NCBI RefSeq assembly: GCF_003987855.1
Contig: NZ_RXIZ01000014.1
Span: 1-64,000, forward strand
DNA length: 64,000 nucleotides
Origin: Hyphomicrobium sp.
GTDB taxonomy: Bacteria > Pseudomonadota > Alphaproteobacteria > Rhizobiales > Hyphomicrobiaceae
Direction: 5' to 3'
This document shows, piece after piece, positions 1 through 64,000 of this stretch. Position numbers and translations under genes: made by a program. Within the stretch, counting starts at the first letter, position 1. Every line of letters starts with the position of its first letter. Below the pieces are notes generated by a model. It did no database searches, was not told the DNA's origin, and saw nothing but the letters and a program-made list of their open reading frames with translations.

Positions 1-659
1 ATCCGCAGGGCCACGTTGGCATCAGCGGATGGGCCTTTGAGCCCGTCCCGATTGCGAACCGCGCGAGTATCGAGGGCAGTGCGAAGTTGCGCGATTTCCT
101 TTTCGCGCTGCTTGTTGAGCTGGACGGCTTCCTCCAGCGCTGCGGCCTGCTTTGCTCCGCTTGCCGCAAGCGTCTTTATTTCCCGGTCGCGGGTCGCGAG
201 CAGTTTTCGCGTTTCCGCCAGACGCTGTTCGACCTTTGGAAGCCGGTCCAAAATGGCCTGTTCGAGAACGCGACGCGCATTCTCGTGCTCCTCCACGCTC
301 ATTTTTTGATCCGCTATGGATTCGGACAGTTCCTGAATCTTTGCGTCCCGGCGATTGACCTCGATGCGCTGACGCGCGGCCAACAAAGCCGCGTCTTCCA
401 GGCGCGACTCGAGGCGATGCAGTTCCATCGCGAAATCCGCACGCAATCGGTCCTTATCGGCTCGGATTTCTTCCTCGGTGAGCGGCAGCGTCCGCTTCAA
501 GCTTTCAGCGGTGAATCGCTCAACGCGCCGCCTGTATGCAGGCAGCAAAACAACAACAATAAGGGCCGCGATCAAGAAGCCCAGAGCAACGAGCATCGCG
601 GCATACAGCGTGATCAAGAATACGCGTCCTGATGAAAAGCTTCGCGGCCCCCGCCGCAC
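1..659 (-). CDS. membrane-anchored coiled-coil protein, 3' part beyond window
   Basis: An open frame runs without a stop from a GTG at 659 to the window edge, giving about 219 residues of a longer protein. An in-frame TAG lies 15 bases upstream and AGGGA sits about 9 bases before the GTG. Residues 13-40 form one hydrophobic segment, followed by a charged, Glu/Arg/Lys/Ala-rich heptad-like stretch to the edge, so it is a single-pass inner-membrane protein with a long cytoplasmic coiled coil. The family is not recognised and no enzymatic motif is visible. The opposite-strand frame over the same bases is Cys/Arg-rich and looks like a shadow. Confidence 0.6.
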   Translation of the reverse strand, partial: MRRGPRSFSSGRVFLITLYAAMLVALGFLIAALIVVVLLPAYRRRVERFTAESLKRTLPLTEEEIRADKDRLRADFAMELHRLESRLEDAALLAARQRIEVNRRDAKIQELSESIADQKMSVEEHENARRVLEQAILDRLPKVEQRLAETRKLLATRDREIKTLAASGAKQAAALEEAVQLNKQREKEIAQLRTALDTRAVRNRDGLKGPSADANVALR

Positions 660-739
660 CGACGTAATTCCCTAAATCAGCAGAAACCTTCCTTTTTTCC
701 TCCGATCTATGTCGACGTGACGCCTCCGCTGTCCAAGCG

Positions 740-1606
740 TCAGAACGGGTTCCAGGTTGGGTATCTCGTATACTTCAAATACCCGACGTTCGCACCCAGT
801 CGTAAGCCAATACCAGCGCGAATCGGCGCCAGCGTAACATGGCCGGCCTTTTGTAGCTGAACACTTACGCCGCCGACGAGATAAGCGGTGCCTTCGACAC
901 CCCCGAAACGGTCGTAAATGTCTGAGGGATCACGGAGATCATAGACAAGCGTCATGACTTTAGAGCCGTCACCGCCGAAGTCGTAGCCAACCGATGGACC
1001 TTGCCAGTAGACCTTATATGAGCCGGCGTCCTTGGTGTAGAGGGTGCCCTCGCCATAAGACAAGCCCGCGAAAAATGCTCCGCCGGCATCCTGGCCAAGA
1101 ATGTAGCCATTCGGGCGTCCTGCTTTTTGGAATGTCCACTCGATGGCCGAGGCCAATCCACCGCTCACTTTGCCGAAGAAGTTGTTGCCGGCACGAACGA
1201 TCTCGTCTTCCGAATATTCTCCGCGTCGGGATGGCTGGTCGTCCGGAGGTGGGCCACCGCCATATCCGCCACCCTCTCGGCTGGCGCTTGGAGGAGGAGC
1301 ATAGGGCGCACCATAGCCACCCGGATCGCTGTCAGGGCCGCGCCCGCCGGAATAGGGAACGTAGGGGTCGTCTCCGCGCGAAGGAGGCGCGGACTGGTAT
1401 GTATTGCCGGACGGCGGCGGGCTGTAGGAATCGATGCCGCTCTGGCCGGAATAGGTATCCTGCGGGGGACGATAGGAGTCATCGGCAGCCTGAACCGTGG
1501 TTCCAGCAATCGAAATCCACGCAACAAGGCCAATCGCCGAAGCACAGCAAGCGCCTCGGAGCGCGATAGTTGGCATCCGCAAAATTCCCACGAGGCCGCG
1601 ACGCAT
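740..1606 (-). CDS. DUF1134 family exported protein
   Basis: A 288-residue exported protein. The N-terminus (residues 1-42) is a signal peptide with a long hydrophobic core ending near TVQAA. Residues 43-125 are a Pro/Gly/Ser/Tyr-rich, probably disordered linker. Residues 130-288 form the DUF1134 domain (EDEIVRAGNNFFGKVSGGLA, then a glycine-rich beta region with GQDAGGAFFAGLSYGEG). The ATG at 1606 is chosen over an in-frame start 75 bases upstream because GAGGGA precedes it by 8 bases. Function is unknown; the family is typical of alphaproteobacteria and is probably periplasmic or surface-associated. Confidence 0.85.
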   Translation of the reverse strand: MRRGLVGILRMPTIALRGACCASAIGLVAWISIAGTTVQAADDSYRPPQDTYSGQSGIDSYSPPPSGNTYQSAPPSRGDDPYVPYSGGRGPDSDPGGYGAPYAPPPSASREGGGYGGGPPPDDQPSRRGEYSEDEIVRAGNNFFGKVSGGLASAIEWTFQKAGRPNGYILGQDAGGAFFAGLSYGEGTLYTKDAGSYKVYWQGPSVGYDFGGDGSKVMTLVYDLRDPSDIYDRFGGVEGTAYLVGGVSVQLQKAGHVTLAPIRAGIGLRLGANVGYLKYTRYPTWNPF

Positions 1607-1755
1607 CGAGAGTTCCCTCTTTCGACTTCGCACCCGAGCAATGCCCAATCGTCTACGCGCTGTGCGCGAAGGCCACCCCACGACCGGAACTCAGGCGAAT
1701 CCCAGCATACAGATTCGCCTGTATTCGTTGCTAAAGTATGGCCGCTTCGCGTTGC

Positions 1756-2604
1756 CTATGCGCCCGCTGCAGGCAATTCCGCAACGGCGCCGCGCCAAAG
1801 TGGCTCGCGGCCCCAGGCGACGAAATATGGGTTTTTGAACCCGCGATCGTAGTGGCCATAGGTCAACGGCGTACCGTCGAGGTTTGTGACCGACCCGCCC
1901 GCGGCCTCGAGGATCGCTTGGCCGGCGGCGGTATCCCATTCGTAGGTTTCGCCAAAACGGGCGTAGAGATCGCCCTCTCCGGCCGCGATAAGGCAAAACT
2001 TCATCGAAGAGCCAAGAGGCTTGGCGTCGCGGACCTTCAGAAACGCTAGAAGGTTCGTGCTTGCCGCCCCTGTGCCGCGACTGTTGAAGGCGACGAGTGA
2101 CGCAGGATTCGGCTGTCGCGTGGTCAGCCGCTCGAAGCGAAGCTGCTCGAACGCTTCGCTACCCGAAGAGGGAAGATGAGCCACGTATGCGCCGTCGTTG
2201 CGCGTCACGAACAGCCGCTCGGATGGCGGCAGGTAAATCAGTCCGAACCGGGTCCGACCGTCCTCGACGTAACCAATATTGATCGAAAATTCTGGCTTGC
2301 CCCGAATAAATAGCCTGGTGCCGTCGAGCGCGTCGACGAGAAAGAAGCACTTGGCGTATTCGCAAATACCGCCGTTTGCGATCTGCTCCTCTGCCACCAC
2401 GGGCACATCCGGCGCGACGCGGGCGAGAGCCGCGAGGATCACGTCTTCTGCTTCCTGATCTGCTGCAGTGACGGGCGAGCGGTCCGCCTTCTGCTGGAAG
2501 ACGACACCACTCCTGAAGTGGCCCATCTCCAACCGCCCTGCTTCACGGACAGCTGGAAGCAATGCAGCTATCAGCGCATCGAAATTCGTCAGGTCGGCCA
2601 GCAT
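1756..2604 (-). CDS. cysQ: 3'(2'),5'-bisphosphate nucleotidase, inositol monophosphatase family
   Basis: CysQ removes the 3' phosphate from adenosine 3',5'-bisphosphate (PAP), the by-product of sulfate assimilation, in the cytoplasm. The 282-residue product shows the metal-binding signatures of the inositol-monophosphatase fold: AEEQ (Glu), VDALDGT in place of the usual DPIDGT, and WDTAAGQAILEAAGG near the C-terminus. The ATG at 2604 is preferred; a GTG at 2634 has no ribosome-binding site. It is divergent from chpT. No other sulfur gene is nearby, so the phosphatase family is firm but the PAP substrate is inferred. Confidence 0.82.
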   Translation of the reverse strand: MLADLTNFDALIAALLPAVREAGRLEMGHFRSGVVFQQKADRSPVTAADQEAEDVILAALARVAPDVPVVAEEQIANGGICEYAKCFFLVDALDGTRLFIRGKPEFSINIGYVEDGRTRFGLIYLPPSERLFVTRNDGAYVAHLPSSGSEAFEQLRFERLTTRQPNPASLVAFNSRGTGAASTNLLAFLKVRDAKPLGSSMKFCLIAAGEGDLYARFGETYEWDTAAGQAILEAAGGSVTNLDGTPLTYGHYDRGFKNPYFVAWGREPLWRGAVAELPAAGA

Positions 2605-2887
2605 CGATATTTCAAAACTCCGGTCTCGAATCACTTTTACGCGTCACTTGGCGGATATGTTGCCAACGCGCCCTTTTGCGCCGCGGCGAACCGTGGCGCA
2701 CAAGACTCATGCATTCCATGAAAAACGGGGCCCAGAGAGCCCACCGGCTGCAAGACTTGGCAACCGTTATTCGGCGCATGTATCAGAGCCTAGGGCATTA
2801 TCGCAAGCTGCCTTGATGTATTCGCGTCGCGCTGTCGCGCATGAGCAGCCGCTTTCCGGCCCATTTGATTTCGATGAAGGACCAGTG

Positions 2888-3535
2888 ATGAGCCAGCGCG
2901 TCCCGCCGACAGACCTTGAACTTGCAGCGCTGATTTCGAGCAAAATTTGCCACGACATCATCAATCCCGTCGGCGCAATCGTAAACGGGTTGGAGATCCT
3001 GGACGAGGACGACGACCCGCAGGCGAAGAACTACGCGATGACCGTCATTCGCAATGTGACGGAACAGGCCTCCGCACGTTTAGAATTCGCACGGTTCGCC
3101 TTCGGTGCTGCCGGTTCGGCAGGAAGCGTGATCGATCTGACGACCGCTGAGAAAATATCGCGTGGTTTCATCAGCATCACTCAGGGGAAACATAAATTGA
3201 TCTGGCGCGGGGCTCCTGGCCTCGTGGCCAAAGACAAAGTGAAACTTCTCTTAAATCTCATCGCATCGGCAGTCACAGCGCTTCCGCGCGGCGGTGAGAT
3301 CGATGTTTCGATTGGCGGATCGTTCGAGCAGCCGACATTTCTCATTCGCTGCAAAGGCACTGGCGCGCGACCGCCGCAGTATCTGACCGATTTCGTGGCT
3401 GGCAATCCACTCGCGCTCGATGCCATCACCATCCAAGCCTACTACACTTGGCGCATAGCGCCGACCGCCGGTATGCGGCTCGAGATCCTGAAGGATGGAG
3501 CAGACATCCTACTTGTGGCCAAGCCCTCCAGCTGA
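2888..3535 (+). CDS. chpT: histidine phosphotransferase ChpT
   Basis: ChpT passes phosphate from the hybrid kinase CckA to the response regulators CtrA and CpdR in the alphaproteobacterial cell-cycle phosphorelay. The 215-residue product has the dimerisation helix with SSKICHDIINPVGAI, His22 being the expected phosphorylation site, followed by a degenerate HATPase-like C-terminal half that binds no ATP in this family. AAGGA lies 7 bases before the ATG at 2888; a longer in-frame opening upstream is not needed and overlaps the divergent cysQ gene. A CtrA-type box follows the stop codon and a lone receiver gene lies next. Confidence 0.92.
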   Translation: MSQRVPPTDLELAALISSKICHDIINPVGAIVNGLEILDEDDDPQAKNYAMTVIRNVTEQASARLEFARFAFGAAGSAGSVIDLTTAEKISRGFISITQGKHKLIWRGAPGLVAKDKVKLLLNLIASAVTALPRGGEIDVSIGGSFEQPTFLIRCKGTGARPPQYLTDFVAGNPLALDAITIQAYYTWRIAPTAGMRLEILKDGADILLVAKPSS

Positions 3536-3560
3536 CATTGGCGCTCGCGCGCCATACGTC

Positions 3561-3575
3561 TTAAGCGGGCCTTAA
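3561..3575. promoter_or_regulatory. CtrA-type binding site, TTAA-N7-TTAA
   Basis: A perfect TTAA GCGGGCC TTAA lies 26 bases after the chpT stop and 87 bases before the response-regulator start at 3662. This is the consensus full site for the cell-cycle regulator CtrA. It was the only exact match noticed in the window. Direct control of the downstream gene is inferred. Confidence 0.55.
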
Positions 3576-3661
3576 TAAATTGCGGGCAATTTTCAAAACA
3601 TCGTTTTGAGCATTCGCTCAGCTCGCATGTGTAGGCGTCGCAATTCCGAGAAGCCCTTTAA

Positions 3662-4030
3662 ATGCTTCATTGCTTTGTCATCGACGATTCCGAGATCATT
3701 CGAAAGTACGCCCGGCTGATCTTTGAAAGTGAAGGCTTTCGTGTCAGCGAAGCCGACGGGGCGGTTGCAGCATTAGAGCGTTTGCGGTCGGAGACGCCCG
3801 ACTACATCCTGGTCGACTGGCGCATGCCAGATACCAACAGCCTGGAGCTGGTGGGCAAGATCCGGGCCCTACCGCTCAGTCAACGCCCTTACATCGTCTA
3901 CGTCGTGACCGAGTATGACGCGTTTGAAATCCAGCGCGCGCTCGCGCACGGCGCCGATACGTACTTGTTGAAGCCGTACAATCGGCAGATCATCGAAGCG
4001 AAGTTGCAAGAAATTCGCGCCGCTGCGTAG
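3662..4030 (+). CDS. single-domain CheY-like response regulator
   Basis: A stand-alone receiver of 122 residues with no output domain. All key positions are present: the acidic pair D8/D9, the phosphoacceptor D52 (ILVDWRMP), T83 and K104 (LLKP). Such proteins act by protein contact, as DivK and CpdR do. It follows chpT and sits behind a CtrA box, so it may take phosphate from ChpT or another His carrier in the cell-cycle relay. Its sequence does not identify it as DivK or CpdR. It ends 39 bases from the convergent gene at 4070. Confidence 0.88.
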   Translation: MLHCFVIDDSEIIRKYARLIFESEGFRVSEADGAVAALERLRSETPDYILVDWRMPDTNSLELVGKIRALPLSQRPYIVYVVTEYDAFEIQRALAHGADTYLLKPYNRQIIEAKLQEIRAAA

Positions 4031-4069
4031 TTCGCAACGGCGCGAAAATTTGCTGAGCCAAGTGATCTG

Positions 4070-4744
4070 TTACTGCGTGCCGCCATCTGTCGGAGACTGC
4101 GGCGTCGGAAAACCACCGGCGTCATCGCTCGACTTTGCCGACGGTACGTCGCTCGCTTCTTCGGCAGTTTTGTGAGCCTTATGCTTTGGCGCTGCTTCGC
4201 TCAGTGAGCCTGTCTCCACCGAGGACGAAGCTGCCTTTTTTGCCTTCGTTCCGAGAAGCGATTTGGGATCAGGAATCGATTGGGCAGCGGTCTTATGAGT
4301 AGGCGTTGCGGCCGGAGCATCGGAGTGGGCCGAAGCCTCCTTCACTGCCTTCTTCTTTCCCGGCTTCTCTTCAGCGGTATCAGCCGTCTTTTCTGGCTGA
4401 GCTTCTTCAGCGGCAGCTTGCTCCCCGCCTGGGAGCTTCGAGCCACCCCAGCATACCGTCGCTTCGGCCGTGCAGGTGTGTTCGTCGAATACGATGAAGT
4501 TCAGGAAGAGTTCGCATGAAACGCTCTTCTTACCGGTCTTGTAATCGCTGACGCCGCGCTCGGTCATTTTTGACGCGATCAGCTTATCGAGCAGACTCTT
4601 GGCGTCACTCGTCGGACCGTCTTTGCCGTAATCATTCACAGTGAAGCCGTACCGCTTGCACTCCGCATGCGCGGACACGCTCGCCGCGGCGGAAACTGTC
4701 GCGGCCAGGGCTAATGCGGCTACAAAGTTGACCGAGAAGCGCAT
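4070..4744 (-). CDS. secreted Lys/Ala-rich hypothetical protein
   Basis: A 224-residue protein of unknown function. Residues 1-27 are a signal peptide (cleavage likely after SAHA). Residues 28-102 form a compact Cys-containing domain (CKRYGFTVNDYGKDGP, VSCELFLNF, HTCTAEATVCWGG), whose four Cys could form disulfides in the periplasm. From residue about 105 the chain is low complexity, rich in Ala, Lys, Glu, Ser and Pro, and probably disordered. It is convergent with the receiver gene and no family is recognised. Confidence 0.7.
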   Translation of the reverse strand: MRFSVNFVAALALAATVSAAASVSAHAECKRYGFTVNDYGKDGPTSDAKSLLDKLIASKMTERGVSDYKTGKKSVSCELFLNFIVFDEHTCTAEATVCWGGSKLPGGEQAAAEEAQPEKTADTAEEKPGKKKAVKEASAHSDAPAATPTHKTAAQSIPDPKSLLGTKAKKAASSSVETGSLSEAAPKHKAHKTAEEASDVPSAKSSDDAGGFPTPQSPTDGGTQ

Positions 4745-4939
4745 AACGATAGTTCTCCCTCAAAGCCCACCCCTGGGATCAGGCTGTCTTTATATTGTCA
4801 GCACAATGGCGAGACGAGGGCGAGTGGCGCGCCTGCTACAGTTGACAGGTTTTTGGATTTGGCCGGCGTAAATCACAGAAATGCGAAAGGCCGCGACAAC
4901 GCGCGGCCTCGGGCTGGTGACGAGAAAAACGCGCGGAGA

Positions 4940-5236
4940 TCAGTGCATGTACGGAGAATTGCCGCCGTACAGACTGCCGACGCCCGAATCAAAAAAGAAG
5001 CTGTTATCGAACGGTCCGGCGATCGTTTGGTCACGAAAATCCGGCGGCCCCGGAGGCGCAGACCGTCTGCGTGACGGGGCGCCATAGGTGTTCACGGAAT
5101 CGGACTTGTCGTAAGAATAGCCGCCCTTTTTGCGATGAAGGGAATAGCCATTGGGGCTTTCCTGGGCGGAAGACGGCAAGGTCAACCCGACGAGGCATAG
5201 CACCGCCACGCTGGCCGAAATCAATCTAGAGATCAT
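4940..5236 (-). CDS. small exported hypothetical protein
   Basis: A 98-residue product beginning MISRLISASV, with a signal peptide ending at PSSAQ (about residue 23). The mature part is short and Tyr/Ser/Gly/Pro-rich, with a basic stretch GAPSRRRSAPPGPPDF and a C-terminal FFFDSGVGSLYGG. The ATG at 5236 starts directly on the signal peptide; a longer in-frame opening to 5440 adds residues that do not look exported. Function is unknown. Confidence 0.6.
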   Translation of the reverse strand: MISRLISASVAVLCLVGLTLPSSAQESPNGYSLHRKKGGYSYDKSDSVNTYGAPSRRRSAPPGPPDFRDQTIAGPFDNSFFFDSGVGSLYGGNSPYMH

Positions 5237-5510
5237 CGCTTGGCCTTTCCGCCGCCATTCGTTTCGGGGCATGTATAGCGCAAAGTTACCCGAATTATCC
5301 TTGCTCCGGCTCAAGAAATGGTTACGCGCCACATTTCCGGCAAGCCTGTCACTTCTCGACAACTCATCCCCATTGAAGACGCCCGAAGAACGGCGGACGA
5401 TCACGAAGCGTTCCCGGTGTGCTATCGGTTGTACGTCCATGCCCCATGAGGTTGCGGCCTCACGATGCTAATACCAGCCGGCACTCCCATCGTCCTTCCG
5501 AGGAGGACAC

Positions 5511-5795
5511 ATGGAATACATTCCTCTCCTTCTGCAGGTGGTCAGTGGCGCCCTCGGGGGGAATGTCGCTGGAAGCCTATTGAAGAGCCTCAGTTTGGGA
5601 ATGCTTGGTAACACCATCACGGGCATCGTGGGTGGAGGCATCGGCAGTCTAATCGTTGACGAGGTCTTCTCCAGCGCGTCGGGGATGGGCGTCCTCAGTC
5701 CCATCGACGCCATGATCCAGATCCTCGGTGGCAGTTTGGGTGGTGCGGTGCTGGTGGCCGCCGTGAGCGCCTTCCGCAGCACAGCGGCAAAGTGA
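5511..5795 (+). CDS. small glycine-rich membrane protein
   Basis: A 94-residue protein with AGGAGG six bases before the ATG at 5511. It has two or three hydrophobic, glycine-zipper-like segments (VVSGALGGNVAGSLLK, ITGIVGGGIGSLIVDE, LGGSLGGAVLVAAVSAF). Similar proteins are common in Bradyrhizobium-type genomes and, as I recall, are sometimes mislabelled DNA methyltransferase, but no methyltransferase motif is present. It is probably an inner-membrane protein of unknown role. Confidence 0.75.
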   Translation: MEYIPLLLQVVSGALGGNVAGSLLKSLSLGMLGNTITGIVGGGIGSLIVDEVFSSASGMGVLSPIDAMIQILGGSLGGAVLVAAVSAFRSTAAK

Positions 5796-5983
5796 GGTGC
5801 CTCTATCGGCGCGACGATGAGGATTTCGGGCGATGCGCAACGAACTCTTATTGATAGGGGCTTGCTTCCCGATCGAAAGCAATCCGAGACAACAGAGATC
5901 TCACTAGCCCAGGTCAAAGACGTAAAACGTATTTATCGCCGCGACGGGTATCGCGACGTTACATTCCCCAGTCGCGTGAAGCG

Positions 5984-6199
5984 TCAGCCGGCCTTTTGCA
6001 GATCGACGGCTTTTGGTCCCTTGCCGCGTTTATCGGGCTCGGTTTCAAATGAAATTCGCATTCCCTCGTTGAGCTCGCCAATGCCGGAGCGCTCAACGGC
6101 TGTGACGTGCACGAACACATCATTGCCGCCGGCGTCGGGCTTGATGAAGCCGTAGCCCTTTTGAGAGTTGTAAAACTTCACGGTACCTGTCTGGCGCAT
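5984..6199 (-). CDS. cold-shock domain protein
   Basis: A 71-residue cold-shock protein that binds single-stranded RNA/DNA through one OB fold. RNP1 is visible as KGYGFIKPD and RNP2 as VFVHVTAV, with the N-terminal TGTVKFYNSQ strand. The ATG at 6199 has AGGAGA about 8 bases upstream; upstream in-frame residues do not belong to the family. The 237-base space before it is a likely leader of the kind that regulates csp genes, though no element was recognised there. Confidence 0.93.
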   Translation of the reverse strand: MRQTGTVKFYNSQKGYGFIKPDAGGNDVFVHVTAVERSGIGELNEGMRISFETEPDKRGKGPKAVDLQKAG

Positions 6200-6436
6200 G
6201 CATCGTCTCCTGGCAGCCCGGCCAACAACTGAAGCGAAAAGCTTCCTGTCGACAGCCGTGGCGGACCGCGGAGCCGGAATTCCAAAGCGCTTCCCTGCCG
6301 GATCGCACAACCACGCGCCGGGCTCGTAGAACGCGTCGGGAGCTCCCGTGCCGATGCCCGCCTTAGCGTGCGGCAATTTATCCGGTAAATGCTGAAAGCT
6401 TGCAAGGCGAAATGCTGCAAAGCAACGATGATGACA

Positions 6437-7279
6437 CTATTGAACGCTGGTTCTTATCGCGAAGTGGCTTCCCGTGTCGGCCGCCAGCGCTTCTTTCAAG
6501 ACGGGCATCAGAACTTCGAGCTCGCTCTTCAACACGAACGGCGGATTGAGAACGAGAACTCCGGACGCGGTAAGCCCAAGGCCTGGAAAGGACTTTGAAA
6601 CGGCTAGGCGGACGTCGAGAAAATCGATGCCGGGCTTGTTCGTCGCGATGGCCACGAAGCGGTCCGCGGCTGCCTCATCTTTGATGGGATACCAGATCAG
6701 ATACGTTCCGGTCGCGAAGCGCGCGAGAGCCTCGTCCAAGGCAGTCGCAAGATCCGCGAATTCGCTTTTCTCTTCAAACGGCGGGTCGATGAGCACGAGC
6801 CCCCGCCGTTCTTTGGGCGGCAAAAGCGATTTCACCGCGTGACGTGCGTCGATGTTGAGAACGGTCGTCGCTTTGGCGCGACGAAGCTCCAACTTGAGGC
6901 GCTGAAATTCTTCACTCGCAAGTTCATTGGCGACGAGGACGTCATCGTCTCGCATCAGGTGGCGCGCGATGACCGGACTGCCGGGATAGTAACGCAACTC
7001 ATCTGAGTTCACTGCGCGCACGACGTCGAGGTAAGGCGCTAGCAGGCTGGTAACAGGCTCCTGCGTTTCTACTTCGAACAGGCGAGCGATGCCGTCGCGC
7101 CATTCGGCAGTTTTCGCCGCCTCGGCTCCCGTTAGATCGTAGAACCCCGCCCCCGCATGCGTGTCGATCACGCGAAACGGTTTTGGTTTTTGCCTCATGT
7201 ACGTCAGCACACGTGCCAGCACGACGTGCTTTAATACGTCCGCGAAGTTTCCGGCGTGATAGTCGTGGTGGTAGTTCAT
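6437..7279 (-). CDS. rlmJ: 23S rRNA (adenine2030-N6)-methyltransferase RlmJ
   Basis: RlmJ methylates A2030 of 23S rRNA using SAM. The 280-residue protein begins with the family hallmark MNYHHDYHAGNFADVLKH, has the SAM loop DTHAGAGFYDL (residues 39-49) and the catalytic DPPFE at residues 165-169. The length is usual for the family. It lies 21 bases downstream of holC on the same strand, so the two may be cotranscribed. Confidence 0.95.
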   Translation of the reverse strand: MNYHHDYHAGNFADVLKHVVLARVLTYMRQKPKPFRVIDTHAGAGFYDLTGAEAAKTAEWRDGIARLFEVETQEPVTSLLAPYLDVVRAVNSDELRYYPGSPVIARHLMRDDDVLVANELASEEFQRLKLELRRAKATTVLNIDARHAVKSLLPPKERRGLVLIDPPFEEKSEFADLATALDEALARFATGTYLIWYPIKDEAAADRFVAIATNKPGIDFLDVRLAVSKSFPGLGLTASGVLVLNPPFVLKSELEVLMPVLKEALAADTGSHFAIRTSVQ

Positions 7280-7300
7280 TGCGGCGCAACCATGGGGAGC

Positions 7301-7747
7301 CTAAGCCTTCTGCTCCCACCGCCCGGACGGTGACTGCTGCCAATACGTGACCGAGCAACCCGCTGCCTTTGCCGCTTTCCATTGGTTTCGGGCCGACGCA
7401 ACGGCGTCGGCATCGTTGCCGTCAAATACATAGACAAAGCGTTCCGCGCCGGAGAACTCTCGCGCCTCGGCGCCGTCGACCAAAAACCGTACGCCGGCGC
7501 CATTTGGCGTCTCATCCGTGAGGGTTAGGTAGATTGGCTGGGCGCTCGAGTGGCCTATTCGAGCGCCGCCGTGGGGAAGAAAGCTGTCCTCGGCATAGGT
7601 CCAAAGCGCTTGATCAAGCGCTTCCAAACGCTCTTCGTTTCCGACCTGCACAACGGCCCGCCAGCCGCGCGCGAGGGTCTTCTCCAGGAGGCTCGGCAGA
7701 ACGCGCTCGAGCGGTTGGTGTTCGAGGTGATAGAAGAAGACGTCCAT
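7301..7747 (-). CDS. holC: DNA polymerase III chi subunit
   Basis: The chi subunit links the clamp loader to single-strand-binding protein during replication. The 148-residue product matches the family in length and shows the N-terminal DVFFYHL strand, the RGWRAVVQVG segment, LWTYAEDSFLPHG, and PIYLT near the middle. The usual partner pepA is not adjacent here; rlmJ follows instead. Confidence 0.9.
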   Translation of the reverse strand: MDVFFYHLEHQPLERVLPSLLEKTLARGWRAVVQVGNEERLEALDQALWTYAEDSFLPHGGARIGHSSAQPIYLTLTDETPNGAGVRFLVDGAEAREFSGAERFVYVFDGNDADAVASARNQWKAAKAAGCSVTYWQQSPSGRWEQKA

Positions 7748-7935
7748 TCGTGTCGGATGGCCTAGAAGCCGGCGAAAAGCAAGATGATCCGCACCCCTTG
7801 ACGCTTCGCCTAGGTCACCTATCTAACCCCATCCGGAGCGGCGCCAGTTTTCATCGGCTGTCGCCCGTGCGGGCGGTGAGCTTGGCGGCTTTGAGGTCTT
7901 CTCGCTGCTGTTGCTCCCGCCCGCTGCGATTTTTC

Positions 7936-9414
7936 CTACTTCTTCGCATACGGGTTTTCGCCCTTTCGCAAACTGAAGCGAATGGGGACGCCTGGGAGGT
8001 CGAACGTTTCTCGCAGAGAGTTCGTGAGATACTTCACGTAGGACTGAGGTAGCGCATCGGCACGCTGCGAAAAAGCGACGAATGTCGGCGGACGCGTTGA
8101 AGGTTGAGTGACGTAGCGGATCTTGATCCGCTTGCCGTGAACCGCTGGGGGCGAGTGGCGGCTCAGCGCTTCTTCGAGCCAGCGGTTGAGCTGCGGTGTC
8201 GATACGCGCCGGTTCCAGATGGCGTGGATCTTGGCGATCGCCGACATCAGTTGGTCGAGGCCACTCTCGGACCGAGCTGAGATGGCCACAAACGGAACGT
8301 TCGGCACTTGGGCCAAGCTCTCCGCGAGGGTCTTCTTCAGTTCACGCAGGGTTTTCTGCTTGTCTTCGACGAGGTCCCATTTGTTGACGGCGACCACGAG
8401 GGCGCGTCCCTCCTCCGCCACGCGGTGGCCGATCGTCAGATCCTGATGTTCGAAGGGGCGTTCAGCATCGATCAGCAGAACAACCACCTCAGCAAAGCGA
8501 ATGGCGCGCACGGCATCGCTCGCGGACAGCTTTTCCGCCGTGTCCGTAATCTTCGCCTTCTTCCGCAATCCCGCGGTATCGAAAAGACGGATATGTTGGC
8601 CCTTCCATTCCAAATCCGTCGAAACGCTATCGCGCGTGAGCCCCGGCTCCGGGCCCGTGATCATGCGCTCCTCACCGAGCAATGCATTCACGAGCGTGGA
8701 TTTGCCGGCGTTAGGACGTCCCACAATCGCGACACGCACAGGCTTCGTCCGAACGGGGACTTTCGGCGTCGGTTCGATCTCTGCGGGCGCGTCATCATCT
8801 CCCCGACGACGCTTTTTCGCAGCGGGTGGCGCTTTCAGGCCCAATGCAGCGCGAATGTCTTCGATCAGATCGCCGATACCTTCGCCGTGCTCGGCTGATA
8901 TCGCAATCGGTGCTCCAAGGCCGAGCGAAAAAGCATCCAGGAGCCCGTCTGTACCCTTGTTGCCCTCGGCTTTATTTGCCACCAGCACGACGGGCTTGCC
9001 GGAGTTGCGGGCAATCCGAGCAAAGCTGCTATCGGCGGCCGTCACGCCCGCGCGCGCATCAATCACGAACAGGACGAGATCGGCGTCAGCGATCGCCTGC
9101 TCGGATTGTTTGCGCATGCGGTCAGCGATCGAGCCCCGCTCTGCTTCTTCCAAACCCGCCGTATCAACGAGGCGGACGTCCGTGCCAAAGAGATCAGCCG
9201 TTCCTTCGCGGCGATCGCGCGTCAAGCCGGGCAGGTCGGAGACGAGCGCGGCGCGCGTTCCGGTCAGACGGTTGAAAAGCGTCGATTTACCGACATTCGG
9301 CCGGCCGACAATTGCAACGACTGGAATTGGGTGAGGGCGTTCGACAGGGGACGTCAAGGAAGGACCGGGACATTGAAAGGGGATTTTGATGCCTCGCGCC
9401 ATGGCGGAAGCCAA
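7936..9414 (-). CDS. der: ribosome assembly GTPase Der (EngA)
   Basis: Der is an essential GTPase for 50S subunit assembly. Two tandem G domains are visible, each with a P-loop (GRPNVGKST near residue 37, GRPNAGKST in the second), DTAG switch II, and NKAE/NKWD. A KH-like C-terminal domain ends the protein. The first start is uncertain: a TTG at 9414 lies close behind AGAGGA, while the ATG at 9402 has no well-placed site. An insertion with KKRRRGDDD separates the G domains. It follows bamB by 19 bases in the conserved yfgM-bamB-der order. Confidence 0.96.
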   Translation of the reverse strand: MASAMARGIKIPFQCPGPSLTSPVERPHPIPVVAIVGRPNVGKSTLFNRLTGTRAALVSDLPGLTRDRREGTADLFGTDVRLVDTAGLEEAERGSIADRMRKQSEQAIADADLVLFVIDARAGVTAADSSFARIARNSGKPVVLVANKAEGNKGTDGLLDAFSLGLGAPIAISAEHGEGIGDLIEDIRAALGLKAPPAAKKRRRGDDDAPAEIEPTPKVPVRTKPVRVAIVGRPNAGKSTLVNALLGEERMITGPEPGLTRDSVSTDLEWKGQHIRLFDTAGLRKKAKITDTAEKLSASDAVRAIRFAEVVVLLIDAERPFEHQDLTIGHRVAEEGRALVVAVNKWDLVEDKQKTLRELKKTLAESLAQVPNVPFVAISARSESGLDQLMSAIAKIHAIWNRRVSTPQLNRWLEEALSRHSPPAVHGKRIKIRYVTQPSTRPPTFVAFSQRADALPQSYVKYLTNSLRETFDLPGVPIRFSLRKGENPYAKK

Positions 9415-9433
9415 TCATCCTCTAGCCCAATTC

Positions 9434-10774
9434 TCAGTTGAGAGCGATGAGTTTTGCTGAATCCGTCAGGACGAACATGCGGCCTTGGGCCACGATTGGC
9501 GGAATGAAGACGGTATCGCCCAGGCTCATCGTACCCGCGACCTTCCCGGTTAACGGATCAACGCTGATCACATTGCCATCGCTGGACACGAGCCAGAGGG
9601 TATTCGCAGCCATGACGGGTCCCGCGTAGTTCTTGGCCGCCGGTAGTTGGGTCAGCCAACGGGTTTTGCCGTCTACGCGCGACAAAGCCATTAGGCGACC
9701 TCCGGTGTCGACGACGAAAACGGAGTCGCCAGCCACGCACGGGGGTTCGGAACCCGGGATGCTCAACGACCAAAGCCGGTCGCCATTCTTTGCCTTCGTG
9801 GCAACCATGCGACCGGCATGGCCAATGGCGAAGACCACGCCATCGTCGATCGCCGGCCGAGCGACATCGCTCATGGAAGCGATCTGCGAAGTCTGCCGCG
9901 TGCGAGACAGGTTCTCTGTCCAAACTGTCGACCCATCCGACAGCTTAAATGCCATGATGTCTCCGGACGGATAGGGCACCACCACAACATCATCGTTTAC
10001 CGCGGGACTCGTCGACGTCATCAGGCTCGCTGTCTGCGGCAAGCCACGCGCCGACCACATCTCGGAGCCATCAATCCCGCTTAAGCAGAAGAAGCGGCCG
10101 TCGATGGTGATCACGTACAGCCTGTCGCCAACGGCTGTCGGAGCGGCGCGCACGGGAATATCGAGGTTCTTCGTCCAGATGGGTTTGCCGGTCTGGGGAT
10201 CCAGCGCCGCCACCACGCCGTACCCGTTTGCGACATACAGACGTCCGTTATCCGCGGCGAGCCCGCCGCCATAACCACCGAGCCCAACAGTCGTCTCGGG
10301 CTTGGTCGAGACTTTGAAGATGCTGCTTCCAGTCGGCGTGAAGGCGGAGACATTGGCCGCAGCGTCGAGGGTATAGATGCTGCCGTTGAAATAGATGGGA
10401 CTGGCGGTGACCCGGCCTGTCTTCGACGTGCCTTCACCGGCACTCGCGCTCCAGAGCTGATGCAACGGGCCATTCAGAGCGAGGTTACCCGGTGCGTTGG
10501 TTGCAACTCCGCCCGGTTGCGACCAAGAATCGTTCGTTCTCGGCGAGGGTATGACGATCGGCGCCTTGGCATCGGCTAGGTTGGAGGACAGGCTTTCCGT
10601 CGTCTCAACGATAGGAATTCTGCGGCCAGGAAGCGGCGTCTGCTTTTCCTTGAACGGGTTCAGATCGCTGATCTTGGGCAGGCTCGGGCCTTCGCTGGCA
10701 CATCCGCCAAGCCAAAAAACCGCGACCGCCAAAAGCGGCGCACCGAACCGGATCTGCCATCCCCCAATACTCAA
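9434..10774 (-). CDS. bamB: outer-membrane assembly lipoprotein BamB
   Basis: BamB is the beta-propeller lipoprotein of the BAM complex that inserts outer-membrane proteins. The 446-residue protein has a lipobox LGGC with Cys25 as the lipidation site, then PQQ-like repeats (GGLAADNGRLYVANGYG, ALDPQTGKPIW, IDGSEMW) over residues 110-446. The start is a TTG at 10774 with GAGGGAGA about 8 bases upstream; no ATG fits the signal peptide. It lies between the YfgM-like gene and der. Confidence 0.93.
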   Translation of the reverse strand: MSIGGWQIRFGAPLLAVAVFWLGGCASEGPSLPKISDLNPFKEKQTPLPGRRIPIVETTESLSSNLADAKAPIVIPSPRTNDSWSQPGGVATNAPGNLALNGPLHQLWSASAGEGTSKTGRVTASPIYFNGSIYTLDAAANVSAFTPTGSSIFKVSTKPETTVGLGGYGGGLAADNGRLYVANGYGVVAALDPQTGKPIWTKNLDIPVRAAPTAVGDRLYVITIDGRFFCLSGIDGSEMWSARGLPQTASLMTSTSPAVNDDVVVVPYPSGDIMAFKLSDGSTVWTENLSRTRQTSQIASMSDVARPAIDDGVVFAIGHAGRMVATKAKNGDRLWSLSIPGSEPPCVAGDSVFVVDTGGRLMALSRVDGKTRWLTQLPAAKNYAGPVMAANTLWLVSSDGNVISVDPLTGKVAGTMSLGDTVFIPPIVAQGRMFVLTDSAKLIALN

Positions 10775-10803
10775 ACCCCGTTCTCCCTCACCGCTTAGCG
10801 GTC

Positions 10804-11649
10804 CTACTTTTTATCGGCGTTCGCGGCCCCACCCGCCTGAGGCTGCGCATCGTTCTTAGTTTGCTCCGGAGCCTTTGCGGGCTCAGGCGCCGGTGAATTC
10901 GGCGCTGGCGCCGTTGTCTCGGCGGCTGCCGGCGTAGTGACAGTCTTGGTGGGCTCCTTGGCTGCAGCCGGTGGCGTGTTTGCCGCCACCTGCGCGGCAG
11001 CCATTTCCCCCATTACGATCTTAACACGCTCCTGCTGGTCCTCGGACGTATTCGGATCGATCAACAGCGGTTCTAGATATTTCCGCGCATCGTCGTATTT
11101 CTTTGCCTTGTAAGCTGCGATGCCCAAGAGTTCCCGCGCACTCTTGGCGAATGGCGCGTCGTCGCCGATCAGCGGCGTCAAGCGATTCTCCATCTCAGCA
11201 TAGTCCGCATCCGACATGCGCAACGAAGCGGCTTGCAGCTGCGCGAAGCTTTTCAACAACGGATCTGCCCCGCCCTGCTTGGCGAGCGAGTCATAAGTTG
11301 CAACCGCATCCGAAGTTTTGCCTGCTTTGGCTTCCGCTCCGGCGAGCCGGAGCTTGGCGAGAGCGGCGAAGCCGGCCTGACCATCGTCAGCGATCGACTT
11401 GAACGCCTTTTCGGCTTCATCCTTCTTCTTGTCGTCCGAGAGCGTTTCCGCAGCCGAAAATTGGGCGCCGCTCGCTTGCGCCGTCGAAAGTCGCCGCGTT
11501 TCGAGGAATTGATATCCGGCCACGCCAAGCACGACGAGCGTCGCAGCCCCCAAAATCAAGCCGTTGTAGCGCTTCCAGATTTTCTGGAGCTGCTCGCGGC
11601 GGAGCTCTTCTTCGACTTCGCGCAACAGGCTGTCGTTATCATCGGCCAT
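10804..11649 (-). CDS. YfgM-like membrane-anchored tetratricopeptide protein
   Basis: A 281-residue protein with a cytoplasmic N-terminus rich in Glu/Arg, one membrane span (about residues 28-47, LILGAATLVVLGVAGYQFLE), and a periplasmic TPR-like region (residues 55-210) typical of the YfgM/TPR_21 family. The last 65 residues are Ala/Pro/Glu/Lys low complexity. YfgM assists envelope-protein folding at the translocon. The location upstream of bamB and der supports the assignment. The ATG at 11649 is chosen because the extra upstream residues are Arg-rich and unlike the family. Confidence 0.85.
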   Translation of the reverse strand: MADDNDSLLREVEEELRREQLQKIWKRYNGLILGAATLVVLGVAGYQFLETRRLSTAQASGAQFSAAETLSDDKKKDEAEKAFKSIADDGQAGFAALAKLRLAGAEAKAGKTSDAVATYDSLAKQGGADPLLKSFAQLQAASLRMSDADYAEMENRLTPLIGDDAPFAKSARELLGIAAYKAKKYDDARKYLEPLLIDPNTSEDQQERVKIVMGEMAAAQVAANTPPAAAKEPTKTVTTPAAAETTAPAPNSPAPEPAKAPEQTKNDAQPQAGGAANADKK

Positions 11650-11804
11650 TGACGTCTTAACCTCATTCAGTCGCCGGAATTCGGAACGAGGGATCTCCCA
11701 CCGCCAACCCGGACGCCGGGCATAGATAACCGAGCGGGCGCTCCGGGCAAGCCCCGGCGGCAAGTTTCCCGCTCCAGATCGCGCCTAATCCTGACCCGGA
11801 CGAG

Positions 11805-12686
11805 CTAAGTGCTCGGAGTCTTCGGCTTTTTCGTGGCCCGCACCGGTGTGATCGAGGCACGCTGCTCGGAGCTTTGCAATGCATAGGTATGCTCTGGAGC
11901 CGGGAAACGTCGGGCGCGTACCTCGTCAGCATAAGACGCGATCGCCCGGTCGATAGCCGCGCCGATCGCTCCGAATTTCTTCACGAATTTCGGAACATCG
12001 GGCGAAAGGCCGAGCATGTCTTCCATAACCAGGATTTGTCCGTCGCAACCGGCCGAGGCCCCGATGCCGATCGTGGGGATCGGGATCGCCTGCGTAATGC
12101 GCTCGGCGAGGGGCGCAGTGAGTGCTTCCAGGACGACCGCAAAGGCGCCAGCCTCGGCGACCACGCGGGCGTCCTCTTCGATGGCCGCCCATTGATCGAC
12201 CGTGCGGCCTTGCGTTTTGAAGCCGCCAAGAACGTTCACGGACTGGGGCGTTAGGCCGATGTGCGCCATGACGGGAATGCCGCGATCGACAAGATAGCGG
12301 ATCGTCTCCGCCATGCGTCGACCGCCCTCAAGCTTCACCGCACCGCAGTCGGTTTCCTTCATCACGCGCGCGGCGTTTCGGAATGCAACTGACGGGCTTT
12401 CTTCGTAAGTCGCGAAAGGCATGTCCACCACAACGAGCGCCTTTTTCGATCCGCGAACCACGGCCTGACCGTGCATGATCATTAGCTCGAGCGGGACGGG
12501 CACCGTCGTCTCGTAGCCGTGCATCACCATGCCCAGGCTGTCGCCGACGAGAAGAAAATCACAATGGTTGTCGGCGATCGCTGCCGTGTGGGCGTGGTAC
12601 GACGTCAGCGCTACGATCGGCTCGCCGCCTTTGCGCATCGTGATATCGGGCGCCATCAGCCGGCGCTTCTTAACGTGAATGGACAT
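11805..12686 (-). CDS. panB: 3-methyl-2-oxobutanoate hydroxymethyltransferase
   Basis: PanB makes ketopantoate from 2-oxoisovalerate and methylene-tetrahydrofolate, the first committed step of pantothenate and CoA synthesis. The 293-residue TIM barrel shows [23 protein letters not shown] with the metal-binding Asp, [28 protein letters not shown] and [20 protein letters not shown]. The length is a little over the family norm because of a basic C-terminal tail. panC is not adjacent. A 16-base palindrome lies in the leader. Confidence 0.96.
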
Positions 12687-13029
12687 TCTGCTCCGATCTG
12701 CACTTACCGGCAGAGGACATCCGGCCGAGCAACTTGTTGCTCAGACATGTGGGGCGAAAACGTTCACTCGTCACCCCACTGTGACTAAACAGAGTTTACG
12801 AAACAAACGGGATTTGCGCTACCGAAGTGGCGAGACAAACGCCGACTTCTTGGTAAATTTCTCCACTGGACGTCCACAGATATTTCTGTCCGAACGGCAG
12901 AAGCGTTGAAATGGCGCAACATGGCGGAGGTCGAATGCTAGGCATGAGGGGTACTTCATTGCGTGGCCGGAGGCGCCTCTGTTAGCCAATTTGTAGCTGA
13001 TATTTTCTTGGGCCAACTTCGGCCCGAAC
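12687..13029. promoter_or_regulatory. divergent control region panB / L,D-transpeptidase
   Basis: This 343-base gap separates panB (left) from the L,D-transpeptidase gene (right) and must hold both promoters. It is AT-richer than the flanks around 12780-12890. It contains the palindrome listed separately; no convincing ORF or RNA gene was seen. Confidence 0.5.
12727..12742. repeat. perfect palindrome in panB leader
   Basis: GAGCAAC TT GTTGCTC: 7-base arms with a 2-base centre, ending 41 bases before the panB start. It could be a dimeric repressor site or, in RNA, a small hairpin. No regulator is implied by the sequence. Confidence 0.5.
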
Positions 13030-14769
13030 ATGTTGCTGCGACGAGTATCGCTGGTTTACGTCGGGGTGGGTTGCGTGCGTCGTTCAGAGAAAGCCAACGG
13101 CAGAGTTTCTCCGGCGTTTCGTTCAATCGCGGCAGTTGCCGCGCTGTTGACGGCCCTAACGCCACTCACCGCCCACGCAAAGCCCAGAAGCGGCATCCTA
13201 AAGCTCAAATCGCAGACACAGGCGGCGAGCGTCTCGCAGGCGAACGGACCGTTGCTCCTTGTCGTCTCAATCAAAAAGCAGCGAGTGCGCGTCTTTGACG
13301 TGAACGGCGAAATCGCCTCCTCGCGCATCTCATCGGGCAAGCCCGGACACGACACGCCTCAGGGCGTCTTCGCGATCCTGGAAAAGAACGTATACCATAC
13401 GAGTAACATCTATTCCGGCGCGTCGATGCCCTATCAGGAGCGTATTACCTGGTCGGGGATCGCCTTCCATGCCGGCGACGTGCCTGGCTACCGGGCGTCA
13501 CACGGGTGCATCCGGCTGCCCTATAGTTTCGCTCGAAAACTCTACGGCCTGACGAAGGTCGGGAACCGGGTGGTCGTGTCCTACGACGATCCCGACCCGA
13601 TTGCCTTTGAGAGTCCAAAGCTTTTCAAGCCGCTGCCGCTCGAGGATGCGACGGCAATGGGCTCTGATCCGTCGCGCCCGCAGCTTATTGCGGTCAACGA
13701 TCGGACGGACGACAACTCGACATCGGATGCGTCTCAAGGCTTACCCCGACTGATCGGGGTCTCCCCTGCCCTTTTGCGAGCCGTCGCCGACATGCCGAAA
13801 GATCCACGACGGCGACCGACGACGCGGACCGAAGCCGATCAGATGATCCAGGAGAAGCTCGATCGCTCTCGAGCTGCCGTCAAAACGGCGGAAGCGGCGC
13901 TCGCGGCTGCCGATGAAAAGACCAAGACGACGGCAAAAGACTTCACCGATGCAAGCCAGAAGTTCGAAGCGGCACGCCGCACGATCGAACCCCTTCGCGC
14001 TGCCTTGAGCGCTGCTGAAGCAAAACAGCAGAATGCGATGAAGGCCTTCGAGGGTTATATGTCGGGCGCTGATGAGGGCAAGCCCGGTGCGGCGGCCGAC
14101 ACCGTTGGCGACCGGGAAAGCGAACTCGAAGATGCGCTTCTCGATCTTACGATCGAAGCGGATAGAGCACGGGCAGATGCCGCGGCGCAGGAGATGAGTT
14201 TTGCGGAAGTCCAGGCCGCGTATTCCGCCGCTCAGAACGCGCGAGATTCGGCCATGGACGTCTTCAAGGACGCCCAGACGGATCTCGCCTCGGCGCAAGC
14301 GACTTTGACCGACGCCAACAAGGAAATGCGCTTGCGAGGCAAGCCGATTGCTGTTCTCGTTAGCCTTCGCACGCAGAGAATTTATATTCGACAGGGTTTT
14401 GAGCCGCTATTGGAAGCCCCGATCAACGTTGCGCCCCTCAAGCACAAAGTCGGAACTCATGTGTTCACGGCCATGCGCTACGGTTCGGATCCTAATTCGT
14501 TCGATTGGCGTCTCGTGAGCGCCCAGACGCCGATTGCCGGTCAGCCGTTGGACCAAGGCAAGAAGATGCGCAGGACGGCATCATCCCAGGGCCAATCACT
14601 GGACGTGCAGATGGCCACCGAGGCGCTCGACGCTTTCACGATACCTGACGACATCCTGCAGACGATTAGCGAGCTTGCGCGACCCGGCTCGTCGATGATC
14701 GTGTCAGACCGGGAGTTGCCTGCTCACGAGAATGGTAGCGGGACCGAGTTCGTGGTGCTGACGAGATAG
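13030..14769 (+). CDS. L,D-transpeptidase (YkuD) with coiled coil and degenerate second domain
   Basis: A periplasmic peptidoglycan L,D-transpeptidase of 579 residues. An N-terminal signal sequence (about residues 30-50) precedes a YkuD domain (about 70-185) with the catalytic SHGCIRLP, Cys160. Residues 255-430 are Ala/Glu/Lys-rich and strongly predict a coiled coil. Residues 435-579 repeat the start of a YkuD fold (AVLVSLRTQRIYIRQGFEP, VGTHVFTAM) but lack the His-Gly-Cys site, so that half should be non-catalytic, perhaps substrate or partner binding. Such enzymes make 3-3 crosslinks or attach outer-membrane proteins. Confidence 0.9.
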   Translation: MLLRRVSLVYVGVGCVRRSEKANGRVSPAFRSIAAVAALLTALTPLTAHAKPRSGILKLKSQTQAASVSQANGPLLLVVSIKKQRVRVFDVNGEIASSRISSGKPGHDTPQGVFAILEKNVYHTSNIYSGASMPYQERITWSGIAFHAGDVPGYRASHGCIRLPYSFARKLYGLTKVGNRVVVSYDDPDPIAFESPKLFKPLPLEDATAMGSDPSRPQLIAVNDRTDDNSTSDASQGLPRLIGVSPALLRAVADMPKDPRRRPTTRTEADQMIQEKLDRSRAAVKTAEAALAAADEKTKTTAKDFTDASQKFEAARRTIEPLRAALSAAEAKQQNAMKAFEGYMSGADEGKPGAAADTVGDRESELEDALLDLTIEADRARADAAAQEMSFAEVQAAYSAAQNARDSAMDVFKDAQTDLASAQATLTDANKEMRLRGKPIAVLVSLRTQRIYIRQGFEPLLEAPINVAPLKHKVGTHVFTAMRYGSDPNSFDWRLVSAQTPIAGQPLDQGKKMRRTASSQGQSLDVQMATEALDAFTIPDDILQTISELARPGSSMIVSDRELPAHENGSGTEFVVLTR

Positions 14770-14779
14770 ACACAGAACA

Positions 14780-14809
14780 CCGCTCGATTGACGTGATTGC
14801 ACCGAGCGG
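14780..14809 (+). terminator. possible hairpin after the L,D-transpeptidase gene
   Basis: CCGCTCG and CGAGCGG form a 7-base stem around a 16-base loop, 11 bases after the stop codon. There is no T-run, so intrinsic termination is doubtful. Confidence 0.3.
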
Positions 14810-14891
14810 ACGATTGCCGGGTTCCGCATGAGTTGACTCAAGGCCGGATTCCTCTCATTCCCGGAACAACGGCAGCAGCGGGTACACCCAC

Positions 14892-16076
14892 TTGCAAAAA
14901 TACCAAAGCTTCAGGTTAGCGGCCGTTTGGGCACTTGCGCTCAGCTCATTCGCTCTGATTGGTTTTCTGCTACACAGAATGACGCCCCGCACTGAGCCGT
15001 GGACGTTCGCGATCTCCGTGCCCGAGGCGCCTGTGCGCGGCACGCTCGACCTGACGAAGGAGGTCATCACGCCCGCCGGGGAAACGTCTTTCGTTCACGG
15101 CGCGTCGAGCGTCGCGATGCAGGACGGAGGGCTGCTTACATTCTGGTACCGGGCGAAATATGAAGGCGCCAACGGGGCCGAACTCATATCGTCTCGCTTT
15201 GATGGCCAGCATTGGTCGCCGACGCAGGTCGTCACGAACAGCGCGCGCGTGAGCGGCGACATCGGCATTACGATCAAATCACTTGCCAACCCCGTCCCAT
15301 TCCGCCGCTCCGACAGGGAGATCTGGCTGTTCTTTGCAGCATCGCGCCTCAGCGGGTGGGCGACCTGCGAGATTGGACTCATCCGCAGTCTCGATAATGG
15401 CGCTACCTGGGGACATGCTGAACGTGTCTATGCGTCTCCCTTCTTCAACATCTCGCATTTGACGAAGTCGACTCCCTTCCTCTTTTCCGACGGCCGCATC
15501 GGACTTCCAGTCTATGAAGAGATGAATCGGAAGTTCCCGGTATTGCTCGTGCTCGACGCGGACGGACGGGTCATAGACCGGCGGAGAATGGGTAACGGGG
15601 GCAAGGTTGGCTATCAGCCAATGATTGTCCCGACAGGACCGTCCACCGCGATCGCGTTCGTTCGGCGCCTCAAAAGTCGCAAGCCGAAGAGCATCCTCAT
15701 TTCGCGCACCTCCGACGGCGGTCAGACATGGACGGTGCCCACCCCAATCGAGTTGCCGAACCCCGGCGGCCCAATATCCGCAATCCGTTACGATAGTTCG
15801 CGCATCTTGCTTGCATTCAATGATGACGCGCAAATCGAGCGCAACATCACGCTCGCGCTGACGGACCTTGAAGGAAAGACATACCGCCGGGTCGGTGTCG
15901 TCGCGTTGATGGATAGCGAGGACAGGAAACATACTGTCGCCTATCCCTTTCTCATCTCGTCGGCGCCGGGACAATTCGATGTCGTTTATTCGCGACCGAT
16001 GAAAACGATCAATCACGTCAGGTTCTCGAGCGCGTGGGTCCAGGCCGGGGCGCAACCGCAAACGGCGACGCAATGA
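14892..16076 (+). CDS. exported sialidase-fold (BNR repeat) protein
   Basis: A 394-residue protein with an N-terminal hydrophobic segment (about residues 9-28) and a six-bladed propeller of the sialidase superfamily. Asp-box motifs are seen as SLDNGATWG and SDGGQTW. The glycan substrate cannot be read; true sialidases need an Arg triad that I cannot place with confidence, so neuraminidase activity is not claimed. The start is a TTG at 14892 with a weak ribosome site. Its stop overlaps the ATG of the next membrane gene by ATGA, implying a functional pair. Confidence 0.8.
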   Translation: MQKYQSFRLAAVWALALSSFALIGFLLHRMTPRTEPWTFAISVPEAPVRGTLDLTKEVITPAGETSFVHGASSVAMQDGGLLTFWYRAKYEGANGAELISSRFDGQHWSPTQVVTNSARVSGDIGITIKSLANPVPFRRSDREIWLFFAASRLSGWATCEIGLIRSLDNGATWGHAERVYASPFFNISHLTKSTPFLFSDGRIGLPVYEEMNRKFPVLLVLDADGRVIDRRRMGNGGKVGYQPMIVPTGPSTAIAFVRRLKSRKPKSILISRTSDGGQTWTVPTPIELPNPGGPISAIRYDSSRILLAFNDDAQIERNITLALTDLEGKTYRRVGVVALMDSEDRKHTVAYPFLISSAPGQFDVVYSRPMKTINHVRFSSAWVQAGAQPQTATQ

Positions 16077-16741
16077 GCAACATGCTGGACGCCGTTTTGA
16101 ACAGCACCAATGCGATACTTATCATCTTTGCAACATTCGCCGGGATTGCGAGCTTCTTCACGCGGGCTCCCATCGTGCGTCTCGCAGCGGGAATGATCGC
16201 GGTGCTCGCGGCACTCGTCCTTGGGATTTCCAGTCGCTCGATATTCGCATGGACCGTCTCTGCAGTTGAGCGACCCTCGTTTCCGGGCTTCATATTGCTC
16301 AGCGTGCTGGCTGTCTCAGCAGTCACCGGATTGCGCGTTACGAAAATCCCCGAGTTCCGCTTCGCAACGGCGGTTCTGGCATTTTCCGGCTTAGTGCTCT
16401 ATCCGGCCGCTACCGGCTTTTTGAACAAAGACGCATATATCATCGGCTACAGCGGATATATTCTTCCGACGTGCACCGCTGTCGTCATAGGCATCGCCCT
16501 GTACCGCGGATACCTTGTATCCGCATTGGCCTTGAACGTCGGGATCGCATCGTTCCTGCTCGGGCTTGGCGTTAGCCGAAATCTTTGGGACTACCTGATG
16601 GATCCTGTGGCATGGATTATCGGATGCGGCACCTGGATAGCAATCGGCGGCGGCCTGCTGATGGCACGAACGAAGGCCGAGAAGACTTTGACGGCCGATC
16701 AGCCGAGTGCCGGTATCGGTGAAACCCCGATAAGCCACTGA
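16073..16741 (+). CDS. polytopic membrane protein coupled to the sialidase-fold gene
   Basis: A 222-residue hydrophobic protein with about seven membrane spans and a short polar C-terminus. The ATG at 16073 overlaps the upstream stop (ATGA), which points to translational coupling. No family motif is recognised. Its 3' end overlaps the convergent NnrU gene by 43 bases. Confidence 0.7.
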   Translation: MSNMLDAVLNSTNAILIIFATFAGIASFFTRAPIVRLAAGMIAVLAALVLGISSRSIFAWTVSAVERPSFPGFILLSVLAVSAVTGLRVTKIPEFRFATAVLAFSGLVLYPAATGFLNKDAYIIGYSGYILPTCTAVVIGIALYRGYLVSALALNVGIASFLLGLGVSRNLWDYLMDPVAWIIGCGTWIAIGGGLLMARTKAEKTLTADQPSAGIGETPISH

Positions 16742-17292
16742 TGCCCGCCGAAGAGCAACGCAGCGTAAAGTCCGACGCCGATCACCACGACGAGCACATC
16801 ATTCAGCGCGCCTGTCGGTTTGGCATCTCCTAGAGGCCCGGTTGTTCCGCGCTTCTTTACCGAAATCCGATCGTAGACGGCGAATGCAAGGAATGACCCG
16901 AAAAGAAGAAGCGCGGCGAGGTCGCCATTGGCTAGAAGATGCGCCAGCGCCCAAGTTTTGATCGCGATCAACATCGGATGACGGGTCGCAGTGCGGATTC
17001 GCGAGGGAATTACGGACGCCACGAACAGGATCATCGCGGGCAGCATCAAAGCGACGGCGATGTGGCGCGTCCAAACCGGGGGGTCCCAAAGGATGGGGTT
17101 CTTACCAGGGTGAAGCTGCAGCTTATGGAAGCCGAGGACAATAACGACGATGCCGGCCAACGAGAGCAATGAAAACAGGATTCGGTAAGGTGTGTCGCCG
17201 ATGCGCTCTTTGAGCCCATCACGCAGTTCCGGCGCCGTCGGCAGCAGATGGATGCCGAGAAACAGTATCAAACCAACGATCAGCACCATCAT
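16699..17292 (-). CDS. NnrU family membrane protein
   Basis: A 197-residue inner-membrane protein of the NnrU family, originally tied to nitrite/nitric-oxide metabolism and related to the methyltransferase-like NnrU/isoprenylcysteine type of fold. Family features are the N-terminal GLILFLGIHLLP, the WDPPVWTRHIAVALMLPA segment, and TRHPMLIAIKTWALAHLLANGD. No denitrification genes are nearby, so the physiological role is open. Confidence 0.88.
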   Translation of the reverse strand: MMVLIVGLILFLGIHLLPTAPELRDGLKERIGDTPYRILFSLLSLAGIVVIVLGFHKLQLHPGKNPILWDPPVWTRHIAVALMLPAMILFVASVIPSRIRTATRHPMLIAIKTWALAHLLANGDLAALLLFGSFLAFAVYDRISVKKRGTTGPLGDAKPTGALNDVLVVVIGVGLYAALLFGGHQWLIGVSPIPALG

Positions 17293-17364
17293 GGAATGGA
17301 TCTCCCCCTCTGATTGCTCGCTCGAATAGCATCATAGATGGGTCTTGAACAATCGCGCTCAAGC

Positions 17365-18303
17365 CTACGGAAGGTAGCCCTTGTCCAAATCGAGCGTCTG
17401 GCGAGCCAAGATCTTGTTCTCTGCATTTCTATGAAGGGCTGTCCACGAGAGGTGCGTTCCGCCTTCTTCTGAGGATGCAGAGCGCAATTCAACCGATATA
17501 AGATCGCTCGCGGCGCCATCGATCGGTGAAAGCAGCGGGAAATAAAGTTGCTCCCAGTGGGTGCGCGGCGACAGTGGACCCGTAGAGAAACCCACTGCTG
17601 CCGAAAGTTCGACCTTCCACCATGTGGCGAGTCCATGGATCGTCGCCGGGCGGGGCAATCTCCACTCTGCTTCGCCCCGTCGCTTCGACTTCGTCTCCGA
17701 GGTCAAATCGATCTCATCCCAAACCATGGAGCTGCGGCAGCCATCTAGAACTTCGTCGGGCTTCAGGGCGCGAACGTAGGCATTGTTAAGCGACATCGTC
17801 TGAGCGACCGACAAATCTAGTCCATGTCCGACGCGTTCCCAGGCGCGAAGCTCACTGTCGATGCGCGGTGAAACCACAGGGGCGACATATTGAATGATCC
17901 GGTTCGGAATAACCTTGCCACCGGGCTTCAAGAAGCGTTGGCGCGCGTCGGCGAGTGTGGTGATGATGTTTTCTTCCAGCGCGTAATTTCCCAACGTTTC
18001 AGAGACAATGATATCGACCGCCAATTTATCTCGAAACTCCGTCGAGTGGCACGGGATCAGATGGCAGCGCTTGGCCTTATTGGCTTTGAGGACAGCGCCG
18101 GCAACGGCTGCCACCTCGGCGGTTTCGAATAGAAAGACTTCCTTCGCACCGAGTTTCGAAGCCATCAATCCAAGCAGGCCCGTGCCGGCACCGATATCGG
18201 CCACCACTGATTTGCCCGGCACGATTGCAGCTTTCAGCGCCGAGAAGAACGCTTCGTTGCGAACATGATCGGCGATCAGCGTGCGGTGGTATTCGATGCG
18301 CAT
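17365..18303 (-). CDS. PRMT-type protein arginine methyltransferase homologue
   Basis: A 312-residue SAM methyltransferase with the full set of PRMT signatures rather than those of generic methyltransferases. The N-terminal helix HRTLIADHVRNEAFFSALKAA matches the PRMT pattern H-x-x-M/L-x-x-D-x-x-R. Motif I is VVADIGAGTGLLG (residues 33-45), the ribose-binding acid is E60, the double-E loop is SETLGNYALEE with E102 and E111 nine apart as in PRMT1, and a THW loop is present at residues 248-250, followed by the beta-barrel region. It starts 2 bases after the upstream rRNA methyltransferase stop. The target protein is unknown. Confidence 0.8.
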   Translation of the reverse strand: MRIEYHRTLIADHVRNEAFFSALKAAIVPGKSVVADIGAGTGLLGLMASKLGAKEVFLFETAEVAAVAGAVLKANKAKRCHLIPCHSTEFRDKLAVDIIVSETLGNYALEENIITTLADARQRFLKPGGKVIPNRIIQYVAPVVSPRIDSELRAWERVGHGLDLSVAQTMSLNNAYVRALKPDEVLDGCRSSMVWDEIDLTSETKSKRRGEAEWRLPRPATIHGLATWWKVELSAAVGFSTGPLSPRTHWEQLYFPLLSPIDGAASDLISVELRSASSEEGGTHLSWTALHRNAENKILARQTLDLDKGYLP

Positions 18304-18305
18304 GG

Positions 18306-19130
18306 TCAGAGCTTCAGATAAGGGCCGCGGACCTGGTACAGCATCAACGCGGTGGCGATTGCGAGATTGAGCGAGTCGAGGGCACCTGCCATCGGAATTT
18401 TCACCAGCGTCGAGCAGACGGCAGCGGCCCCGCCAGACAGTCCCGGTCCTTCGCTTCCCATCACGATCAGCTCGCGTCCCTTATATTCCGTCTGTCGAAA
18501 ATCTTCGCGCGCGTCGAGATGCGTGCCGATGACCTCGCCCGGCCACGCCTTGGCGAGACTGAAGAAGCTCTCCCGGTCGAGCTTCACGATCGGCACAGCG
18601 AAAATCGAACCCATGGTCGCGCGGATTGATTCCAGTGCATAGGGATCGCACGTGGTACCGACGAGAATGATTCCGGACAGACCTACGGCATCGGCTGTTC
18701 GAATGATGGTGCCTAGATTGCCTGGGTCGCGAATTTCTTCAAGCGCCAACCAGGTATCGGCGGCCGTAAGTTTCTCCAAATCCGGAGCCGCGGCGAAGCG
18801 CTGACGAAAAACGCCAAGCAAGGCTTGCGGATTGTCTTTTGAAGCGAGTTTCGCCAGGACGCCTTCAGAAACCTCAAGCACCTCCGAACCTGCTTCGAGA
18901 GCTGTTTTGACCAAGCCCCGCGCCACTCCACCGGCAGCCGCCCCAGCCTGGTAGACGAGAGTTTCCGGTATGAAGCCGTGGTCGCGTGCGGTCACGAGCA
19001 GCGACGTGCCCTCGGCGACGAATAGACCGGTCTCCTTACGGACCTTACGCATTTCGAGAGCGCGGATCGCCTTGATGCGGTCGTTCGTCAGGCTCGTGAT
19101 GATCTTCGGCGCATTGACAGTTGGTTTCAT
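18306..19130 (-). CDS. TrmH/SpoU-family 2'-O-ribose RNA methyltransferase
   Basis: A SPOUT-class methyltransferase of 274 residues. The N-terminal part (residues 1-100) is the substrate-binding domain of the RlmB/TrmH type; the C-terminal trefoil-knot domain shows EEIRDPGNLGTIIRTADA, MGSEGPGLS and IPMAGALDSLNLAIATALML. It probably modifies 23S rRNA, as RlmB does at G2251, but the exact nucleotide is not readable. Its ATG overlaps the stop of the upstream methyltransferase (ATGA). Confidence 0.92.
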   Translation of the reverse strand: MKPTVNAPKIITSLTNDRIKAIRALEMRKVRKETGLFVAEGTSLLVTARDHGFIPETLVYQAGAAAGGVARGLVKTALEAGSEVLEVSEGVLAKLASKDNPQALLGVFRQRFAAAPDLEKLTAADTWLALEEIRDPGNLGTIIRTADAVGLSGIILVGTTCDPYALESIRATMGSIFAVPIVKLDRESFFSLAKAWPGEVIGTHLDAREDFRQTEYKGRELIVMGSEGPGLSGGAAAVCSTLVKIPMAGALDSLNLAIATALMLYQVRGPYLKL

Positions 19131-20050
19131 GGCGACTGAGCCCAGCGCACGAAGAGAGACGTCGGGACCAGCGAGCCTGCGGCGGAGCGGATAGCAAGTT
19201 CGCCGCTGTCGAATGTTCCACCTCGATTTGCCAACGCTTCGCGCATCAGCTGGTCGAAAGCGAGAGCGGAGGCACGAATGGCGTAGATTGTCAGCACCAT
19301 CGCCGCACTATCGGAGGCCAGCAGCTTTTCAAGATCCGTTAGAAGTGACGGCAGGTTCTGAAAAAGATCCCAGACTTCCCCTTCGGGTCCCCGGCCAAAC
19401 TTCGGTGGGTCGACGAGAATGAGATGATAGGTTTTTCCTCGACGGACATCGCGGGCGGCAAACTTCGCCGCATCATCCAGGAGCCAGCGAATTTTTGCGG
19501 CGCTCAGCTTGGAAGCGTCCTGGTTTTCTTTTCCCCATTGGATCGCCTTCTTGGAGGCGTCGACATGCGTGACTTCCGCACCGGCTTTGGCCGCAAGCAG
19601 GGAAGCCGCGCCCGTATAGCCAAATAGGTTCAGGACCCGCGGCGTCTCGCCCTTCACCTGAGCCAATCGCTCGAGCATCCAACGCCAGTGCGGATCCTGC
19701 TCCGGAAACAGCCCCAGATGCCAAAGGCCCGCAAGCTTGCAGAGCATCGTGACGGATTGACCGTCCGCGCGCTCCTTCGAGAAAGGGAGCCTCACGGGCC
19801 AGGAATCCGGGACGGGCTTGTCGATACGCCATTTGCCCTTCTCGTCGTCCTCGCCGGATGCTGAGAACACTGCATTGGCCTTCGCCCATTCCGTTTTTGG
19901 CAGCTTGGGATGCCAAAGTGCCTGAGGTTCAGGGCGGTCGACAACGATCTTGCCGAACCGCTCAAGCTTCCGCCCGGCGCCGCAATCGAGCAGCGCGTAA
20001 TCCGGAAAACCCTCAGACGTGACAAGGTGCAAATGATCTGGCGAAGGCAT
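19127..20050 (-). CDS. RlmI/RlmK-type SAM-dependent rRNA methyltransferase
   Basis: A 307-residue Rossmann-fold methyltransferase with LNLFGYTGAASLLAAKAGA (motif I), VDASKKAIQWGKEN, and the catalytic-loop LVDPPKFGRGPEGEVW. This is the family of RlmI/RlmK-like 23S rRNA m5C or m2G enzymes. It lacks an N-terminal PUA domain. It heads a three-gene run of methyltransferases, followed with 4-base and 2-base junctions by the SpoU and PRMT-like genes. Confidence 0.88.
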   Translation of the reverse strand: MPSPDHLHLVTSEGFPDYALLDCGAGRKLERFGKIVVDRPEPQALWHPKLPKTEWAKANAVFSASGEDDEKGKWRIDKPVPDSWPVRLPFSKERADGQSVTMLCKLAGLWHLGLFPEQDPHWRWMLERLAQVKGETPRVLNLFGYTGAASLLAAKAGAEVTHVDASKKAIQWGKENQDASKLSAAKIRWLLDDAAKFAARDVRRGKTYHLILVDPPKFGRGPEGEVWDLFQNLPSLLTDLEKLLASDSAAMVLTIYAIRASALAFDQLMREALANRGGTFDSGELAIRSAAGSLVPTSLFVRWAQSP

Positions 20051-20172
20051 GCGCGGCGAACGTCTTCAACTGGATTGACGGCTCGCGCTTTAACACGACT
20101 GTCGTCCATGTCGAGAAAGCAAACGTCAGGCAGGAACTGGCGAAGGCGCGTCCGCCCCGCCACTCCCGAAAT

Positions 20173-20781
20173 TCAGGCTGCCAGGCCAGCAATCGCGCCC
20201 TGAGCGGCGGCGATGGATTGCGCGCGCTGGTCGGCACCGAGGGCAACGCCCTCGGCACGCACAAAAGTTATGTCGGAGATGCCAAAAAACCCGAAAATGT
20301 TGCGAAGGTAGGTTTCCTGGTGATCGAGGAAGGCGATGGGTGTCTGCGGACCGTAAAAGCCGCCGCGCGAGGACGCGATCACTACCTTTTTGCCTCCCGC
20401 CAAGCCTTCAGCGCCTTTTTCGGAGTAACGGAAGGTCTTTCCGGCGACGGCAAGTCGATCAATCCAGGCCTTCAACTGGCTGGGAATGGCAAAGTTGTAC
20501 ATCGGAGCGCCGACGACCACGATATCTGCGTCGAGAAATTCCTGGAGAGCCGCTTGGCCGGCAGCAACATCCTGCTGGACATCGGCCGCTTCGGGAGCCG
20601 CGCCTTGGGCGGCAGCGAGATGGGCACCTGATAGATGACCAACCGGCGTAGTTGCCAGATCGCGATAAACCACTTGGAGGTCCGGATGCAGCCGCCGCTC
20701 GGCGGCGACAATTTCAGCCGAGAGCTGCCGGCTTACCGAGCCGGGTCCCAAGATGCTTGAATCAACATGCAAAAGTTTCAT
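20173..20781 (-). CDS. azoR: FMN-dependent NADH:azo/quinone oxidoreductase
   Basis: A flavodoxin-like reductase of 202 residues that reduces quinones and azo dyes with NADH. Family features are the N-terminal [17 protein letters not shown] phosphate loop, [25 protein letters not shown], and SSRGGFYG. The ATG at 20781 has GGAG 8 bases upstream; six more in-frame residues before it are not needed. It is divergent from an HxlR regulator, which probably represses it. Confidence 0.95.
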
Positions 20782-20848
20782 TTGTGGATCTCCATCCAAT
20801 CGGTGGGCGGAGACTGGAGCGGACCATTTGACAGGTGAGCCTCAGCCA

Positions 20849-20863
20849 GTCACATTTTGTGAC
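20849..20863. promoter_or_regulatory. candidate HxlR operator, palindrome
   Basis: GTCACA TTT TGTGAC is a perfect 6-base inverted repeat centred in the 129-base gap between azoR and hxlR. HxlR-family proteins bind such palindromes in divergent promoters of reductase genes. Identity as the operator is inferred. Confidence 0.6.
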
Positions 20864-20910
20864 CAGCGCTAGATTGTTCACTGTCGAACGCGGCACAAGG
20901 AGGCACTTTT

Positions 20911-21348
20911 TTGGAAGTCGGTATCAAACGTGAAACCGAGAATTGCCGCGCCGTTTCCGATGTCCTGCAGCGCATCGGCGATAAGTGGACCGTCTACGTG
21001 GTGGGTCTGCTGTCGAACGGTCCAATGCGCTTCAACGAGATCCGCCGGGCGGTGGACGGCATTTCGCAACGAATGCTCACACTCACCTTGAGGGGCCTGG
21101 AGCGCGACGGGCTCGTAACGCGCACGGTTTATCCAACCATTCCGCCGCGCGTCGACTACGAGCTGACCGATCTCGGGCGGACGCTCATTTCGATACTCGC
21201 CCCGCTCGGCCGGTGGGCGTTGGATAACAAGTACACGGTCGCCGAGGCCCGGGCGCGATTCGACGCGAAGGCGAGCGACGGCTCGCAAGCGACCTCAGTC
21301 AAAGAGGCGCCCAAACGCCGACTGACGGCGCTGTGGCGAAGCGCGTAG
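20911..21348 (+). CDS. HxlR-family transcriptional regulator
   Basis: A 145-residue winged-helix regulator with the family core CRAVSDVLQRIGDKWTVYVV, MRFNEIRRAVDGISQRMLT, LRGLERDGLVTRTVYPTIPP and VDYELTDLGRTL. One Cys at residue 12 sits at the position that senses electrophiles or redox state in HypR/YodB/QorR relatives. The start is a TTG at 20911 with AAGGAGG seven bases upstream. It probably controls azoR and itself. Confidence 0.93.
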   Translation: MEVGIKRETENCRAVSDVLQRIGDKWTVYVVGLLSNGPMRFNEIRRAVDGISQRMLTLTLRGLERDGLVTRTVYPTIPPRVDYELTDLGRTLISILAPLGRWALDNKYTVAEARARFDAKASDGSQATSVKEAPKRRLTALWRSA

Positions 21349-21485
21349 ATGTTTTCTCTTGCCTGCCAATGCGATGCGTTGATGCCACAGATGCCAAAAA
21401 AGTGGTATTCCGCCTAGATAGCTCCGCAAATCGGCGTTAGCCGACCATGTTATGGTGCGCGTTGTCAGACGTCCCGGAGGTTTTC

Positions 21486-21827
21486 ATGTCTCTTTGCCGA
21501 GCCATCGTTGCTGCCGCCTTATTCTCGGCGGCTCTGGTATCGGGCGCGAGTGCGTTTGAGACGACTTCGATCGGCGGCGTGAACGCCGATGGGTCTGCGA
21601 AATATCAGGAGCCCGACGAGCTCGGCTCGTTGCAGACCCCGTCGTCGTCGCCCTTCGGGAACTTCAACTTCTCTGCCGGCACGACCCCAGATTCGGGATC
21701 GAACAGTGCCACGACAAACTGGCTGAACGGACCGGGTGCTCCGGGATTCGGCTTCACCGGTTCGCAAAGCACATCGGCTGAACCTGCCTCGCCATTCAAC
21801 ACGCCGATCTTGCGCGATCGAAACTGA
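21486..21827 (+). CDS. small exported hypothetical protein
   Basis: A 113-residue product with GGAGG five bases before the ATG at 21486. Residues 1-24 are a signal peptide ending ASA. The mature chain is Ser/Gly/Pro/Thr/Asn-rich with no Cys and looks disordered. The promoter side contains a 4-base-arm GC hairpin near 21433. No family is recognised. It is convergent with prfB. Confidence 0.65.
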   Translation: MSLCRAIVAAALFSAALVSGASAFETTSIGGVNADGSAKYQEPDELGSLQTPSSSPFGNFNFSAGTTPDSGSNSATTNWLNGPGAPGFGFTGSQSTSAEPASPFNTPILRDRN

Positions 21828-21879
21828 CGACCTGCACTTCACTTCCGGCAAATCGCGCATCGATGGCGGCGCCTGATCT

Positions 21880-23014
21880 CTATTCGAGATCCTGCACGGC
21901 CATCGCCTCGCCGCCACCCTTTATCCGTTGCGACAGTGCCGCCTCGATAAAGGGATCTATGTCGCCATCGAGGACGTCGTCAGGGCTCGTTGACTGCGCG
22001 CCGGTCCGCAAGTCTTTCACGAGCTGATAAGGCTGGAGGACGTAGGAGCGAATCTGGTGGCCCCAGCCGATATCTGTCTTTGCAGCTTGTTCGGCGCTGG
22101 CTTTTTCTTCGCGTCTCTTCAATTCCATCTCGTAGAGGCGAGCTTTGAGGCGCTTGAACGCGATATCTTTGTTCTGATGTTGCGAGCGCTGCTCCTGCGC
22201 AAAGATCACAATGCCGGAAGGCCTGTGCACCAGCCGAACGGCGGATTCCGTCCGGTTGACGTGCTGGCCGCCTGCACCTGATGCACGCGCGTAGGAAATG
22301 TCGACGTCGCCGGGGTTGACGTCGACGTCGATGGTGTCGTCGATCACGGGATAGACAGTAACGGATGCGAAGCTCGTGTGGCGCCGCGCGTTAGAATCAT
22401 AAGGCGAGATGCGCACCAAGCGATGCACGCCGGCTTCCGTTTTTAGCCAGCCGTACGCGTTCTCGCCTTCTATTTCGAACGTCGCCGATTTAATGCCGGC
22501 TTCTTCGCCCGCGCTCTCGTCGATCAGCTTGACCTTATAGCCGCGCCGTTCCGCCCAGCGCACGTACATGCGTGCGAGCATCGATGCCCAGTCCTGGCTT
22601 TCGGTACCGCCCGCACCAGCGTGCACCTCGATGTAGGTGTTCATCGCGTCGGCTTCGCCAGAAAGCATGGCGTCGATCGAACGGCGTTGGGCTTCATGAT
22701 CAATTCGTTCGAGCGCGGCCTCGCCTTCGTGCACGCTCGCCTCATCGCTTTCGGCCTCGCCGAGTTCGATCAGGGTCAGCGCATCTTCGTAGTCGCGCTG
22801 GAGACGTTTGAACTCAGAAACAGAGCGCTCGAGCGAATTGCGCTGGCGCATGACCTTTTGCGCGTTCTTCGCATCGGTCCAGAGATTGGGGTCTTCTGCT
22901 TTCGCGTTCAGCGAGGCGAGACGGTCTTCAGCCGTCTCCCAGTCAAAGAGACCTCCTCAGGAGGGCAAACGCCTCCTTGATGCCGTCCGAAAGTTTTTGC
23001 GCTTCAGCGCGCAT
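21880..23014 (-). CDS. prfB: peptide chain release factor 2, programmed +1 frameshift
   Basis: RF2 terminates translation at UGA and UAA. Translation starts at the ATG at 23014 (GGAGG six bases upstream), reads 23 codons, and meets an in-frame TGA at 22945-22943. A +1 shift at CTT-TGA-C (skipping base 22945) joins the second frame and gives 377 residues in total. The second frame carries SPYDSNARRHTSF at the stop-codon recognition loop and RASGAGGQHVN with the GGQ of peptide release. SPY in place of SPF is usual in alphaproteobacteria as I recall. Confidence 0.97.
22942..22957 (-). promoter_or_regulatory. prfB autoregulatory +1 frameshift site
   Basis: On the minus strand AGGAGG-TCT-CTT-TGA-C combines an internal Shine-Dalgarno element, a 3-base spacer, the slippery CTT, the weak stop TGA and a following C. 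This is the classic RF2 feedback signal: low RF2 leads to slippage and RF2 synthesis. Positions are 22957 down to 22942. Confidence 0.93.
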
Positions 23015-23141
23015 GGGAACCTCCAAAGCCGGCAACGGCCAGCGAAGTCAGTCGGGAGAAAAGTAGGAGCGGACGTATAGTGAGGCCGGGCGCTCGTGTA
23101 AACGCACCCGACTTGCGGCGCGGCAATCGGCGCGCGCCTAT

Positions 23142-25718
23142 CTACCAAAGTCCATTCGGCGACAGTGAACCGCTGTCAGGGCGGCTTGCCGGAGGAGCGG
23201 GACGCGCCACGCGATCGCCGGCTGGTGGTGCCGATGGGGGCGGCGTGGCGTCAGCCGTCGCGTTGATGCCGATCATCGCGTAAGCGTCATCTGGTTCCTC
23301 GTCAGGCTTGAAAGCTTCCATGATCGAGTTCGGATCGTCCGCCGAAGCGCGCAGGCCCGTCTTTAAATCCACGCGAACGAATTTGATTCCTGGTGGAACA
23401 CGAAATGGAGCAGGAGGCGTATTCCCGAGAGCGTCCTGGATAAATTCCCCAAAGATCGGTGCGGCCACGGCGCCGCCCGTGTTGCCCTTACCGAGTGGCT
23501 TCGGCGTGTCGTAGCCCACGAAGACGCCAACCACCATGGTCGGCGTATAGCCAAGGAACCAAACGTCCTTCTCTTCGTTGGTGGTACCGGTTTTACCGGC
23601 GATCGGACGGTTGAGAGATTTGAGAACGCTTGCGGTGCCGCGCTGAACCACACCTTCCAGGATGTGCGTCATCTGATAGGCCGTAAGAGGATCGATGACC
23701 TGGCGGCGGCTATCCACGAGCTGAGGTTCTGTTTGGTTTGCCCACCTGTCGGCCATGCAGCCCATGCACTGGCGCTCATCGTGACGCCAGATCGTACGGC
23801 CATAACGATCCTGAATGCGGTCGATAAGAGTTGAAGTGACCTCCTTGCCGCCGTTGGCCAGCATGCAATAGGCGGTCGCCATGCGCAGAAGCGTGGTCTC
23901 ACCGGCGCCCAGCGACATCGACAGGACGGGAAGTAGATCGTCGTAGATTCCAAAACGCTTCGCGTATTCGGTGATCACGGGCATGCCGAGATCTTGCGCG
24001 AGGCGAGCAGTCATCTGGTTTCGCGAATGCTCGATGCCGAAACGCAGCGTCTCGGGACCGGCTGTATCATCGGTCTCGTAGTTCTTGGGCTTCCAAACAT
24101 CGAGGCCGGGACCCTGATCGATCTCGATAGGCGCATCGAGAATGATGGAAGTCGGCTTATATCCATTGTCGATCGCGGCCGAGTAGACGAACGGCTTGAA
24201 CGATGAACCTGGCTGGCGCTTCGCCTGAATGACGCGATCGAACTGGCTTAGATCATAAGAGAAGCCGCCGGCCACGGCGAGCACGCGGCCTGTATATGGA
24301 TCCATTGCCACGAGACCGCCGCCGATCTCGGGGACCTGCATCAAGGACCATGCGCCCTGAATGTTCGCCGGGTCCTTCGGCGAGACGTAGACCACATCGC
24401 CTGGCTTCAGGATGTCGGCAGTCGTCTTTGCGTCTACCTTCTTGCCGCCTGCCTTCTTGGCAGCCCACTTCATGTCATCAAGCGAAACTTCAACCGCCTC
24501 GCGATCCTTGACGAGCGTGGAATCCTGCTGGCGCGCGGGCTTGAAGCCGATAATGGCTTTGGCCTTCTGTGTTTCAAGAACGACGCCCAACCGCCACGGC
24601 GCGATGTCGGATGGGCTCGCAAGCTTACCAAGTGCGACGCCCCAATCGCCAGAGATATCGATGCGCGAAACCGGTCCGCGCCAGCCGAGACGGCGATCGA
24701 ATTTTACCAGGCCGTCGGTCAATGCCTTGCGCGCATACTGCTGCAGCTGCGGGTCAAGCGTGGTGCGAACCGACAGGCCGCCGCCGTAGAGCTTGTCCTC
24801 GCCATACTTTCCAAGGAGCGTGCGGCGCACCTCCTCGGCAAAAAATTCAGCGGTTTCAATGTGAACGGTATTGGGACGAAGATTGACAGTGAGCGGCTTC
24901 TTTTTTGCCGCCTCTGCTTCTTCCTTCGTGATGTAACCGTTCTCCGCCATCTGGCCGATAATCCAATTTCGGCGCTCTGTGGCTTTCGCCTTCTGGCGGA
25001 ACGGATGGTAGTTGTTCGGCCCCTTCGGAAGCGCGGCGAGATAAGCCGCTTCCTCGATATCGAGATCCTTGAGCTCCTTGTTGAAGTAGGTGAGCGACGC
25101 CGCGCCGACACCATAGGAGTTCATGCCAAGGAATATCTCGTTGAGATAGAGCTCAAGGATCCTATCTTTCGAATAGGCGCCCTCGATGCGGATCGCGAGG
25201 ATAGCTTCCTTGATCTTGCGCTCAATCGAACGCTCATTCGTTAGCAGGAAGTTTTTGGCCACCTGCTGAGTGATCGTCGATGCGCCTTGCGTACGTCTGT
25301 TTGAACCGTGGATCTTGGACTCGACAGCGGTGAAGACTGCGCGAACAACGCCCTGCAGGTCGACGCCGCCATGTTCATAGAAGCGCCGATCCTCGGCTGA
25401 GAGGAAGGCGCCGATGACGCGCTTGGGCACATTGTTGATTGGAACAAAGATGCGGCGCTCGCGCGCGAACTCCGAGATCAACGAGCCATCGTGCGCATGA
25501 ATGCGCGTCATTACGGGTGGTTCGTATTTCGACAGGCTTTCGTAATCGGGAAGATCACGCGATGCCTGCCAGATTAGAAATCCGGCGCCCGCAGAGCCCG
25601 CGATGAAAACAAGTACGAATGTGCCGAAGGCGAACCCAAGAAAATTGAGCAGCAGGCTCCTGCGCCGCTTTTTCCTTCTCCTGGGCGCCTGGGGCGGCGG
25701 CAGCGTTGGCGCGCGCAT
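23142..25718 (-). CDS. mrcA: penicillin-binding protein 1A, bifunctional
   Basis: A class A PBP that polymerises and crosslinks peptidoglycan. The 858-residue protein has a basic cytoplasmic tail, one membrane span (about residues 24-48), a GT51 glycosyltransferase domain with FLSAEDRRFYEHGG, an OB-like insertion, and a transpeptidase domain with SSFK (nucleophile Ser505, Lys508), SRNQ and KTGTTN (about residue 709). The ATG at 25718 is preferred to a TTG one codon upstream. It follows the amidase gene amiC-like on the same strand, grouping two cell-wall enzymes. Confidence 0.96.
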   Translation of the reverse strand: MRAPTLPPPQAPRRRKKRRRSLLLNFLGFAFGTFVLVFIAGSAGAGFLIWQASRDLPDYESLSKYEPPVMTRIHAHDGSLISEFARERRIFVPINNVPKRVIGAFLSAEDRRFYEHGGVDLQGVVRAVFTAVESKIHGSNRRTQGASTITQQVAKNFLLTNERSIERKIKEAILAIRIEGAYSKDRILELYLNEIFLGMNSYGVGAASLTYFNKELKDLDIEEAAYLAALPKGPNNYHPFRQKAKATERRNWIIGQMAENGYITKEEAEAAKKKPLTVNLRPNTVHIETAEFFAEEVRRTLLGKYGEDKLYGGGLSVRTTLDPQLQQYARKALTDGLVKFDRRLGWRGPVSRIDISGDWGVALGKLASPSDIAPWRLGVVLETQKAKAIIGFKPARQQDSTLVKDREAVEVSLDDMKWAAKKAGGKKVDAKTTADILKPGDVVYVSPKDPANIQGAWSLMQVPEIGGGLVAMDPYTGRVLAVAGGFSYDLSQFDRVIQAKRQPGSSFKPFVYSAAIDNGYKPTSIILDAPIEIDQGPGLDVWKPKNYETDDTAGPETLRFGIEHSRNQMTARLAQDLGMPVITEYAKRFGIYDDLLPVLSMSLGAGETTLLRMATAYCMLANGGKEVTSTLIDRIQDRYGRTIWRHDERQCMGCMADRWANQTEPQLVDSRRQVIDPLTAYQMTHILEGVVQRGTASVLKSLNRPIAGKTGTTNEEKDVWFLGYTPTMVVGVFVGYDTPKPLGKGNTGGAVAAPIFGEFIQDALGNTPPAPFRVPPGIKFVRVDLKTGLRASADDPNSIMEAFKPDEEPDDAYAMIGINATADATPPPSAPPAGDRVARPAPPASRPDSGSLSPNGLW

Positions 25719-25867
25719 CAAATTCGATATTCCGTCAGTCGGTCGCTGGCTAATTTTCCTAAGGGCGGCTTAGGTCTATTGCCGTGCCGCAGCAATGACA
25801 ATCCCCTGGAACGTTCGCACATTAGCACGGATTGTGGCAGCACGTCGTCCGCGGGCAGACCTGTCCC

Positions 25868-27103
25868 TTACGGACGAGCCGCCGTTCTCTTATTGAAGTA
25901 AATTTGCACCGCTTCGGCGATTGAGCCCGCCACTTTTGACTGCCATTCAGGCGTCAGCATCTGCTCCTCGTCGGTTCGGTTGCTGATATAACCGAGTTCG
26001 ACCAGAACCGAGGGCGCATCGGTCTGCTTCAAGACTTTGAACGCCGCCGAACGTCGGGGGAGCCGCGACATCTCGATGGTCTTTCCGAGCCTTTTGGCAA
26101 GCACCTGCGAAAAATCGGCCGAGAAGTTCGACGTCTCGCGTTTCATCAGGTCTATCAGGATGTTCTTCACCTGATCATCATTGCCTTTGTCGTAAGCCTC
26201 GATGCCGGCGAGAAGGTCCGAAGCGTTCTCCTTTTCGGCCATAACGCGCGCCTGCTCGTCGGATGCTTTGCCTGAGAGCGTGTAGATCGTGGCGCCGCGA
26301 ATGTTGTCCGCCGCCGTCTTCTCTTCAATGGAATCGGCGTGAAGCGAGATGAACAGGTCGGCGCCGCTATCGCGCGAAAACTTGAGGCGCTTGTCGAGCG
26401 AGACGAAAACGTCCTCAGACCGCGTCATCTTGACGTCGTAAAGCCCCGCCTTTTCCAACGCTTGCTTGAGTTGCTGGGCGACCGCGAGAACGATGGTTTT
26501 CTCGGTAACGCTATTGGCTCCCATCGCGCCCGGGTCGATGCCGCCGTGGCCAGGATCTATGACTACAACAGGCCTGCTGTGCGGCTTGCGCGGACCATCG
26601 GGGGCTCCAATGGGATCACCATCCACTCCAGGTTCAAAGGCTGCCGACTCGGTGCCTGCGCCGGTGCCTGAACCAAACGCGGTGGCGTCCATCGGCATGA
26701 GGGCAATTGCAAGTTTGACGGCGGAACTCCCCTTGAGCCGCGTCATGTTGGCCGAGTGGATCTTCACCGGCCCCTTGGTGTCGATCACAATGCGCGACTT
26801 GCGCTCGGCGAATTGACCGTACCTGAACTGGGAAACGAGCCCGGCGCCTCTTTTGCCTGTTGCCGGATCCAGCCGAAAGACAAGGTCGGGCAGGTCGAGG
26901 ACAACTCGATAGGGGTTTGCCAATGTGAAAACCTGCGCCGTTACCCCTTCGCTCATGGTCAATTCGAAGATCGTCGAACGGCCGGTGACGGTTAAATGGG
27001 TTTCCAGTGCTTCCGCAGCCAAACACGGCCGCGAGAGCAACAGGCATAGCGCCGCCGCTACAGCCGTGAGCGCCCTCAGCAAAGGCACACAGGGCAGGCC
27101 CAT
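25868..27103 (-). CDS. N-acetylmuramoyl-L-alanine amidase with AMIN domain (AmiC type)
   Basis: A periplasmic zinc amidase that splits septal peptidoglycan during daughter-cell separation. The 411-residue protein has a signal peptide (to about residue 30), an AMIN targeting domain (about 35-150), a linker, and an Amidase_3 domain (about 180-405). Zinc and catalytic residues appear as DPGHGGIDPG, TEKTIVL, SLHAD and VELGYISN. The regulatory helix typical of AmiB/AmiC is suggested by the insertion with DLLAGIEAYDKGND. The ATG at 27103 has AAGGGGGG about 9 bases upstream; a GTG at 27130 is less likely. Confidence 0.94.
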   Translation of the reverse strand: MGLPCVPLLRALTAVAAALCLLLSRPCLAAEALETHLTVTGRSTIFELTMSEGVTAQVFTLANPYRVVLDLPDLVFRLDPATGKRGAGLVSQFRYGQFAERKSRIVIDTKGPVKIHSANMTRLKGSSAVKLAIALMPMDATAFGSGTGAGTESAAFEPGVDGDPIGAPDGPRKPHSRPVVVIDPGHGGIDPGAMGANSVTEKTIVLAVAQQLKQALEKAGLYDVKMTRSEDVFVSLDKRLKFSRDSGADLFISLHADSIEEKTAADNIRGATIYTLSGKASDEQARVMAEKENASDLLAGIEAYDKGNDDQVKNILIDLMKRETSNFSADFSQVLAKRLGKTIEMSRLPRRSAAFKVLKQTDAPSVLVELGYISNRTDEEQMLTPEWQSKVAGSIAEAVQIYFNKRTAARP

Positions 27104-27885
27104 TGCCGAAGTCCCCCCTTCATCCCTCACCCGCCGTTTAGTTTTGACCCGTTAAATCTTTGTTTTCAAACGTAATATAAAAGGATCATTGTTGCCTTGC
27201 GACGTCTGTCCCCTACCGGCTTTATAGCACTTGCCAGCGCGGGGGTGACCTCGTACAGTTTCAAATGTATTCGGTGGCGCCGGAGACACACGCTTAAGTA
27301 GCGTTCGTCGAGTGCGCCTGCAAAGCCCGATCGGCCTGCTGCGGGGCGAAGCCCAGCTTTCACAGGTAATTGGGTTAGCACGGATGGCACCTGCCTGAGG
27401 CAAAGCGCACGGGGAGTATCACGTCGCTCGGCAGGTTTCGCAGCTTTGGCACTCCAGCCCCCGGCGGCTCGTGTTGAGGCAATGTTTGACTTTGTGCCGG
27501 TCGCCCCGGTTTGCCAGTCGGGTGAAGTGCGGATTTCTGGGCGGCCATAATTGATCCACGGGACGCTGAAGAGCGTCAGATTTTTCCCCCGGCCAACGTC
27601 CCTCATTGTGGACACTGAGCTGGAACATACACGATAGGCCATGACGACAGCTTGCATCAGCAGATATCGCTCCCAAAGGACCTTGGTCCGCGGGTCGCGT
27701 TTGTCCGCTCCCGCGTGCCTCTTGCGCACAGCAGGGAACGGGCCGGTGCAGAGAGCCGCGCGGTCTTCCATCCCATCAGCGCAATCAACCAAAAGAACGC
27801 GCCACCGCGCGAAGTTCGCAGTCCGTTCCATGGATACTGGATCGAGATGCGAGCCGCCGCACCGGCGCGCCAAGGAAAATAAGCA
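27104..27885. promoter_or_regulatory. long divergent leader between amidase and rne
   Basis: This 782-base gap has no convincing gene: the openings seen in it are Arg/Cys-rich and inconsistent with coding. RNase E genes carry long 5' leaders that their own product cleaves to set expression level. The region should hold the amidase promoter, the rne promoter and the rne leader. A terminator-like hairpin at 27562-27585 is listed separately. Confidence 0.55.
27562..27585 (+). terminator. terminator-like hairpin in the rne leader
   Basis: GACGCT-GAAG-AGCGTC is a perfect 6-base stem with a GAAG tetraloop, followed after three bases by TTTTT. It lies about 300 bases upstream of the rne start codon. 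It could end a short leader transcript or act as an attenuator; it could also be an RNase E-sensitive element. Confidence 0.45.
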
Positions 27886-30800
27886 ATGTCCAATACGAAG
27901 ATGCTCATTGATGCCACGCATCCCGAGGAGACTCGGGTCGTGGTCCAACGGAATGGCCGGGTAGAGGAATTCGATTTCGAAAGCGCCGCGCGCAAACTTC
28001 TCCGCGGCAATATCTACCTCGCGAAAGTGACGCGCGTTGAGCCGTCACTCCAGGCTGCCTTTGTCGATTACGGCGGCAACAGGCACGGCTTTCTGGCCTT
28101 CAACGAAATCCACCCTGATTACTATCAGATCCCGGTAGCGGATCGGCAGGCTCTGCTCGATGAAGAAGCGGCTGCGGAAGCCGAACTCGAAGCGGCGGCC
28201 GACAGGCGTGCGGAGGCTCTGGCGCGCCGAAACGCCGGCCGATCCCAGGGTCCCGAGGGGGCGAGCGATGGCGACGCCAATCAGAATTCTGATGAAGACT
28301 TCTCTGACAACGGCTCTGACGAAGAAGGCGAAACCGCGCATATCGTCGATGTCGAGGAAGACGAACACATCGAGGAGATCGGCGGCGAAGATGGCGAGGC
28401 GCCCGTCAAGGTGATCGCGGTCGCGGTGCCTATGCCGGATGACGACGTACGTTCTGAACCGGCGGAGGCTGATGACGCAGAAGTAGAGGAAAACACCACC
28501 GCAGACCAGGAAGGCCTATCGGTCGCAGAACATTCCTCTGAGCACCGGACCGAAGAACATACCGAAGACGCCGACCAAGATAGCGACGAGACTGGCGATC
28601 AAAGGCACGAACGCGGTCACGAGCACGACAATTCAGAACAGCCACACGTTCACGACGATCACGGCCACGAGTCTGAAGACGGCTCTGTCCGCGAGTTCCA
28701 GGAGGAGGCGCCTTCCCGCCCTCGCCGCCGTCCACGTAGCTATAAGATCCAGGAAGTCATCAAGCGGCGGCAGATCATTCTGGTTCAGGTCGTCAAGGAA
28801 GAGCGCGGCAACAAGGGCGCGGCGCTCACGACCTATCTGTCGCTCGCCGGTCGCTACACGGTCCTCATGCCGAATACGGCGCGCGGCGGCGGAATTTCAC
28901 GGAAGATTACCAATCCGCAGGATCGCCGCCGGTTGAAGGCCATTGCGCAGGAGCTCGAGGTTCCGGAGGGCATGGGCCTCATCATCCGCACGGCAGGCGC
29001 TGCGCGGACCAAGCAGGAGATCAAGCGCGACTTCGAATATCTTCTCCGGCTCTGGGAAAGCGTGCGCGAACTCACGCTTCAGTCAACGGCGCCGAGCCTT
29101 GTTTATGAGGAAGGCGATCTCATCAAGCGTTCGATCCGCGACCTTTATAACAAAGACGTCGAAGAGATCGTCGTTGCGGGCGAAGCCGGGCATCAAGAAG
29201 CTGCCGACTTCATGAAGATGCTCATGCCCAGCCACGCGAAAAACGTGGTGGCTTATCGAGATCCAACTCCGCTCTTCACGCGCTACGGCGTCGAGCGCCA
29301 GCTCAATGCGATGTTCCAGCCGCAGGTCACCTTGCGGTCCGGCGGCTACATCGTGATCAACCAAACGGAAGCTCTGGTTGCCATCGACGTCAACTCGGGC
29401 AAGTCGACACGAGAATTCTCCATCGAGGAAACTGCTCTCGCTACAAACCTTGAAGCAGCCGATGAAATCGCGCGTCAGCTGAAGCTTCGCGACCTTGCCG
29501 GCCTCATCGTGATCGATTTCATCGACATGGAGGAGAAGCGCAACAATCGGGCCGTCGAACGGCGGCTGAAAGATGCGCTGCGTTTCGACCGGGCGCGGAT
29601 CCAGCTCGGACGCATTTCCCACTTCGGGCTCATGGAAATGTCTCGTCAGCGCCTGCGCACGGGCGTTCTCGAAGGCTCCACGTCACAGTGTCCGCACTGC
29701 CAGGGAACCGGTATCATTCGGTCGACCGAGAGCATTGCGCTTGCTGTGCTGCGCGGTCTCGAAGATGCCATCACGGCAGGCGCCTCGGGTTCGCTGACCG
29801 CCACCACGACGCCAGCGGTTGCGCTTTACATTCTCAATAGCAAGCGTGCGTACGTCACCGACATGGAAAGCCGCCACGGGTTCGCCGTGACGGTGCTCGG
29901 TAGCGATCGCATACAGGGTGCGAACTTCACGATCGAACGCGGCGGGGCTGCGTTGCCTGCGCGACGTGTCGAACGTGCCGCGGTCAACATGGACTGGGGC
30001 TTCGACAGCGAAGAGGAAGCACCCGCGTTTGAGGGCGGCGAAATCGAGACCCTCTCCAATGGCGATGATGAGGAAGGCGGCGGCAACCGCGAGCATGGCC
30101 GTGGCGAAGGGGACGACAACGGTGCACGGAGGGGCCGGCGTCGCCGGCGCCGTGGCCGCGGCGGACGAGATCGGGGAGAAGGCCGCGAACGTTTCGGCTC
30201 TGAAGCTCGCAGCGACGACACCCAGTTCTCTGAGGCTCATGGTAGTGAGGATGAGCCGGAAGGCGGTGTGTCGGAGGAAGAGGAAAACGGCGAGCAGGCT
30301 GCGGGCGACGACGCGAATTTTGACGGCGAGCGCAGCGACGCCAACGGCAGCGAGGAAAGACCTTCCCGGCGCCGTAGACGTGGCCGTCGTGGCGGCCGCC
30401 GCGGCCGTGATCGTAATCGCGAAGGCTCCTCCGTACATGCGGAAGGTGGTGAGGGCGATGAAGAGCGGGATGGCGAGAACCGAGATACCGAGTCCGAGCA
30501 GGACGAACCGCACCAGCAGAGCGCGCGGGTAAACGGCGAGCATGTTGCAGATGCGCGTGCGCCCGAGGACATCGCGCCTGAAGTTCGGAAGGCGGAGAAG
30601 CCAACGCGGCAGCGTATCTGGGACGTTCCAGCAGCGATGGAAAGCGCCGAGCAAGTTGAAATCGCGGTGAAAGCCGACGACTATCAAAAGCAGCCCGCCC
30701 AACCAGCTTCCGAGCCGTCGATCACCGCAGAAGAGAAAGCGCCGCCAGCGCAGAGCCGCCGCCGTCACGAGGTTGGCTCGAGCGAGCCACGCGTTGAGCG

Positions 30801-30900
30801 GGTCGTCCTACGGCCCGGCCAAGAAGCGGCGGCGGATGGCGAGGCGCAGGCCCCTCCCCAGCGCAAAGGGTGGTGGCAGCGTAAGTTCGGCGGCGAGTGA
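27886..30900 (+). CDS. rne: ribonuclease E
   Basis: The essential endonuclease of mRNA decay and rRNA/tRNA processing, scaffold of the degradosome. Of 1004 residues, 1-600 are catalytic: an RNase H-like start, an S1 domain (from about residue 39) interrupted by a very acidic insert at about 90-285 as usual in alphaproteobacteria, the 5' sensor, the DNase I-like core with catalytic Asp near residues 500 (AIDVNSG) and 544 (VIDFIDME), and the zinc-link CPHC near 602. Residues 740-960 are Arg/Gly and Glu-rich, the RNA- and partner-binding tail. AAGGA lies 9 bases before the ATG. Confidence 0.97.
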   Translation: MSNTKMLIDATHPEETRVVVQRNGRVEEFDFESAARKLLRGNIYLAKVTRVEPSLQAAFVDYGGNRHGFLAFNEIHPDYYQIPVADRQALLDEEAAAEAELEAAADRRAEALARRNAGRSQGPEGASDGDANQNSDEDFSDNGSDEEGETAHIVDVEEDEHIEEIGGEDGEAPVKVIAVAVPMPDDDVRSEPAEADDAEVEENTTADQEGLSVAEHSSEHRTEEHTEDADQDSDETGDQRHERGHEHDNSEQPHVHDDHGHESEDGSVREFQEEAPSRPRRRPRSYKIQEVIKRRQIILVQVVKEERGNKGAALTTYLSLAGRYTVLMPNTARGGGISRKITNPQDRRRLKAIAQELEVPEGMGLIIRTAGAARTKQEIKRDFEYLLRLWESVRELTLQSTAPSLVYEEGDLIKRSIRDLYNKDVEEIVVAGEAGHQEAADFMKMLMPSHAKNVVAYRDPTPLFTRYGVERQLNAMFQPQVTLRSGGYIVINQTEALVAIDVNSGKSTREFSIEETALATNLEAADEIARQLKLRDLAGLIVIDFIDMEEKRNNRAVERRLKDALRFDRARIQLGRISHFGLMEMSRQRLRTGVLEGSTSQCPHCQGTGIIRSTESIALAVLRGLEDAITAGASGSLTATTTPAVALYILNSKRAYVTDMESRHGFAVTVLGSDRIQGANFTIERGGAALPARRVERAAVNMDWGFDSEEEAPAFEGGEIETLSNGDDEEGGGNREHGRGEGDDNGARRGRRRRRRGRGGRDRGEGRERFGSEARSDDTQFSEAHGSEDEPEGGVSEEEENGEQAAGDDANFDGERSDANGSEERPSRRRRRGRRGGRRGRDRNREGSSVHAEGGEGDEERDGENRDTESEQDEPHQQSARVNGEHVADARAPEDIAPEVRKAEKPTRQRIWDVPAAMESAEQVEIAVKADDYQKQPAQPASEPSITAEEKAPPAQSRRRHEVGSSEPRVERVVLRPGQEAAADGEAQAPPQRKGWWQRKFGGE

Positions 30901-30904
30901 TGAT

Positions 30905-30938
30905 GAAGGACCGAAGCCCGGGTACTTCGGTTCTTCTT
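30905..30938 (+). terminator. rne transcription terminator
   Basis: A 12-base-pair stem with one G-U pair (GAAGGACCGAAG / CTTCGGTTCTTC) around the loop CCCGGGTA starts 5 bases after the rne stop. The T-rich side TTCTTCTT is part of the stem end and only two further T follow, so it may work with Rho or as an mRNA-protecting hairpin. Confidence 0.6.
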
Positions 30939-30944
30939 AAAGCT

Positions 30945-30993
30945 GCGCGCCCCGTCTCGGGATGATCCTTCTTCATCTTGGTTTGGGGCGCGC
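30945..30993. repeat. long-range inverted repeat between rne and M48 gene
   Basis: GCGCGCCCC at 30945-30953 and GGGGCGCGC at 30985-30993 are perfect 9-base arms around a 31-base loop. It follows the rne terminator and precedes the M48 protease gene, so it may be a second termination structure or part of the next leader. Confidence 0.4.
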
Positions 30994-31133
30994 GACGCAC
31001 CGCCATGGTGGCGCCCCAAAGTGGTGAATGTTCCTATCCTCTCGTTGCATCGGGTTTGACCCAAACGGGCTTGGCGCATACCTTGACCGTGCGTAGCGTC
31101 TCGAAGCGCTTATCGAGATCAGGGCACAGCGAA

Positions 31134-32543
31134 ATGCCGATAATTCGGAAGACGTTTTCGGCGCTTTCAATCGCCAGACGCTTGTTTTTGCCGGCGGGTG
31201 GGACCCTCCTCTTGGCGCAGTTTGTCGTTGGCGCCGCGAGTGCCCAAGGGCTGCCCCTCATTCGTGACGCTGAGATTGAATCTCTGCTGCAAGATTATTC
31301 GCGGCCGATCTTCCAAGCCGCAGGGTTCGGTGGCGGCCGGGTTACCGTCCGCATCATCAACAATGACGCGTTCAACGCGTTCGTCCTCGACGGCGCGAAT
31401 GTCTTTGTAAACACCGGCACACTGATGCAGGCCAATACGCCGAATGAAGTCATCGGCGTGATCGCCCATGAAAGCGGGCACATCGCCGGTGGGCATATGG
31501 CAGCGCTAAGGGCGCGCATCGCAAAGGACCAAACGCGCGCTTTACTTACGCAAGTGCTCGGTCTCGGTGCGATGGTCGCTGGCGGCGTGCAAGGTGGTGA
31601 CTCCGGGCGGGATACCATGCAAGGCGGCGCTGCAATCATGCAGGGTGGCAGCAGCGTCATCATGAAGGGATTGCTGGCCGAGCGGCGATCGCAGGAATCC
31701 GCGGCAGACCAAGCGGGCATCAAATATCTCACCGCGACGAAGCAATCGGGCAAAGGGATGCTCGACACATTCCAGCGCTTCAAGGAGCAGGAGTATCTGT
31801 CGGACCAGTTTCAGGATCCGTTTGTGCGTTCTCATCCCTTGTCAGCAGAGCGGTTGGCCCGGTTGAACCAACTTGTGACGACCAGCCCATACTTCGAACA
31901 GAAAGACCCGGCTTCCCTGCAGCTTCGTCATGACCTTATGCGGGCGAAGCTCTCCGGCTATCTCGAAACGCCGTCCGCCGTATTCAACCGGTACCCCGAT
32001 TCCAACACGACCTTGCCTGCACGCTACGCGCGCGCGATAGCGAAATTCTTCCGCGGTGGCGGTGGGGCCCTCGAGGCTGCCGTGCAAGATGCCGACGCCA
32101 TGATCCGTGAGAACCCGTCCTACCCCTACTTCTACGAACTCAAGGCAGATTTCCTGATGCGGTCTGGGAAAATGGCGGCGGCGGTGCCGAGCTTGCGTCA
32201 GGCCTTAAAGCTTGCTCCCAACAGTCCGCTGATCCGAGTCGAACTCGCGACTGCGGTCCAGAATATCGATTCCGCCGACGCTCAAAAGGAAGCCATAGAC
32301 CAGCTGCGCAAGTCGCTCGTGGAGGATGCCGAGAACGGCCATGCGTATAGACTGCTGGCAAACATCTATTACAAGCAGGGGAGAGGCCCCGAAGCCGACG
32401 CCATGACCGCGCAGGCCTTCTTTTATGAAGGCAACATAAAACAGGCGCAGATCTTCGCCAAACGGGCTCAGCTAAAACTTCGGTCCGGCTCTCCCGAGTG
32501 GCTGAAAAACGATGACATCATCAACTATAAGCCGCAGACGTAA
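31134..32543 (+). CDS. exported M48 metalloprotease with TPR tail (BepA-like)
   Basis: A 469-residue periplasmic zinc protease of the type that removes stalled outer-membrane proteins. A basic start and hydrophobic core form a signal peptide ending near ASAQG (about residue 38). The zinc site is HESGH at residues 112-116, followed by GGHMAAL and the downstream ligand region ERRSQESAADQAG. Residues 330-469 are TPR helices. The ATG at 31134 matches the signal peptide; a longer in-frame opening from 30978 overlaps the rne terminator region. Confidence 0.93.
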   Translation: MPIIRKTFSALSIARRLFLPAGGTLLLAQFVVGAASAQGLPLIRDAEIESLLQDYSRPIFQAAGFGGGRVTVRIINNDAFNAFVLDGANVFVNTGTLMQANTPNEVIGVIAHESGHIAGGHMAALRARIAKDQTRALLTQVLGLGAMVAGGVQGGDSGRDTMQGGAAIMQGGSSVIMKGLLAERRSQESAADQAGIKYLTATKQSGKGMLDTFQRFKEQEYLSDQFQDPFVRSHPLSAERLARLNQLVTTSPYFEQKDPASLQLRHDLMRAKLSGYLETPSAVFNRYPDSNTTLPARYARAIAKFFRGGGGALEAAVQDADAMIRENPSYPYFYELKADFLMRSGKMAAAVPSLRQALKLAPNSPLIRVELATAVQNIDSADAQKEAIDQLRKSLVEDAENGHAYRLLANIYYKQGRGPEADAMTAQAFFYEGNIKQAQIFAKRAQLKLRSGSPEWLKNDDIINYKPQT

Positions 32544-32578
32544 GCGGCCAACGTAACGGTACAAAGCGAGACACATCC

Positions 32579-33433
32579 ATGACCCTGAAAAGCAATCCGG
32601 CCAACGGCGCGCGTTCGCCACTGACATCGCGGAAAGCGTTCTCGCTTCTGGCGCTCACCCTTGCCTGCTTTACCGTGGCCGGCGCGTCCTATCTCGCCTT
32701 CGGGCCGGCCCGGGCAGATACGGTAGCGCCAACAGCAGGCGGAACCGCCTTTACCGATGAGCAGAAAAAAGCCCTTGGGGAGATCATCAAAGATTACCTG
32801 ATCAAGAACCCCGAGATCATGTTCGAAGTGCAAAGCGCGCTCGACGAGAAGTCCCAAAAAGACCAGGACGCCAAGCTGAAGGCATTCATGGCGACCAACG
32901 CCAAGACCATCTACCGCGCCGCAGACTCCTCGGTGGCAGGTGATCCTAACGGCGACGTCACGGTTGTAGAGTTCTTCGATTACAATTGCGGCTATTGCAA
33001 ACGCGGGTTGCCGGAAGTCCAGAGGCTGATCCACGACGACAAGAAGGTGCGCTTCGTTTTCAAGGAACTCCCCATCCTTGCGAAAGGCTCGGAGGAAGCC
33101 GCGCGCGTTGCATTGGCCGCGAAACGCCAGGGCAAGTACTGGGAATTCCACCAGGCCATGCTCGGTTCGAAGGGTCAGGCGAACGAAGCATCGGCACTAA
33201 AGGTCGCTGAGTCTCTCGGGCTCGACATGAACAAGGTCAAAGCCGACATGGCCAGCGACTCGGTCAAAAATGAATTGCAGGCGGATCTGCAGCTTGCCAA
33301 GCAGCTCGGCGTCAATGGCACGCCCCACTTCCTCGTGGGCGATAAGGCGATCCCGGGAGCCCCGGACGATCTTCATGACCAGCTCGAGGGTTTGGTGTCC
33401 GGCTATCGGAAGACCGGGTGCAACATCTGCTAG
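32579..33433 (+). CDS. DsbA-family periplasmic thiol-disulfide protein (Com1-like)
   Basis: A 284-residue exported thioredoxin-fold protein. Residues 1-46 hold a signal/anchor segment, residues 55-110 a helical Com1-type N-terminal extension (DEQKKALGEIIKDYLIKNPE), and the rest a DsbA fold with the active site FDYNCGYCK, Cys137 and Cys140, and the cis-Pro loop NGTPHFLVG. It makes or isomerises disulfides in the periplasm. It follows the M48 protease by 35 bases, suggesting one envelope quality-control unit. Confidence 0.93.
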   Translation: MTLKSNPANGARSPLTSRKAFSLLALTLACFTVAGASYLAFGPARADTVAPTAGGTAFTDEQKKALGEIIKDYLIKNPEIMFEVQSALDEKSQKDQDAKLKAFMATNAKTIYRAADSSVAGDPNGDVTVVEFFDYNCGYCKRGLPEVQRLIHDDKKVRFVFKELPILAKGSEEAARVALAAKRQGKYWEFHQAMLGSKGQANEASALKVAESLGLDMNKVKADMASDSVKNELQADLQLAKQLGVNGTPHFLVGDKAIPGAPDDLHDQLEGLVSGYRKTGCNIC

Positions 33434-33485
33434 GATGTCAACAAATCTTTGCCGATCAGATATTTAGCAGAGATACCACACTGAG

Positions 33486-33510
33486 GTGCGCGGCCAACAC
33501 CGCGCACTTT
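33486..33510 (+). terminator. intrinsic terminator after the DsbA-family gene
   Basis: GTGCGCGG-CCAACA-CCGCGCAC gives an 8-base-pair GC-rich stem with a 6-base loop, followed by TTT, 52 bases after the stop. Confidence 0.6.
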
Positions 33511-33590
33511 GCGCATTCCGAGAAAGCTGATAGACCCTGGGCCTTCACAACCGCTTGGGTTATCGCCCGGCGCCTCAACGGCCTCCAGAA

Positions 33591-34046
33591 ATGACTGCCC
33601 TCGTCTACGTACTCAATGGTCCGAATCTCAACATGCTCGGCGTTCGCGAGCCCGAAATCTATGGTTCGGAGACGCTCGACGATTTACGACTGCGCACCGA
33701 GAAGGCCGCCGCCCGCAGCGGCCTTAACATCGAATTCCGACAGTCGAACATCGAGGGTGAGATTGTAAACTGGGTACAAGAGGCCCGGGGCCGCGCGAAG
33801 GGCATCATCATTAACGCGGGCGGCTATACGCACACGTCCGTTGCCATCCTCGATGCGCTGCAGGCCGTCAGTCTGCCGGTGGTCGAGGTTCACCTGTCGA
33901 ATATCTTCCGTCGCGACGAATTTAGGCAGCATTCCTACATTTCGCTCGCCGCGACTGGAGTAATCTGCGGACTTGGCGCGAAAGGTTATGAACTCGCCGT
34001 CGAGGCGATGGCAGACATTCTCAATAAATCGGTGAGGAAGGCGTGA
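33591..34046 (+). CDS. aroQ: type II 3-dehydroquinate dehydratase
   Basis: Step three of the shikimate pathway, 3-dehydroquinate to 3-dehydroshikimate. The 151-residue product is the usual length and contains VLNGPNLNMLGVREPEIYG with the catalytic Tyr, QSNIEGEIVNWVQ, INAGGYTHTSVAI, and EVHLSNIFRRDEFR. The ATG at 33591 begins directly on the first strand. The position immediately upstream of accB is a common alphaproteobacterial and enterobacterial arrangement. Confidence 0.97.
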   Translation: MTALVYVLNGPNLNMLGVREPEIYGSETLDDLRLRTEKAAARSGLNIEFRQSNIEGEIVNWVQEARGRAKGIIINAGGYTHTSVAILDALQAVSLPVVEVHLSNIFRRDEFRQHSYISLAATGVICGLGAKGYELAVEAMADILNKSVRKA

Positions 34047-34106
34047 GGCTCCGCTCAACGCTCTCGCTATAAGACGCACGCAACATATATCGAGGACACG
34101 GCACTG

Positions 34107-34595
34107 ATGACCGCAAAAGACCAAGCGCCGAAAATGGGCAGCGCCGAAGGTCAGATGATCCGCGAGCTCGCAGAGCTCCTCAACGATACGGGTCTGACTG
34201 AAATCGAGATTGAGAAAAGCGGCCTCAAGATCCGGGTCGCCAAAAAGATTTCCATTAGCGCTGCCGCTCCACAGGCCTATTTGGCGGCGCCGGTGCCGAG
34301 CGCTGCTTCAACGCCAAACGAAGTAAAATCGGCCGCATCTCCGGGTGATCTGTCTAAGCACCCCGGCGCGGTCAAATCGCCGATGGTGGGAACGGCGTAT
34401 CGTTCTCCTGAACCCGGTGCGGCCGCCTTCTGCGAGGTCGGCAGCAAGGTCAACCAAGGCGACACCCTTCTGATCATCGAAGCCATGAAGACGATGAATC
34501 AGATCCCGGCTCCCCGCTCCGGCACGGTCAAGGCGATCCTTGTCGAAAACGCACAGCCGGTCGAATACGGCGAACCGCTGATCATCATCGAATAG
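34107..34595 (+). CDS. accB: acetyl-CoA carboxylase biotin carboxyl carrier protein
   Basis: BCCP carries carboxyl-biotin between the biotin carboxylase and carboxyltransferase for malonyl-CoA synthesis. The 162-residue protein has an N-terminal helix ([20 protein letters not shown]), an Ala/Pro linker (about 55-85) and a biotinyl domain with EAMKTMN, Lys128 being the biotin site. It is followed 37 bases on by accC, its partner. Confidence 0.97.
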
Positions 34596-34632
34596 TGCGC
34601 CCCCGAGCGGCGGCAAGGCGCCTGGAGTAAAA

Positions 34633-35973
34633 ATGTTCGACAAAATCCTGATCGCCAACCGAGGGGAAATCGCGCTACGCGTCCAGCGCGCATGCCGGGA
34701 ACTCGGGATCGCCACGGTGGCCGTGCATTCGACGGCGGACGCGGATGCCATGCATGTGCGTCTTGCAGACGAAAGCGTCTGCATCGGACCGCCTCCTGCG
34801 CGCGAAAGCTATCTCAATATTCCGGCACTCGTGACTGCGTGCGAAATCACAGGCGCCGACGCGGTCCACCCGGGCTACGGCTTTCTTTCTGAAAACGCCC
34901 GCTTCGCTGAGATCCTTGAAGAGCACAAAATCACGTTCATCGGCCCGACTTCCGAGCACATCCGGATCATGGGCGACAAGATCGAAGCCAAGGAAACGGC
35001 CAAGAAGCTCGGCATCCCCGTTGTTCCAGGTTCTGCAGGCGCCGTGACCAGCGAAACCGAAGCGATGAAAGTCGCCAAGGAAATGGGCTTTCCGGTGCTG
35101 ATCAAAGCTGCCGCCGGCGGCGGCGGCCGCGGCATGAAAGTAGCCTTGACCGCCGCTGATCTCGGCGTCGCTCTCGCGACTGCCCGGTCCGAGGCGAAAG
35201 CCGCCTTTAACGACGATTCCGTTTACATCGAAAAATATCTGCAGAAGCCGCGCCACATCGAAATCCAGGTGTTCGGCGACGGCAAGGGCAACGCCGTGCA
35301 TCTGGGCGAGCGCGACTGCTCGCTGCAGCGGCGACATCAGAAGGTGCTCGAGGAAAGCCCGTCCCCGGCTCTCAATGCGGCCCAGCGTGAGCGGATCGGC
35401 GCGACGGTTGCTGAGGCGATGCGCAAGCTAAAATATCGCGGCGCCGGCACTGTCGAGTTCCTGTTCGAGGACGGGCAGTTCTACTTCATTGAGATGAACA
35501 CCCGACTCCAGGTGGAGCACCCCGTTACGGAAATGGTCACCGGAACCGATCTCGTGCTCGAGCAGATCCGGGTCGCTGCGGGCCTGCCGCTGAGCTTCAC
35601 TCAGGATGAGATCGAGCTCAAAGGCCATGCCATCGAGTGCCGCATCAATGCTGAGAACCCGAAGGATTTCCGGCCGTCCCCGGGCCAGATCACGTACTGG
35701 CATCCGCCGGGTGGTCTGGGCGTTCGCGTCGACAGCGGCGTCTATCAGGGCTACCGAATTCCGCCATATTACGACAGCCTGATCGGGAAGCTCATCGTCT
35801 CGGGTAAAACCCGCAACGATGCACTGATGCGCCTTCGCCGTGCTCTCAACGAGTTCGTGATTGATGGGATCGAAACTACGATCCCATTGTTTCAAGATCT
35901 CGTGAAAGAACCTGATATCCTCAATGGTGTCTACGACATTCACTGGCTCGAAAAATATCTAGGGATGAAGTAA
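34633..35973 (+). CDS. accC: acetyl-CoA carboxylase biotin carboxylase subunit
   Basis: ATP-dependent carboxylation of BCCP-bound biotin, first half of acetyl-CoA carboxylase. The 446-residue ATP-grasp enzyme shows FDKILIANRGEIALRV, HPGYGFLSENA, AAAGGGGRGMKV, ERDCSLQRRHQKVLEESP and EMNTRLQVEHPVTEM. The length is typical. It is in an operon with accB and is followed 60 bases later by aat. Confidence 0.98.
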   Translation: MFDKILIANRGEIALRVQRACRELGIATVAVHSTADADAMHVRLADESVCIGPPPARESYLNIPALVTACEITGADAVHPGYGFLSENARFAEILEEHKITFIGPTSEHIRIMGDKIEAKETAKKLGIPVVPGSAGAVTSETEAMKVAKEMGFPVLIKAAAGGGGRGMKVALTAADLGVALATARSEAKAAFNDDSVYIEKYLQKPRHIEIQVFGDGKGNAVHLGERDCSLQRRHQKVLEESPSPALNAAQRERIGATVAEAMRKLKYRGAGTVEFLFEDGQFYFIEMNTRLQVEHPVTEMVTGTDLVLEQIRVAAGLPLSFTQDEIELKGHAIECRINAENPKDFRPSPGQITYWHPPGGLGVRVDSGVYQGYRIPPYYDSLIGKLIVSGKTRNDALMRLRRALNEFVIDGIETTIPLFQDLVKEPDILNGVYDIHWLEKYLGMK

Positions 35974-36033
35974 GCTTTGCCTCTGCGCGACATGTTCCGC
36001 GCGCGTCCGAGAATTCGCTTGGCAAGTGGCAGC

Positions 36034-36717
36034 ATGGCGTCGCGCGACGACCCGATGTTTGAAATTACGCCGCAGGTCCTGTTGAAGGCCTACAGCTGCG
36101 GTATATTTCCGATGGCCGAAAGCGCGGACGATCCTGCGCTCTACTGGATCGAGCCTCAGCAGCGCGGGGTCCTGCCGCTCGATAAGCTGCACATTCCCAA
36201 GCGGCTCCTGCGCACGGTGCGCACCACTCCGTTCGAGGTGAAGATCGACACGGATTACGAAGGCGTCATTGACGGCTGCGCCGCTCCTCGGGCAGGCCGC
36301 ATGTCGACATGGATCAACAGCCGGATCCGCGCGCTCTATCGCGAGCTCTTCGAGCTAGGGGCCTGCCACACCGTCGAAGTCTGGAGCGGAGACGAGATGG
36401 TCGGCGGTCTTTACGGAGTCGCTCTGAAGAGTGCGTTCTTCGGCGAGAGTATGTTTTCGACGGAACGGGATGCATCCAAGATTGCGTTGGTGCATCTCGC
36501 CGCGCGCTTGATCCGCGGTGGCTTTACGCTTCTGGATACGCAGTTCGTCACAGACCATCTTCGGCAATTCGGTACGATCGAGCTCGATCGGATGGCGTTT
36601 CAGCGCGAACTTGAATTGGCGCTACAAAGGGATGCTGATTTCTACGCGCTTTCGCGCACTGCCACGGGCGCAGAAGTTGCTGAGATATTCAGCTCGCGTT
36701 CCGATTGTTCAGCATAA
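36034..36717 (+). CDS. aat: leucyl/phenylalanyl-tRNA--protein transferase
   Basis: Adds Leu or Phe from aminoacyl-tRNA to N-terminal Arg/Lys of proteins, marking them for ClpAP under the N-end rule. The product shows LLKAYSCGIFPMAESADDPALYW, GCA near STWI, GGLYGVALKSAFFGESMFS, LLDTQFVTDHLRQFG. The start is uncertain: ATG at 36034 gives 227 residues; a TTG at 35977, 4 bases after accC, gives 19 more; neither has a strong ribosome site. Homologues begin near the ITPQVLLKAY segment. Confidence 0.94.
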   Translation: MASRDDPMFEITPQVLLKAYSCGIFPMAESADDPALYWIEPQQRGVLPLDKLHIPKRLLRTVRTTPFEVKIDTDYEGVIDGCAAPRAGRMSTWINSRIRALYRELFELGACHTVEVWSGDEMVGGLYGVALKSAFFGESMFSTERDASKIALVHLAARLIRGGFTLLDTQFVTDHLRQFGTIELDRMAFQRELELALQRDADFYALSRTATGAEVAEIFSSRSDCSA

Positions 36718-36845
36718 GCACTGCGCTTTGTTTCGGTAGGAACAGCCGCAAAGGTCAGTTGAATGCCAGTTTTCCGACTCTGAGCGCATGCCGCGTTCAG
36801 CGAGGCCATCGATCTGCTTGGCCGCATCATCGGAGAACCAAACCT

Positions 36846-37133
36846 ATGCTCAAAAATGCTTTTGCAGCGGTCGCTGCGCTCACTTTTGTAACTGCCGCGA
36901 CGATGTCGTGCGCCAACGCTGGAGGCATGCACATGCACAGTGGGCCGGCCCTGCACAGCATGAACATGCACAGCGGCATGTCGATGCCAAACCATCTTTT
37001 CCGTCATCATCCGCGATTGGGTGTGATCATTGCGTCCGCGGGCGTTGGCTGCGGTGATATTTATGACCGGTGGATCTTCACCGGCGATTATTTTTGGAAG
37101 TACAAATATGAGGCATGCCGATACGGCTGGTGA
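36846..37133 (+). CDS. small exported His/Met-rich protein
   Basis: A 95-residue product with a signal peptide (residues 1-25, ending CANA). The next 35 residues are rich in His and Met (GGMHMHSGPALHSMNMHS, GMSMPNHLFRHHPR), a composition seen in periplasmic copper- or silver-binding peptides. The C-terminal part has two Cys and aromatic residues (VGCGDIYDRW, YKYEACRYGW). The family is not recognised and metal binding is inferred from composition only. It is followed by a strong hairpin. Confidence 0.65.
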   Translation: MLKNAFAAVAALTFVTAATMSCANAGGMHMHSGPALHSMNMHSGMSMPNHLFRHHPRLGVIIASAGVGCGDIYDRWIFTGDYFWKYKYEACRYGW

Positions 37134-37142
37134 ACCCTTGGG

Positions 37143-37173
37143 GAGATCGCCCATTCGCGATCCGGGCGATCTC
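37143..37173. terminator. bidirectional hairpin between convergent genes
   Basis: GAGATCGCCC and GGGCGATCTC form a perfect 10-base-pair stem around an 11-base loop. It lies between the His/Met-rich protein gene and the convergent MFS gene. No T-run is present on either side. Confidence 0.5.
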
Positions 37174-37188
37174 TCGATCCGCCGGCGC

Positions 37189-38472
37189 CTAGTCGGCCTC
37201 TGAGATTTTGTTTCGGGTGCCGACCCAATAAATGAGGGCACAGATGAAGGCGATCGTCCCTGCCAGGGCAAAAGCGGGAACGAAGGAGTTTGTGTGCTGG
37301 AGAAGTGCGCCGCTCAAATAGGGCGCGAGGGCGCCTCCGATAGAACCGCCCACGTTTTGAATTGCTTCGAGCGTCGCCACAGAATTCACCGGCGCGATGA
37401 CGGCGGCGAGCGCCCAGCCGCAGCTCGAAGCAACGTTGGCCGCAAAGAGGCCCAGCGACATCAGCGCGATCGCGGCGGGCAGGTTCTCGACATAGACAGC
37501 GCTGATGGTGGCGAGACCCGCCACGACGAGTCCCACGATCACGGGTAGCCGGCAGGTGGCGGCCGCGTCCATCGTTCCAAAGCGTCCTAGCCGGTCCGAG
37601 ATCACTCCTCCTCCGAGGGCACCGAAGAAGCCGGCCGCCAGCGGTATTGCCGACCAGATGCCAGCGCTGGCTATCGATTGATGCCTGGCGATCTCCAGGT
37701 ATCCCGGCAACCACGTCGCGTACAGCCACGAGACATAAACAACGCCGAAGAAGCCCAGAAACATACCCCAGGTCGTCGGGAAACCTAGGAGCCACCGAAC
37801 CTGTTTCCATCCGGCGTGCGCGATCGGCGCACCGTCGTCACGATGTATCTCGTCGAGATCGGCAACGGGAATGAGTGCGTCGCTTGGGGAGCGATAAAGG
37901 AGCATCCAGAGCGCCGCGACTACGAAGCCCGCGAGGCCGGCGATGATGAACATGACACGCCATCCGTGTGCCAGCATCAAGAGGGTGAGAATTGGCGGGG
38001 CAAGTGCGGGCGCCAACGCCGATGAGGAGTTGAATATCGCGATCGGGAGTGCTCGGCCTTTCAACGGGTACCAATCCGCGCAGACACGCGTGCCGCCTAT
38101 GTACATTGGCGACTCGCCCAATCCCAGCGCGACGCGAGCAGCTAGGAACTGCGGAAGCGAGTGGACGACCCCGCCGACAAGCTGGGCCAGTGACCACAGC
38201 ACCATGCCGCCGCCCAGCGCGCGCCGCGGGCCGAAGCGATCGACCAAAACGCCCGCCGGGATCTGTGCGAGGCCGTAACTCCACGCGAACGCCGACAGCA
38301 ACAGTCCCATCTCGCTGTAGGATAGGTTTAGTTCCGCGCGGATTTCCGGATTGCCCACCGCGAGTGCGGCACGATCGAAGTAATTGACGCAGCCGGCGAG
38401 CACGAGCAGCGCGAGGGCGGTGGAGCGAAACCGTCGCGTTCTAGGCGAGGCGTTGTCCCGCGCTACTCCCAC
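37189..38472 (-). CDS. MFS transporter, anion:cation symporter type
   Basis: A 427-residue, twelve-span major facilitator. The loop 2-3 motif [20 protein letters not shown] and the N-terminal [17 protein letters not shown] are typical of the ACS family, which imports organic acids such as galactonate, glucarate or phthalate. Substrate unknown. It starts at a GTG at 38472 that overlaps the end of guaA by 10 bases, so it is probably translated from the guaA message, although no functional link is obvious. Confidence 0.88.
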
Positions 38473-40010
38473 TCGATGGTGCCGGGCGGCTTGGACGTAA
38501 CGTCGTAGACGACACGATTCACACCGCGAACCTCGTTGATGATGCGGGTCGCGACGCGTCCGAGGAAAGCCATGTCGAAGTGGAAGAAGTCGGCGGTCAT
38601 ACCGTCGACCGAGGTTACGGCACGCAAGCCGAGGACATGGTCATACGTGCGGCCATCGCCCATTACTCCGACGGTGCGCACCGGCAGAAGAACCGCGAAT
38701 GCCTGCCAGATCGCGTCGTAGAGCCCAGCGCGGCGGATCTCGTCCAGGTACACGGCATCTGCCTTGCGTAGGATGTCGAGCTTCTCGCGCGTGATCTCGC
38801 CGGGAATGCGGATTGCGAGCCCCGGACCCGGGAACGGATGCCGGCCGACAAATGCCTCTGGCAGGCCGAGTTCGCGTCCGAGCGCCCTCACCTCATCCTT
38901 GAAGAGTTCGCGCAGCGGCTCAACGAGCTTCATGTTCATGCGCTCGGGCAAACCGCCGACGTTGTGGTGCGATTTGATGGTGACAGACGGACCGCCGGTG
39001 AAAGAGACGCTTTCGATGACATCGGGGTACAATGTTCCTTGCGCGAGAAATTCAGCTCCGCCGATCTTCTTGGCTTCGGCTTCGAACACATCGATGAAAT
39101 GCTTGCCGATCGTCTTGCGCTTGGTTTCGGGGTCCGAAACGCCTGCGAGCGCATTCAGGAACTGCTCAGAGGCGTCGACGTGCACGAGCGGGATGTTGTA
39201 GTGATCGCGGAAGAGACCGACGACCTCGTTCGCCTCGCCGAGCCGCATCAAGCCATGATCGACGAACACGCAAGTGAGCTGGTCGCCGATCGCCTCATGG
39301 ATCAAGACAGCTGCGACGGCGCTGTCGACACCGCCTGAGAGGCCGCAGATCACACGGCCCGTCCCTACTTGCTTCTGGATCTTGGCAATCATTTCGCGGC
39401 GATAGGCCGACATCGTCCAGTCCGACTTGAGGCCGGCGATGTTATGGACGAAATTCGCGATCAACTTCGCGCCATCCGGAGTATGGACGACTTCGGGATG
39501 GAACTGGACGGCGTAGAAGCCGCGCTTCTCGTCCGCCACCGCTGCGTACGGAGCATTGTCGCTCGTCCCGATCACTTCGAAGCCCTCGGGGAGGCGGGTG
39601 ACGCGGTCGCCGTGGCTCATCCAAACCTGATAGCGCTCACCCGGCGACCAGACGCCTTCGAATAGCGGGCTTTGTGTCGCAATAGAAAGGAATGCGCGAC
39701 CGAACTCGCGGTCGTGGCCGCTTTCGACTTTGCCGCCGAGCTGCTCGGCCATTGTCTGCTGGCCGTAGCAAATGCCCAGCACAGGTATGCCGGCGTCGAA
39801 AACGGCGTCCGGCGCACGAGGAGAACCATCTTCGGTAACGGACGCTGGTCCACCGGAAAGGATGACGGCCTTTGGCTTCAGCTTTCGAAATGCTTCGGCG
39901 GCATTCTGGAAGGGGTGGATTTCAGAATAGACGCCCGCCTCCCGCACGCGCCGTGCGATTAGCTGGGTTACCTGGCTGCCAAAATCGATGATGAGAACGG
40001 ATTCGGTCAA
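38463..40010 (-). CDS. guaA: GMP synthase (glutamine-hydrolysing)
   Basis: Converts XMP to GMP with ATP and glutamine. The N-terminal class I amidotransferase shows [20 protein letters not shown], the nucleophile in [12 protein letters not shown] and FHPEV; the ATP pyrophosphatase domain has LSGGVDSAV; the C-terminal dimerisation domain ends PPGTIEWE. The start is either the TTG at 40010 (chosen; 515 residues, matching homologues that begin just before VLIIDFGSQ) or a GTG at 40061 adding 17 residues. guaB is about 3.7 kb away. Confidence 0.97.
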
Positions 40011-40136
40011 AGCGTAGATGGCCCTTTCTTCAAGGCCATCCCCTACGCGAAGTCGCGTCACGTCGCAACGTCCCTGCCGTCACGGAAGCGGCGTAGGCTG
40101 GCAAAGCGCTAAAGCCGCAGGTTGAGGGAAACGGGC

Positions 40137-40637
40137 TTAGTTCATCCTCCAGACTGCGAAATTCAGCACACCCGCAAACGTTACCCAGGCGAGATAGGGC
40201 AGAAACAGGTAAGTTGCTCGGGTGTCCAAGGGCCAGGCGGCGATCATGAAAGCCACGACGGCAAGCCACAGGGCGCATAGGTCGACCAGAGCCAGGAAGA
40301 TGTCGTGGCGGCCGAACATGAGATAAGACCAAAGGGCATTAAAAACGAGACCGATGCCCCAGATTACAACAGCCCCCGACAATCCGCCGGTGCGCCAAGC
40401 GAGCCATCCCGCGATCGCGATCATTACGTACAGGATCGTCCACGCTACAGGGAATGCCCAATTGGGTGGCGTCCATGACGGCTTGTTCAATCCGGCGTAC
40501 CATTCGCCCGGCATGAAACGTGCGCCGGTTGATGCTGCCATTGCGACGAGGGCCGCGAACACCAAAAAAGTTCCGAGGTTTCGCAAATCCGTACTCCCAA
40601 TTTCGATCGCGCCAGGTAGAGAGTCCGCCGATCGCAT
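40137..40637 (-). CDS. TspO/MBR family tryptophan-rich sensory protein
   Basis: A five-span membrane protein of 166 residues related to the tetrapyrrole-binding TspO of Rhodobacter and the mitochondrial translocator protein. Characteristic are WYAGLNKPSWTPPNWAFPVAWTILY, LVFNALWSYLMFG, and YLAWVTFAGVLNFAVWRMN. The role is usually in porphyrin handling or stress signalling. It is divergent from the SET gene at 40679 with only 41 bases between. Confidence 0.95.
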   Translation of the reverse strand: MRSADSLPGAIEIGSTDLRNLGTFLVFAALVAMAASTGARFMPGEWYAGLNKPSWTPPNWAFPVAWTILYVMIAIAGWLAWRTGGLSGAVVIWGIGLVFNALWSYLMFGRHDIFLALVDLCALWLAVVAFMIAAWPLDTRATYLFLPYLAWVTFAGVLNFAVWRMN

Positions 40638-40678
40638 GCGCTTCGTGTCGAAGCTGGCTTATCGAAGGACCCCGTTTC

Positions 40679-41077
40679 ATGCTCATGGTCAAGACCCGGC
40701 TCGCACCAAGCGCCATAGCGGGCATCGGTCTTTTTGCGGCCGAGGATATACCCCAAGGCACCGTGACGTGGCGGTTTATGCCGGAATTCGACCGGCTGCT
40801 GTCTCAAGAGGAAATCGCACGTCTTCCCGACGGCGCACGCGAAAATCTCCTCGACCACGTCTATCTGCACGCGGACAGCGGGCAGTTCGTCCTTTGCGCA
40901 GACAACGCCCGCTTCATGAACCACGCGGATGACCCGAACACCGAGGGCGTCCATGAATCAGGCGCCATCGAGGGGTACGATGTGGCCACGCGGGATATTC
41001 GTGCAGGCGAAGAGATGACCTGCGACTACCGGACCTTCGACGCTCACGTGGACCGCAAGCTCGGCGGGACGAAATAG
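40679..41077 (+). CDS. SET-domain protein (lysine methyltransferase fold), short
   Basis: A 132-residue protein that is almost all SET domain: KTRLAPSAIAGIGLFAAEDIPQG at the start, the cofactor-knot motif NARFMNHADDPNTE and GEEMTCDYRTF with the catalytic-site Tyr. Post-SET cysteines are absent. SAM-dependent lysine methylation is the family activity; the target is unknown. AAGGA lies about 9 bases before the ATG. It ends 13 bases from a second, convergent SET gene. Confidence 0.88.
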   Translation: MLMVKTRLAPSAIAGIGLFAAEDIPQGTVTWRFMPEFDRLLSQEEIARLPDGARENLLDHVYLHADSGQFVLCADNARFMNHADDPNTEGVHESGAIEGYDVATRDIRAGEEMTCDYRTFDAHVDRKLGGTK

Positions 41078-41090
41078 CTCGAGCTTCGGG

Positions 41091-41678
41091 TTACTCGCCA
41101 GGTACGATTGCCGTTTGGTTCTCCGGCTTGGAAAGGCTTCTCCGCCGCTTTGCCGCGAGACTTCGGAGCGCCTGCATAGCCAGAATGCGCCGTTGCAGAT
41201 ACGGCGAGAAATATCCCGCATATCGCCGCCAGAGATCAGTCCGCATCCAGTCCTGTCCGGAGACGTGACCACGACAGTGCCGCGAGCCGCACGAGCAGGC
41301 AAACTCGTCATAGGGCGAACCGTCACTCATCGCGTAATCGTAGGTGATCTCTTCTCCGGGCGCGATCTCGCGCATAGCCACGAGGGTGATTTGGCCTGAC
41401 AAGCCGGAGTTCGGATCACAGCAGTGATTGACGTAATCCGGCGGCTCACAATCGGAGAGTGAGACCAGATACTGGTTCTCTTCGACCTGAAGCGAATAAC
41501 GCTTCACGGTGGAAGGCATTTCATTCAATTCCTCGCCCGTGACGAGCGTCCCGCTCCAGACCACGATGAGTTCGCCTTTCGCGATAGCCTCTCGGGCAAC
41601 GACGGTATGACCGCCGCGGTCTGGTGTCGGACGAACTTCGCATTTGGGGGAGAGGAAGGAGTGGGGCCTACCGCTCAT
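41091..41678 (-). CDS. SET-domain protein with post-SET cysteines
   Basis: A 195-residue SET-domain protein: GGHTVVAREAIAKGELIVVWSG, VNHCCDPNSGLSGQITLVA, GEEITYDYAMSD, then a post-SET motif CSCGSRHCRGHV that, with the Cys in the NHCC knot, can hold zinc as in eukaryotic lysine methyltransferases. A basic C-terminal helix follows (residues 150-190). Histones are absent from typical alphaproteobacteria, so the target is probably a ribosomal, nucleoid or other protein. Confidence 0.88.
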   Translation of the reverse strand: MSGRPHSFLSPKCEVRPTPDRGGHTVVAREAIAKGELIVVWSGTLVTGEELNEMPSTVKRYSLQVEENQYLVSLSDCEPPDYVNHCCDPNSGLSGQITLVAMREIAPGEEITYDYAMSDGSPYDEFACSCGSRHCRGHVSGQDWMRTDLWRRYAGYFSPYLQRRILAMQALRSLAAKRRRSLSKPENQTAIVPGE

Positions 41679-41964
41679 TCATTGACCTCAATTGGCCTCA
41701 CGAGCGGGGGCGTAGCTAGAGTGCAATACACGCACCCGATGCCCGTCCCTCGATTTGCCGCGAGCCAGCAGCAAACGCTTGATGAGATAGTTTTATGGAG
41801 CCTGATGTCAACGGCCAAAAGTGGGCAAGCTGGGGAAAGCCCACTGCTCACATTTTATGTCAGAGCGTAACGATGGGCAGGCGTCTTCCGCAGGAGAGTT
41901 CGTAGGCGGATCAAGAGCAGGCGTTCATGACACCGTCCCTACTTCTCATCCACAGAATGAATGA

Positions 41965-43257
41965 TCAGTTCTTACGCTGGAGGGCGGCGATGAAGAAGCC
42001 GTCCGTGCCATGGCGATGGGGCGTCAGCAGGAGGGTGTCTTCGCGGCCGTCCGCGGAAGGCGGAGCTTCGGTCGCGAACGCTTCGCGCCAGACCCGCGCG
42101 GTTGGGACGATCGAAAAGTCCGGATTCTTTTGCAAAAACCATTCGATCTGGCCGGTATTTTCCTCCGGAAGGATCGAGCAGGTGACATACAGGAGACGGC
42201 CGCCCGGCTTCACGAGGCTGGCGGCGCGGCGCAGAACAGATTGCTGCTCAGCCGCGCGCGCTTTCAAAGCTTCAGACTTGAGCTTCCATTTTGCATCGGG
42301 ACGCCTCCGCCAGGTTCCGGTCCCAGTGCAGGGGGCGTCTGCCAAGACGACGTCAAAGCGGGGACCGAGGGTGTCTACCGCGACTTCATCTCCCGCGCGC
42401 ATGACCTGAACATTGCGAACACCGGCGCGCTTGATTCGCTCGAAGATCGGCTTCAGCTGATTGCGATCAGCGTCATACGCGTAGATCTGTCCGGTGTTTT
42501 GCATTCCTGCCGCCAGCGCCAGGGTCTTGCCTCCGGCGCCCGCACAAAGGTCAAGCACTTGCTTGCGCGGGCCAGCCCCCGCAAGCAGCGCAGCCAACTG
42601 GGACCCCTCATCCTGGATTTCGAACCAGCCCGCCTGGAAGGCGGCTTCGGCCTGAAGGTTGGGCGTCCGCTGCGCGCCTGTCGGCGGCGCAATTCGGACG
42701 CCGATCGGCGACAGAGCACACGGTTCAGCCCCAAACCCGGCAAGGGCTTTCAGAACCTTCTCGGGTGTTGACTTCAGCGTATTGACGCGAAGGTCAGCTG
42801 GCGCCCGACGCGCCATCGCCTGGCCCTCCGCAATTGCATCGGTGCCGAATTGGCTCGAGAATGACGGCCAGAGCCATTCGGGGATGTCCGCTTGAATGTG
42901 CTCCGGCGCATCAGACAGCGAGCGTGTCAGACCCGCCTGCTCGGCCGGCGAGAGCGGCGGCGGCGCATGGTCGGTACCATCGCATGCCGTTGCCACGGAC
43001 TCGGCAGTTATACCAAGTGCCGACGCGGCGGCACCCAGCGCCAGAGCTCTCGGCGAGTCCTCACCCATAGCCCAAACGATCGATGCGCGGCGGCGCATAG
43101 CATCATACACGAGGCCGCCGATCGCGTTCCGGTCGCCGGAGCCCGCAAACCGATGCGCCTTGCCCCAATCCGTAAGAGCGATGGAGATTGGCTGATAGCG
43201 ATGAAGGATTGCTTCCAATACTTCGATCGCCGCCGCTATGCGAGCGCCGGCTTTCAT
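41965..43257 (-). CDS. rsmB: 16S rRNA m5C967 methyltransferase (RsmB family)
   Basis: Methylates cytosine in 16S rRNA. The 430-residue protein has an N-terminal NusB-like RNA-binding domain (residues 1-140) and a SAM domain with LDLCAGAGGKTLALAAGM, DAPCTGTGTWRRRPDAKW and VTCSILPEEN, the two Cys being the catalytic and release residues. It starts 4 bases after the stop of the MAPEG gene, so the two form an operon. Confidence 0.92.
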   Translation of the reverse strand: MKAGARIAAAIEVLEAILHRYQPISIALTDWGKAHRFAGSGDRNAIGGLVYDAMRRRASIVWAMGEDSPRALALGAAASALGITAESVATACDGTDHAPPPLSPAEQAGLTRSLSDAPEHIQADIPEWLWPSFSSQFGTDAIAEGQAMARRAPADLRVNTLKSTPEKVLKALAGFGAEPCALSPIGVRIAPPTGAQRTPNLQAEAAFQAGWFEIQDEGSQLAALLAGAGPRKQVLDLCAGAGGKTLALAAGMQNTGQIYAYDADRNQLKPIFERIKRAGVRNVQVMRAGDEVAVDTLGPRFDVVLADAPCTGTGTWRRRPDAKWKLKSEALKARAAEQQSVLRRAASLVKPGGRLLYVTCSILPEENTGQIEWFLQKNPDFSIVPTARVWREAFATEAPPSADGREDTLLLTPHRHGTDGFFIAALQRKN

Positions 43258-43261
43258 TGCT

Positions 43262-43684
43262 CTAGGCAGCCGTCAGAATTTGAATGGCGAAGATCAGCCA
43301 CATAATGAAGAGGACCAGGGCGGCGAGCGAGAAAGCAGCCATGCGCCACATCACGTTGTTGCTCGTCACGTGAACAAAGGCGTGGGCAATTCGCGAGAGA
43401 ACAAAGATCCATGCCAGAACGAGCAGGGGCGTGCCAAATACACGTGTGATCAAGATGAAGGCGATCAACACGAAGAACAGCATCGGCATCTCAAACTGAT
43501 TGCTGAAGTTGTTCGCAAACTGGCGAGCGCGCGGCGTGTAGTTGCGATTATCGAGCGCGATGTCTTCGATCTTCACCTCGCCTCGCGAGACGCTGGCGAC
43601 TCTCGCGCGTCCCATCAGCACCATCACGACGAAGATGAGGAAGACCTGGACGAAGACAGGCAACAGGAAATCAGTGACCGTCAT
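43262..43684 (-). CDS. MAPEG family membrane protein
   Basis: A 140-residue four-span protein of the MAPEG family, which in eukaryotes includes microsomal glutathione transferases. The family segment RNYTPRARQFANNFSNQFEMPMLFF and the later RIAHAFVHVTSNNVMWR are present. A glutathione-dependent activity in bacteria is not established from sequence. It lies between guaB and rsmB. Confidence 0.88.
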   Translation of the reverse strand: MTVTDFLLPVFVQVFLIFVVMVLMGRARVASVSRGEVKIEDIALDNRNYTPRARQFANNFSNQFEMPMLFFVLIAFILITRVFGTPLLVLAWIFVLSRIAHAFVHVTSNNVMWRMAAFSLAALVLFIMWLIFAIQILTAA

Positions 43685-43723
43685 GACGGGGGCCCTCGGT
43701 TTGGCTGAATTCGGAAGGCAAAA

Positions 43724-45546
<1,823 letters not shown>

Positions 45547-46290
45547 TCATCTATCTCCTCGAAAACCAGTAGCCAGAACATACAGTTCAGAGCTTTCGGC
45601 ACGGCTCGCAGGCGGCTTTACGTGGCGAACGGTTTGGAAGTCGCGCTTCAACATATCGAGCAAGTCGCGCTCCGTGCCACCCTGGAAGACCTTGCAGAGG
45701 AAGACGCCGCCGGGTTCCAACACGTCGCCTGCAAACGCAGCAGCAGCCTCGGCGAGCCCCATGATTCGCAGATGGTCGGTTTTCGCATGCCCGACGGTGG
45801 GTGCCGCCATATCCGAAAGCACGACGTCGGCGCGTCCACCGCGCAGGCGCGACTTCAGCAAGTTTTCGGCGGCGGGGTCGGTGAAATCCATTTCGATGAT
45901 ATCGACGCCCGGGATCGGCTCAAAAGCCAGATAATCGATCGCGACCACCTGACCCTTACCCTCGGCAGCCTTTACCCGCTCGGCCGCTTCCTGGGACCAG
46001 CCACCCGGCGCGGCGCCCAAATCAATGACTCGCTGCCCCGGCTTGAGAAAATGGTATCGCGCATCGATCTCTCGGATCTTGAACGCGGCCCGAGATCGCA
46101 ATCCTTCCCGCTTTGATGCGGCGACATAGGGATCATTCAGCTGGCGCTCGAGCCAACGAGCCGACGACACCGATCGCTTGCGAGCGGTCTTGACTGTCGT
46201 CCGAAGCTGACGTTGGCCGCCGCTCAAGCTTCCGCGGCTTCCACCCTTCTTAGGACCGCCAGTTCCGCCGCTCTTTCCTTTGCTGCTCAC
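45547..46290 (-). CDS. rlmE: 23S rRNA 2'-O-ribose U2552 methyltransferase
   Basis: RlmE (FtsJ/RrmJ) methylates U2552 in the A-loop of 23S rRNA. A basic Gly/Lys-rich N-terminus precedes the domain [52 protein letters not shown] and FLCKVFQGG; the K-D-K-E tetrad positions are present. The GTG at 46290 is chosen because it overlaps the ppx/gppA-like stop as GTGA, implying translational coupling. 247 residues. Confidence 0.95.
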
Positions 46291-47633
46291 GACGCCCTGG
46301 AGCCTCTCGCCCTCTTGCCACGGCCACGCCGACGACGGCCCGCGCGCCAAACTCCGTCTTCCATCATGAGACGCATCAGAATTCCTTCGCGTAGGCCTCG
46401 ATCGGCGACTCTAAGCCGATCTCCCGGCCAGAGTTTCAGAATGGCATCGAGGATCGCGCAGCCGGCAAGGACAAGATCCGCGCGCTCGCGACCGATGCAC
46501 GGCTGCTGAACGCGTTCATCGTACGACCAACCCAGTAGTTCGGACGTTACTTCGTCGATCTCTTTCAAGCCCAGCCAGATGCCGTCGACACGTTTCCTGT
46601 CGTATCGTTCCAGCCCAAGCATCACGCCTGCGATCGTCGTCACAGTGCCGGAGGTGCCCAGGAAATGCACGGATTTTCCCGACATAAGCTCGCGAAAGCG
46701 GTGCTTCTGCTCAAACGGCAACAGAAGCTCAGTTACTGCTTGCGACATGGCAGCGAAGCTTGCCTTTGTGACGTCACGCCCGCCGAAATGTTCGGCCAAG
46801 GTGACCACACCGACTGGGAGTGATTCCCAAGCGACAATCGCTTCGTCGACGTCGTTACGGCCACCGAGGACATCCTGGCGGCCTCCGAGTCGTGTCATAT
46901 CGAGCCAGATAATTTCGGATGACCCGCCGCCGATATCGAAGACAAGAACATAATCAGCGCCCGGATCAATCAGAGTGGCGCATCCCGCGACGGCCAGATG
47001 CGCTTCAATCTCCGGCGTCAAGATCTCGATATCCAGGTCGAAGTTTCGTCTTACGTTGTCGACAAATGCCGGACCATTTTCTGCCACCCGGCACGCCTGA
47101 GTGGCGACCAGACGCGCACGAGACACATTATGGCGTTGCAGCTTTCCGGCGCAGACCCTCAATGCTTCCATCGTGCGATCCATTGCGAGGTCTGAGAGGC
47201 GGCCGGTTTGGCTGACGCCTTCCCCCAATCGGATGATGCGAGAAAATGCGTCGACGACCCGGAAGCCGCGTCGCGAAGGCCGCGCCAGGAGCAGGCGGCA
47301 ATTATTCGTACCAAGGTCGAGAGCACCGTAGATTTCTTCCGATCCTAGCGGCCGAGAGTCGGCGCCGGCCATATCCTGATCGGATTGCGTTTCCGCGCCC
47401 GCCGCGTGTCGCGTCATCGAGAAAGATCGAAGGGGGTTTTCGCCATTCCGATCCGGCGGAGATCGATGACCATCACGCGACTGCCCGTCGCCATAATGAG
47501 AGCGGCCGTTTACCCGGCCGTTGTGATGCGCGGGTGTTGCGCCAAACGTCTCTGGTGCGGCAATCTCGTCATCAGATTTATCGGGCAGCCCGGCAGCGTC
47601 AGCGGCATCGGGCCCTGATTTCTCGGGCTTCAA
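46287..47633 (-). CDS. exopolyphosphatase / pppGpp phosphatase family
   Basis: A Ppx/GppA-family phosphatase of 448 residues acting on polyphosphate or pppGpp. Residues 1-98 are an Asp/Gly/Arg-rich, likely disordered extension not typical of the family. The ASKHA core follows with [36 protein letters not shown] and [12 protein letters not shown]. The C-terminus ends in a basic tail [12 protein letters not shown]. The TTG start at 47633 has GGAG 7 bases upstream. Cotranscribed with rlmE, a common alphaproteobacterial pair. Confidence 0.92.
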
Positions 47634-47804
47634 TGTTTTTCTCCAGGACCTGGAACATCACAGCTCGCCGCAATGAGCCGTGCTCGTCAGGCCATCGGTC
47701 TGGACCTCAGTTGCGGGAAGTGTATCAGGTCGGGCTGTCTCGTAAAGCTCCCGGTTGTGCTTAACTGCCGAGAGAGCATCAGCAACGATCTACTGGACGG
47801 GCAT

Positions 47805-48608
47805 ATGGCGGGGCGTCCCATCGGCTTGATAGGCGTATTATCGTGGGTATTTCTCGTGTCATCGTTCGCCGCTCCGGCGCCCGCTGGGGCTGTCGATGCG
47901 GGAGAGATAGCAGCTCGCCTCGCCGCAGCTTATCCTGACTTTGTCGCCAGACCTGTCGGCAATATGCTGGAATTCAAAGACGGAACGTCGATGAAAATCG
48001 ATGACGGTCTTGGCGAGAAGCCATTCACTTCGTGGCTCGCCCAACCGGACCTTAAAGATATGTTTCGCTTCCAGTATCCTGCAGGGGCGACGCCATCTCC
48101 GCCCGCTGTCGATTTCGATCCCGGCCGCGCCAGGAACGAAGAGTTCTTCATCAAGATTTATGGCGACTGCCGGCAGCCCGGTTTTGAAAAAACGTTAGCG
48201 TCGGTCGCATGGCTGCCGAAGAAGACTCATCAGCGAATTCTCATCTCCAGCAAAAACGGCGTCGCAGATCATTTGCGGAGAGTAAGTGACGAACTCGACT
48301 CTCTACCTGGTTCGCTCGACGTGTTCTTGATTCCATCGGCAGGAGGTTTCGTATGTCGCGCCGTCGCGGGCACCACTCAGCGGTCCGGCCATGCCTTTGG
48401 CATCGCCGTCGATATTGCGACGAAGCGATCCGACTACTGGCGGTGGGCGAAGGGCGGTCCTTCTAATCGGCCTGACTACAGGAACTCCATCCCCAAACAA
48501 ATCGTCGAAATCTTCGAGAAGCATGGCTTCATTTGGGGTGGCCGCTGGTACCACTACGATACGATGCATTTCGAGTACCGGCCCGAGTTGATTAGGGCGG
48601 AGAAATGA
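47805..48608 (+). CDS. exported M15-type D-alanyl-D-alanine carboxypeptidase (VanY-like)
   Basis: A 267-residue periplasmic peptidase with a signal peptide (residues 1-27) and a C-terminal M15 domain carrying the zinc site SGHAFGIAVDIA (His and Asp) and the third ligand in YDTMHFEYRPE. The N-terminal half (about 30-150) is uncharacterised. Family members trim the pentapeptide of peptidoglycan. It is divergent from ppx; an in-frame ATG at 47673 gives a longer start without signal-peptide features. Confidence 0.85.
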   Translation: MAGRPIGLIGVLSWVFLVSSFAAPAPAGAVDAGEIAARLAAAYPDFVARPVGNMLEFKDGTSMKIDDGLGEKPFTSWLAQPDLKDMFRFQYPAGATPSPPAVDFDPGRARNEEFFIKIYGDCRQPGFEKTLASVAWLPKKTHQRILISSKNGVADHLRRVSDELDSLPGSLDVFLIPSAGGFVCRAVAGTTQRSGHAFGIAVDIATKRSDYWRWAKGGPSNRPDYRNSIPKQIVEIFEKHGFIWGGRWYHYDTMHFEYRPELIRAEK

Positions 48609-48759
48609 GCGTAAACGCCTGCTAGGTCGCAAGAGAGCGGGCAAAAGCCTCGTCGCCACGCTTTCTGTGCGCGCAAGCGTAAGCCTGAGCTTGCAGATAT
48701 CAAACGCTGCTGCTATGAGGCGCGCTCCGGCGCTCCACCGAGCCGCCCGATCCCGGCTT

Positions 48760-48833
48760 TGGGGGATCGTCTAATGGTAGGACTGCAGACTCTGACTCTG
48801 CCTGTCTAGGTTCGAATCCTAGTCCCCCAGCCA
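48760..48833 (+). tRNA. tRNA-Gln(CUG)
   Basis: A complete 74-base cloverleaf. Acceptor stem TGGGGGA / TCCCCCA, D-arm GTC...GAC around CTAATGGTAG, anticodon stem GCAGA/TCTGC with loop CTCTGAC (anticodon CTG at positions 34-36), T arm CTAGG-TTCGAAT-CCTAG, discriminator G and an encoded CCA. It reads CAG codons. Its 3' end is the left border of the probable island described in the findings. Confidence 0.95.
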
Positions 48834-49270
48834 AGGTATTCAAATAGTTATAAGTCGACCCGAGGCGCTTTTCGACAAAGCGTGCATCGCAGGTTAAGCG
48901 TCGCCGCGTTCTTTGGACGTCTCGTTTCGCTTTTGCTTGCGGGTCGAATCAGTCCGCTTCCGAGCTAAACTCCTTGGAGCTTCAGAAAGGGGCTCGATAG
49001 TGTGCGCCAGAGCGGACCGGTCGGCATTGGGCCATTTCCCTGTTATCGAGCCTTGACGTCAGCAAGTTCGAGTTCGATGTCGGGATAGATATCCGCGAAA
49101 ACGAATATTCGAAAAACTTAGGCATCGACGTGGAATTGATGGAATTTTTGGTAAGGCATAGCTATTTGACTTTATCGATTTATCAAACAGGTGACTCCGG
49201 TGACGCGACGAACTAGCCGGCTTCGGATAGTGGGGCAGAGCTGGCGTCAGGATTGGTCGTCGAAATGGCG
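48834..49270. other. gene-poor stretch downstream of tRNA-Gln
   Basis: 437 bases without a convincing gene. Part of it is noticeably AT-rich: the 60 bases from 49081 are about 42 per cent GC, below the backbone. A 97-residue opening on the minus strand (49059-49352) overlaps the next ORF and is Ser/Arg/Pro-rich, so I take it as a shadow. No integrase, att-specific repeat pattern or terminator was recognised beyond the tRNA end itself. Confidence 0.4.
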
Positions 49271-49522
49271 CTAAGACGACGCTTTGTATTTGCGATTGAA
49301 GATGTCGTCCTTCATCACGAATACCGTGCCGCTTGAATCCTGAACTATCCAATCGCCGATCGTTGCAATCTGTTCCCCATCGGGTGTGGTGACAACAATG
49401 CGCGAGCTATCAGGCATTGAGATCAGGTCTCTGAAGTTTTCACGGAGATGTTCGAAAAGCTCGGATTCTCCATTCCATCGCTCGGCGGCGATGTAGGAAT
49501 TCCTCGCGATGAACTTCCTCAC
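49271..49522 (-). CDS. small phage-type hypothetical protein
   Basis: An 83-residue protein. The C-terminal pattern TTPDGEQIATIGDWIVQDSSG...MKDDIFNRKYK resembles a widespread family of small phage and prophage proteins that share a G-D-W-I / P-D-I-F-x-x-x-Y layout and a W-[NT]-G segment near the start (ERWNGES here). Function is unknown. The GTG at 49522 has GGGGAAA six bases upstream. Its place near a tRNA fits a mobile-element origin. Confidence 0.6.
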   Translation of the reverse strand: MRKFIARNSYIAAERWNGESELFEHLRENFRDLISMPDSSRIVVTTPDGEQIATIGDWIVQDSSGTVFVMKDDIFNRKYKASS

Positions 49523-49912
49523 GTGCGTTTCCCCGTGATATTTTCTCGCGTACTCGCGCGTAATGCCGACCCGGCTCTTGGCACGCGAGGTGATTACATC
49601 CCTCTATGCATGTTCTATCGACGAAGCATGGATGTAGTGTTGAGACGGGCTTATCTGGGGTCCAGTATTTGGGTGTCGGCAGCGTCTATGCGTCTTCTTG
49701 ACTTGATCTCAACAATACCTCGACAGAATGCAATCAAGGATTGAGAAACCCTGCAATTTGAGCCGCTGTCTTCGGGAAAAAATCTTGTAACGAGAACCGG
49801 AGTTTCCGCTACTGCAAATGGTCGGCGCGACTTCGATCAACGAAATGCACGGCGACCCGGGCTCATGTTTATCCAGATACCCAATGCACATCATCCCCGG
49901 ACTTCACAACCA
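49523..49912. other. gap before the response regulator
   Basis: 390 bases. A 98-residue plus-strand opening (49448-49744) overlaps the phage-type gene antisense and lacks family features, so it is left out. The region should hold the promoter of the AdeR-like gene near its right end. Nothing else recognised. Confidence 0.35.
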
Positions 49913-50605
49913 ATGAATGCGCTCATTCTCATTGTCGAAGATGAGGGCGAGATCGCCGCCATCCTCGAAGCCTATTTTGCGCGCGAGGGCTTTCGAACCG
50001 TCCGCGCACAAGACGGTCAGGTAGCTCTCGATCTACATCTGCAATTGAAACCAGACCTGATTGTTTTGGATGTTAAACTGCCGAAGATCAATGGCTATGA
50101 GGCGTTGGCCGCAATTCGCCGGCGCGACAATACTCCGGTGCTCATGGCTACAGCGCTGACTGACGATCTCGATAAACTCCAGGCGCTTCGGATTGGCGCT
50201 GACGATTATGTCGTAAAGCCGTTCAATCCCCTCGAGGTGGTGGCACGCACTCGCGCAATTCTACGGCGCAGCATGTCGCAGTCCGAAGCCACCATCATTC
50301 GCGTCGGTAAGATCGAGATCGATTTAACGGCACACGCTGCCGTCGTGATGTCAGATGATGGGCGACGACAAAAGCTGGACCTCACTCTTACCGAGTTTCG
50401 TCTCCTCGCGCACATGGCTCGCGCATCTAACCGCGCGTTTACGCGTTCCGAACTCCTAGATGCATGTCTGCCAGAGGGGGAAGCGATGGAACGCACCGTT
50501 GATAGCCACATTAGCAATGTTCGGCGCAAGCTCGAGGCTGCGACAGCCAACGGTTACCTCGAAGGTGTCCGTGGCATTGGCTATCGGTTGGTGCCCGTTA
50601 CATGA
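49913..50605 (+). CDS. OmpR-type response regulator, AdeR-like
   Basis: A 230-residue receiver plus winged-helix regulator. The receiver has the acidic residues E9/D10/E11, phosphoacceptor D53 (LIVLDVKLPKINGYE) and the conserved Lys in VVKPFNPLEVVAR. The DNA-binding domain shows LTLTEFRLLAHMA, FTRSELLDACLPEGEAMERTVDSHI and VRGIGYRL. From memory the closest named relatives are AdeR of Acinetobacter and BaeR, regulators of RND efflux. Its stop overlaps the kinase start (ATGA). No efflux genes lie nearby. Confidence 0.92.
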   Translation: MNALILIVEDEGEIAAILEAYFAREGFRTVRAQDGQVALDLHLQLKPDLIVLDVKLPKINGYEALAAIRRRDNTPVLMATALTDDLDKLQALRIGADDYVVKPFNPLEVVARTRAILRRSMSQSEATIIRVGKIEIDLTAHAAVVMSDDGRRQKLDLTLTEFRLLAHMARASNRAFTRSELLDACLPEGEAMERTVDSHISNVRRKLEAATANGYLEGVRGIGYRLVPVT

Positions 50606-51684
50606 AGACGCCATGGGGGCTGAGCGCGCAGATCACCACGTGGATGATCGCCGTCTCCGCGCTCACATTAGTCATCCTCGTTCTCGGCTGGGCAGCCGCC
50701 TATTCGATCGTGTCTCAGGTCGCACCGGACTTGATCCAATTCGATCCAGACCAATCCTGGTGGCACCTAGGGTTAACTGATTGGCTCGGAATTATAGGAT
50801 CTGGAGCCCTCGGCTTTTCTGTCGCGACATTGGCAAGTATTCTTTTGGCACGGCGAATTGTGCTTCCTGTTAGCGCCGTCGCCAGCGCCGCGCGTGAAGT
50901 TGCTAGCGGCAATCTTGCGGCGCGTGCGGACTGTTCGGCCCCGGGCTTCGGTGAGACTGCGCAGCTAATCAGCGATTTCAATCAGATGGCGCTTCAACTT
51001 GCGACTTATGAATCAGAATTGCGAACGTGGAATTCGGCCGTGGCACACGAGCTTCGGACCCCGCTGACAATTCTCCGTGGACGTCTGCACGGCGTCCACG
51101 ACGGTGTGTTCCAACTCGACAAGGCGATGATTTCCAACCTCATCCAACAGGTGGATGGTCTAACTCGTATCGTCGAGGATCTTCGTACCGTCAGCTTGGC
51201 AGCAGCGGGCCGCCTCGATCTTTTGCTCGGCGCCGTCGACTTGGCGAGTGAAGCGCAATCGGTAATTGCAATGGTCGCGCCCGATATTGCGGCCGCCGGC
51301 GTCACGGTCGAAACCGATTTGAGCGCTGCGATCACACGTGCTGACAGCGCAAGAATTCGGCAGGCATTGCTCGCTCTCATCAACAATGCGGTCCAATACG
51401 CATCGGAGGGGGGCTGGATGCGCGTTGAGACAGCAGCAAACGCGACGGATGCCTTGATCCGCGTGATTGACCGGGGGCCGGGCCTGCCACCCGATTTCGG
51501 CCCGCGAGCATTCGACGCCTTCTCACGCGCGGAAGACTCTCGTTCTCGCGCACACGGCGGGACCGGACTTGGATTAGCCGTCGTCCAAGCGATTGCGCAC
51601 GCCCACGGTGGTGCAGCCAGATGTATGTCCGGAATTGAGAAGGGCACTATTTTCGAGATCTCAATTCCGCGCGAGACACGTTAG
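50602..51684 (+). CDS. sensor histidine kinase, AdeS-like
   Basis: Cognate kinase of the upstream regulator, translationally coupled by ATGA. The 360-residue protein has two membrane spans (about residues 14-36 and 62-85) with a short periplasmic loop, a HAMP-like linker, the H-box WNSAVAHELRTPLTILRGRL (His149) and an HATPase domain with the N box NNAVQYA, DRGPGLPP and GGTGLGLAVVQAI. The short periplasmic sensor suggests detection of membrane or envelope stress rather than a soluble ligand. Confidence 0.93.
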   Translation: MKTPWGLSAQITTWMIAVSALTLVILVLGWAAAYSIVSQVAPDLIQFDPDQSWWHLGLTDWLGIIGSGALGFSVATLASILLARRIVLPVSAVASAAREVASGNLAARADCSAPGFGETAQLISDFNQMALQLATYESELRTWNSAVAHELRTPLTILRGRLHGVHDGVFQLDKAMISNLIQQVDGLTRIVEDLRTVSLAAAGRLDLLLGAVDLASEAQSVIAMVAPDIAAAGVTVETDLSAAITRADSARIRQALLALINNAVQYASEGGWMRVETAANATDALIRVIDRGPGLPPDFGPRAFDAFSRAEDSRSRAHGGTGLGLAVVQAIAHAHGGAARCMSGIEKGTIFEISIPRETR

Positions 51685-51961
51685 ATCGGCCTGGTACATA
51701 GGCTCAGGGGACGAGTTCATCGGGACCTCGTACGACCCGGGTTATATCGCGATCCAGATTTTTTCCTGCCGACATGTGACGTCTCCCGCTCCACAATCTC
51801 TCCACGCAATCTCGATCGGCTATGGCCACTCCGGTGCGAACACGTACCCACTGAGTATTGGGATTTTCCGGTCCTGCAGGGGTCCTGCGCGCATAGTTAG
51901 GACATCTCCCTATGCCGCCGTCGACGCGCGGCAGACTGAGACAATCAAGGAGGTTCCGACC

Positions 51962-53053
51962 ATGAATGTAGCAGCAGCCGTCTATGCCGCCACGATCCAA
52001 CGCGCACGGACGAAAGGAATACGACGAGGTGTTCGGACCTCAGTGAAGCTGCTCTTCGATCTGAAGACACTGGTCGAGTTGGTCAGTATCCTAAATGGAC
52101 CCAATACAATTGCATTCGCAAGAAGGCACCCGGGCGTCATCTACAAATGTCAAGGCCGCTATCTGGCGAAGGGCATAAGCCGACGTCACCGCAAGACCAT
52201 TCTCAAGTTCCATTATCAGTTCATCGAAAAGTCGGTGAATTCGCAGTTCTATCGAAGGCTCATTTCGGGAAATGTCGAGTTATGGCGAAGCGCGGAAGCG
52301 GGTCCGACAATAAAGATTTCGCTGAGCGTTCCTGAATACGGACGCGAGGGCGACCTCTCTCTTATTCTAACGATCGACAGTAACCAGATCTACGAACTCT
52401 CATTCACGATCATACCTGGGTCGGTCGCCGGCGTTCCGGGATCGAATGCGCTATTCATTGCGCGCGTTCAAGGCCGAAAGGGCCAGTTCGACGCGATCAG
52501 GCGCGCAACGAAAATATGCCGTGACGTCTCGCCGCCTTACCTCCTAATGGCCGCGGCAGAAGGCATAGCCAATGCATTTGGCATCCGGTTTGTCGTTGGA
52601 GTTGGAAACGACGATCAGTTAAGCCCCCAAAAAACGTTCGACTACACTTCGTTTTGGGAAACACTGTTGTGTCGGAAAACGGAGGGTCTCTTCTACGTGC
52701 TTCCACTTCCTATTTTGGGCGCGCCCCTCGACCAATGCAGCCCTAGCCATCGCCGTAGGACCCGATTGAAGCGGGAGTTCAAAGTCGCACTCTCGCAGGC
52801 TGTGGAAACGGCGTTCCTGCGCGAATTGAGAAGCTCATCGCGCAAATCCAAACGCATTGGAGAGGGTGAAGGCATCAAAGGCTTCTGCTATTCCACCGCT
52901 CGACACGAAAGGCAAATCGAACTTCAAGCCACAGGTCCCTGCACGTTTTCCATCAAGCGTCGACACGATCTCCATTCGTCCTTGGCAGAATTCTGGGGTC
53001 ACTCGGACGGTCAACGTTCAGGCCTGCAGTTGCGCAGTGCGCCGACGGTGTAA
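51962..53053 (+). CDS. VirK/YbjX family protein (DUF535)
   Basis: A 363-residue protein of the DUF535 family (VirK, YbjX, SomA). Family landmarks are the N-terminal HPGVIYKCQGRYLAKGIS, LKFHYQFI, EGDLSLIL, the YTSFWETLL segment, FYVLPLPI and the basic RRRTRLKREF helix. Members act in envelope or peptide-resistance functions in enterobacteria, mechanism unknown. AAGGAGG lies 8 bases before the ATG at 51962. The last 60 residues do not resemble the family and may reflect a frameshift near 52860. Local GC is low (about 42 per cent over the 60 bases from 52201). Confidence 0.82.
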   Translation: MNVAAAVYAATIQRARTKGIRRGVRTSVKLLFDLKTLVELVSILNGPNTIAFARRHPGVIYKCQGRYLAKGISRRHRKTILKFHYQFIEKSVNSQFYRRLISGNVELWRSAEAGPTIKISLSVPEYGREGDLSLILTIDSNQIYELSFTIIPGSVAGVPGSNALFIARVQGRKGQFDAIRRATKICRDVSPPYLLMAAAEGIANAFGIRFVVGVGNDDQLSPQKTFDYTSFWETLLCRKTEGLFYVLPLPILGAPLDQCSPSHRRRTRLKREFKVALSQAVETAFLRELRSSSRKSKRIGEGEGIKGFCYSTARHERQIELQATGPCTFSIKRRHDLHSSLAEFWGHSDGQRSGLQLRSAPTV

Positions 53054-53145
53054 GATTCTAACTTCGCCAATCTTCCGACTTGTTGCCGTTCGGCCGCGCA
53101 ATCCGTTCTTCGGAAACACTGAAAAATGCTCTTCGGGGGAAGATC

Positions 53146-53943
53146 ATGCAATCCAATCGTGCCACCCTTACGCTTGAAAAGCGGATTGGCCATATCGAGA
53201 AAGGCTGTCACGGCGTTTCGACGGAATCGCGTGGGCAATCTTCGATGAACGATGAAGTCGTTCGAAATCGAAGCTTAAACATTCTCGTTCTTACGAAGAA
53301 TACTGGCATCGCTGATCAAATCGCCCAACCCTTCAAAGCCAAGAGCGTTGCGCACGAGATTACAACAGATGCTTCTCACGGTTTGAAGCTTGCAGCCGCC
53401 GGATATTTCGATGCCGTCGTCGTCGATACCGGTTTCGCTGTCGATGGCGAAACTTGGGTTTCCACTTTGCGAAACCTGGAATCGACGACGCCGTGCCTGC
53501 TGTTGCTGAACCGCGAAGATCTCGACGATGATGTGGACGCCGTCACGAATGATGCTGATGATTTTCTGGTGAAGCCCTTCGTGGTTTCCGAGCTTTATAC
53601 GCGACTTCACATGCTCGCGCGGCGCCCAAGGAAGCCGTCACAGCCAACGATCCTGAGATTCGGTGATTTGGAGATGAACCTCATTTCCCATCAGGTTGTC
53701 CGCGGTGGGCGCCGAATACATCTGCCGCGCCGGCAATTTCAGCTGCTTGAGCTTCTCATGAAAGGCAGAGGACGTGTGGTGTCACGACGCGCGATACTGG
53801 ACCGCCTGTCGGATACCACGTTTGATATGGGGATGAGCGGGGTTCAAGCCAACATATGCCGGCTGCGTGCTCAGATCGATCGCGTGCACGAGACGTCTCT
53901 CATCCGCACCGTCAGAGGGATCGGTTACAGTCTGCACGCGTAA
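53146..53943 (+). CDS. OmpR-type regulator with degenerate receiver
   Basis: A 265-residue regulator whose receiver (about residues 43-155) lacks the acidic pair (LVLTKN at 47-52 where LVVDDE is expected) and has Asn where the switch Thr/Ser belongs, yet keeps D94 and K143. It is probably a pseudo-receiver that works without classical phosphorylation. The winged-helix domain is intact (LEMNLISHQVVRGGRRIHLP, RTVRGIGYSL). GGGGGA precedes the ATG at 53146; an ATG at 53245 has no ribosome site. It may control the neighbouring DUF535 or mlaA genes. Confidence 0.82.
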   Translation: MQSNRATLTLEKRIGHIEKGCHGVSTESRGQSSMNDEVVRNRSLNILVLTKNTGIADQIAQPFKAKSVAHEITTDASHGLKLAAAGYFDAVVVDTGFAVDGETWVSTLRNLESTTPCLLLLNREDLDDDVDAVTNDADDFLVKPFVVSELYTRLHMLARRPRKPSQPTILRFGDLEMNLISHQVVRGGRRIHLPRRQFQLLELLMKGRGRVVSRRAILDRLSDTTFDMGMSGVQANICRLRAQIDRVHETSLIRTVRGIGYSLHA

Positions 53944-54048
53944 GGCGTTTTACGGCGTGAAACACTTGCGCCCTACTAATGCAATCCGCCCAGATCGGTA
54001 AACAAGATGCAAATGGGCTCGGCTTTCAATGGTGGGCGTGCTGGCATC

Positions 54049-55155
54049 ATGCAGCGTGTGATCTTCCATTGGCTTTGCATCGGTTGTTTCAGTAGTGCGC
54101 TTTGCGCCTGTTCAACTGTCACCGCACCGGGGTCGGCGCTCCAACACCTCACCGCATCGGAATCGGACGAGGCACCAAAAGCGATTTCTGATCCTCACGA
54201 GACTCTCAACCGAACCGTCTTTGAGGCCAATCAAAAGTTCAACCATGCGCTTCTTTACCCGACTGCCAAGGCCTACAACGAATGCGTGCCGCAATATATG
54301 CGCGATAGACTCGACGCATTTACCGCCAACCTCGGGGAGCCGATGGTGTTCGCAAACGACATTCTACAGTTGCGCTTCAAGGCAGCGGCCACGACGATCG
54401 GGCGCGCCGGCCTCAATTCGACGATCGGGCTCGGCGGGTTGTTTGATGTTGCGAGCGCGCAGGGTTTAGCTAAGCAATCGGGCGACTTTGGTCAGACAAT
54501 GTATGTGTGGGGCTACCGGGAGAGCGCTTACTTGGTGCTACCCATCATTGGTCCCACCAACGTCAGAGATGCGATCGGCAACGGCGTCGAGTTCGGCGTC
54601 CAGCAGATACCTACGGCGGCATTACTGCCCGCAGCAGTCGCAACTATTGCGAACAACGTAAACCTCACAGGAAGCGTGACCGGTCCGCTCACCAACATCA
54701 GCAAAGCTGGCGACATGCAGAGTCTCGAGGAGAGTTCTATCGATTTCTATTCCATGCTTCGAAGCGTCTCGAGCCAAAAGCGGCAGGCTGAGCTGCAAGA
54801 AGCGCTGGATACGAGCGCACTGACTTCGGCGGCACTTCCAGATCCAAATGGGATCGAGCCTGTGACGCAGATCGTCTCGTTTCCGACCCTTCATGAGAAC
54901 TACCCCGCGTTGAGAACGTTCGGCCGAAGCAGACAAGCGTATTTCTTCAGCATCCTTAGCGTGTGTGGCCCGTCGGTCCTTTCGCGGAAGTGCCACGATC
55001 GGAACCTAAGATGCGCGACCGGAGCGGACTGCGCGTCGGAGAACCGCAAAGAGACGGGGATCACTCGATTGCACGACGTTGAAGCGCATAAACGCGGAAG
55101 CGGACTGCGAAACGCTGAAGACGTTGCCCGGCGCCAGCACGATGTTCTCTGCTAA
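54049..55155 (+). CDS. MlaA (VacJ)-family outer-membrane lipoprotein, extended C-terminus
   Basis: MlaA removes phospholipids from the outer leaflet and hands them to MlaC. A lipobox LCAC (Cys20 from the ATG at 54049) follows a hydrophobic signal. The family core reads NRTVFEANQKFNHALLYPTAKAY, NLGEPMVFANDILQ, INSTIGLGGLFDVAS-like (here LNSTIGLGGLFDVAS), DFGQTMYVWGY and LPIIGPTNVRDAIG. The core ends near residue 255; the last 100 residues are unrelated and the final 50 are antisense to the convergent MocR gene (150-base overlap). No mlaBCDEF nearby. Confidence 0.85.
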   Translation: MQRVIFHWLCIGCFSSALCACSTVTAPGSALQHLTASESDEAPKAISDPHETLNRTVFEANQKFNHALLYPTAKAYNECVPQYMRDRLDAFTANLGEPMVFANDILQLRFKAAATTIGRAGLNSTIGLGGLFDVASAQGLAKQSGDFGQTMYVWGYRESAYLVLPIIGPTNVRDAIGNGVEFGVQQIPTAALLPAAVATIANNVNLTGSVTGPLTNISKAGDMQSLEESSIDFYSMLRSVSSQKRQAELQEALDTSALTSAALPDPNGIEPVTQIVSFPTLHENYPALRTFGRSRQAYFFSILSVCGPSVLSRKCHDRNLRCATGADCASENRKETGITRLHDVEAHKRGSGLRNAEDVARRQHDVLC

Positions 55156-56406
55156 GGCCGCTCGTGCCAAATCGGCCGAATCCTGATCGTTCGGTAGCTG
55201 GCACCAGAGATGAAAGCCGCCGCGCGGCATCAGCCAGGGCTGAATGCCAACGGACTGCAACCGAGTGCCGGCCTGACGCCGGGCTCTCACAAGGCGCAAG
55301 CGTAATTCTTCCATATGTTTGCGGTAACTACCACCCGCAAGAACGCTGGCAATCAGCTCAGCTGCGACGGGGCTGGGTCCACCAAAGTTCGTCGCGACCT
55401 GAAGATCAGCAATGCCTTCAATCCAGTCCTCACGGGCCGCGATATAGCCGCACCGAATCGAGGCTGAAAGCGTCTTAGAAAAGCTGCCAATTCGAATAAC
55501 CCGATCGAGGCCGTCAAGCACAGCAAGACGTGGCGAAGGTTCGGGTTCAAAATCTGCATAGATGTCGTCCTCGACGATCGTAAGGTCGTGAGCCGCAGCT
55601 AGGCTCAAAATCTTGTAAGCAGTCTGCGGGGAGAGCGTCGCGCCGGTCGGATTGTGAAGTGCGGAATTGGTGATGTAAAGACGGGGTCGTTCAGTCGTAA
55701 GCACCTCATGGAATGCAGTTAAATCCGATCCCGCCGGCGTATAGGGCACACCTACTAGCCTGACCTGATGCGCCCGCAGCAGCGCTCTAAAATTAAAGTA
55801 GCAAGGATCATCGACCAATACTGTATCGCCGGGCTTAAGCAGGAAGCGGCAGATTAGGTCAATCGCTTGGGTTCCCGACGCAGTTAGTAACAGTTGTTGC
55901 GGGGACGCCTCGATCCCTTCTTCCGCAAATCGCCTGAGCAGCAATCCGCGGAGTACGGGAGATCCGCGCGTGCTTCCATAATAACTAAGCACAGGGTCTT
56001 CGGCTCGGGCGAGTGAACGCAGAGCGCGGCGAAGGGCGTCATTCGGCATATACGCTGCTGGCAACCAACCACAGCCCGGCTTCATCACCGTAGGATCGGC
56101 ATCGAGTGATTGTCGGGAAACCCAAAATGGATCGACGGCACTATCTCGGGGAGGCCACGCGTTTGCGAGCATCATCGGCGGCGCCCTTGTACCGGTGACA
56201 TAGAATCCCGAACCGCGCCGGGCACGGATCAATCCCTCGGCCGCAAGACGGTCGTAAGCCTCAACAACGGTGGATGGCGCCACACCCATGGTGGCAGCGA
56301 AACTTCGTATTGAAGGTAGTCTGTCGCCGGATGTCAGGGAGCGATTCTCCACTTTGGCGCGAATGGCGGTCATCACTTTGGAAGTTCGGGTTGGTGCGCT
56401 GCTCAT
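55006..56406 (-). CDS. MocR/PdxR-family GntR regulator with aminotransferase domain
   Basis: A 466-residue PLP-binding transcription factor. The GntR winged helix (about residues 15-75) has GDRLPSIRSFAATMGVAPSTVVEAYDRL; the class I aminotransferase domain follows with TASGTQAIDL, NPTGATLSP, VEDDIYADFEPEP and RIGSFSKTLSASIRCGYI, the Lys being the PLP site. It is divergent from an EamA transporter, the usual arrangement for MocR regulators controlling amino-acid, amine or vitamin B6 genes. ATG at 56406 chosen over a TTG 15 bases upstream. Confidence 0.93.
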   Translation of the reverse strand: MSSAPTRTSKVMTAIRAKVENRSLTSGDRLPSIRSFAATMGVAPSTVVEAYDRLAAEGLIRARRGSGFYVTGTRAPPMMLANAWPPRDSAVDPFWVSRQSLDADPTVMKPGCGWLPAAYMPNDALRRALRSLARAEDPVLSYYGSTRGSPVLRGLLLRRFAEEGIEASPQQLLLTASGTQAIDLICRFLLKPGDTVLVDDPCYFNFRALLRAHQVRLVGVPYTPAGSDLTAFHEVLTTERPRLYITNSALHNPTGATLSPQTAYKILSLAAAHDLTIVEDDIYADFEPEPSPRLAVLDGLDRVIRIGSFSKTLSASIRCGYIAAREDWIEGIADLQVATNFGGPSPVAAELIASVLAGGSYRKHMEELRLRLVRARRQAGTRLQSVGIQPWLMPRGGFHLWCQLPNDQDSADLARAALAENIVLAPGNVFSVSQSASAFMRFNVVQSSDPRLFAVLRRAVRSGRAS

Positions 56407-56419
56407 GTTGTTCGACCGC

Positions 56420-56465
56420 AATTGTATTGCTGAGTAAACCGATACAGTTTTGGAGAATTGTATCG
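56420..56465. promoter_or_regulatory. candidate MocR operator
   Basis: In the 123-base divergent gap AATTGTAT occurs twice in the same orientation (56420-56427 and 56456-56463, 36 bases apart), and CGATACA (56440-56446) with TGTATCG (56459-56465) make a 7-base inverted repeat. Paired direct and inverted elements match how MocR regulators bind, but the assignment is inferred. Confidence 0.5.
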
Positions 56466-56529
56466 AAGTGTGGTTGGTATCGCTAGATGCGATCGCTTAC
56501 AGCAGGTGCCTCAACCAAGGCGAGGCAAC

Positions 56530-57390
56530 ATGGACAGAACGACGGAGGGATGGGGCAGCGGACTCTTGGGCGTCATGATATTCAGTGGATCTCTGCCCGC
56601 GACGCGGATCGCGGTCGGTGGCTTCTCGCCCTTGTTTCTCACATCGGCTCGCGCCGTTATCGCGGCGATTCTCGCAGCAATCTGCCTCGCCGCAGCCCGG
56701 CAGCCGCTGCCAGCGAGAGGCGATATTGGCCGCCTCGCCATCGTCGCCCTTGGCGGTGTGGTCGGCTTCCCGCTTCTAACGGCTCTGGCGCTCCAGCTCA
56801 TCACCGCAGCTCATTCCATTATCTTCATTGGCCTCCTTCCGCTCGCAACGGCAGTATTCGGCGTGCTGCGCGGCGCTGAGAAGCCAAAGCCGGCGTTCTG
56901 GCTGTTCTCAGGCCTTGGCAGTGCGACAGTGGCAGGCTTCGCTCTTCTCAACGGCGGGAGAGGTCCGCTTGTCGGTGATATGCTGATGATCGCTGCTATC
57001 GTGGTGTGTGGTCTCGGCTATGCCGAGGGCGCAACGCTCTCCCGCCGCCTCGGCGGGTGGCAGGTTATTTCGTGGGCTCTTCTTTTGTCGTTGCCGATGA
57101 TGGCGGTCGTAGCATTGGCCTCGAGACCGCTTACTTTTTATGGAATCGGAGAGCCTGCCTGGCTCGGCCTTGCTTACGTCTCGGTCTTCAGCATGCTGAT
57201 TGGATTTATATTCTGGTATAGAGGGCTTGCACTCGGCGGCATTGCCGGTGTTGGGCAGCTGCAATTGCTTCAGCCTTTCTTCGGGCTGACTTTGGCGGGT
57301 CTACTGCTCCATGAGGCTGTAGCACCGATGATGATTGTGGCGGCGGTGTCCGTCGTCGTTTGCGTTGCGGGCGCCAAGCGCTTTGCCTGA
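56530..57390 (+). CDS. EamA/DMT-family transporter
   Basis: A 286-residue ten-span drug/metabolite exporter made of two EamA repeats (about residues 10-130 and 150-285). Typical features are the early SGSLPATRIAVGGFSPLFLT, AHSIIFIGLLPLATAVFG and GVGQLQLLQPFFGLTLAGLLLHE. Substrates of relatives include amino acids and other metabolites. The divergent MocR regulator suggests an amino compound. ATG at 56530 follows a purine-rich site AAGGCGAGG. Confidence 0.9.
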   Translation: MDRTTEGWGSGLLGVMIFSGSLPATRIAVGGFSPLFLTSARAVIAAILAAICLAAARQPLPARGDIGRLAIVALGGVVGFPLLTALALQLITAAHSIIFIGLLPLATAVFGVLRGAEKPKPAFWLFSGLGSATVAGFALLNGGRGPLVGDMLMIAAIVVCGLGYAEGATLSRRLGGWQVISWALLLSLPMMAVVALASRPLTFYGIGEPAWLGLAYVSVFSMLIGFIFWYRGLALGGIAGVGQLQLLQPFFGLTLAGLLLHEAVAPMMIVAAVSVVVCVAGAKRFA

Positions 57391-57562
57391 TCGCGAGTTG
57401 GAGGTTTAGTGCAACAAATCGATTTGGCGAGCGGCTTTTGACAGCGGCCTCGAAAAAAGGGCGCTGAATCTCTACCTAGTTCGCGAGCGGCACGACGGGA
57501 AGTAAAGGTGCGAACACCTATAGCATTCAATCGTGGGCGTTTGGGATCGATGCGCCGATGAC

Positions 57563-58432
57563 CTATCCGGCATCGAGCTTTCGCCGAATTACCTCGAGCT
57601 CTTCCATGCGTGCCTTGACCTTCGGCCAGTTCAGGGCGCTGAGGCGCGCGATCATCGCCTCGATCAGAACGGAGATCGGCGCAAACGAATCCCAATTCGA
57701 GTTGACGGCAATCCGCAATGCGAAGACGTGCTCCGCCACGGCAGACAGAGGTGACAACCACTCGTCTGTGAAAAGGATAATTTTCGCTCCGCGCGCGGCC
57801 GCCTCCTGTCCCATGCGGACGACGTCTTCCTGATAGCGGCGGATGTCAAAGAGCAGATATGTGTTCGACGGTGTCACTCCGAGAAGATGTTCCGCCCAGG
57901 TTGCCGTCTGGCTGTCGATGAAGGTTACGTTCGAGCGCAATTCGCGCAAGTGAAGATACGCCTGCAGTGCAAGACTGGATGTGAGCCGGCCGCCCAGGAT
58001 TGTCACTGGGCGGGTTTCATCTGCGAGCAGGGCGACGGCACCGTCAAATTCGGAGGGCCGGATCAAATGCATCGATGCGGCCATCGCACTCGAGACGGAT
58101 TCCCAATATTTTGCAAATGCGGGAATTTCCACCAGATCTTTAGCGTCGGCCGCGAGGACGCCCTTCGTCAACGGTGAACGCAGACGCGCTTCCAATTCGT
58201 CGCGCAGACGTTGCTGAAAATCGGCATAGGCGCCGAAGCCAAGCTTAGCAATCAATCGCAGAATGGTCGGATTGCTGACGCCGGCCTGCTTGGCGAACTG
58301 TGCCACAGTCTGGAGTCCGGGAACCGGATAGTTGCCCAAAAGAATAAGAGCGGCTTTGCGCTCCGTCGGCGTCAGTTGATCGAGCCGTCGGCGGATCATT
58401 TCCGCGACGGTGGTATGAGGCAGGCCGGTCAT
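57563..58432 (-). CDS. MurR/RpiR-family transcriptional regulator with SIS domain
   Basis: A 289-residue regulator: an N-terminal RpiR helix-turn-helix (about residues 1-80, with LTPTERKAALILLGNYPVPG, VAQFAKQAGVSNPTILRLIAKLGF) and a SIS domain (about 125-255) that normally binds a phosphosugar or similar ligand. It is divergent from the small membrane protein / glutamine-synthetase / nitrilase operon, with four GTACA elements between, and most likely controls it. Convergent with the EamA gene. Confidence 0.92.
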   Translation of the reverse strand: MTGLPHTTVAEMIRRRLDQLTPTERKAALILLGNYPVPGLQTVAQFAKQAGVSNPTILRLIAKLGFGAYADFQQRLRDELEARLRSPLTKGVLAADAKDLVEIPAFAKYWESVSSAMAASMHLIRPSEFDGAVALLADETRPVTILGGRLTSSLALQAYLHLRELRSNVTFIDSQTATWAEHLLGVTPSNTYLLFDIRRYQEDVVRMGQEAAARGAKIILFTDEWLSPLSAVAEHVFALRIAVNSNWDSFAPISVLIEAMIARLSALNWPKVKARMEELEVIRRKLDAG

Positions 58433-58737
58433 CGATGGGGCTCCAGGTCCGCGATTGCCTCCAAGCCTGTTCGTTTTAGAATTCGTGCCAAATAGTACAG
58501 CATCTAGGATCCAAATCGCCGAAATTTCGTGCAGCCGCTAGCCTACTCGAAGCCTGAACACGGGCCAAAGCCTAAAATGGCCATACGCGAGTTGGAAAAT
58601 TTGGTACAGATGTCTGTTATTTATAGTACAGTACGTGAATATATTTGTTTTTTCTGTTTTATTTGGTACATAGCTTGCAATGAGTTCGGCGGCAGGGGCT
58701 CCCGCTGAGAACCCTATGCAGAAGCAGGGGGAAGTGC
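58433..58737. promoter_or_regulatory. divergent control region with four GTACA repeats
   Basis: This 305-base gap separates the RpiR gene from the nitrilase operon and is AT-rich on its right side. It carries AATAGTACAG (58491-58500), AATTTGGTACAG (58598-58609), TATAGTACAG (58622-58631) and ATTTGGTACA (58661-58670). The two TTTGGTACA and two ATAGTACAG copies look like a regulator's binding sites near the operon promoter. The assignment to RpiR is inferred. Confidence 0.55.
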
Positions 58738-59046
58738 GTGTATCTGTCGGTAGACAATAGCAAGACGGCCGATGGATGGACGTTCATTGCTCCGTCCCTG
58801 GCGTTTCTCACGCAAGCGTTTGCGCTCTGTCTTTGCGCGACGAACATGGAGTTGCTGGGTAAGGACTTTGCGTTGGCGGAATGGATTATCCCGCCCAACG
58901 TTGCGATCTTCACAGTGGGCCTCGCCGGCGCATTTTTTATCAAGGCGACCAACCCAACAAAATTCGAAAAGACCGGCAGGCTCATCTATCGGGGCGTGCC
59001 CGACGGAATCCTCGCCTCCGCCAAACACTCGGCAAAACCGGCATGA
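58738..59046 (+). CDS. small membrane protein heading the nitrilase operon
   Basis: A 102-residue protein with two predicted membrane segments (about residues 15-35 and 50-68) and a polar C-terminus (NPTKFEKTGRLIYRGVPDG). It starts at a GTG at 58738 with AGGGGGA about 6 bases upstream. The family is not recognised. It lies 74 bases upstream of the glutamine-synthetase-like gene, whose first possible ATG overlaps its stop, so it is probably part of the operon, perhaps a transport or localisation subunit. Confidence 0.55.
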   Translation: MYLSVDNSKTADGWTFIAPSLAFLTQAFALCLCATNMELLGKDFALAEWIIPPNVAIFTVGLAGAFFIKATNPTKFEKTGRLIYRGVPDGILASAKHSAKPA

Positions 59047-59120
59047 ACTTACGCAACTGGTTCCGGCGCTCTGCGCCGGCCACTTTAGGCAACGATCTCG
59101 AACTCCAAACTAGGGACAGA

Positions 59121-60575
59121 ATGATGTCGGCCAAGCAGCCTCATTTCATTGAAGACCACGGCCTGTGGAGCGAAGAGCAAAAGCTCATGGCCGCCGATTT
59201 GATCGCCAGGATCGAGCGCGAAAACATCAAGTACATCCGCGTCGGCTGGGGCGACCAGCATGGTATCGTGCGCGGTAAGACGGTGACCGCCGCGGAGTTC
59301 CGCTCAAGCCTCAAAAGCGGCAAGGATTTTCAACTTGTCACGGCGATCTTCGATACGACGAACCACCCAATCGTTGCGCCGTTCGGCGATTCCAACAAAC
59401 TAAATGTTCCTGAGATGATCGGGCTTCCCGATGGTGTGCTGGTGCCGGACCCGTCGACCTTTCATGTTCTGCCTTGGGCGCCAGACACCGGCTGGATCTT
59501 GAGCGACGCTTATCTCTCTAACGGTACGCCGTGTCCGCTGTCGACGCGCCAGGTGCTGCGCAGCCAGCTCGAGCGTCTTGAGGAAAAGGGCCTTGAGATG
59601 GTCGTCGGCCTTGAGTTCGAATTTTACGTTTTCAAGCTCGAAGACCCGAGCCTCCGGCCCGAAGAGAGCGGCTATCCGCCCGAGCCGCCCAAGGTGTCGA
59701 TGATCTCCCACGGCTACCAGTATCTCACGGAAAATCGCGGCGACGAAATCGACCCGGTTCTTCGTCTGCTGCAATCCAATCTGGAAGCGCTTGGCCTGCC
59801 GCTCGCAACCGTCGAGGACGAGTGGGGGCCCGGCCAGTGCGAGATCACCTTTAGTCCGATGACTGCGATGAAAGCTGCCGACAGCGCTCTGTTGTTCCGT
59901 TCGGCGGTGAAGCAGATTTGCCGCCGCAACGGCTATCACGCGACGTTCATGGCAAATCCGCAGGTGCCGAACGTCTTTCCGAGCGGTTGGCATATGCATC
60001 AGTCGATCCGCCGCATCGCGGACAAGACCAATTTGTTTATGGCGGAAGGCGACGACGGTCCGCTTTCCACATATGGCATGAATTACGTTGGCGGCTTGCT
60101 GCAAAATGCGGCAGGAACCTCTCTCATGACCACGCCGACCATTAACGGCTACAAGCGTCAACGTCCCGATGGCTTCGCGCCGTTCAAGGCGGGCTGGGCA
60201 TTGGAAAACCGAGGGGCGATGATCCGCGTCATCGGGCGACCAAACGATCCGGCGTCTCGCGTTGAAAACCGCGTCGGCGAGCCAACGGCGAACCCATACC
60301 TTTATATCGCCTCGCAGCTTATTGCCGGCCTCAATGGTGTCGAAACGCAAAAGGATCCTGGCAAACCCGCTGCTGCCGCTTATCTCGCCGACGCGCCACT
60401 CCTGCCGCGCAGCCTCATGGACGCTGTAGAAGGGTTTCGCAACAGCACAGTTATTAGGGATGCTGTCGGTGAAAAATTCTGGAACTACCTTATCATGCTC
60501 AAAGAGTATGAAGTCGCCCGCTTCCTAGCCGCGGTTACAGACTGGGAGCAAAAAGAATACTTCGAGATGTACTAG
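59121..60575 (+). CDS. glutamine-synthetase-family ligase (possible gamma-glutamyl amide synthetase)
   Basis: A 484-residue ATP-dependent amide ligase of the glutamine synthetase superfamily. Metal- and substrate-binding motifs are present: GLEFEFYVF, GPGQCEITF, FPSGWHMHQSI, ENRGAMIRV and ANPYLYIASQLIAGLNG. It is unlike housekeeping GlnA and lacks the adenylylation Tyr context, so it probably joins glutamate to an amine, as PuuA and GlnA3-type enzymes do. ATG at 59121 follows AGGGA by 5 bases; an upstream ATG at 59043 overlaps the previous stop. Followed by nitrilase and amidotransferase genes. Confidence 0.85.
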   Translation: MMSAKQPHFIEDHGLWSEEQKLMAADLIARIERENIKYIRVGWGDQHGIVRGKTVTAAEFRSSLKSGKDFQLVTAIFDTTNHPIVAPFGDSNKLNVPEMIGLPDGVLVPDPSTFHVLPWAPDTGWILSDAYLSNGTPCPLSTRQVLRSQLERLEEKGLEMVVGLEFEFYVFKLEDPSLRPEESGYPPEPPKVSMISHGYQYLTENRGDEIDPVLRLLQSNLEALGLPLATVEDEWGPGQCEITFSPMTAMKAADSALLFRSAVKQICRRNGYHATFMANPQVPNVFPSGWHMHQSIRRIADKTNLFMAEGDDGPLSTYGMNYVGGLLQNAAGTSLMTTPTINGYKRQRPDGFAPFKAGWALENRGAMIRVIGRPNDPASRVENRVGEPTANPYLYIASQLIAGLNGVETQKDPGKPAAAAYLADAPLLPRSLMDAVEGFRNSTVIRDAVGEKFWNYLIMLKEYEVARFLAAVTDWEQKEYFEMY

Positions 60576-60618
60576 CGCGGCTCAATCATTCAATGCCCAG
60601 GTCATCAGGAGAATGCTT

Positions 60619-61557
60619 TTGAAGATCGCCGCTGCTCAGATCAGGCCCGTTTGGCTCGACAAACGCGCGACCGTCGCAAAAGTCATCGACACAATAAAGC
60701 TAGCGGCCGCCGAGCGGATAGATCTGCTGGCCTTTCCTGAAGCGTTCGTGAGCGGATATCCGTTTTGGTTATGCCGGACGAATGCCGCTGCGTTCGGCGA
60801 TCCGAAGCAGAGCGAAGCCTATGCGCGTTTTCTTGACGCGTCGATGGAGGCCGATTCCGAAGAGGTGAAAGAGATCGTGCAGGCGGCGCGCGACTATCGT
60901 GTGTCCGTCTTTCTCGGTTTCAACGAGCGCGGCAACGGGATTGGGCAAGGCACGCTGTACTGTTCCTTGTTAAAGGTCGACTGCAACCAAGGGCTGTTGG
61001 GCGTACATCGCAAGCTCATGCCGACTCACGATGAGCGCTTGTGCTGGGGTGCTGGAGACGCGCACGAACTTCGCACGCACCGCATCTCAGGAGTTCAGGT
61101 TGGCGGCCTTTGTTGCTGGGAAAACTGGATGCCGATGGCGCGATTCGCTCTGTACTGCGGCGGCGAGGAGCTACATATCAGCCTTTGGCCTGGCAATGCC
61201 GTAGTCGCAGAGGGCATCGTTTCCGCTACAGCGCGCGAGGGCCGGGTCTGGTCGCTGAGTGTTCACGGACTTTTGTCGATGAGCGATATCCCCGATGATT
61301 TCCCGTTTAAATCGGAACTTATCGCGGAAGGCCATGATGTGATTTTCAACGGCGGCTCTTCGCTGGTTGCGCCGGATGGAACGGTCGTCATTCAGCCATC
61401 GCCTGGCGTGGAAGGATTGATCTCGCACACCATTGACGTGAAAAAAGTCTACGAAAACCGGCAGCTTTTCGATGTCACTGGCCACTACTATCGGCCGGAT
61501 ATTTTCGACCTTCACATTCGCGGCGACCGCTTCGACGCCGCGAAGCTCTGGCGCTGA
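60619..61557 (+). CDS. nitrilase (carbon-nitrogen hydrolase branch 1)
   Basis: Hydrolyses a nitrile to the acid plus ammonia. The 312-residue protein has the Glu-Lys-Cys triad: FPEAFVSGYPFW (Glu), GVHRKLMPTHDERLCWG (Lys) and GGLCCWENWMPMARFALY, whose CWEN-x-MP motif is that of true nitrilases rather than amidases or omega-amidase; the nucleophile is Cys166. The TTG at 60619 has AGGAG 7 bases upstream, whereas the ATG at 60613 is too close to that site. The substrate is unknown; it sits in an operon with a glutamine-synthetase-like ligase. Confidence 0.9.
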   Translation: MKIAAAQIRPVWLDKRATVAKVIDTIKLAAAERIDLLAFPEAFVSGYPFWLCRTNAAAFGDPKQSEAYARFLDASMEADSEEVKEIVQAARDYRVSVFLGFNERGNGIGQGTLYCSLLKVDCNQGLLGVHRKLMPTHDERLCWGAGDAHELRTHRISGVQVGGLCCWENWMPMARFALYCGGEELHISLWPGNAVVAEGIVSATAREGRVWSLSVHGLLSMSDIPDDFPFKSELIAEGHDVIFNGGSSLVAPDGTVVIQPSPGVEGLISHTIDVKKVYENRQLFDVTGHYYRPDIFDLHIRGDRFDAAKLWR

Positions 61558-61601
61558 TCAATTCGAATGCTGCATATTAAATTGGAGCCGCCTGCCGGAA
61601 G

Positions 61602-62282
61602 ATGAGAATTACCGTCATTCAGAACAGCGCGTATGGCCGCGCCGGTCTCGTTGAAAAATTCATAGCATCTAAAGGTTGGACGTGTCGGCGCACACTGTCG
61701 CCGAAAGATATCGTGACGACTGATCTCGCCGATGTCGTGGACGATACCGTCGTCTTTCTCGGGTCGCGCCGCGGCGTCTACGAAACTCATGTCCAATGGA
61801 TTGCTCGCGAGCGAGCGTTAATGAGGCGTCTCATCGACAAAGCTGTTCCGGTCTTGGGTATCTGCTTCGGGGCGCAACTGCTCGCGACCGCCGTGGGTGG
61901 CGCGGTCAAACCGATGAGACATCGATATCGCGGCTGGATGGAAAATACCGTTGCGAGCACTCCCATGTGGCAGGGGCCGTGGCTGCGCTGGCATGGAGAT
62001 TTCATTACGTTGCCAGTCGGGATAAAAGTGCTGGCGAGCGATAACGAGACCGTGCAGGCATTCGAATATGGAAACGCGGTTGGCGTCCAATTTCATCCCG
62101 AAGTTTCAAATGCGGTACTTAAAGATTGGGGCGCCTATCGAAGTGCCATGCCCGACGAGGACCAGCGATCTCTCGCCAAGGCTCTGAACTACGCGGATAA
62201 CCACGCCTTCGAAATCGAAAAACGCGCATTCTCACTATTTGACAATATCTTCGAAAAGATTTCGGGGCGGAGTTCGGCATGA
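61602..62282 (+). CDS. class I glutamine amidotransferase-like protein
   Basis: A 226-residue stand-alone GATase1 domain with nucleophile Cys88 in GICFGAQLLATAVGG and the His165/Glu167 pair in VQFHPEV. No synthetase domain is attached, so it probably hydrolyses a gamma-glutamyl or glutamine bond in its own right, as PuuD does after PuuA. It follows the nitrilase by 44 bases and closes the operon. Its last codons are followed after about 60 bases by a degenerate tRNA-Gln 3' end. Confidence 0.85.
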   Translation: MRITVIQNSAYGRAGLVEKFIASKGWTCRRTLSPKDIVTTDLADVVDDTVVFLGSRRGVYETHVQWIARERALMRRLIDKAVPVLGICFGAQLLATAVGGAVKPMRHRYRGWMENTVASTPMWQGPWLRWHGDFITLPVGIKVLASDNETVQAFEYGNAVGVQFHPEVSNAVLKDWGAYRSAMPDEDQRSLAKALNYADNHAFEIEKRAFSLFDNIFEKISGRSSA

Positions 62283-62323
62283 GACGCCGCATGGCTGCTT
62301 CTGGCTTGAGCCAACGCAGTCGT

Positions 62324-62359
62324 TAGGTTCGCGTACAATCAATCCTACTCCCCCAACCA
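62324..62359 (+). other. degenerate 3' end of tRNA-Gln, candidate attR
   Basis: TAGGTTCG (62324-62331), nine extra bases, then AATCCTACTCCCCCAACCA (62341-62359). The matching tRNA bases at 48807-48833 are contiguous and read TAGGTTCG then AATCCTAGTCCCCCAGCCA, so 25 of 27 bases agree, with a 9-base insertion. Same orientation as the tRNA. This is what an old att site from integration into the tRNA-Gln 3' end would leave. Confidence 0.6.
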
Positions 62360-62424
62360 CGCTAAGCTATATGCGCCGCATTTGAGCGCGTAGTGCTCCG
62401 AAGATCCTTCGTCCTCGGCAACGC

Positions 62425-63597
62425 TCAATCCGTGGTCCGAGCGAACGACGACCAGAGGGCCGATTTCAAAACAGCGGTTGAGAATTTCCGATTTTTCTGC
62501 GGCGGTTGCTCCAGCCCGAGCCGACGCATTACCGCGGCAACGATCTCAGCGTTTGCAGTCGGCTCCTTTTCCATCTTCACTAGAATAAGTTCCAGAAACT
62601 GCCTTTGCCAACGGGTCTTGAGAGGCATTTCACTGATCAAGCGCGTTGTGAGTGGCTGCGGGAAGGGCCATGGCTGCGGAACACCCGCTGCGACGAAATT
62701 AAGTTTGGTCAAAATGCACTTTGGACAGACGCCGCAATTCTCACCTGTCCTCGGCCCAGCCCAACAGACGTGAAGGTGAGGAATAAGGGAGCGATACTGC
62801 CCAATGTAGCTGGCTCGTTCGATACGATCGAAAGCGCCACCGTCCGATTCAATCTTCAGCTTAGAAGAAGAAAAGAAGCGGTCGCTCCAAAAGCTATTTC
62901 CCCAAACTGGAAAACAGTTCTGATAGCTTTCCTCAGTTGCGATCAATGCAATATCGTGACGATGCGAGAATTGATGCAAGACAGAAGCCAAGCCAGCGCC
63001 GAACGTCATTTCCCAGTTTGTTACTAGGCTTCGCCAGTTGGTCTTAACGGTGACGAGATCAACTCCGAGATCCCTGCATATCGCGGTCCCGTGTCGAGCC
63101 ATTGTTTCGAACCCGTCTGCAGCATCGAGCGGCATATCAAATCCATGAACCATGACCGCAGTTGCAACGTCTCGAATAGCTCTCCCAGCCTCCTTGTGGG
63201 CATGACGGCTTAGCGTGAAGGTACTGTCGATGCCCGCCGAAAACGCGACCAGGGCGCGCTTTGTCTCCTGACCGACGTTCGCGCGGGAAGACTCAGAGTC
63301 CGACGTGATTTGAATTTTCTTCTTGTAAATGTCGGGTCGCCAGGAATGCCAAACCTCCTGATAGTGATCGAGACCGTCAAGAAGTGTTGAATCCAATTCG
63401 AACTCTGCGTGCAAATCCACCATTTGATACATCGCGATCGGCAGCATCGCGATCAGAGCAAAATCTCCACCATCGAAAGCTGGAGGACTCGCGCCGTCAC
63501 GGGGGGTGATCTCAAAAAAGAGTGGGGGAAGCTCTCCATTGGTCAAAACTTCGCGATGGAGCCCATCTTCGGAAATGCGCAGCTTGAGACCCGCCAT
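62425..63597 (-). CDS. PP-loop ATPase, QueC-like, function unknown
   Basis: A 390-residue adenine-nucleotide alpha-hydrolase. The PP-loop is VAFSAGIDSTFTLS with SAGIDS at 120-125. Near the C-terminus Cys278, Cys288, Cys291 and Cys294 (CWAGPRTGENCGVCPKC) follow the C-x9-C-x2-C-x2-C zinc pattern of QueC, but the N-terminal 110 residues and the overall length differ from QueC (about 230), so it should adenylate a different acid or RNA-like substrate. It lies 15 bases after the truncated alanine racemase, so the two are probably cotranscribed. Confidence 0.75.
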   Translation of the reverse strand: MAGLKLRISEDGLHREVLTNGELPPLFFEITPRDGASPPAFDGGDFALIAMLPIAMYQMVDLHAEFELDSTLLDGLDHYQEVWHSWRPDIYKKKIQITSDSESSRANVGQETKRALVAFSAGIDSTFTLSRHAHKEAGRAIRDVATAVMVHGFDMPLDAADGFETMARHGTAICRDLGVDLVTVKTNWRSLVTNWEMTFGAGLASVLHQFSHRHDIALIATEESYQNCFPVWGNSFWSDRFFSSSKLKIESDGGAFDRIERASYIGQYRSLIPHLHVCWAGPRTGENCGVCPKCILTKLNFVAAGVPQPWPFPQPLTTRLISEMPLKTRWQRQFLELILVKMEKEPTANAEIVAAVMRRLGLEQPPQKNRKFSTAVLKSALWSSFARTTD

Positions 63598-63612
63598 TTG
63601 AGCTCCCCAAAT

Positions 63613-64000
63613 TCATTGGATGTATTGGCGCGTGGCAGTTGAGGACAATGCCGTCAGGACTTCATGATGACCGCAGTTCCAGCTTTGCGCGAGTTCACCG
63701 TCCATCACGCCGTCGCCCAGGAGAACAACTCGATCGCCAACGCGATCTCCGACTTGGAGTTCGACAAAGGCGGTCTGCATGCCCACTTCGAGCAAGCGGG
63801 ATTTTCTACCGTTGACCAAGCAAGGCCCGCGACGGAGACCGTGCGAATAGCCGGCCAGAATTATCCCGTGATGTTCTGCAGTGAAGCCCGAATAACCGGC
63901 TGGCCCATTGGATTGACGAACCTCGGCAATTCTCGCAGAAACATTGACTGCGCCCTTATACATAGCCAATCCTGGACGCACGGCGTCAAGAACTGCGCTC
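63613..64000 (-). CDS. alanine racemase, N-terminal part beyond window
   Basis: The last 129 residues of a PLP-dependent alanine racemase family protein, open to the window edge. The C-terminal beta domain is recognisable: RPGLAMYKGAV, GFTAEHHGIILAGYSHGLRRGP, VGDRVVLLGDG and HHEVLTALSS, with the GYS segment at the place of the usual GYADG. The PLP-binding half is missing. It may be a biosynthetic or a specialised racemase; the downstream PP-loop gene makes a specialised role more likely. Confidence 0.85.
   Translation of the reverse strand, partial: SAVLDAVRPGLAMYKGAVNVSARIAEVRQSNGPAGYSGFTAEHHGIILAGYSHGLRRGPCLVNGRKSRLLEVGMQTAFVELQVGDRVGDRVVLLGDGVMDGELAQSWNCGHHEVLTALSSTATRQYIQ

Follow-up and report, generated by a model that had tools for sequence, protein, structure and literature searches.

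A nitrilase paired with a GS-like gamma-glutamyl-organic-amine ligase in an operon of Hyphomicrobium sp.: a possible glutamylation route for aminonitriles

A GS-like ligase gene is followed by a branch-1 nitrilase gene at 21 loci of Pseudomonadota and Actinomycetota, 19 from the main scan and 2 added later, including one locus in the window, i.e. the whole 64,000-nucleotide stretch of Hyphomicrobium sp. DNA analysed here. We consider, at roughly even odds (about 0.5), that the operon in the window serves to degrade or detoxify an organic compound in which a primary amine and a nitrile occur together. A previous examination of this DNA (the sequence-only reading) had suggested looking in other genomes for a conserved co-occurrence of these families, which the 21 loci now document.

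The operon starts downstream of a divergent regulator of the RpiR family (57563-58432, minus strand) and comprises, on the plus strand, the ligase (59043-60575, 510 aa, with an ATG overlapping the upstream stop and a core start at 59121), the nitrilase (60613-61557, 314 aa) and a stand-alone class-I GATase (61602-62282). The open reading frames described in the sequence-only reading were recovered by ORF calls, and its family assignments agree with Pfam (Gln-synt_C, 274 bits; CN_hydrolase, 127 bits; GATase, 57 bits), as does the divergent regulator, whose HTH_6 and SIS domains lie in a frame ending just short of position 58433.

The small membrane protein of the sequence-only reading turned out not to be a gene of its own: it is what is left of an APC-type amino-acid permease, whose complete form is found in two genomes of the same genus. 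The frame at 58738-59046 (plus strand) corresponds to about the first 10 and the last 90 residues of a permease of about 535 residues (families PF13520/PF00324), joined in frame with some 430 residues missing. The intact permease of one relative (L104) has 535 residues and that of the other (L105) is 82% identical to it over 530 residues; the remnant shares 66% identity with the L104 protein over 100 aligned residues. In a blastn comparison, the two blocks that match are separated in L104 by 1,292 bp which the window lacks, the junction being at 58762/58763. Judged by these alignments, the permease is internally deleted in the window, as assembled. A 50% identical permease is encoded elsewhere in the Hyphomicrobium sp. 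genome.

We then considered the identity of the ligase. Its best match in the structural database is 8wwu with 432 bits, the next one reaching 187 bits. We identify this entry with NpaA1, which glutamylates 1-naphthylamine (PMC11335346), because the accession occurs twice in the text of that paper and the loop residue numbers given there fit the sequence. NpaA1 gamma-glutamylates aromatic amines (PMC11335346). By its sequence, the window ligase groups with the gamma-glutamyl-organic-amine synthases (GoaS) rather than with GS enzymes that use ammonia. A phenylalanine stands in place of the GS Glu-flap glutamate in all 19 linked ligases, while a GlnA-type paralogue of the Hyphomicrobium sp. genome (L113) keeps the glutamate. 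The acids of the amine site, E232 and E234 in NpaA1 (PMC11335346), are kept in 19/19 linked ligases. The columns of an additional N-terminal amine loop (motif 15 of the GoaS) are filled in the linked ligases and NpaA1 and are gaps in L113. In the column of the GS catalytic Asp50', where the loop alignment is uncertain, the 19 ligases present 8 Asn (window included) and 11 Gly, and 6 of 38 comparison sequences present Asp; the catalytic Asp may thus have been lost in the linked ligases. Considering that the Glu-flap glutamate is absent and the organic-amine site acids are kept, an organic amine is, on these residues, the likelier acceptor than ammonia. The proposal of the sequence-only reading that ligation captures released ammonia is therefore unlikely.

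Six ligase residues, Q71, T74, F77, P83, W235 and F352, are present at 19/19 linked loci. In a comparison set of 38 sequences, composed of 37 Rieske-linked ligases and L010, Q71 and F352 were never found, T74 once, W235 three times and F77 four times. The six residues were selected with the sequences in view. W235 and F352 are by themselves unspecific, both being present in three ligases that have no nitrilase and no Rieske gene beside them. The aromatic tunnel residues of the ligase would equally fit aromatic amines.

Branch-1 nitrilases carry a Glu-Lys-Cys catalytic set together with a second Glu, and all of these are present in the window protein at E43, K134, E141 and C168, which we take to be the catalytic positions. 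The claim of a true nitrilase held up: solved nitrilases and cyanide hydratases/dihydratases scored 102-150 bits, against 25 bits for the best amidase. An AlphaFold2 model of the protein (mean pLDDT 92.9) was compared with known structures by Foldseek, and ranks 1-25 of the 50 best matches were occupied by nitrilases or cyanide-degrading enzymes. The score with the Nit6803 NCBIfam equivalog TIGR04048 was 160.9 bits, below the cut-off of 502.6. For the nitrilase signature, 13 more distant unlinked nitrilases were removed ahead of the count, leaving 75. R55 was found in 19/19 linked versus 14/75 unlinked sequences, G130 in 18/19 versus 6/75, D140 in 18/19 versus 23/75 and F245 in 19/19 versus 0/75; these four were chosen post hoc among all alignment columns and are known as sequence columns, not as pocket positions.

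The GATase contains C88, H165 and E167, presumably the Cys-His-Glu triad typical of class-I GATases, and is a probable gamma-glutamyl hydrolase. It adjoins the ligase-nitrilase pair at 13 of the 21 loci and is non-adjacent at the other 8. Six of these eight were checked, and five of the genomes have a match elsewhere (E <= 1e-12); these matches share 27-43% identity with the five linked GATases chosen for comparison and are not called orthologues. The solved structure closest to the GATase was looked up in the literature by its PDB code, which returned unrelated papers only.

The distribution of the pair was obtained with several searches. A nitrilase-led contig scan, using a two-sequence alignment as query, confirmed at least 573 relatives, of which the best 80 were kept; together with plasmid loci and loci from further genome searches, this gave 107 nitrilase loci. 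At 19 of the 107 a ligase on the same strand precedes the nitrilase by no more than 600 bp, and at 13 of these 19 a GATase follows within 600 bp. Azorhizobium oxalatiphilum (L012) is one carrier of the pair. No upstream ligase was found at the remaining 88, a few of which (e.g. L017, L028, L060 and L091) are close to contig ends, where a neighbour could be missed. When the ORFs of those unlinked loci that exceed 6 kb were clustered, the resulting families were taken as a group, not one by one, for general genes or coding shadows. At the 19 linked loci, apart from the trio and the regulators, recurring families occur in at most five loci (e.g. an SDR-type family in five, at varying places), by a count based on greedy ORF calls, which are unreliable at high-GC loci.

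As nitrilase queries favour nitrilase loci, searches by the ligase alone were added. On plasmids, 686 records matched, and 10 neighbourhoods among the 25 matches listed were examined. The best one, from Streptomyces tendae (55%), has a ligase, a nitrilase, a GATase and a GntR regulator, and the other nine (44-50%) carry a Rieske oxygenase. In the order of the window organism, the ligase occurs in 45 of 397 genomes, the source genome included, at 46 places. Thirty of these places were examined: two are nitrilase-linked, the window and G144 (assigned through L114), and the Rieske oxygenase is the neighbour at the other 28 (L129-L156). The nitrilase is present at E <= 1e-80 in 9/397 genomes of the same order, source included, and beside the ligase in two of them, the source and G144. 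At the level of the class, only the source genome, 1 of 385, gave a ligase with E <= 1e-170.

In an actinobacterial order, the ligase-only search gave 12 places in 11 of 338 genomes, that of the query included. Three places show the ligase signature and all three have an adjacent nitrilase, one being the query's own and two being new. The signature thus foretold the nitrilase neighbour at both new loci (2/2); all six ligase residues are present there, as against none of the nine other places, and their nitrilases contain R55, G130, D140 and F245. Both new loci lack an adjacent GATase. The nine places without signature have no nitrilase in the flanks covered; five are Rieske-linked and four have neither gene there. 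Three of these four adjoin an APC permease (25-26% identity). In two of the three, for which the ORFs were listed, there is also an aminotransferase-like gene, judged by translation. These contexts suggest that the partners recruited by one kind of activating ligase are of three kinds or more: an oxygenase, a nitrilase, or a permease with an aminotransferase-like gene.

The ligase tree contains 50 rows, 13 Rieske-linked rows having been removed first for thinning. A single branch with a support of 96/99 separates the 19 nitrilase-linked from the 24 Rieske-linked rows. The Rieske-linked rows form a clade. On the nitrilase-linked side the tree gives an open three-way fork of L033, eight actinobacterial and ten proteobacterial rows, so no polarity is assigned between the nitrilase and the Rieske contexts. 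In the nitrilase tree, the linked rows fall into two clades, one of 10 proteobacterial and one of 9 actinobacterial sequences. In the 45-row version two changes are required by the starred branches, and the linked rows stay together in 0% of 200 bootstrap trees; a single clade of linked nitrilases is not rejected by the AU test (p 0.09). Given the two clades, the starred branches and the bootstraps, a single origin of the pairing is not established.

All 21 loci have a regulator close to the pair, drawn from three families: XRE-cupin at 7, GntR/FCD at 9 and RpiR at 3 of the 19 linked loci, and GntR at both loci added by the ligase-only search. The RpiR regulator is likewise present at the operon in two genomes of the same genus. 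The region between it and the operon contains three candidate operator boxes of the form ATTTGGYAC, in blocks kept across three same-genus genomes: ATTTGGCAC at 58485-58493 (minus strand), within a block at 58485-58502 that is identical in the three genomes, and ATTTGGTAC at 58599-58607 and again at 58661-58669 (plus strand), both conserved in the three. The pattern, picked post hoc from the alignment, has 5 copies in the whole window versus 0.59 expected. Sites resembling promoters or terminators were no more frequent in the operon than in shuffled sequence.

These data can be assembled into a hypothetical pathway. The ligase, using ATP, would form a gamma-glutamyl amide on the amine, as its family and pocket residues suggest; the nitrilase would then convert the nitrile of the conjugate to a carboxylate and ammonia; and the GATase, where present, would cleave the gamma-glutamyl bond, releasing glutamate and an amino acid. 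We tentatively favour this scheme, in which glutamate first tags the aminonitrile, the nitrilase is presented with a charged and stable conjugate, and the glutamate is taken off at the end, in parallel with the aniline oxygenase route. That the nitrilase acts after ligation, on the glutamylated compound, is what we infer from gene order and from the co-occurring signature residues. As the loci were not seen to share any further catabolic gene downstream, the pathway may end in a common amino acid such as glycine, alanine or beta-alanine, and small aminonitriles are therefore the first candidate substrates. Aromatic aminonitriles may also be among the possible substrates.

The sequence-only reading had placed the steps in the reverse order. 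In that order the nitrilase would hydrolyse a free nitrile before the ligase glutamylates an amine or amino acid derived from it. Nitrilases in general hydrolyse free nitriles, and the 88/107 loci without an upstream ligase indicate that the nitrilase fold needs no glutamylated substrate. We nevertheless regard this order as unlikely, since the ligase has lost the Glu-flap glutamate, which speaks against ammonia capture, and since the ligase and nitrilase signatures co-occur, also at two loci beyond the set used to choose them. Still less probable is that the "nitrilase" is an amidase or a cyanide-type hydrolase and the module a general set for amine or cyanide detoxification: the CN-hydrolase family includes amidases, and cyanide hydratases/dihydratases are among the top fold matches, but the best amidase reached 25 bits versus 150 for a nitrilase, and the first amidase appeared only at rank 26 of the 50 best Foldseek matches.

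Horizontal transfer could also make the genes travel together without a shared pathway. The patchy occurrence in the order (nitrilase in 9/397 genomes, beside the ligase in 2) and in the class (ligase in 1/385) would agree with it; gene order and orientation that are the same in both phyla, with exchanged regulators, and a ligase signature that foretells the nitrilase neighbour make this reading improbable. The preferred reading remains the glutamylation of an aminonitrile ahead of nitrile hydrolysis.

The Puu putrescine pathway, with its gene roles PuuA to PuuD, resembles this scheme in that glutamate is ligated and the gamma-glutamyl bond is hydrolysed later, and an APC permease is part of the intact operon in the two same-genus relatives. 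The ligate-then-hydrolyse logic seen in the sequence-only reading thus fits, but Puu is not the nearest comparison: the nearest solved structure is NpaA1, as identified above, the operon has no oxidase or dehydrogenase gene, and the window ligase scores 216 bits with the PuuA-type gamma-glutamylputrescine synthetase model NF045547, whose cut-off is 650. Nitrilases of the Nit6803 and NIT4 types share the branch-1 fold and the catalytic residues, whereas the window enzyme is linked to a glutamate ligase, has its own signature residues and stays below the cut-off of the Nit6803 model. The clusters for aniline and 1-naphthylamine (GoaS: AtdA1, TdnQ, DcaQ, NpaA1) also have a GS-like ligase, often with a GATase beside it at the plasmid loci, and E232, E234 and W235 of NpaA1 (PMC11335346) are retained in the window ligase. 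They differ by a Rieske oxygenase where the window operon has a nitrilase, and their ligases have other amine-loop residues and lie on the opposite side of the supported branch. The signature residues would let annotators tell the nitrilase-linked ligases from glutamine synthetase and from aniline-type ligases. The titles and abstract openings of the open-access literature gave no description of such a gene set, and relative to the literature searched, a glutamylation route in which a nitrilase takes the position of the oxygenase would be a new variant. If true, aminonitriles would be substrates that soil bacteria encounter, and nitrile hydrolysis would join the chemistry found downstream of amine gamma-glutamylation.

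The GS-like ligase is found in a third context, besides the nitrilase-linked and the Rieske-linked ones, at the loci L178, L179 and L180 (genomes G1290, G1150 and G1138, respectively). At all three, an APC permease gene adjoins the ligase gene, and an aminotransferase-like gene is present at the two for which ORFs are listed, while comparison of the flanking stretch of each locus gave neither a nitrilase nor a Rieske match.

At two loci where ligase and nitrilase lie side by side, a small membrane protein gene is divergent from the ligase (L012, 4768-5292; L018, 4780-5295), the L018 protein having a match to DUF1097.

In the window, Pfam and NCBIfam identified a divergent pair at 55006-57390, composed of a GntR/aminotransferase (MocR/PdxR-like) regulator and an EamA-type transporter. 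The 390-residue protein translated from 62425-63597 (minus strand) had no match in Pfam, NCBIfam, PADLOC or PDB searches; read by eye, its translation contains a PP-loop-like stretch, AFSAGIDSTF, together with a CxxCxxC stretch. Beyond it, also on the minus strand, lie alanine-racemase-type and polysaccharide pyruvyl transferase-type genes.
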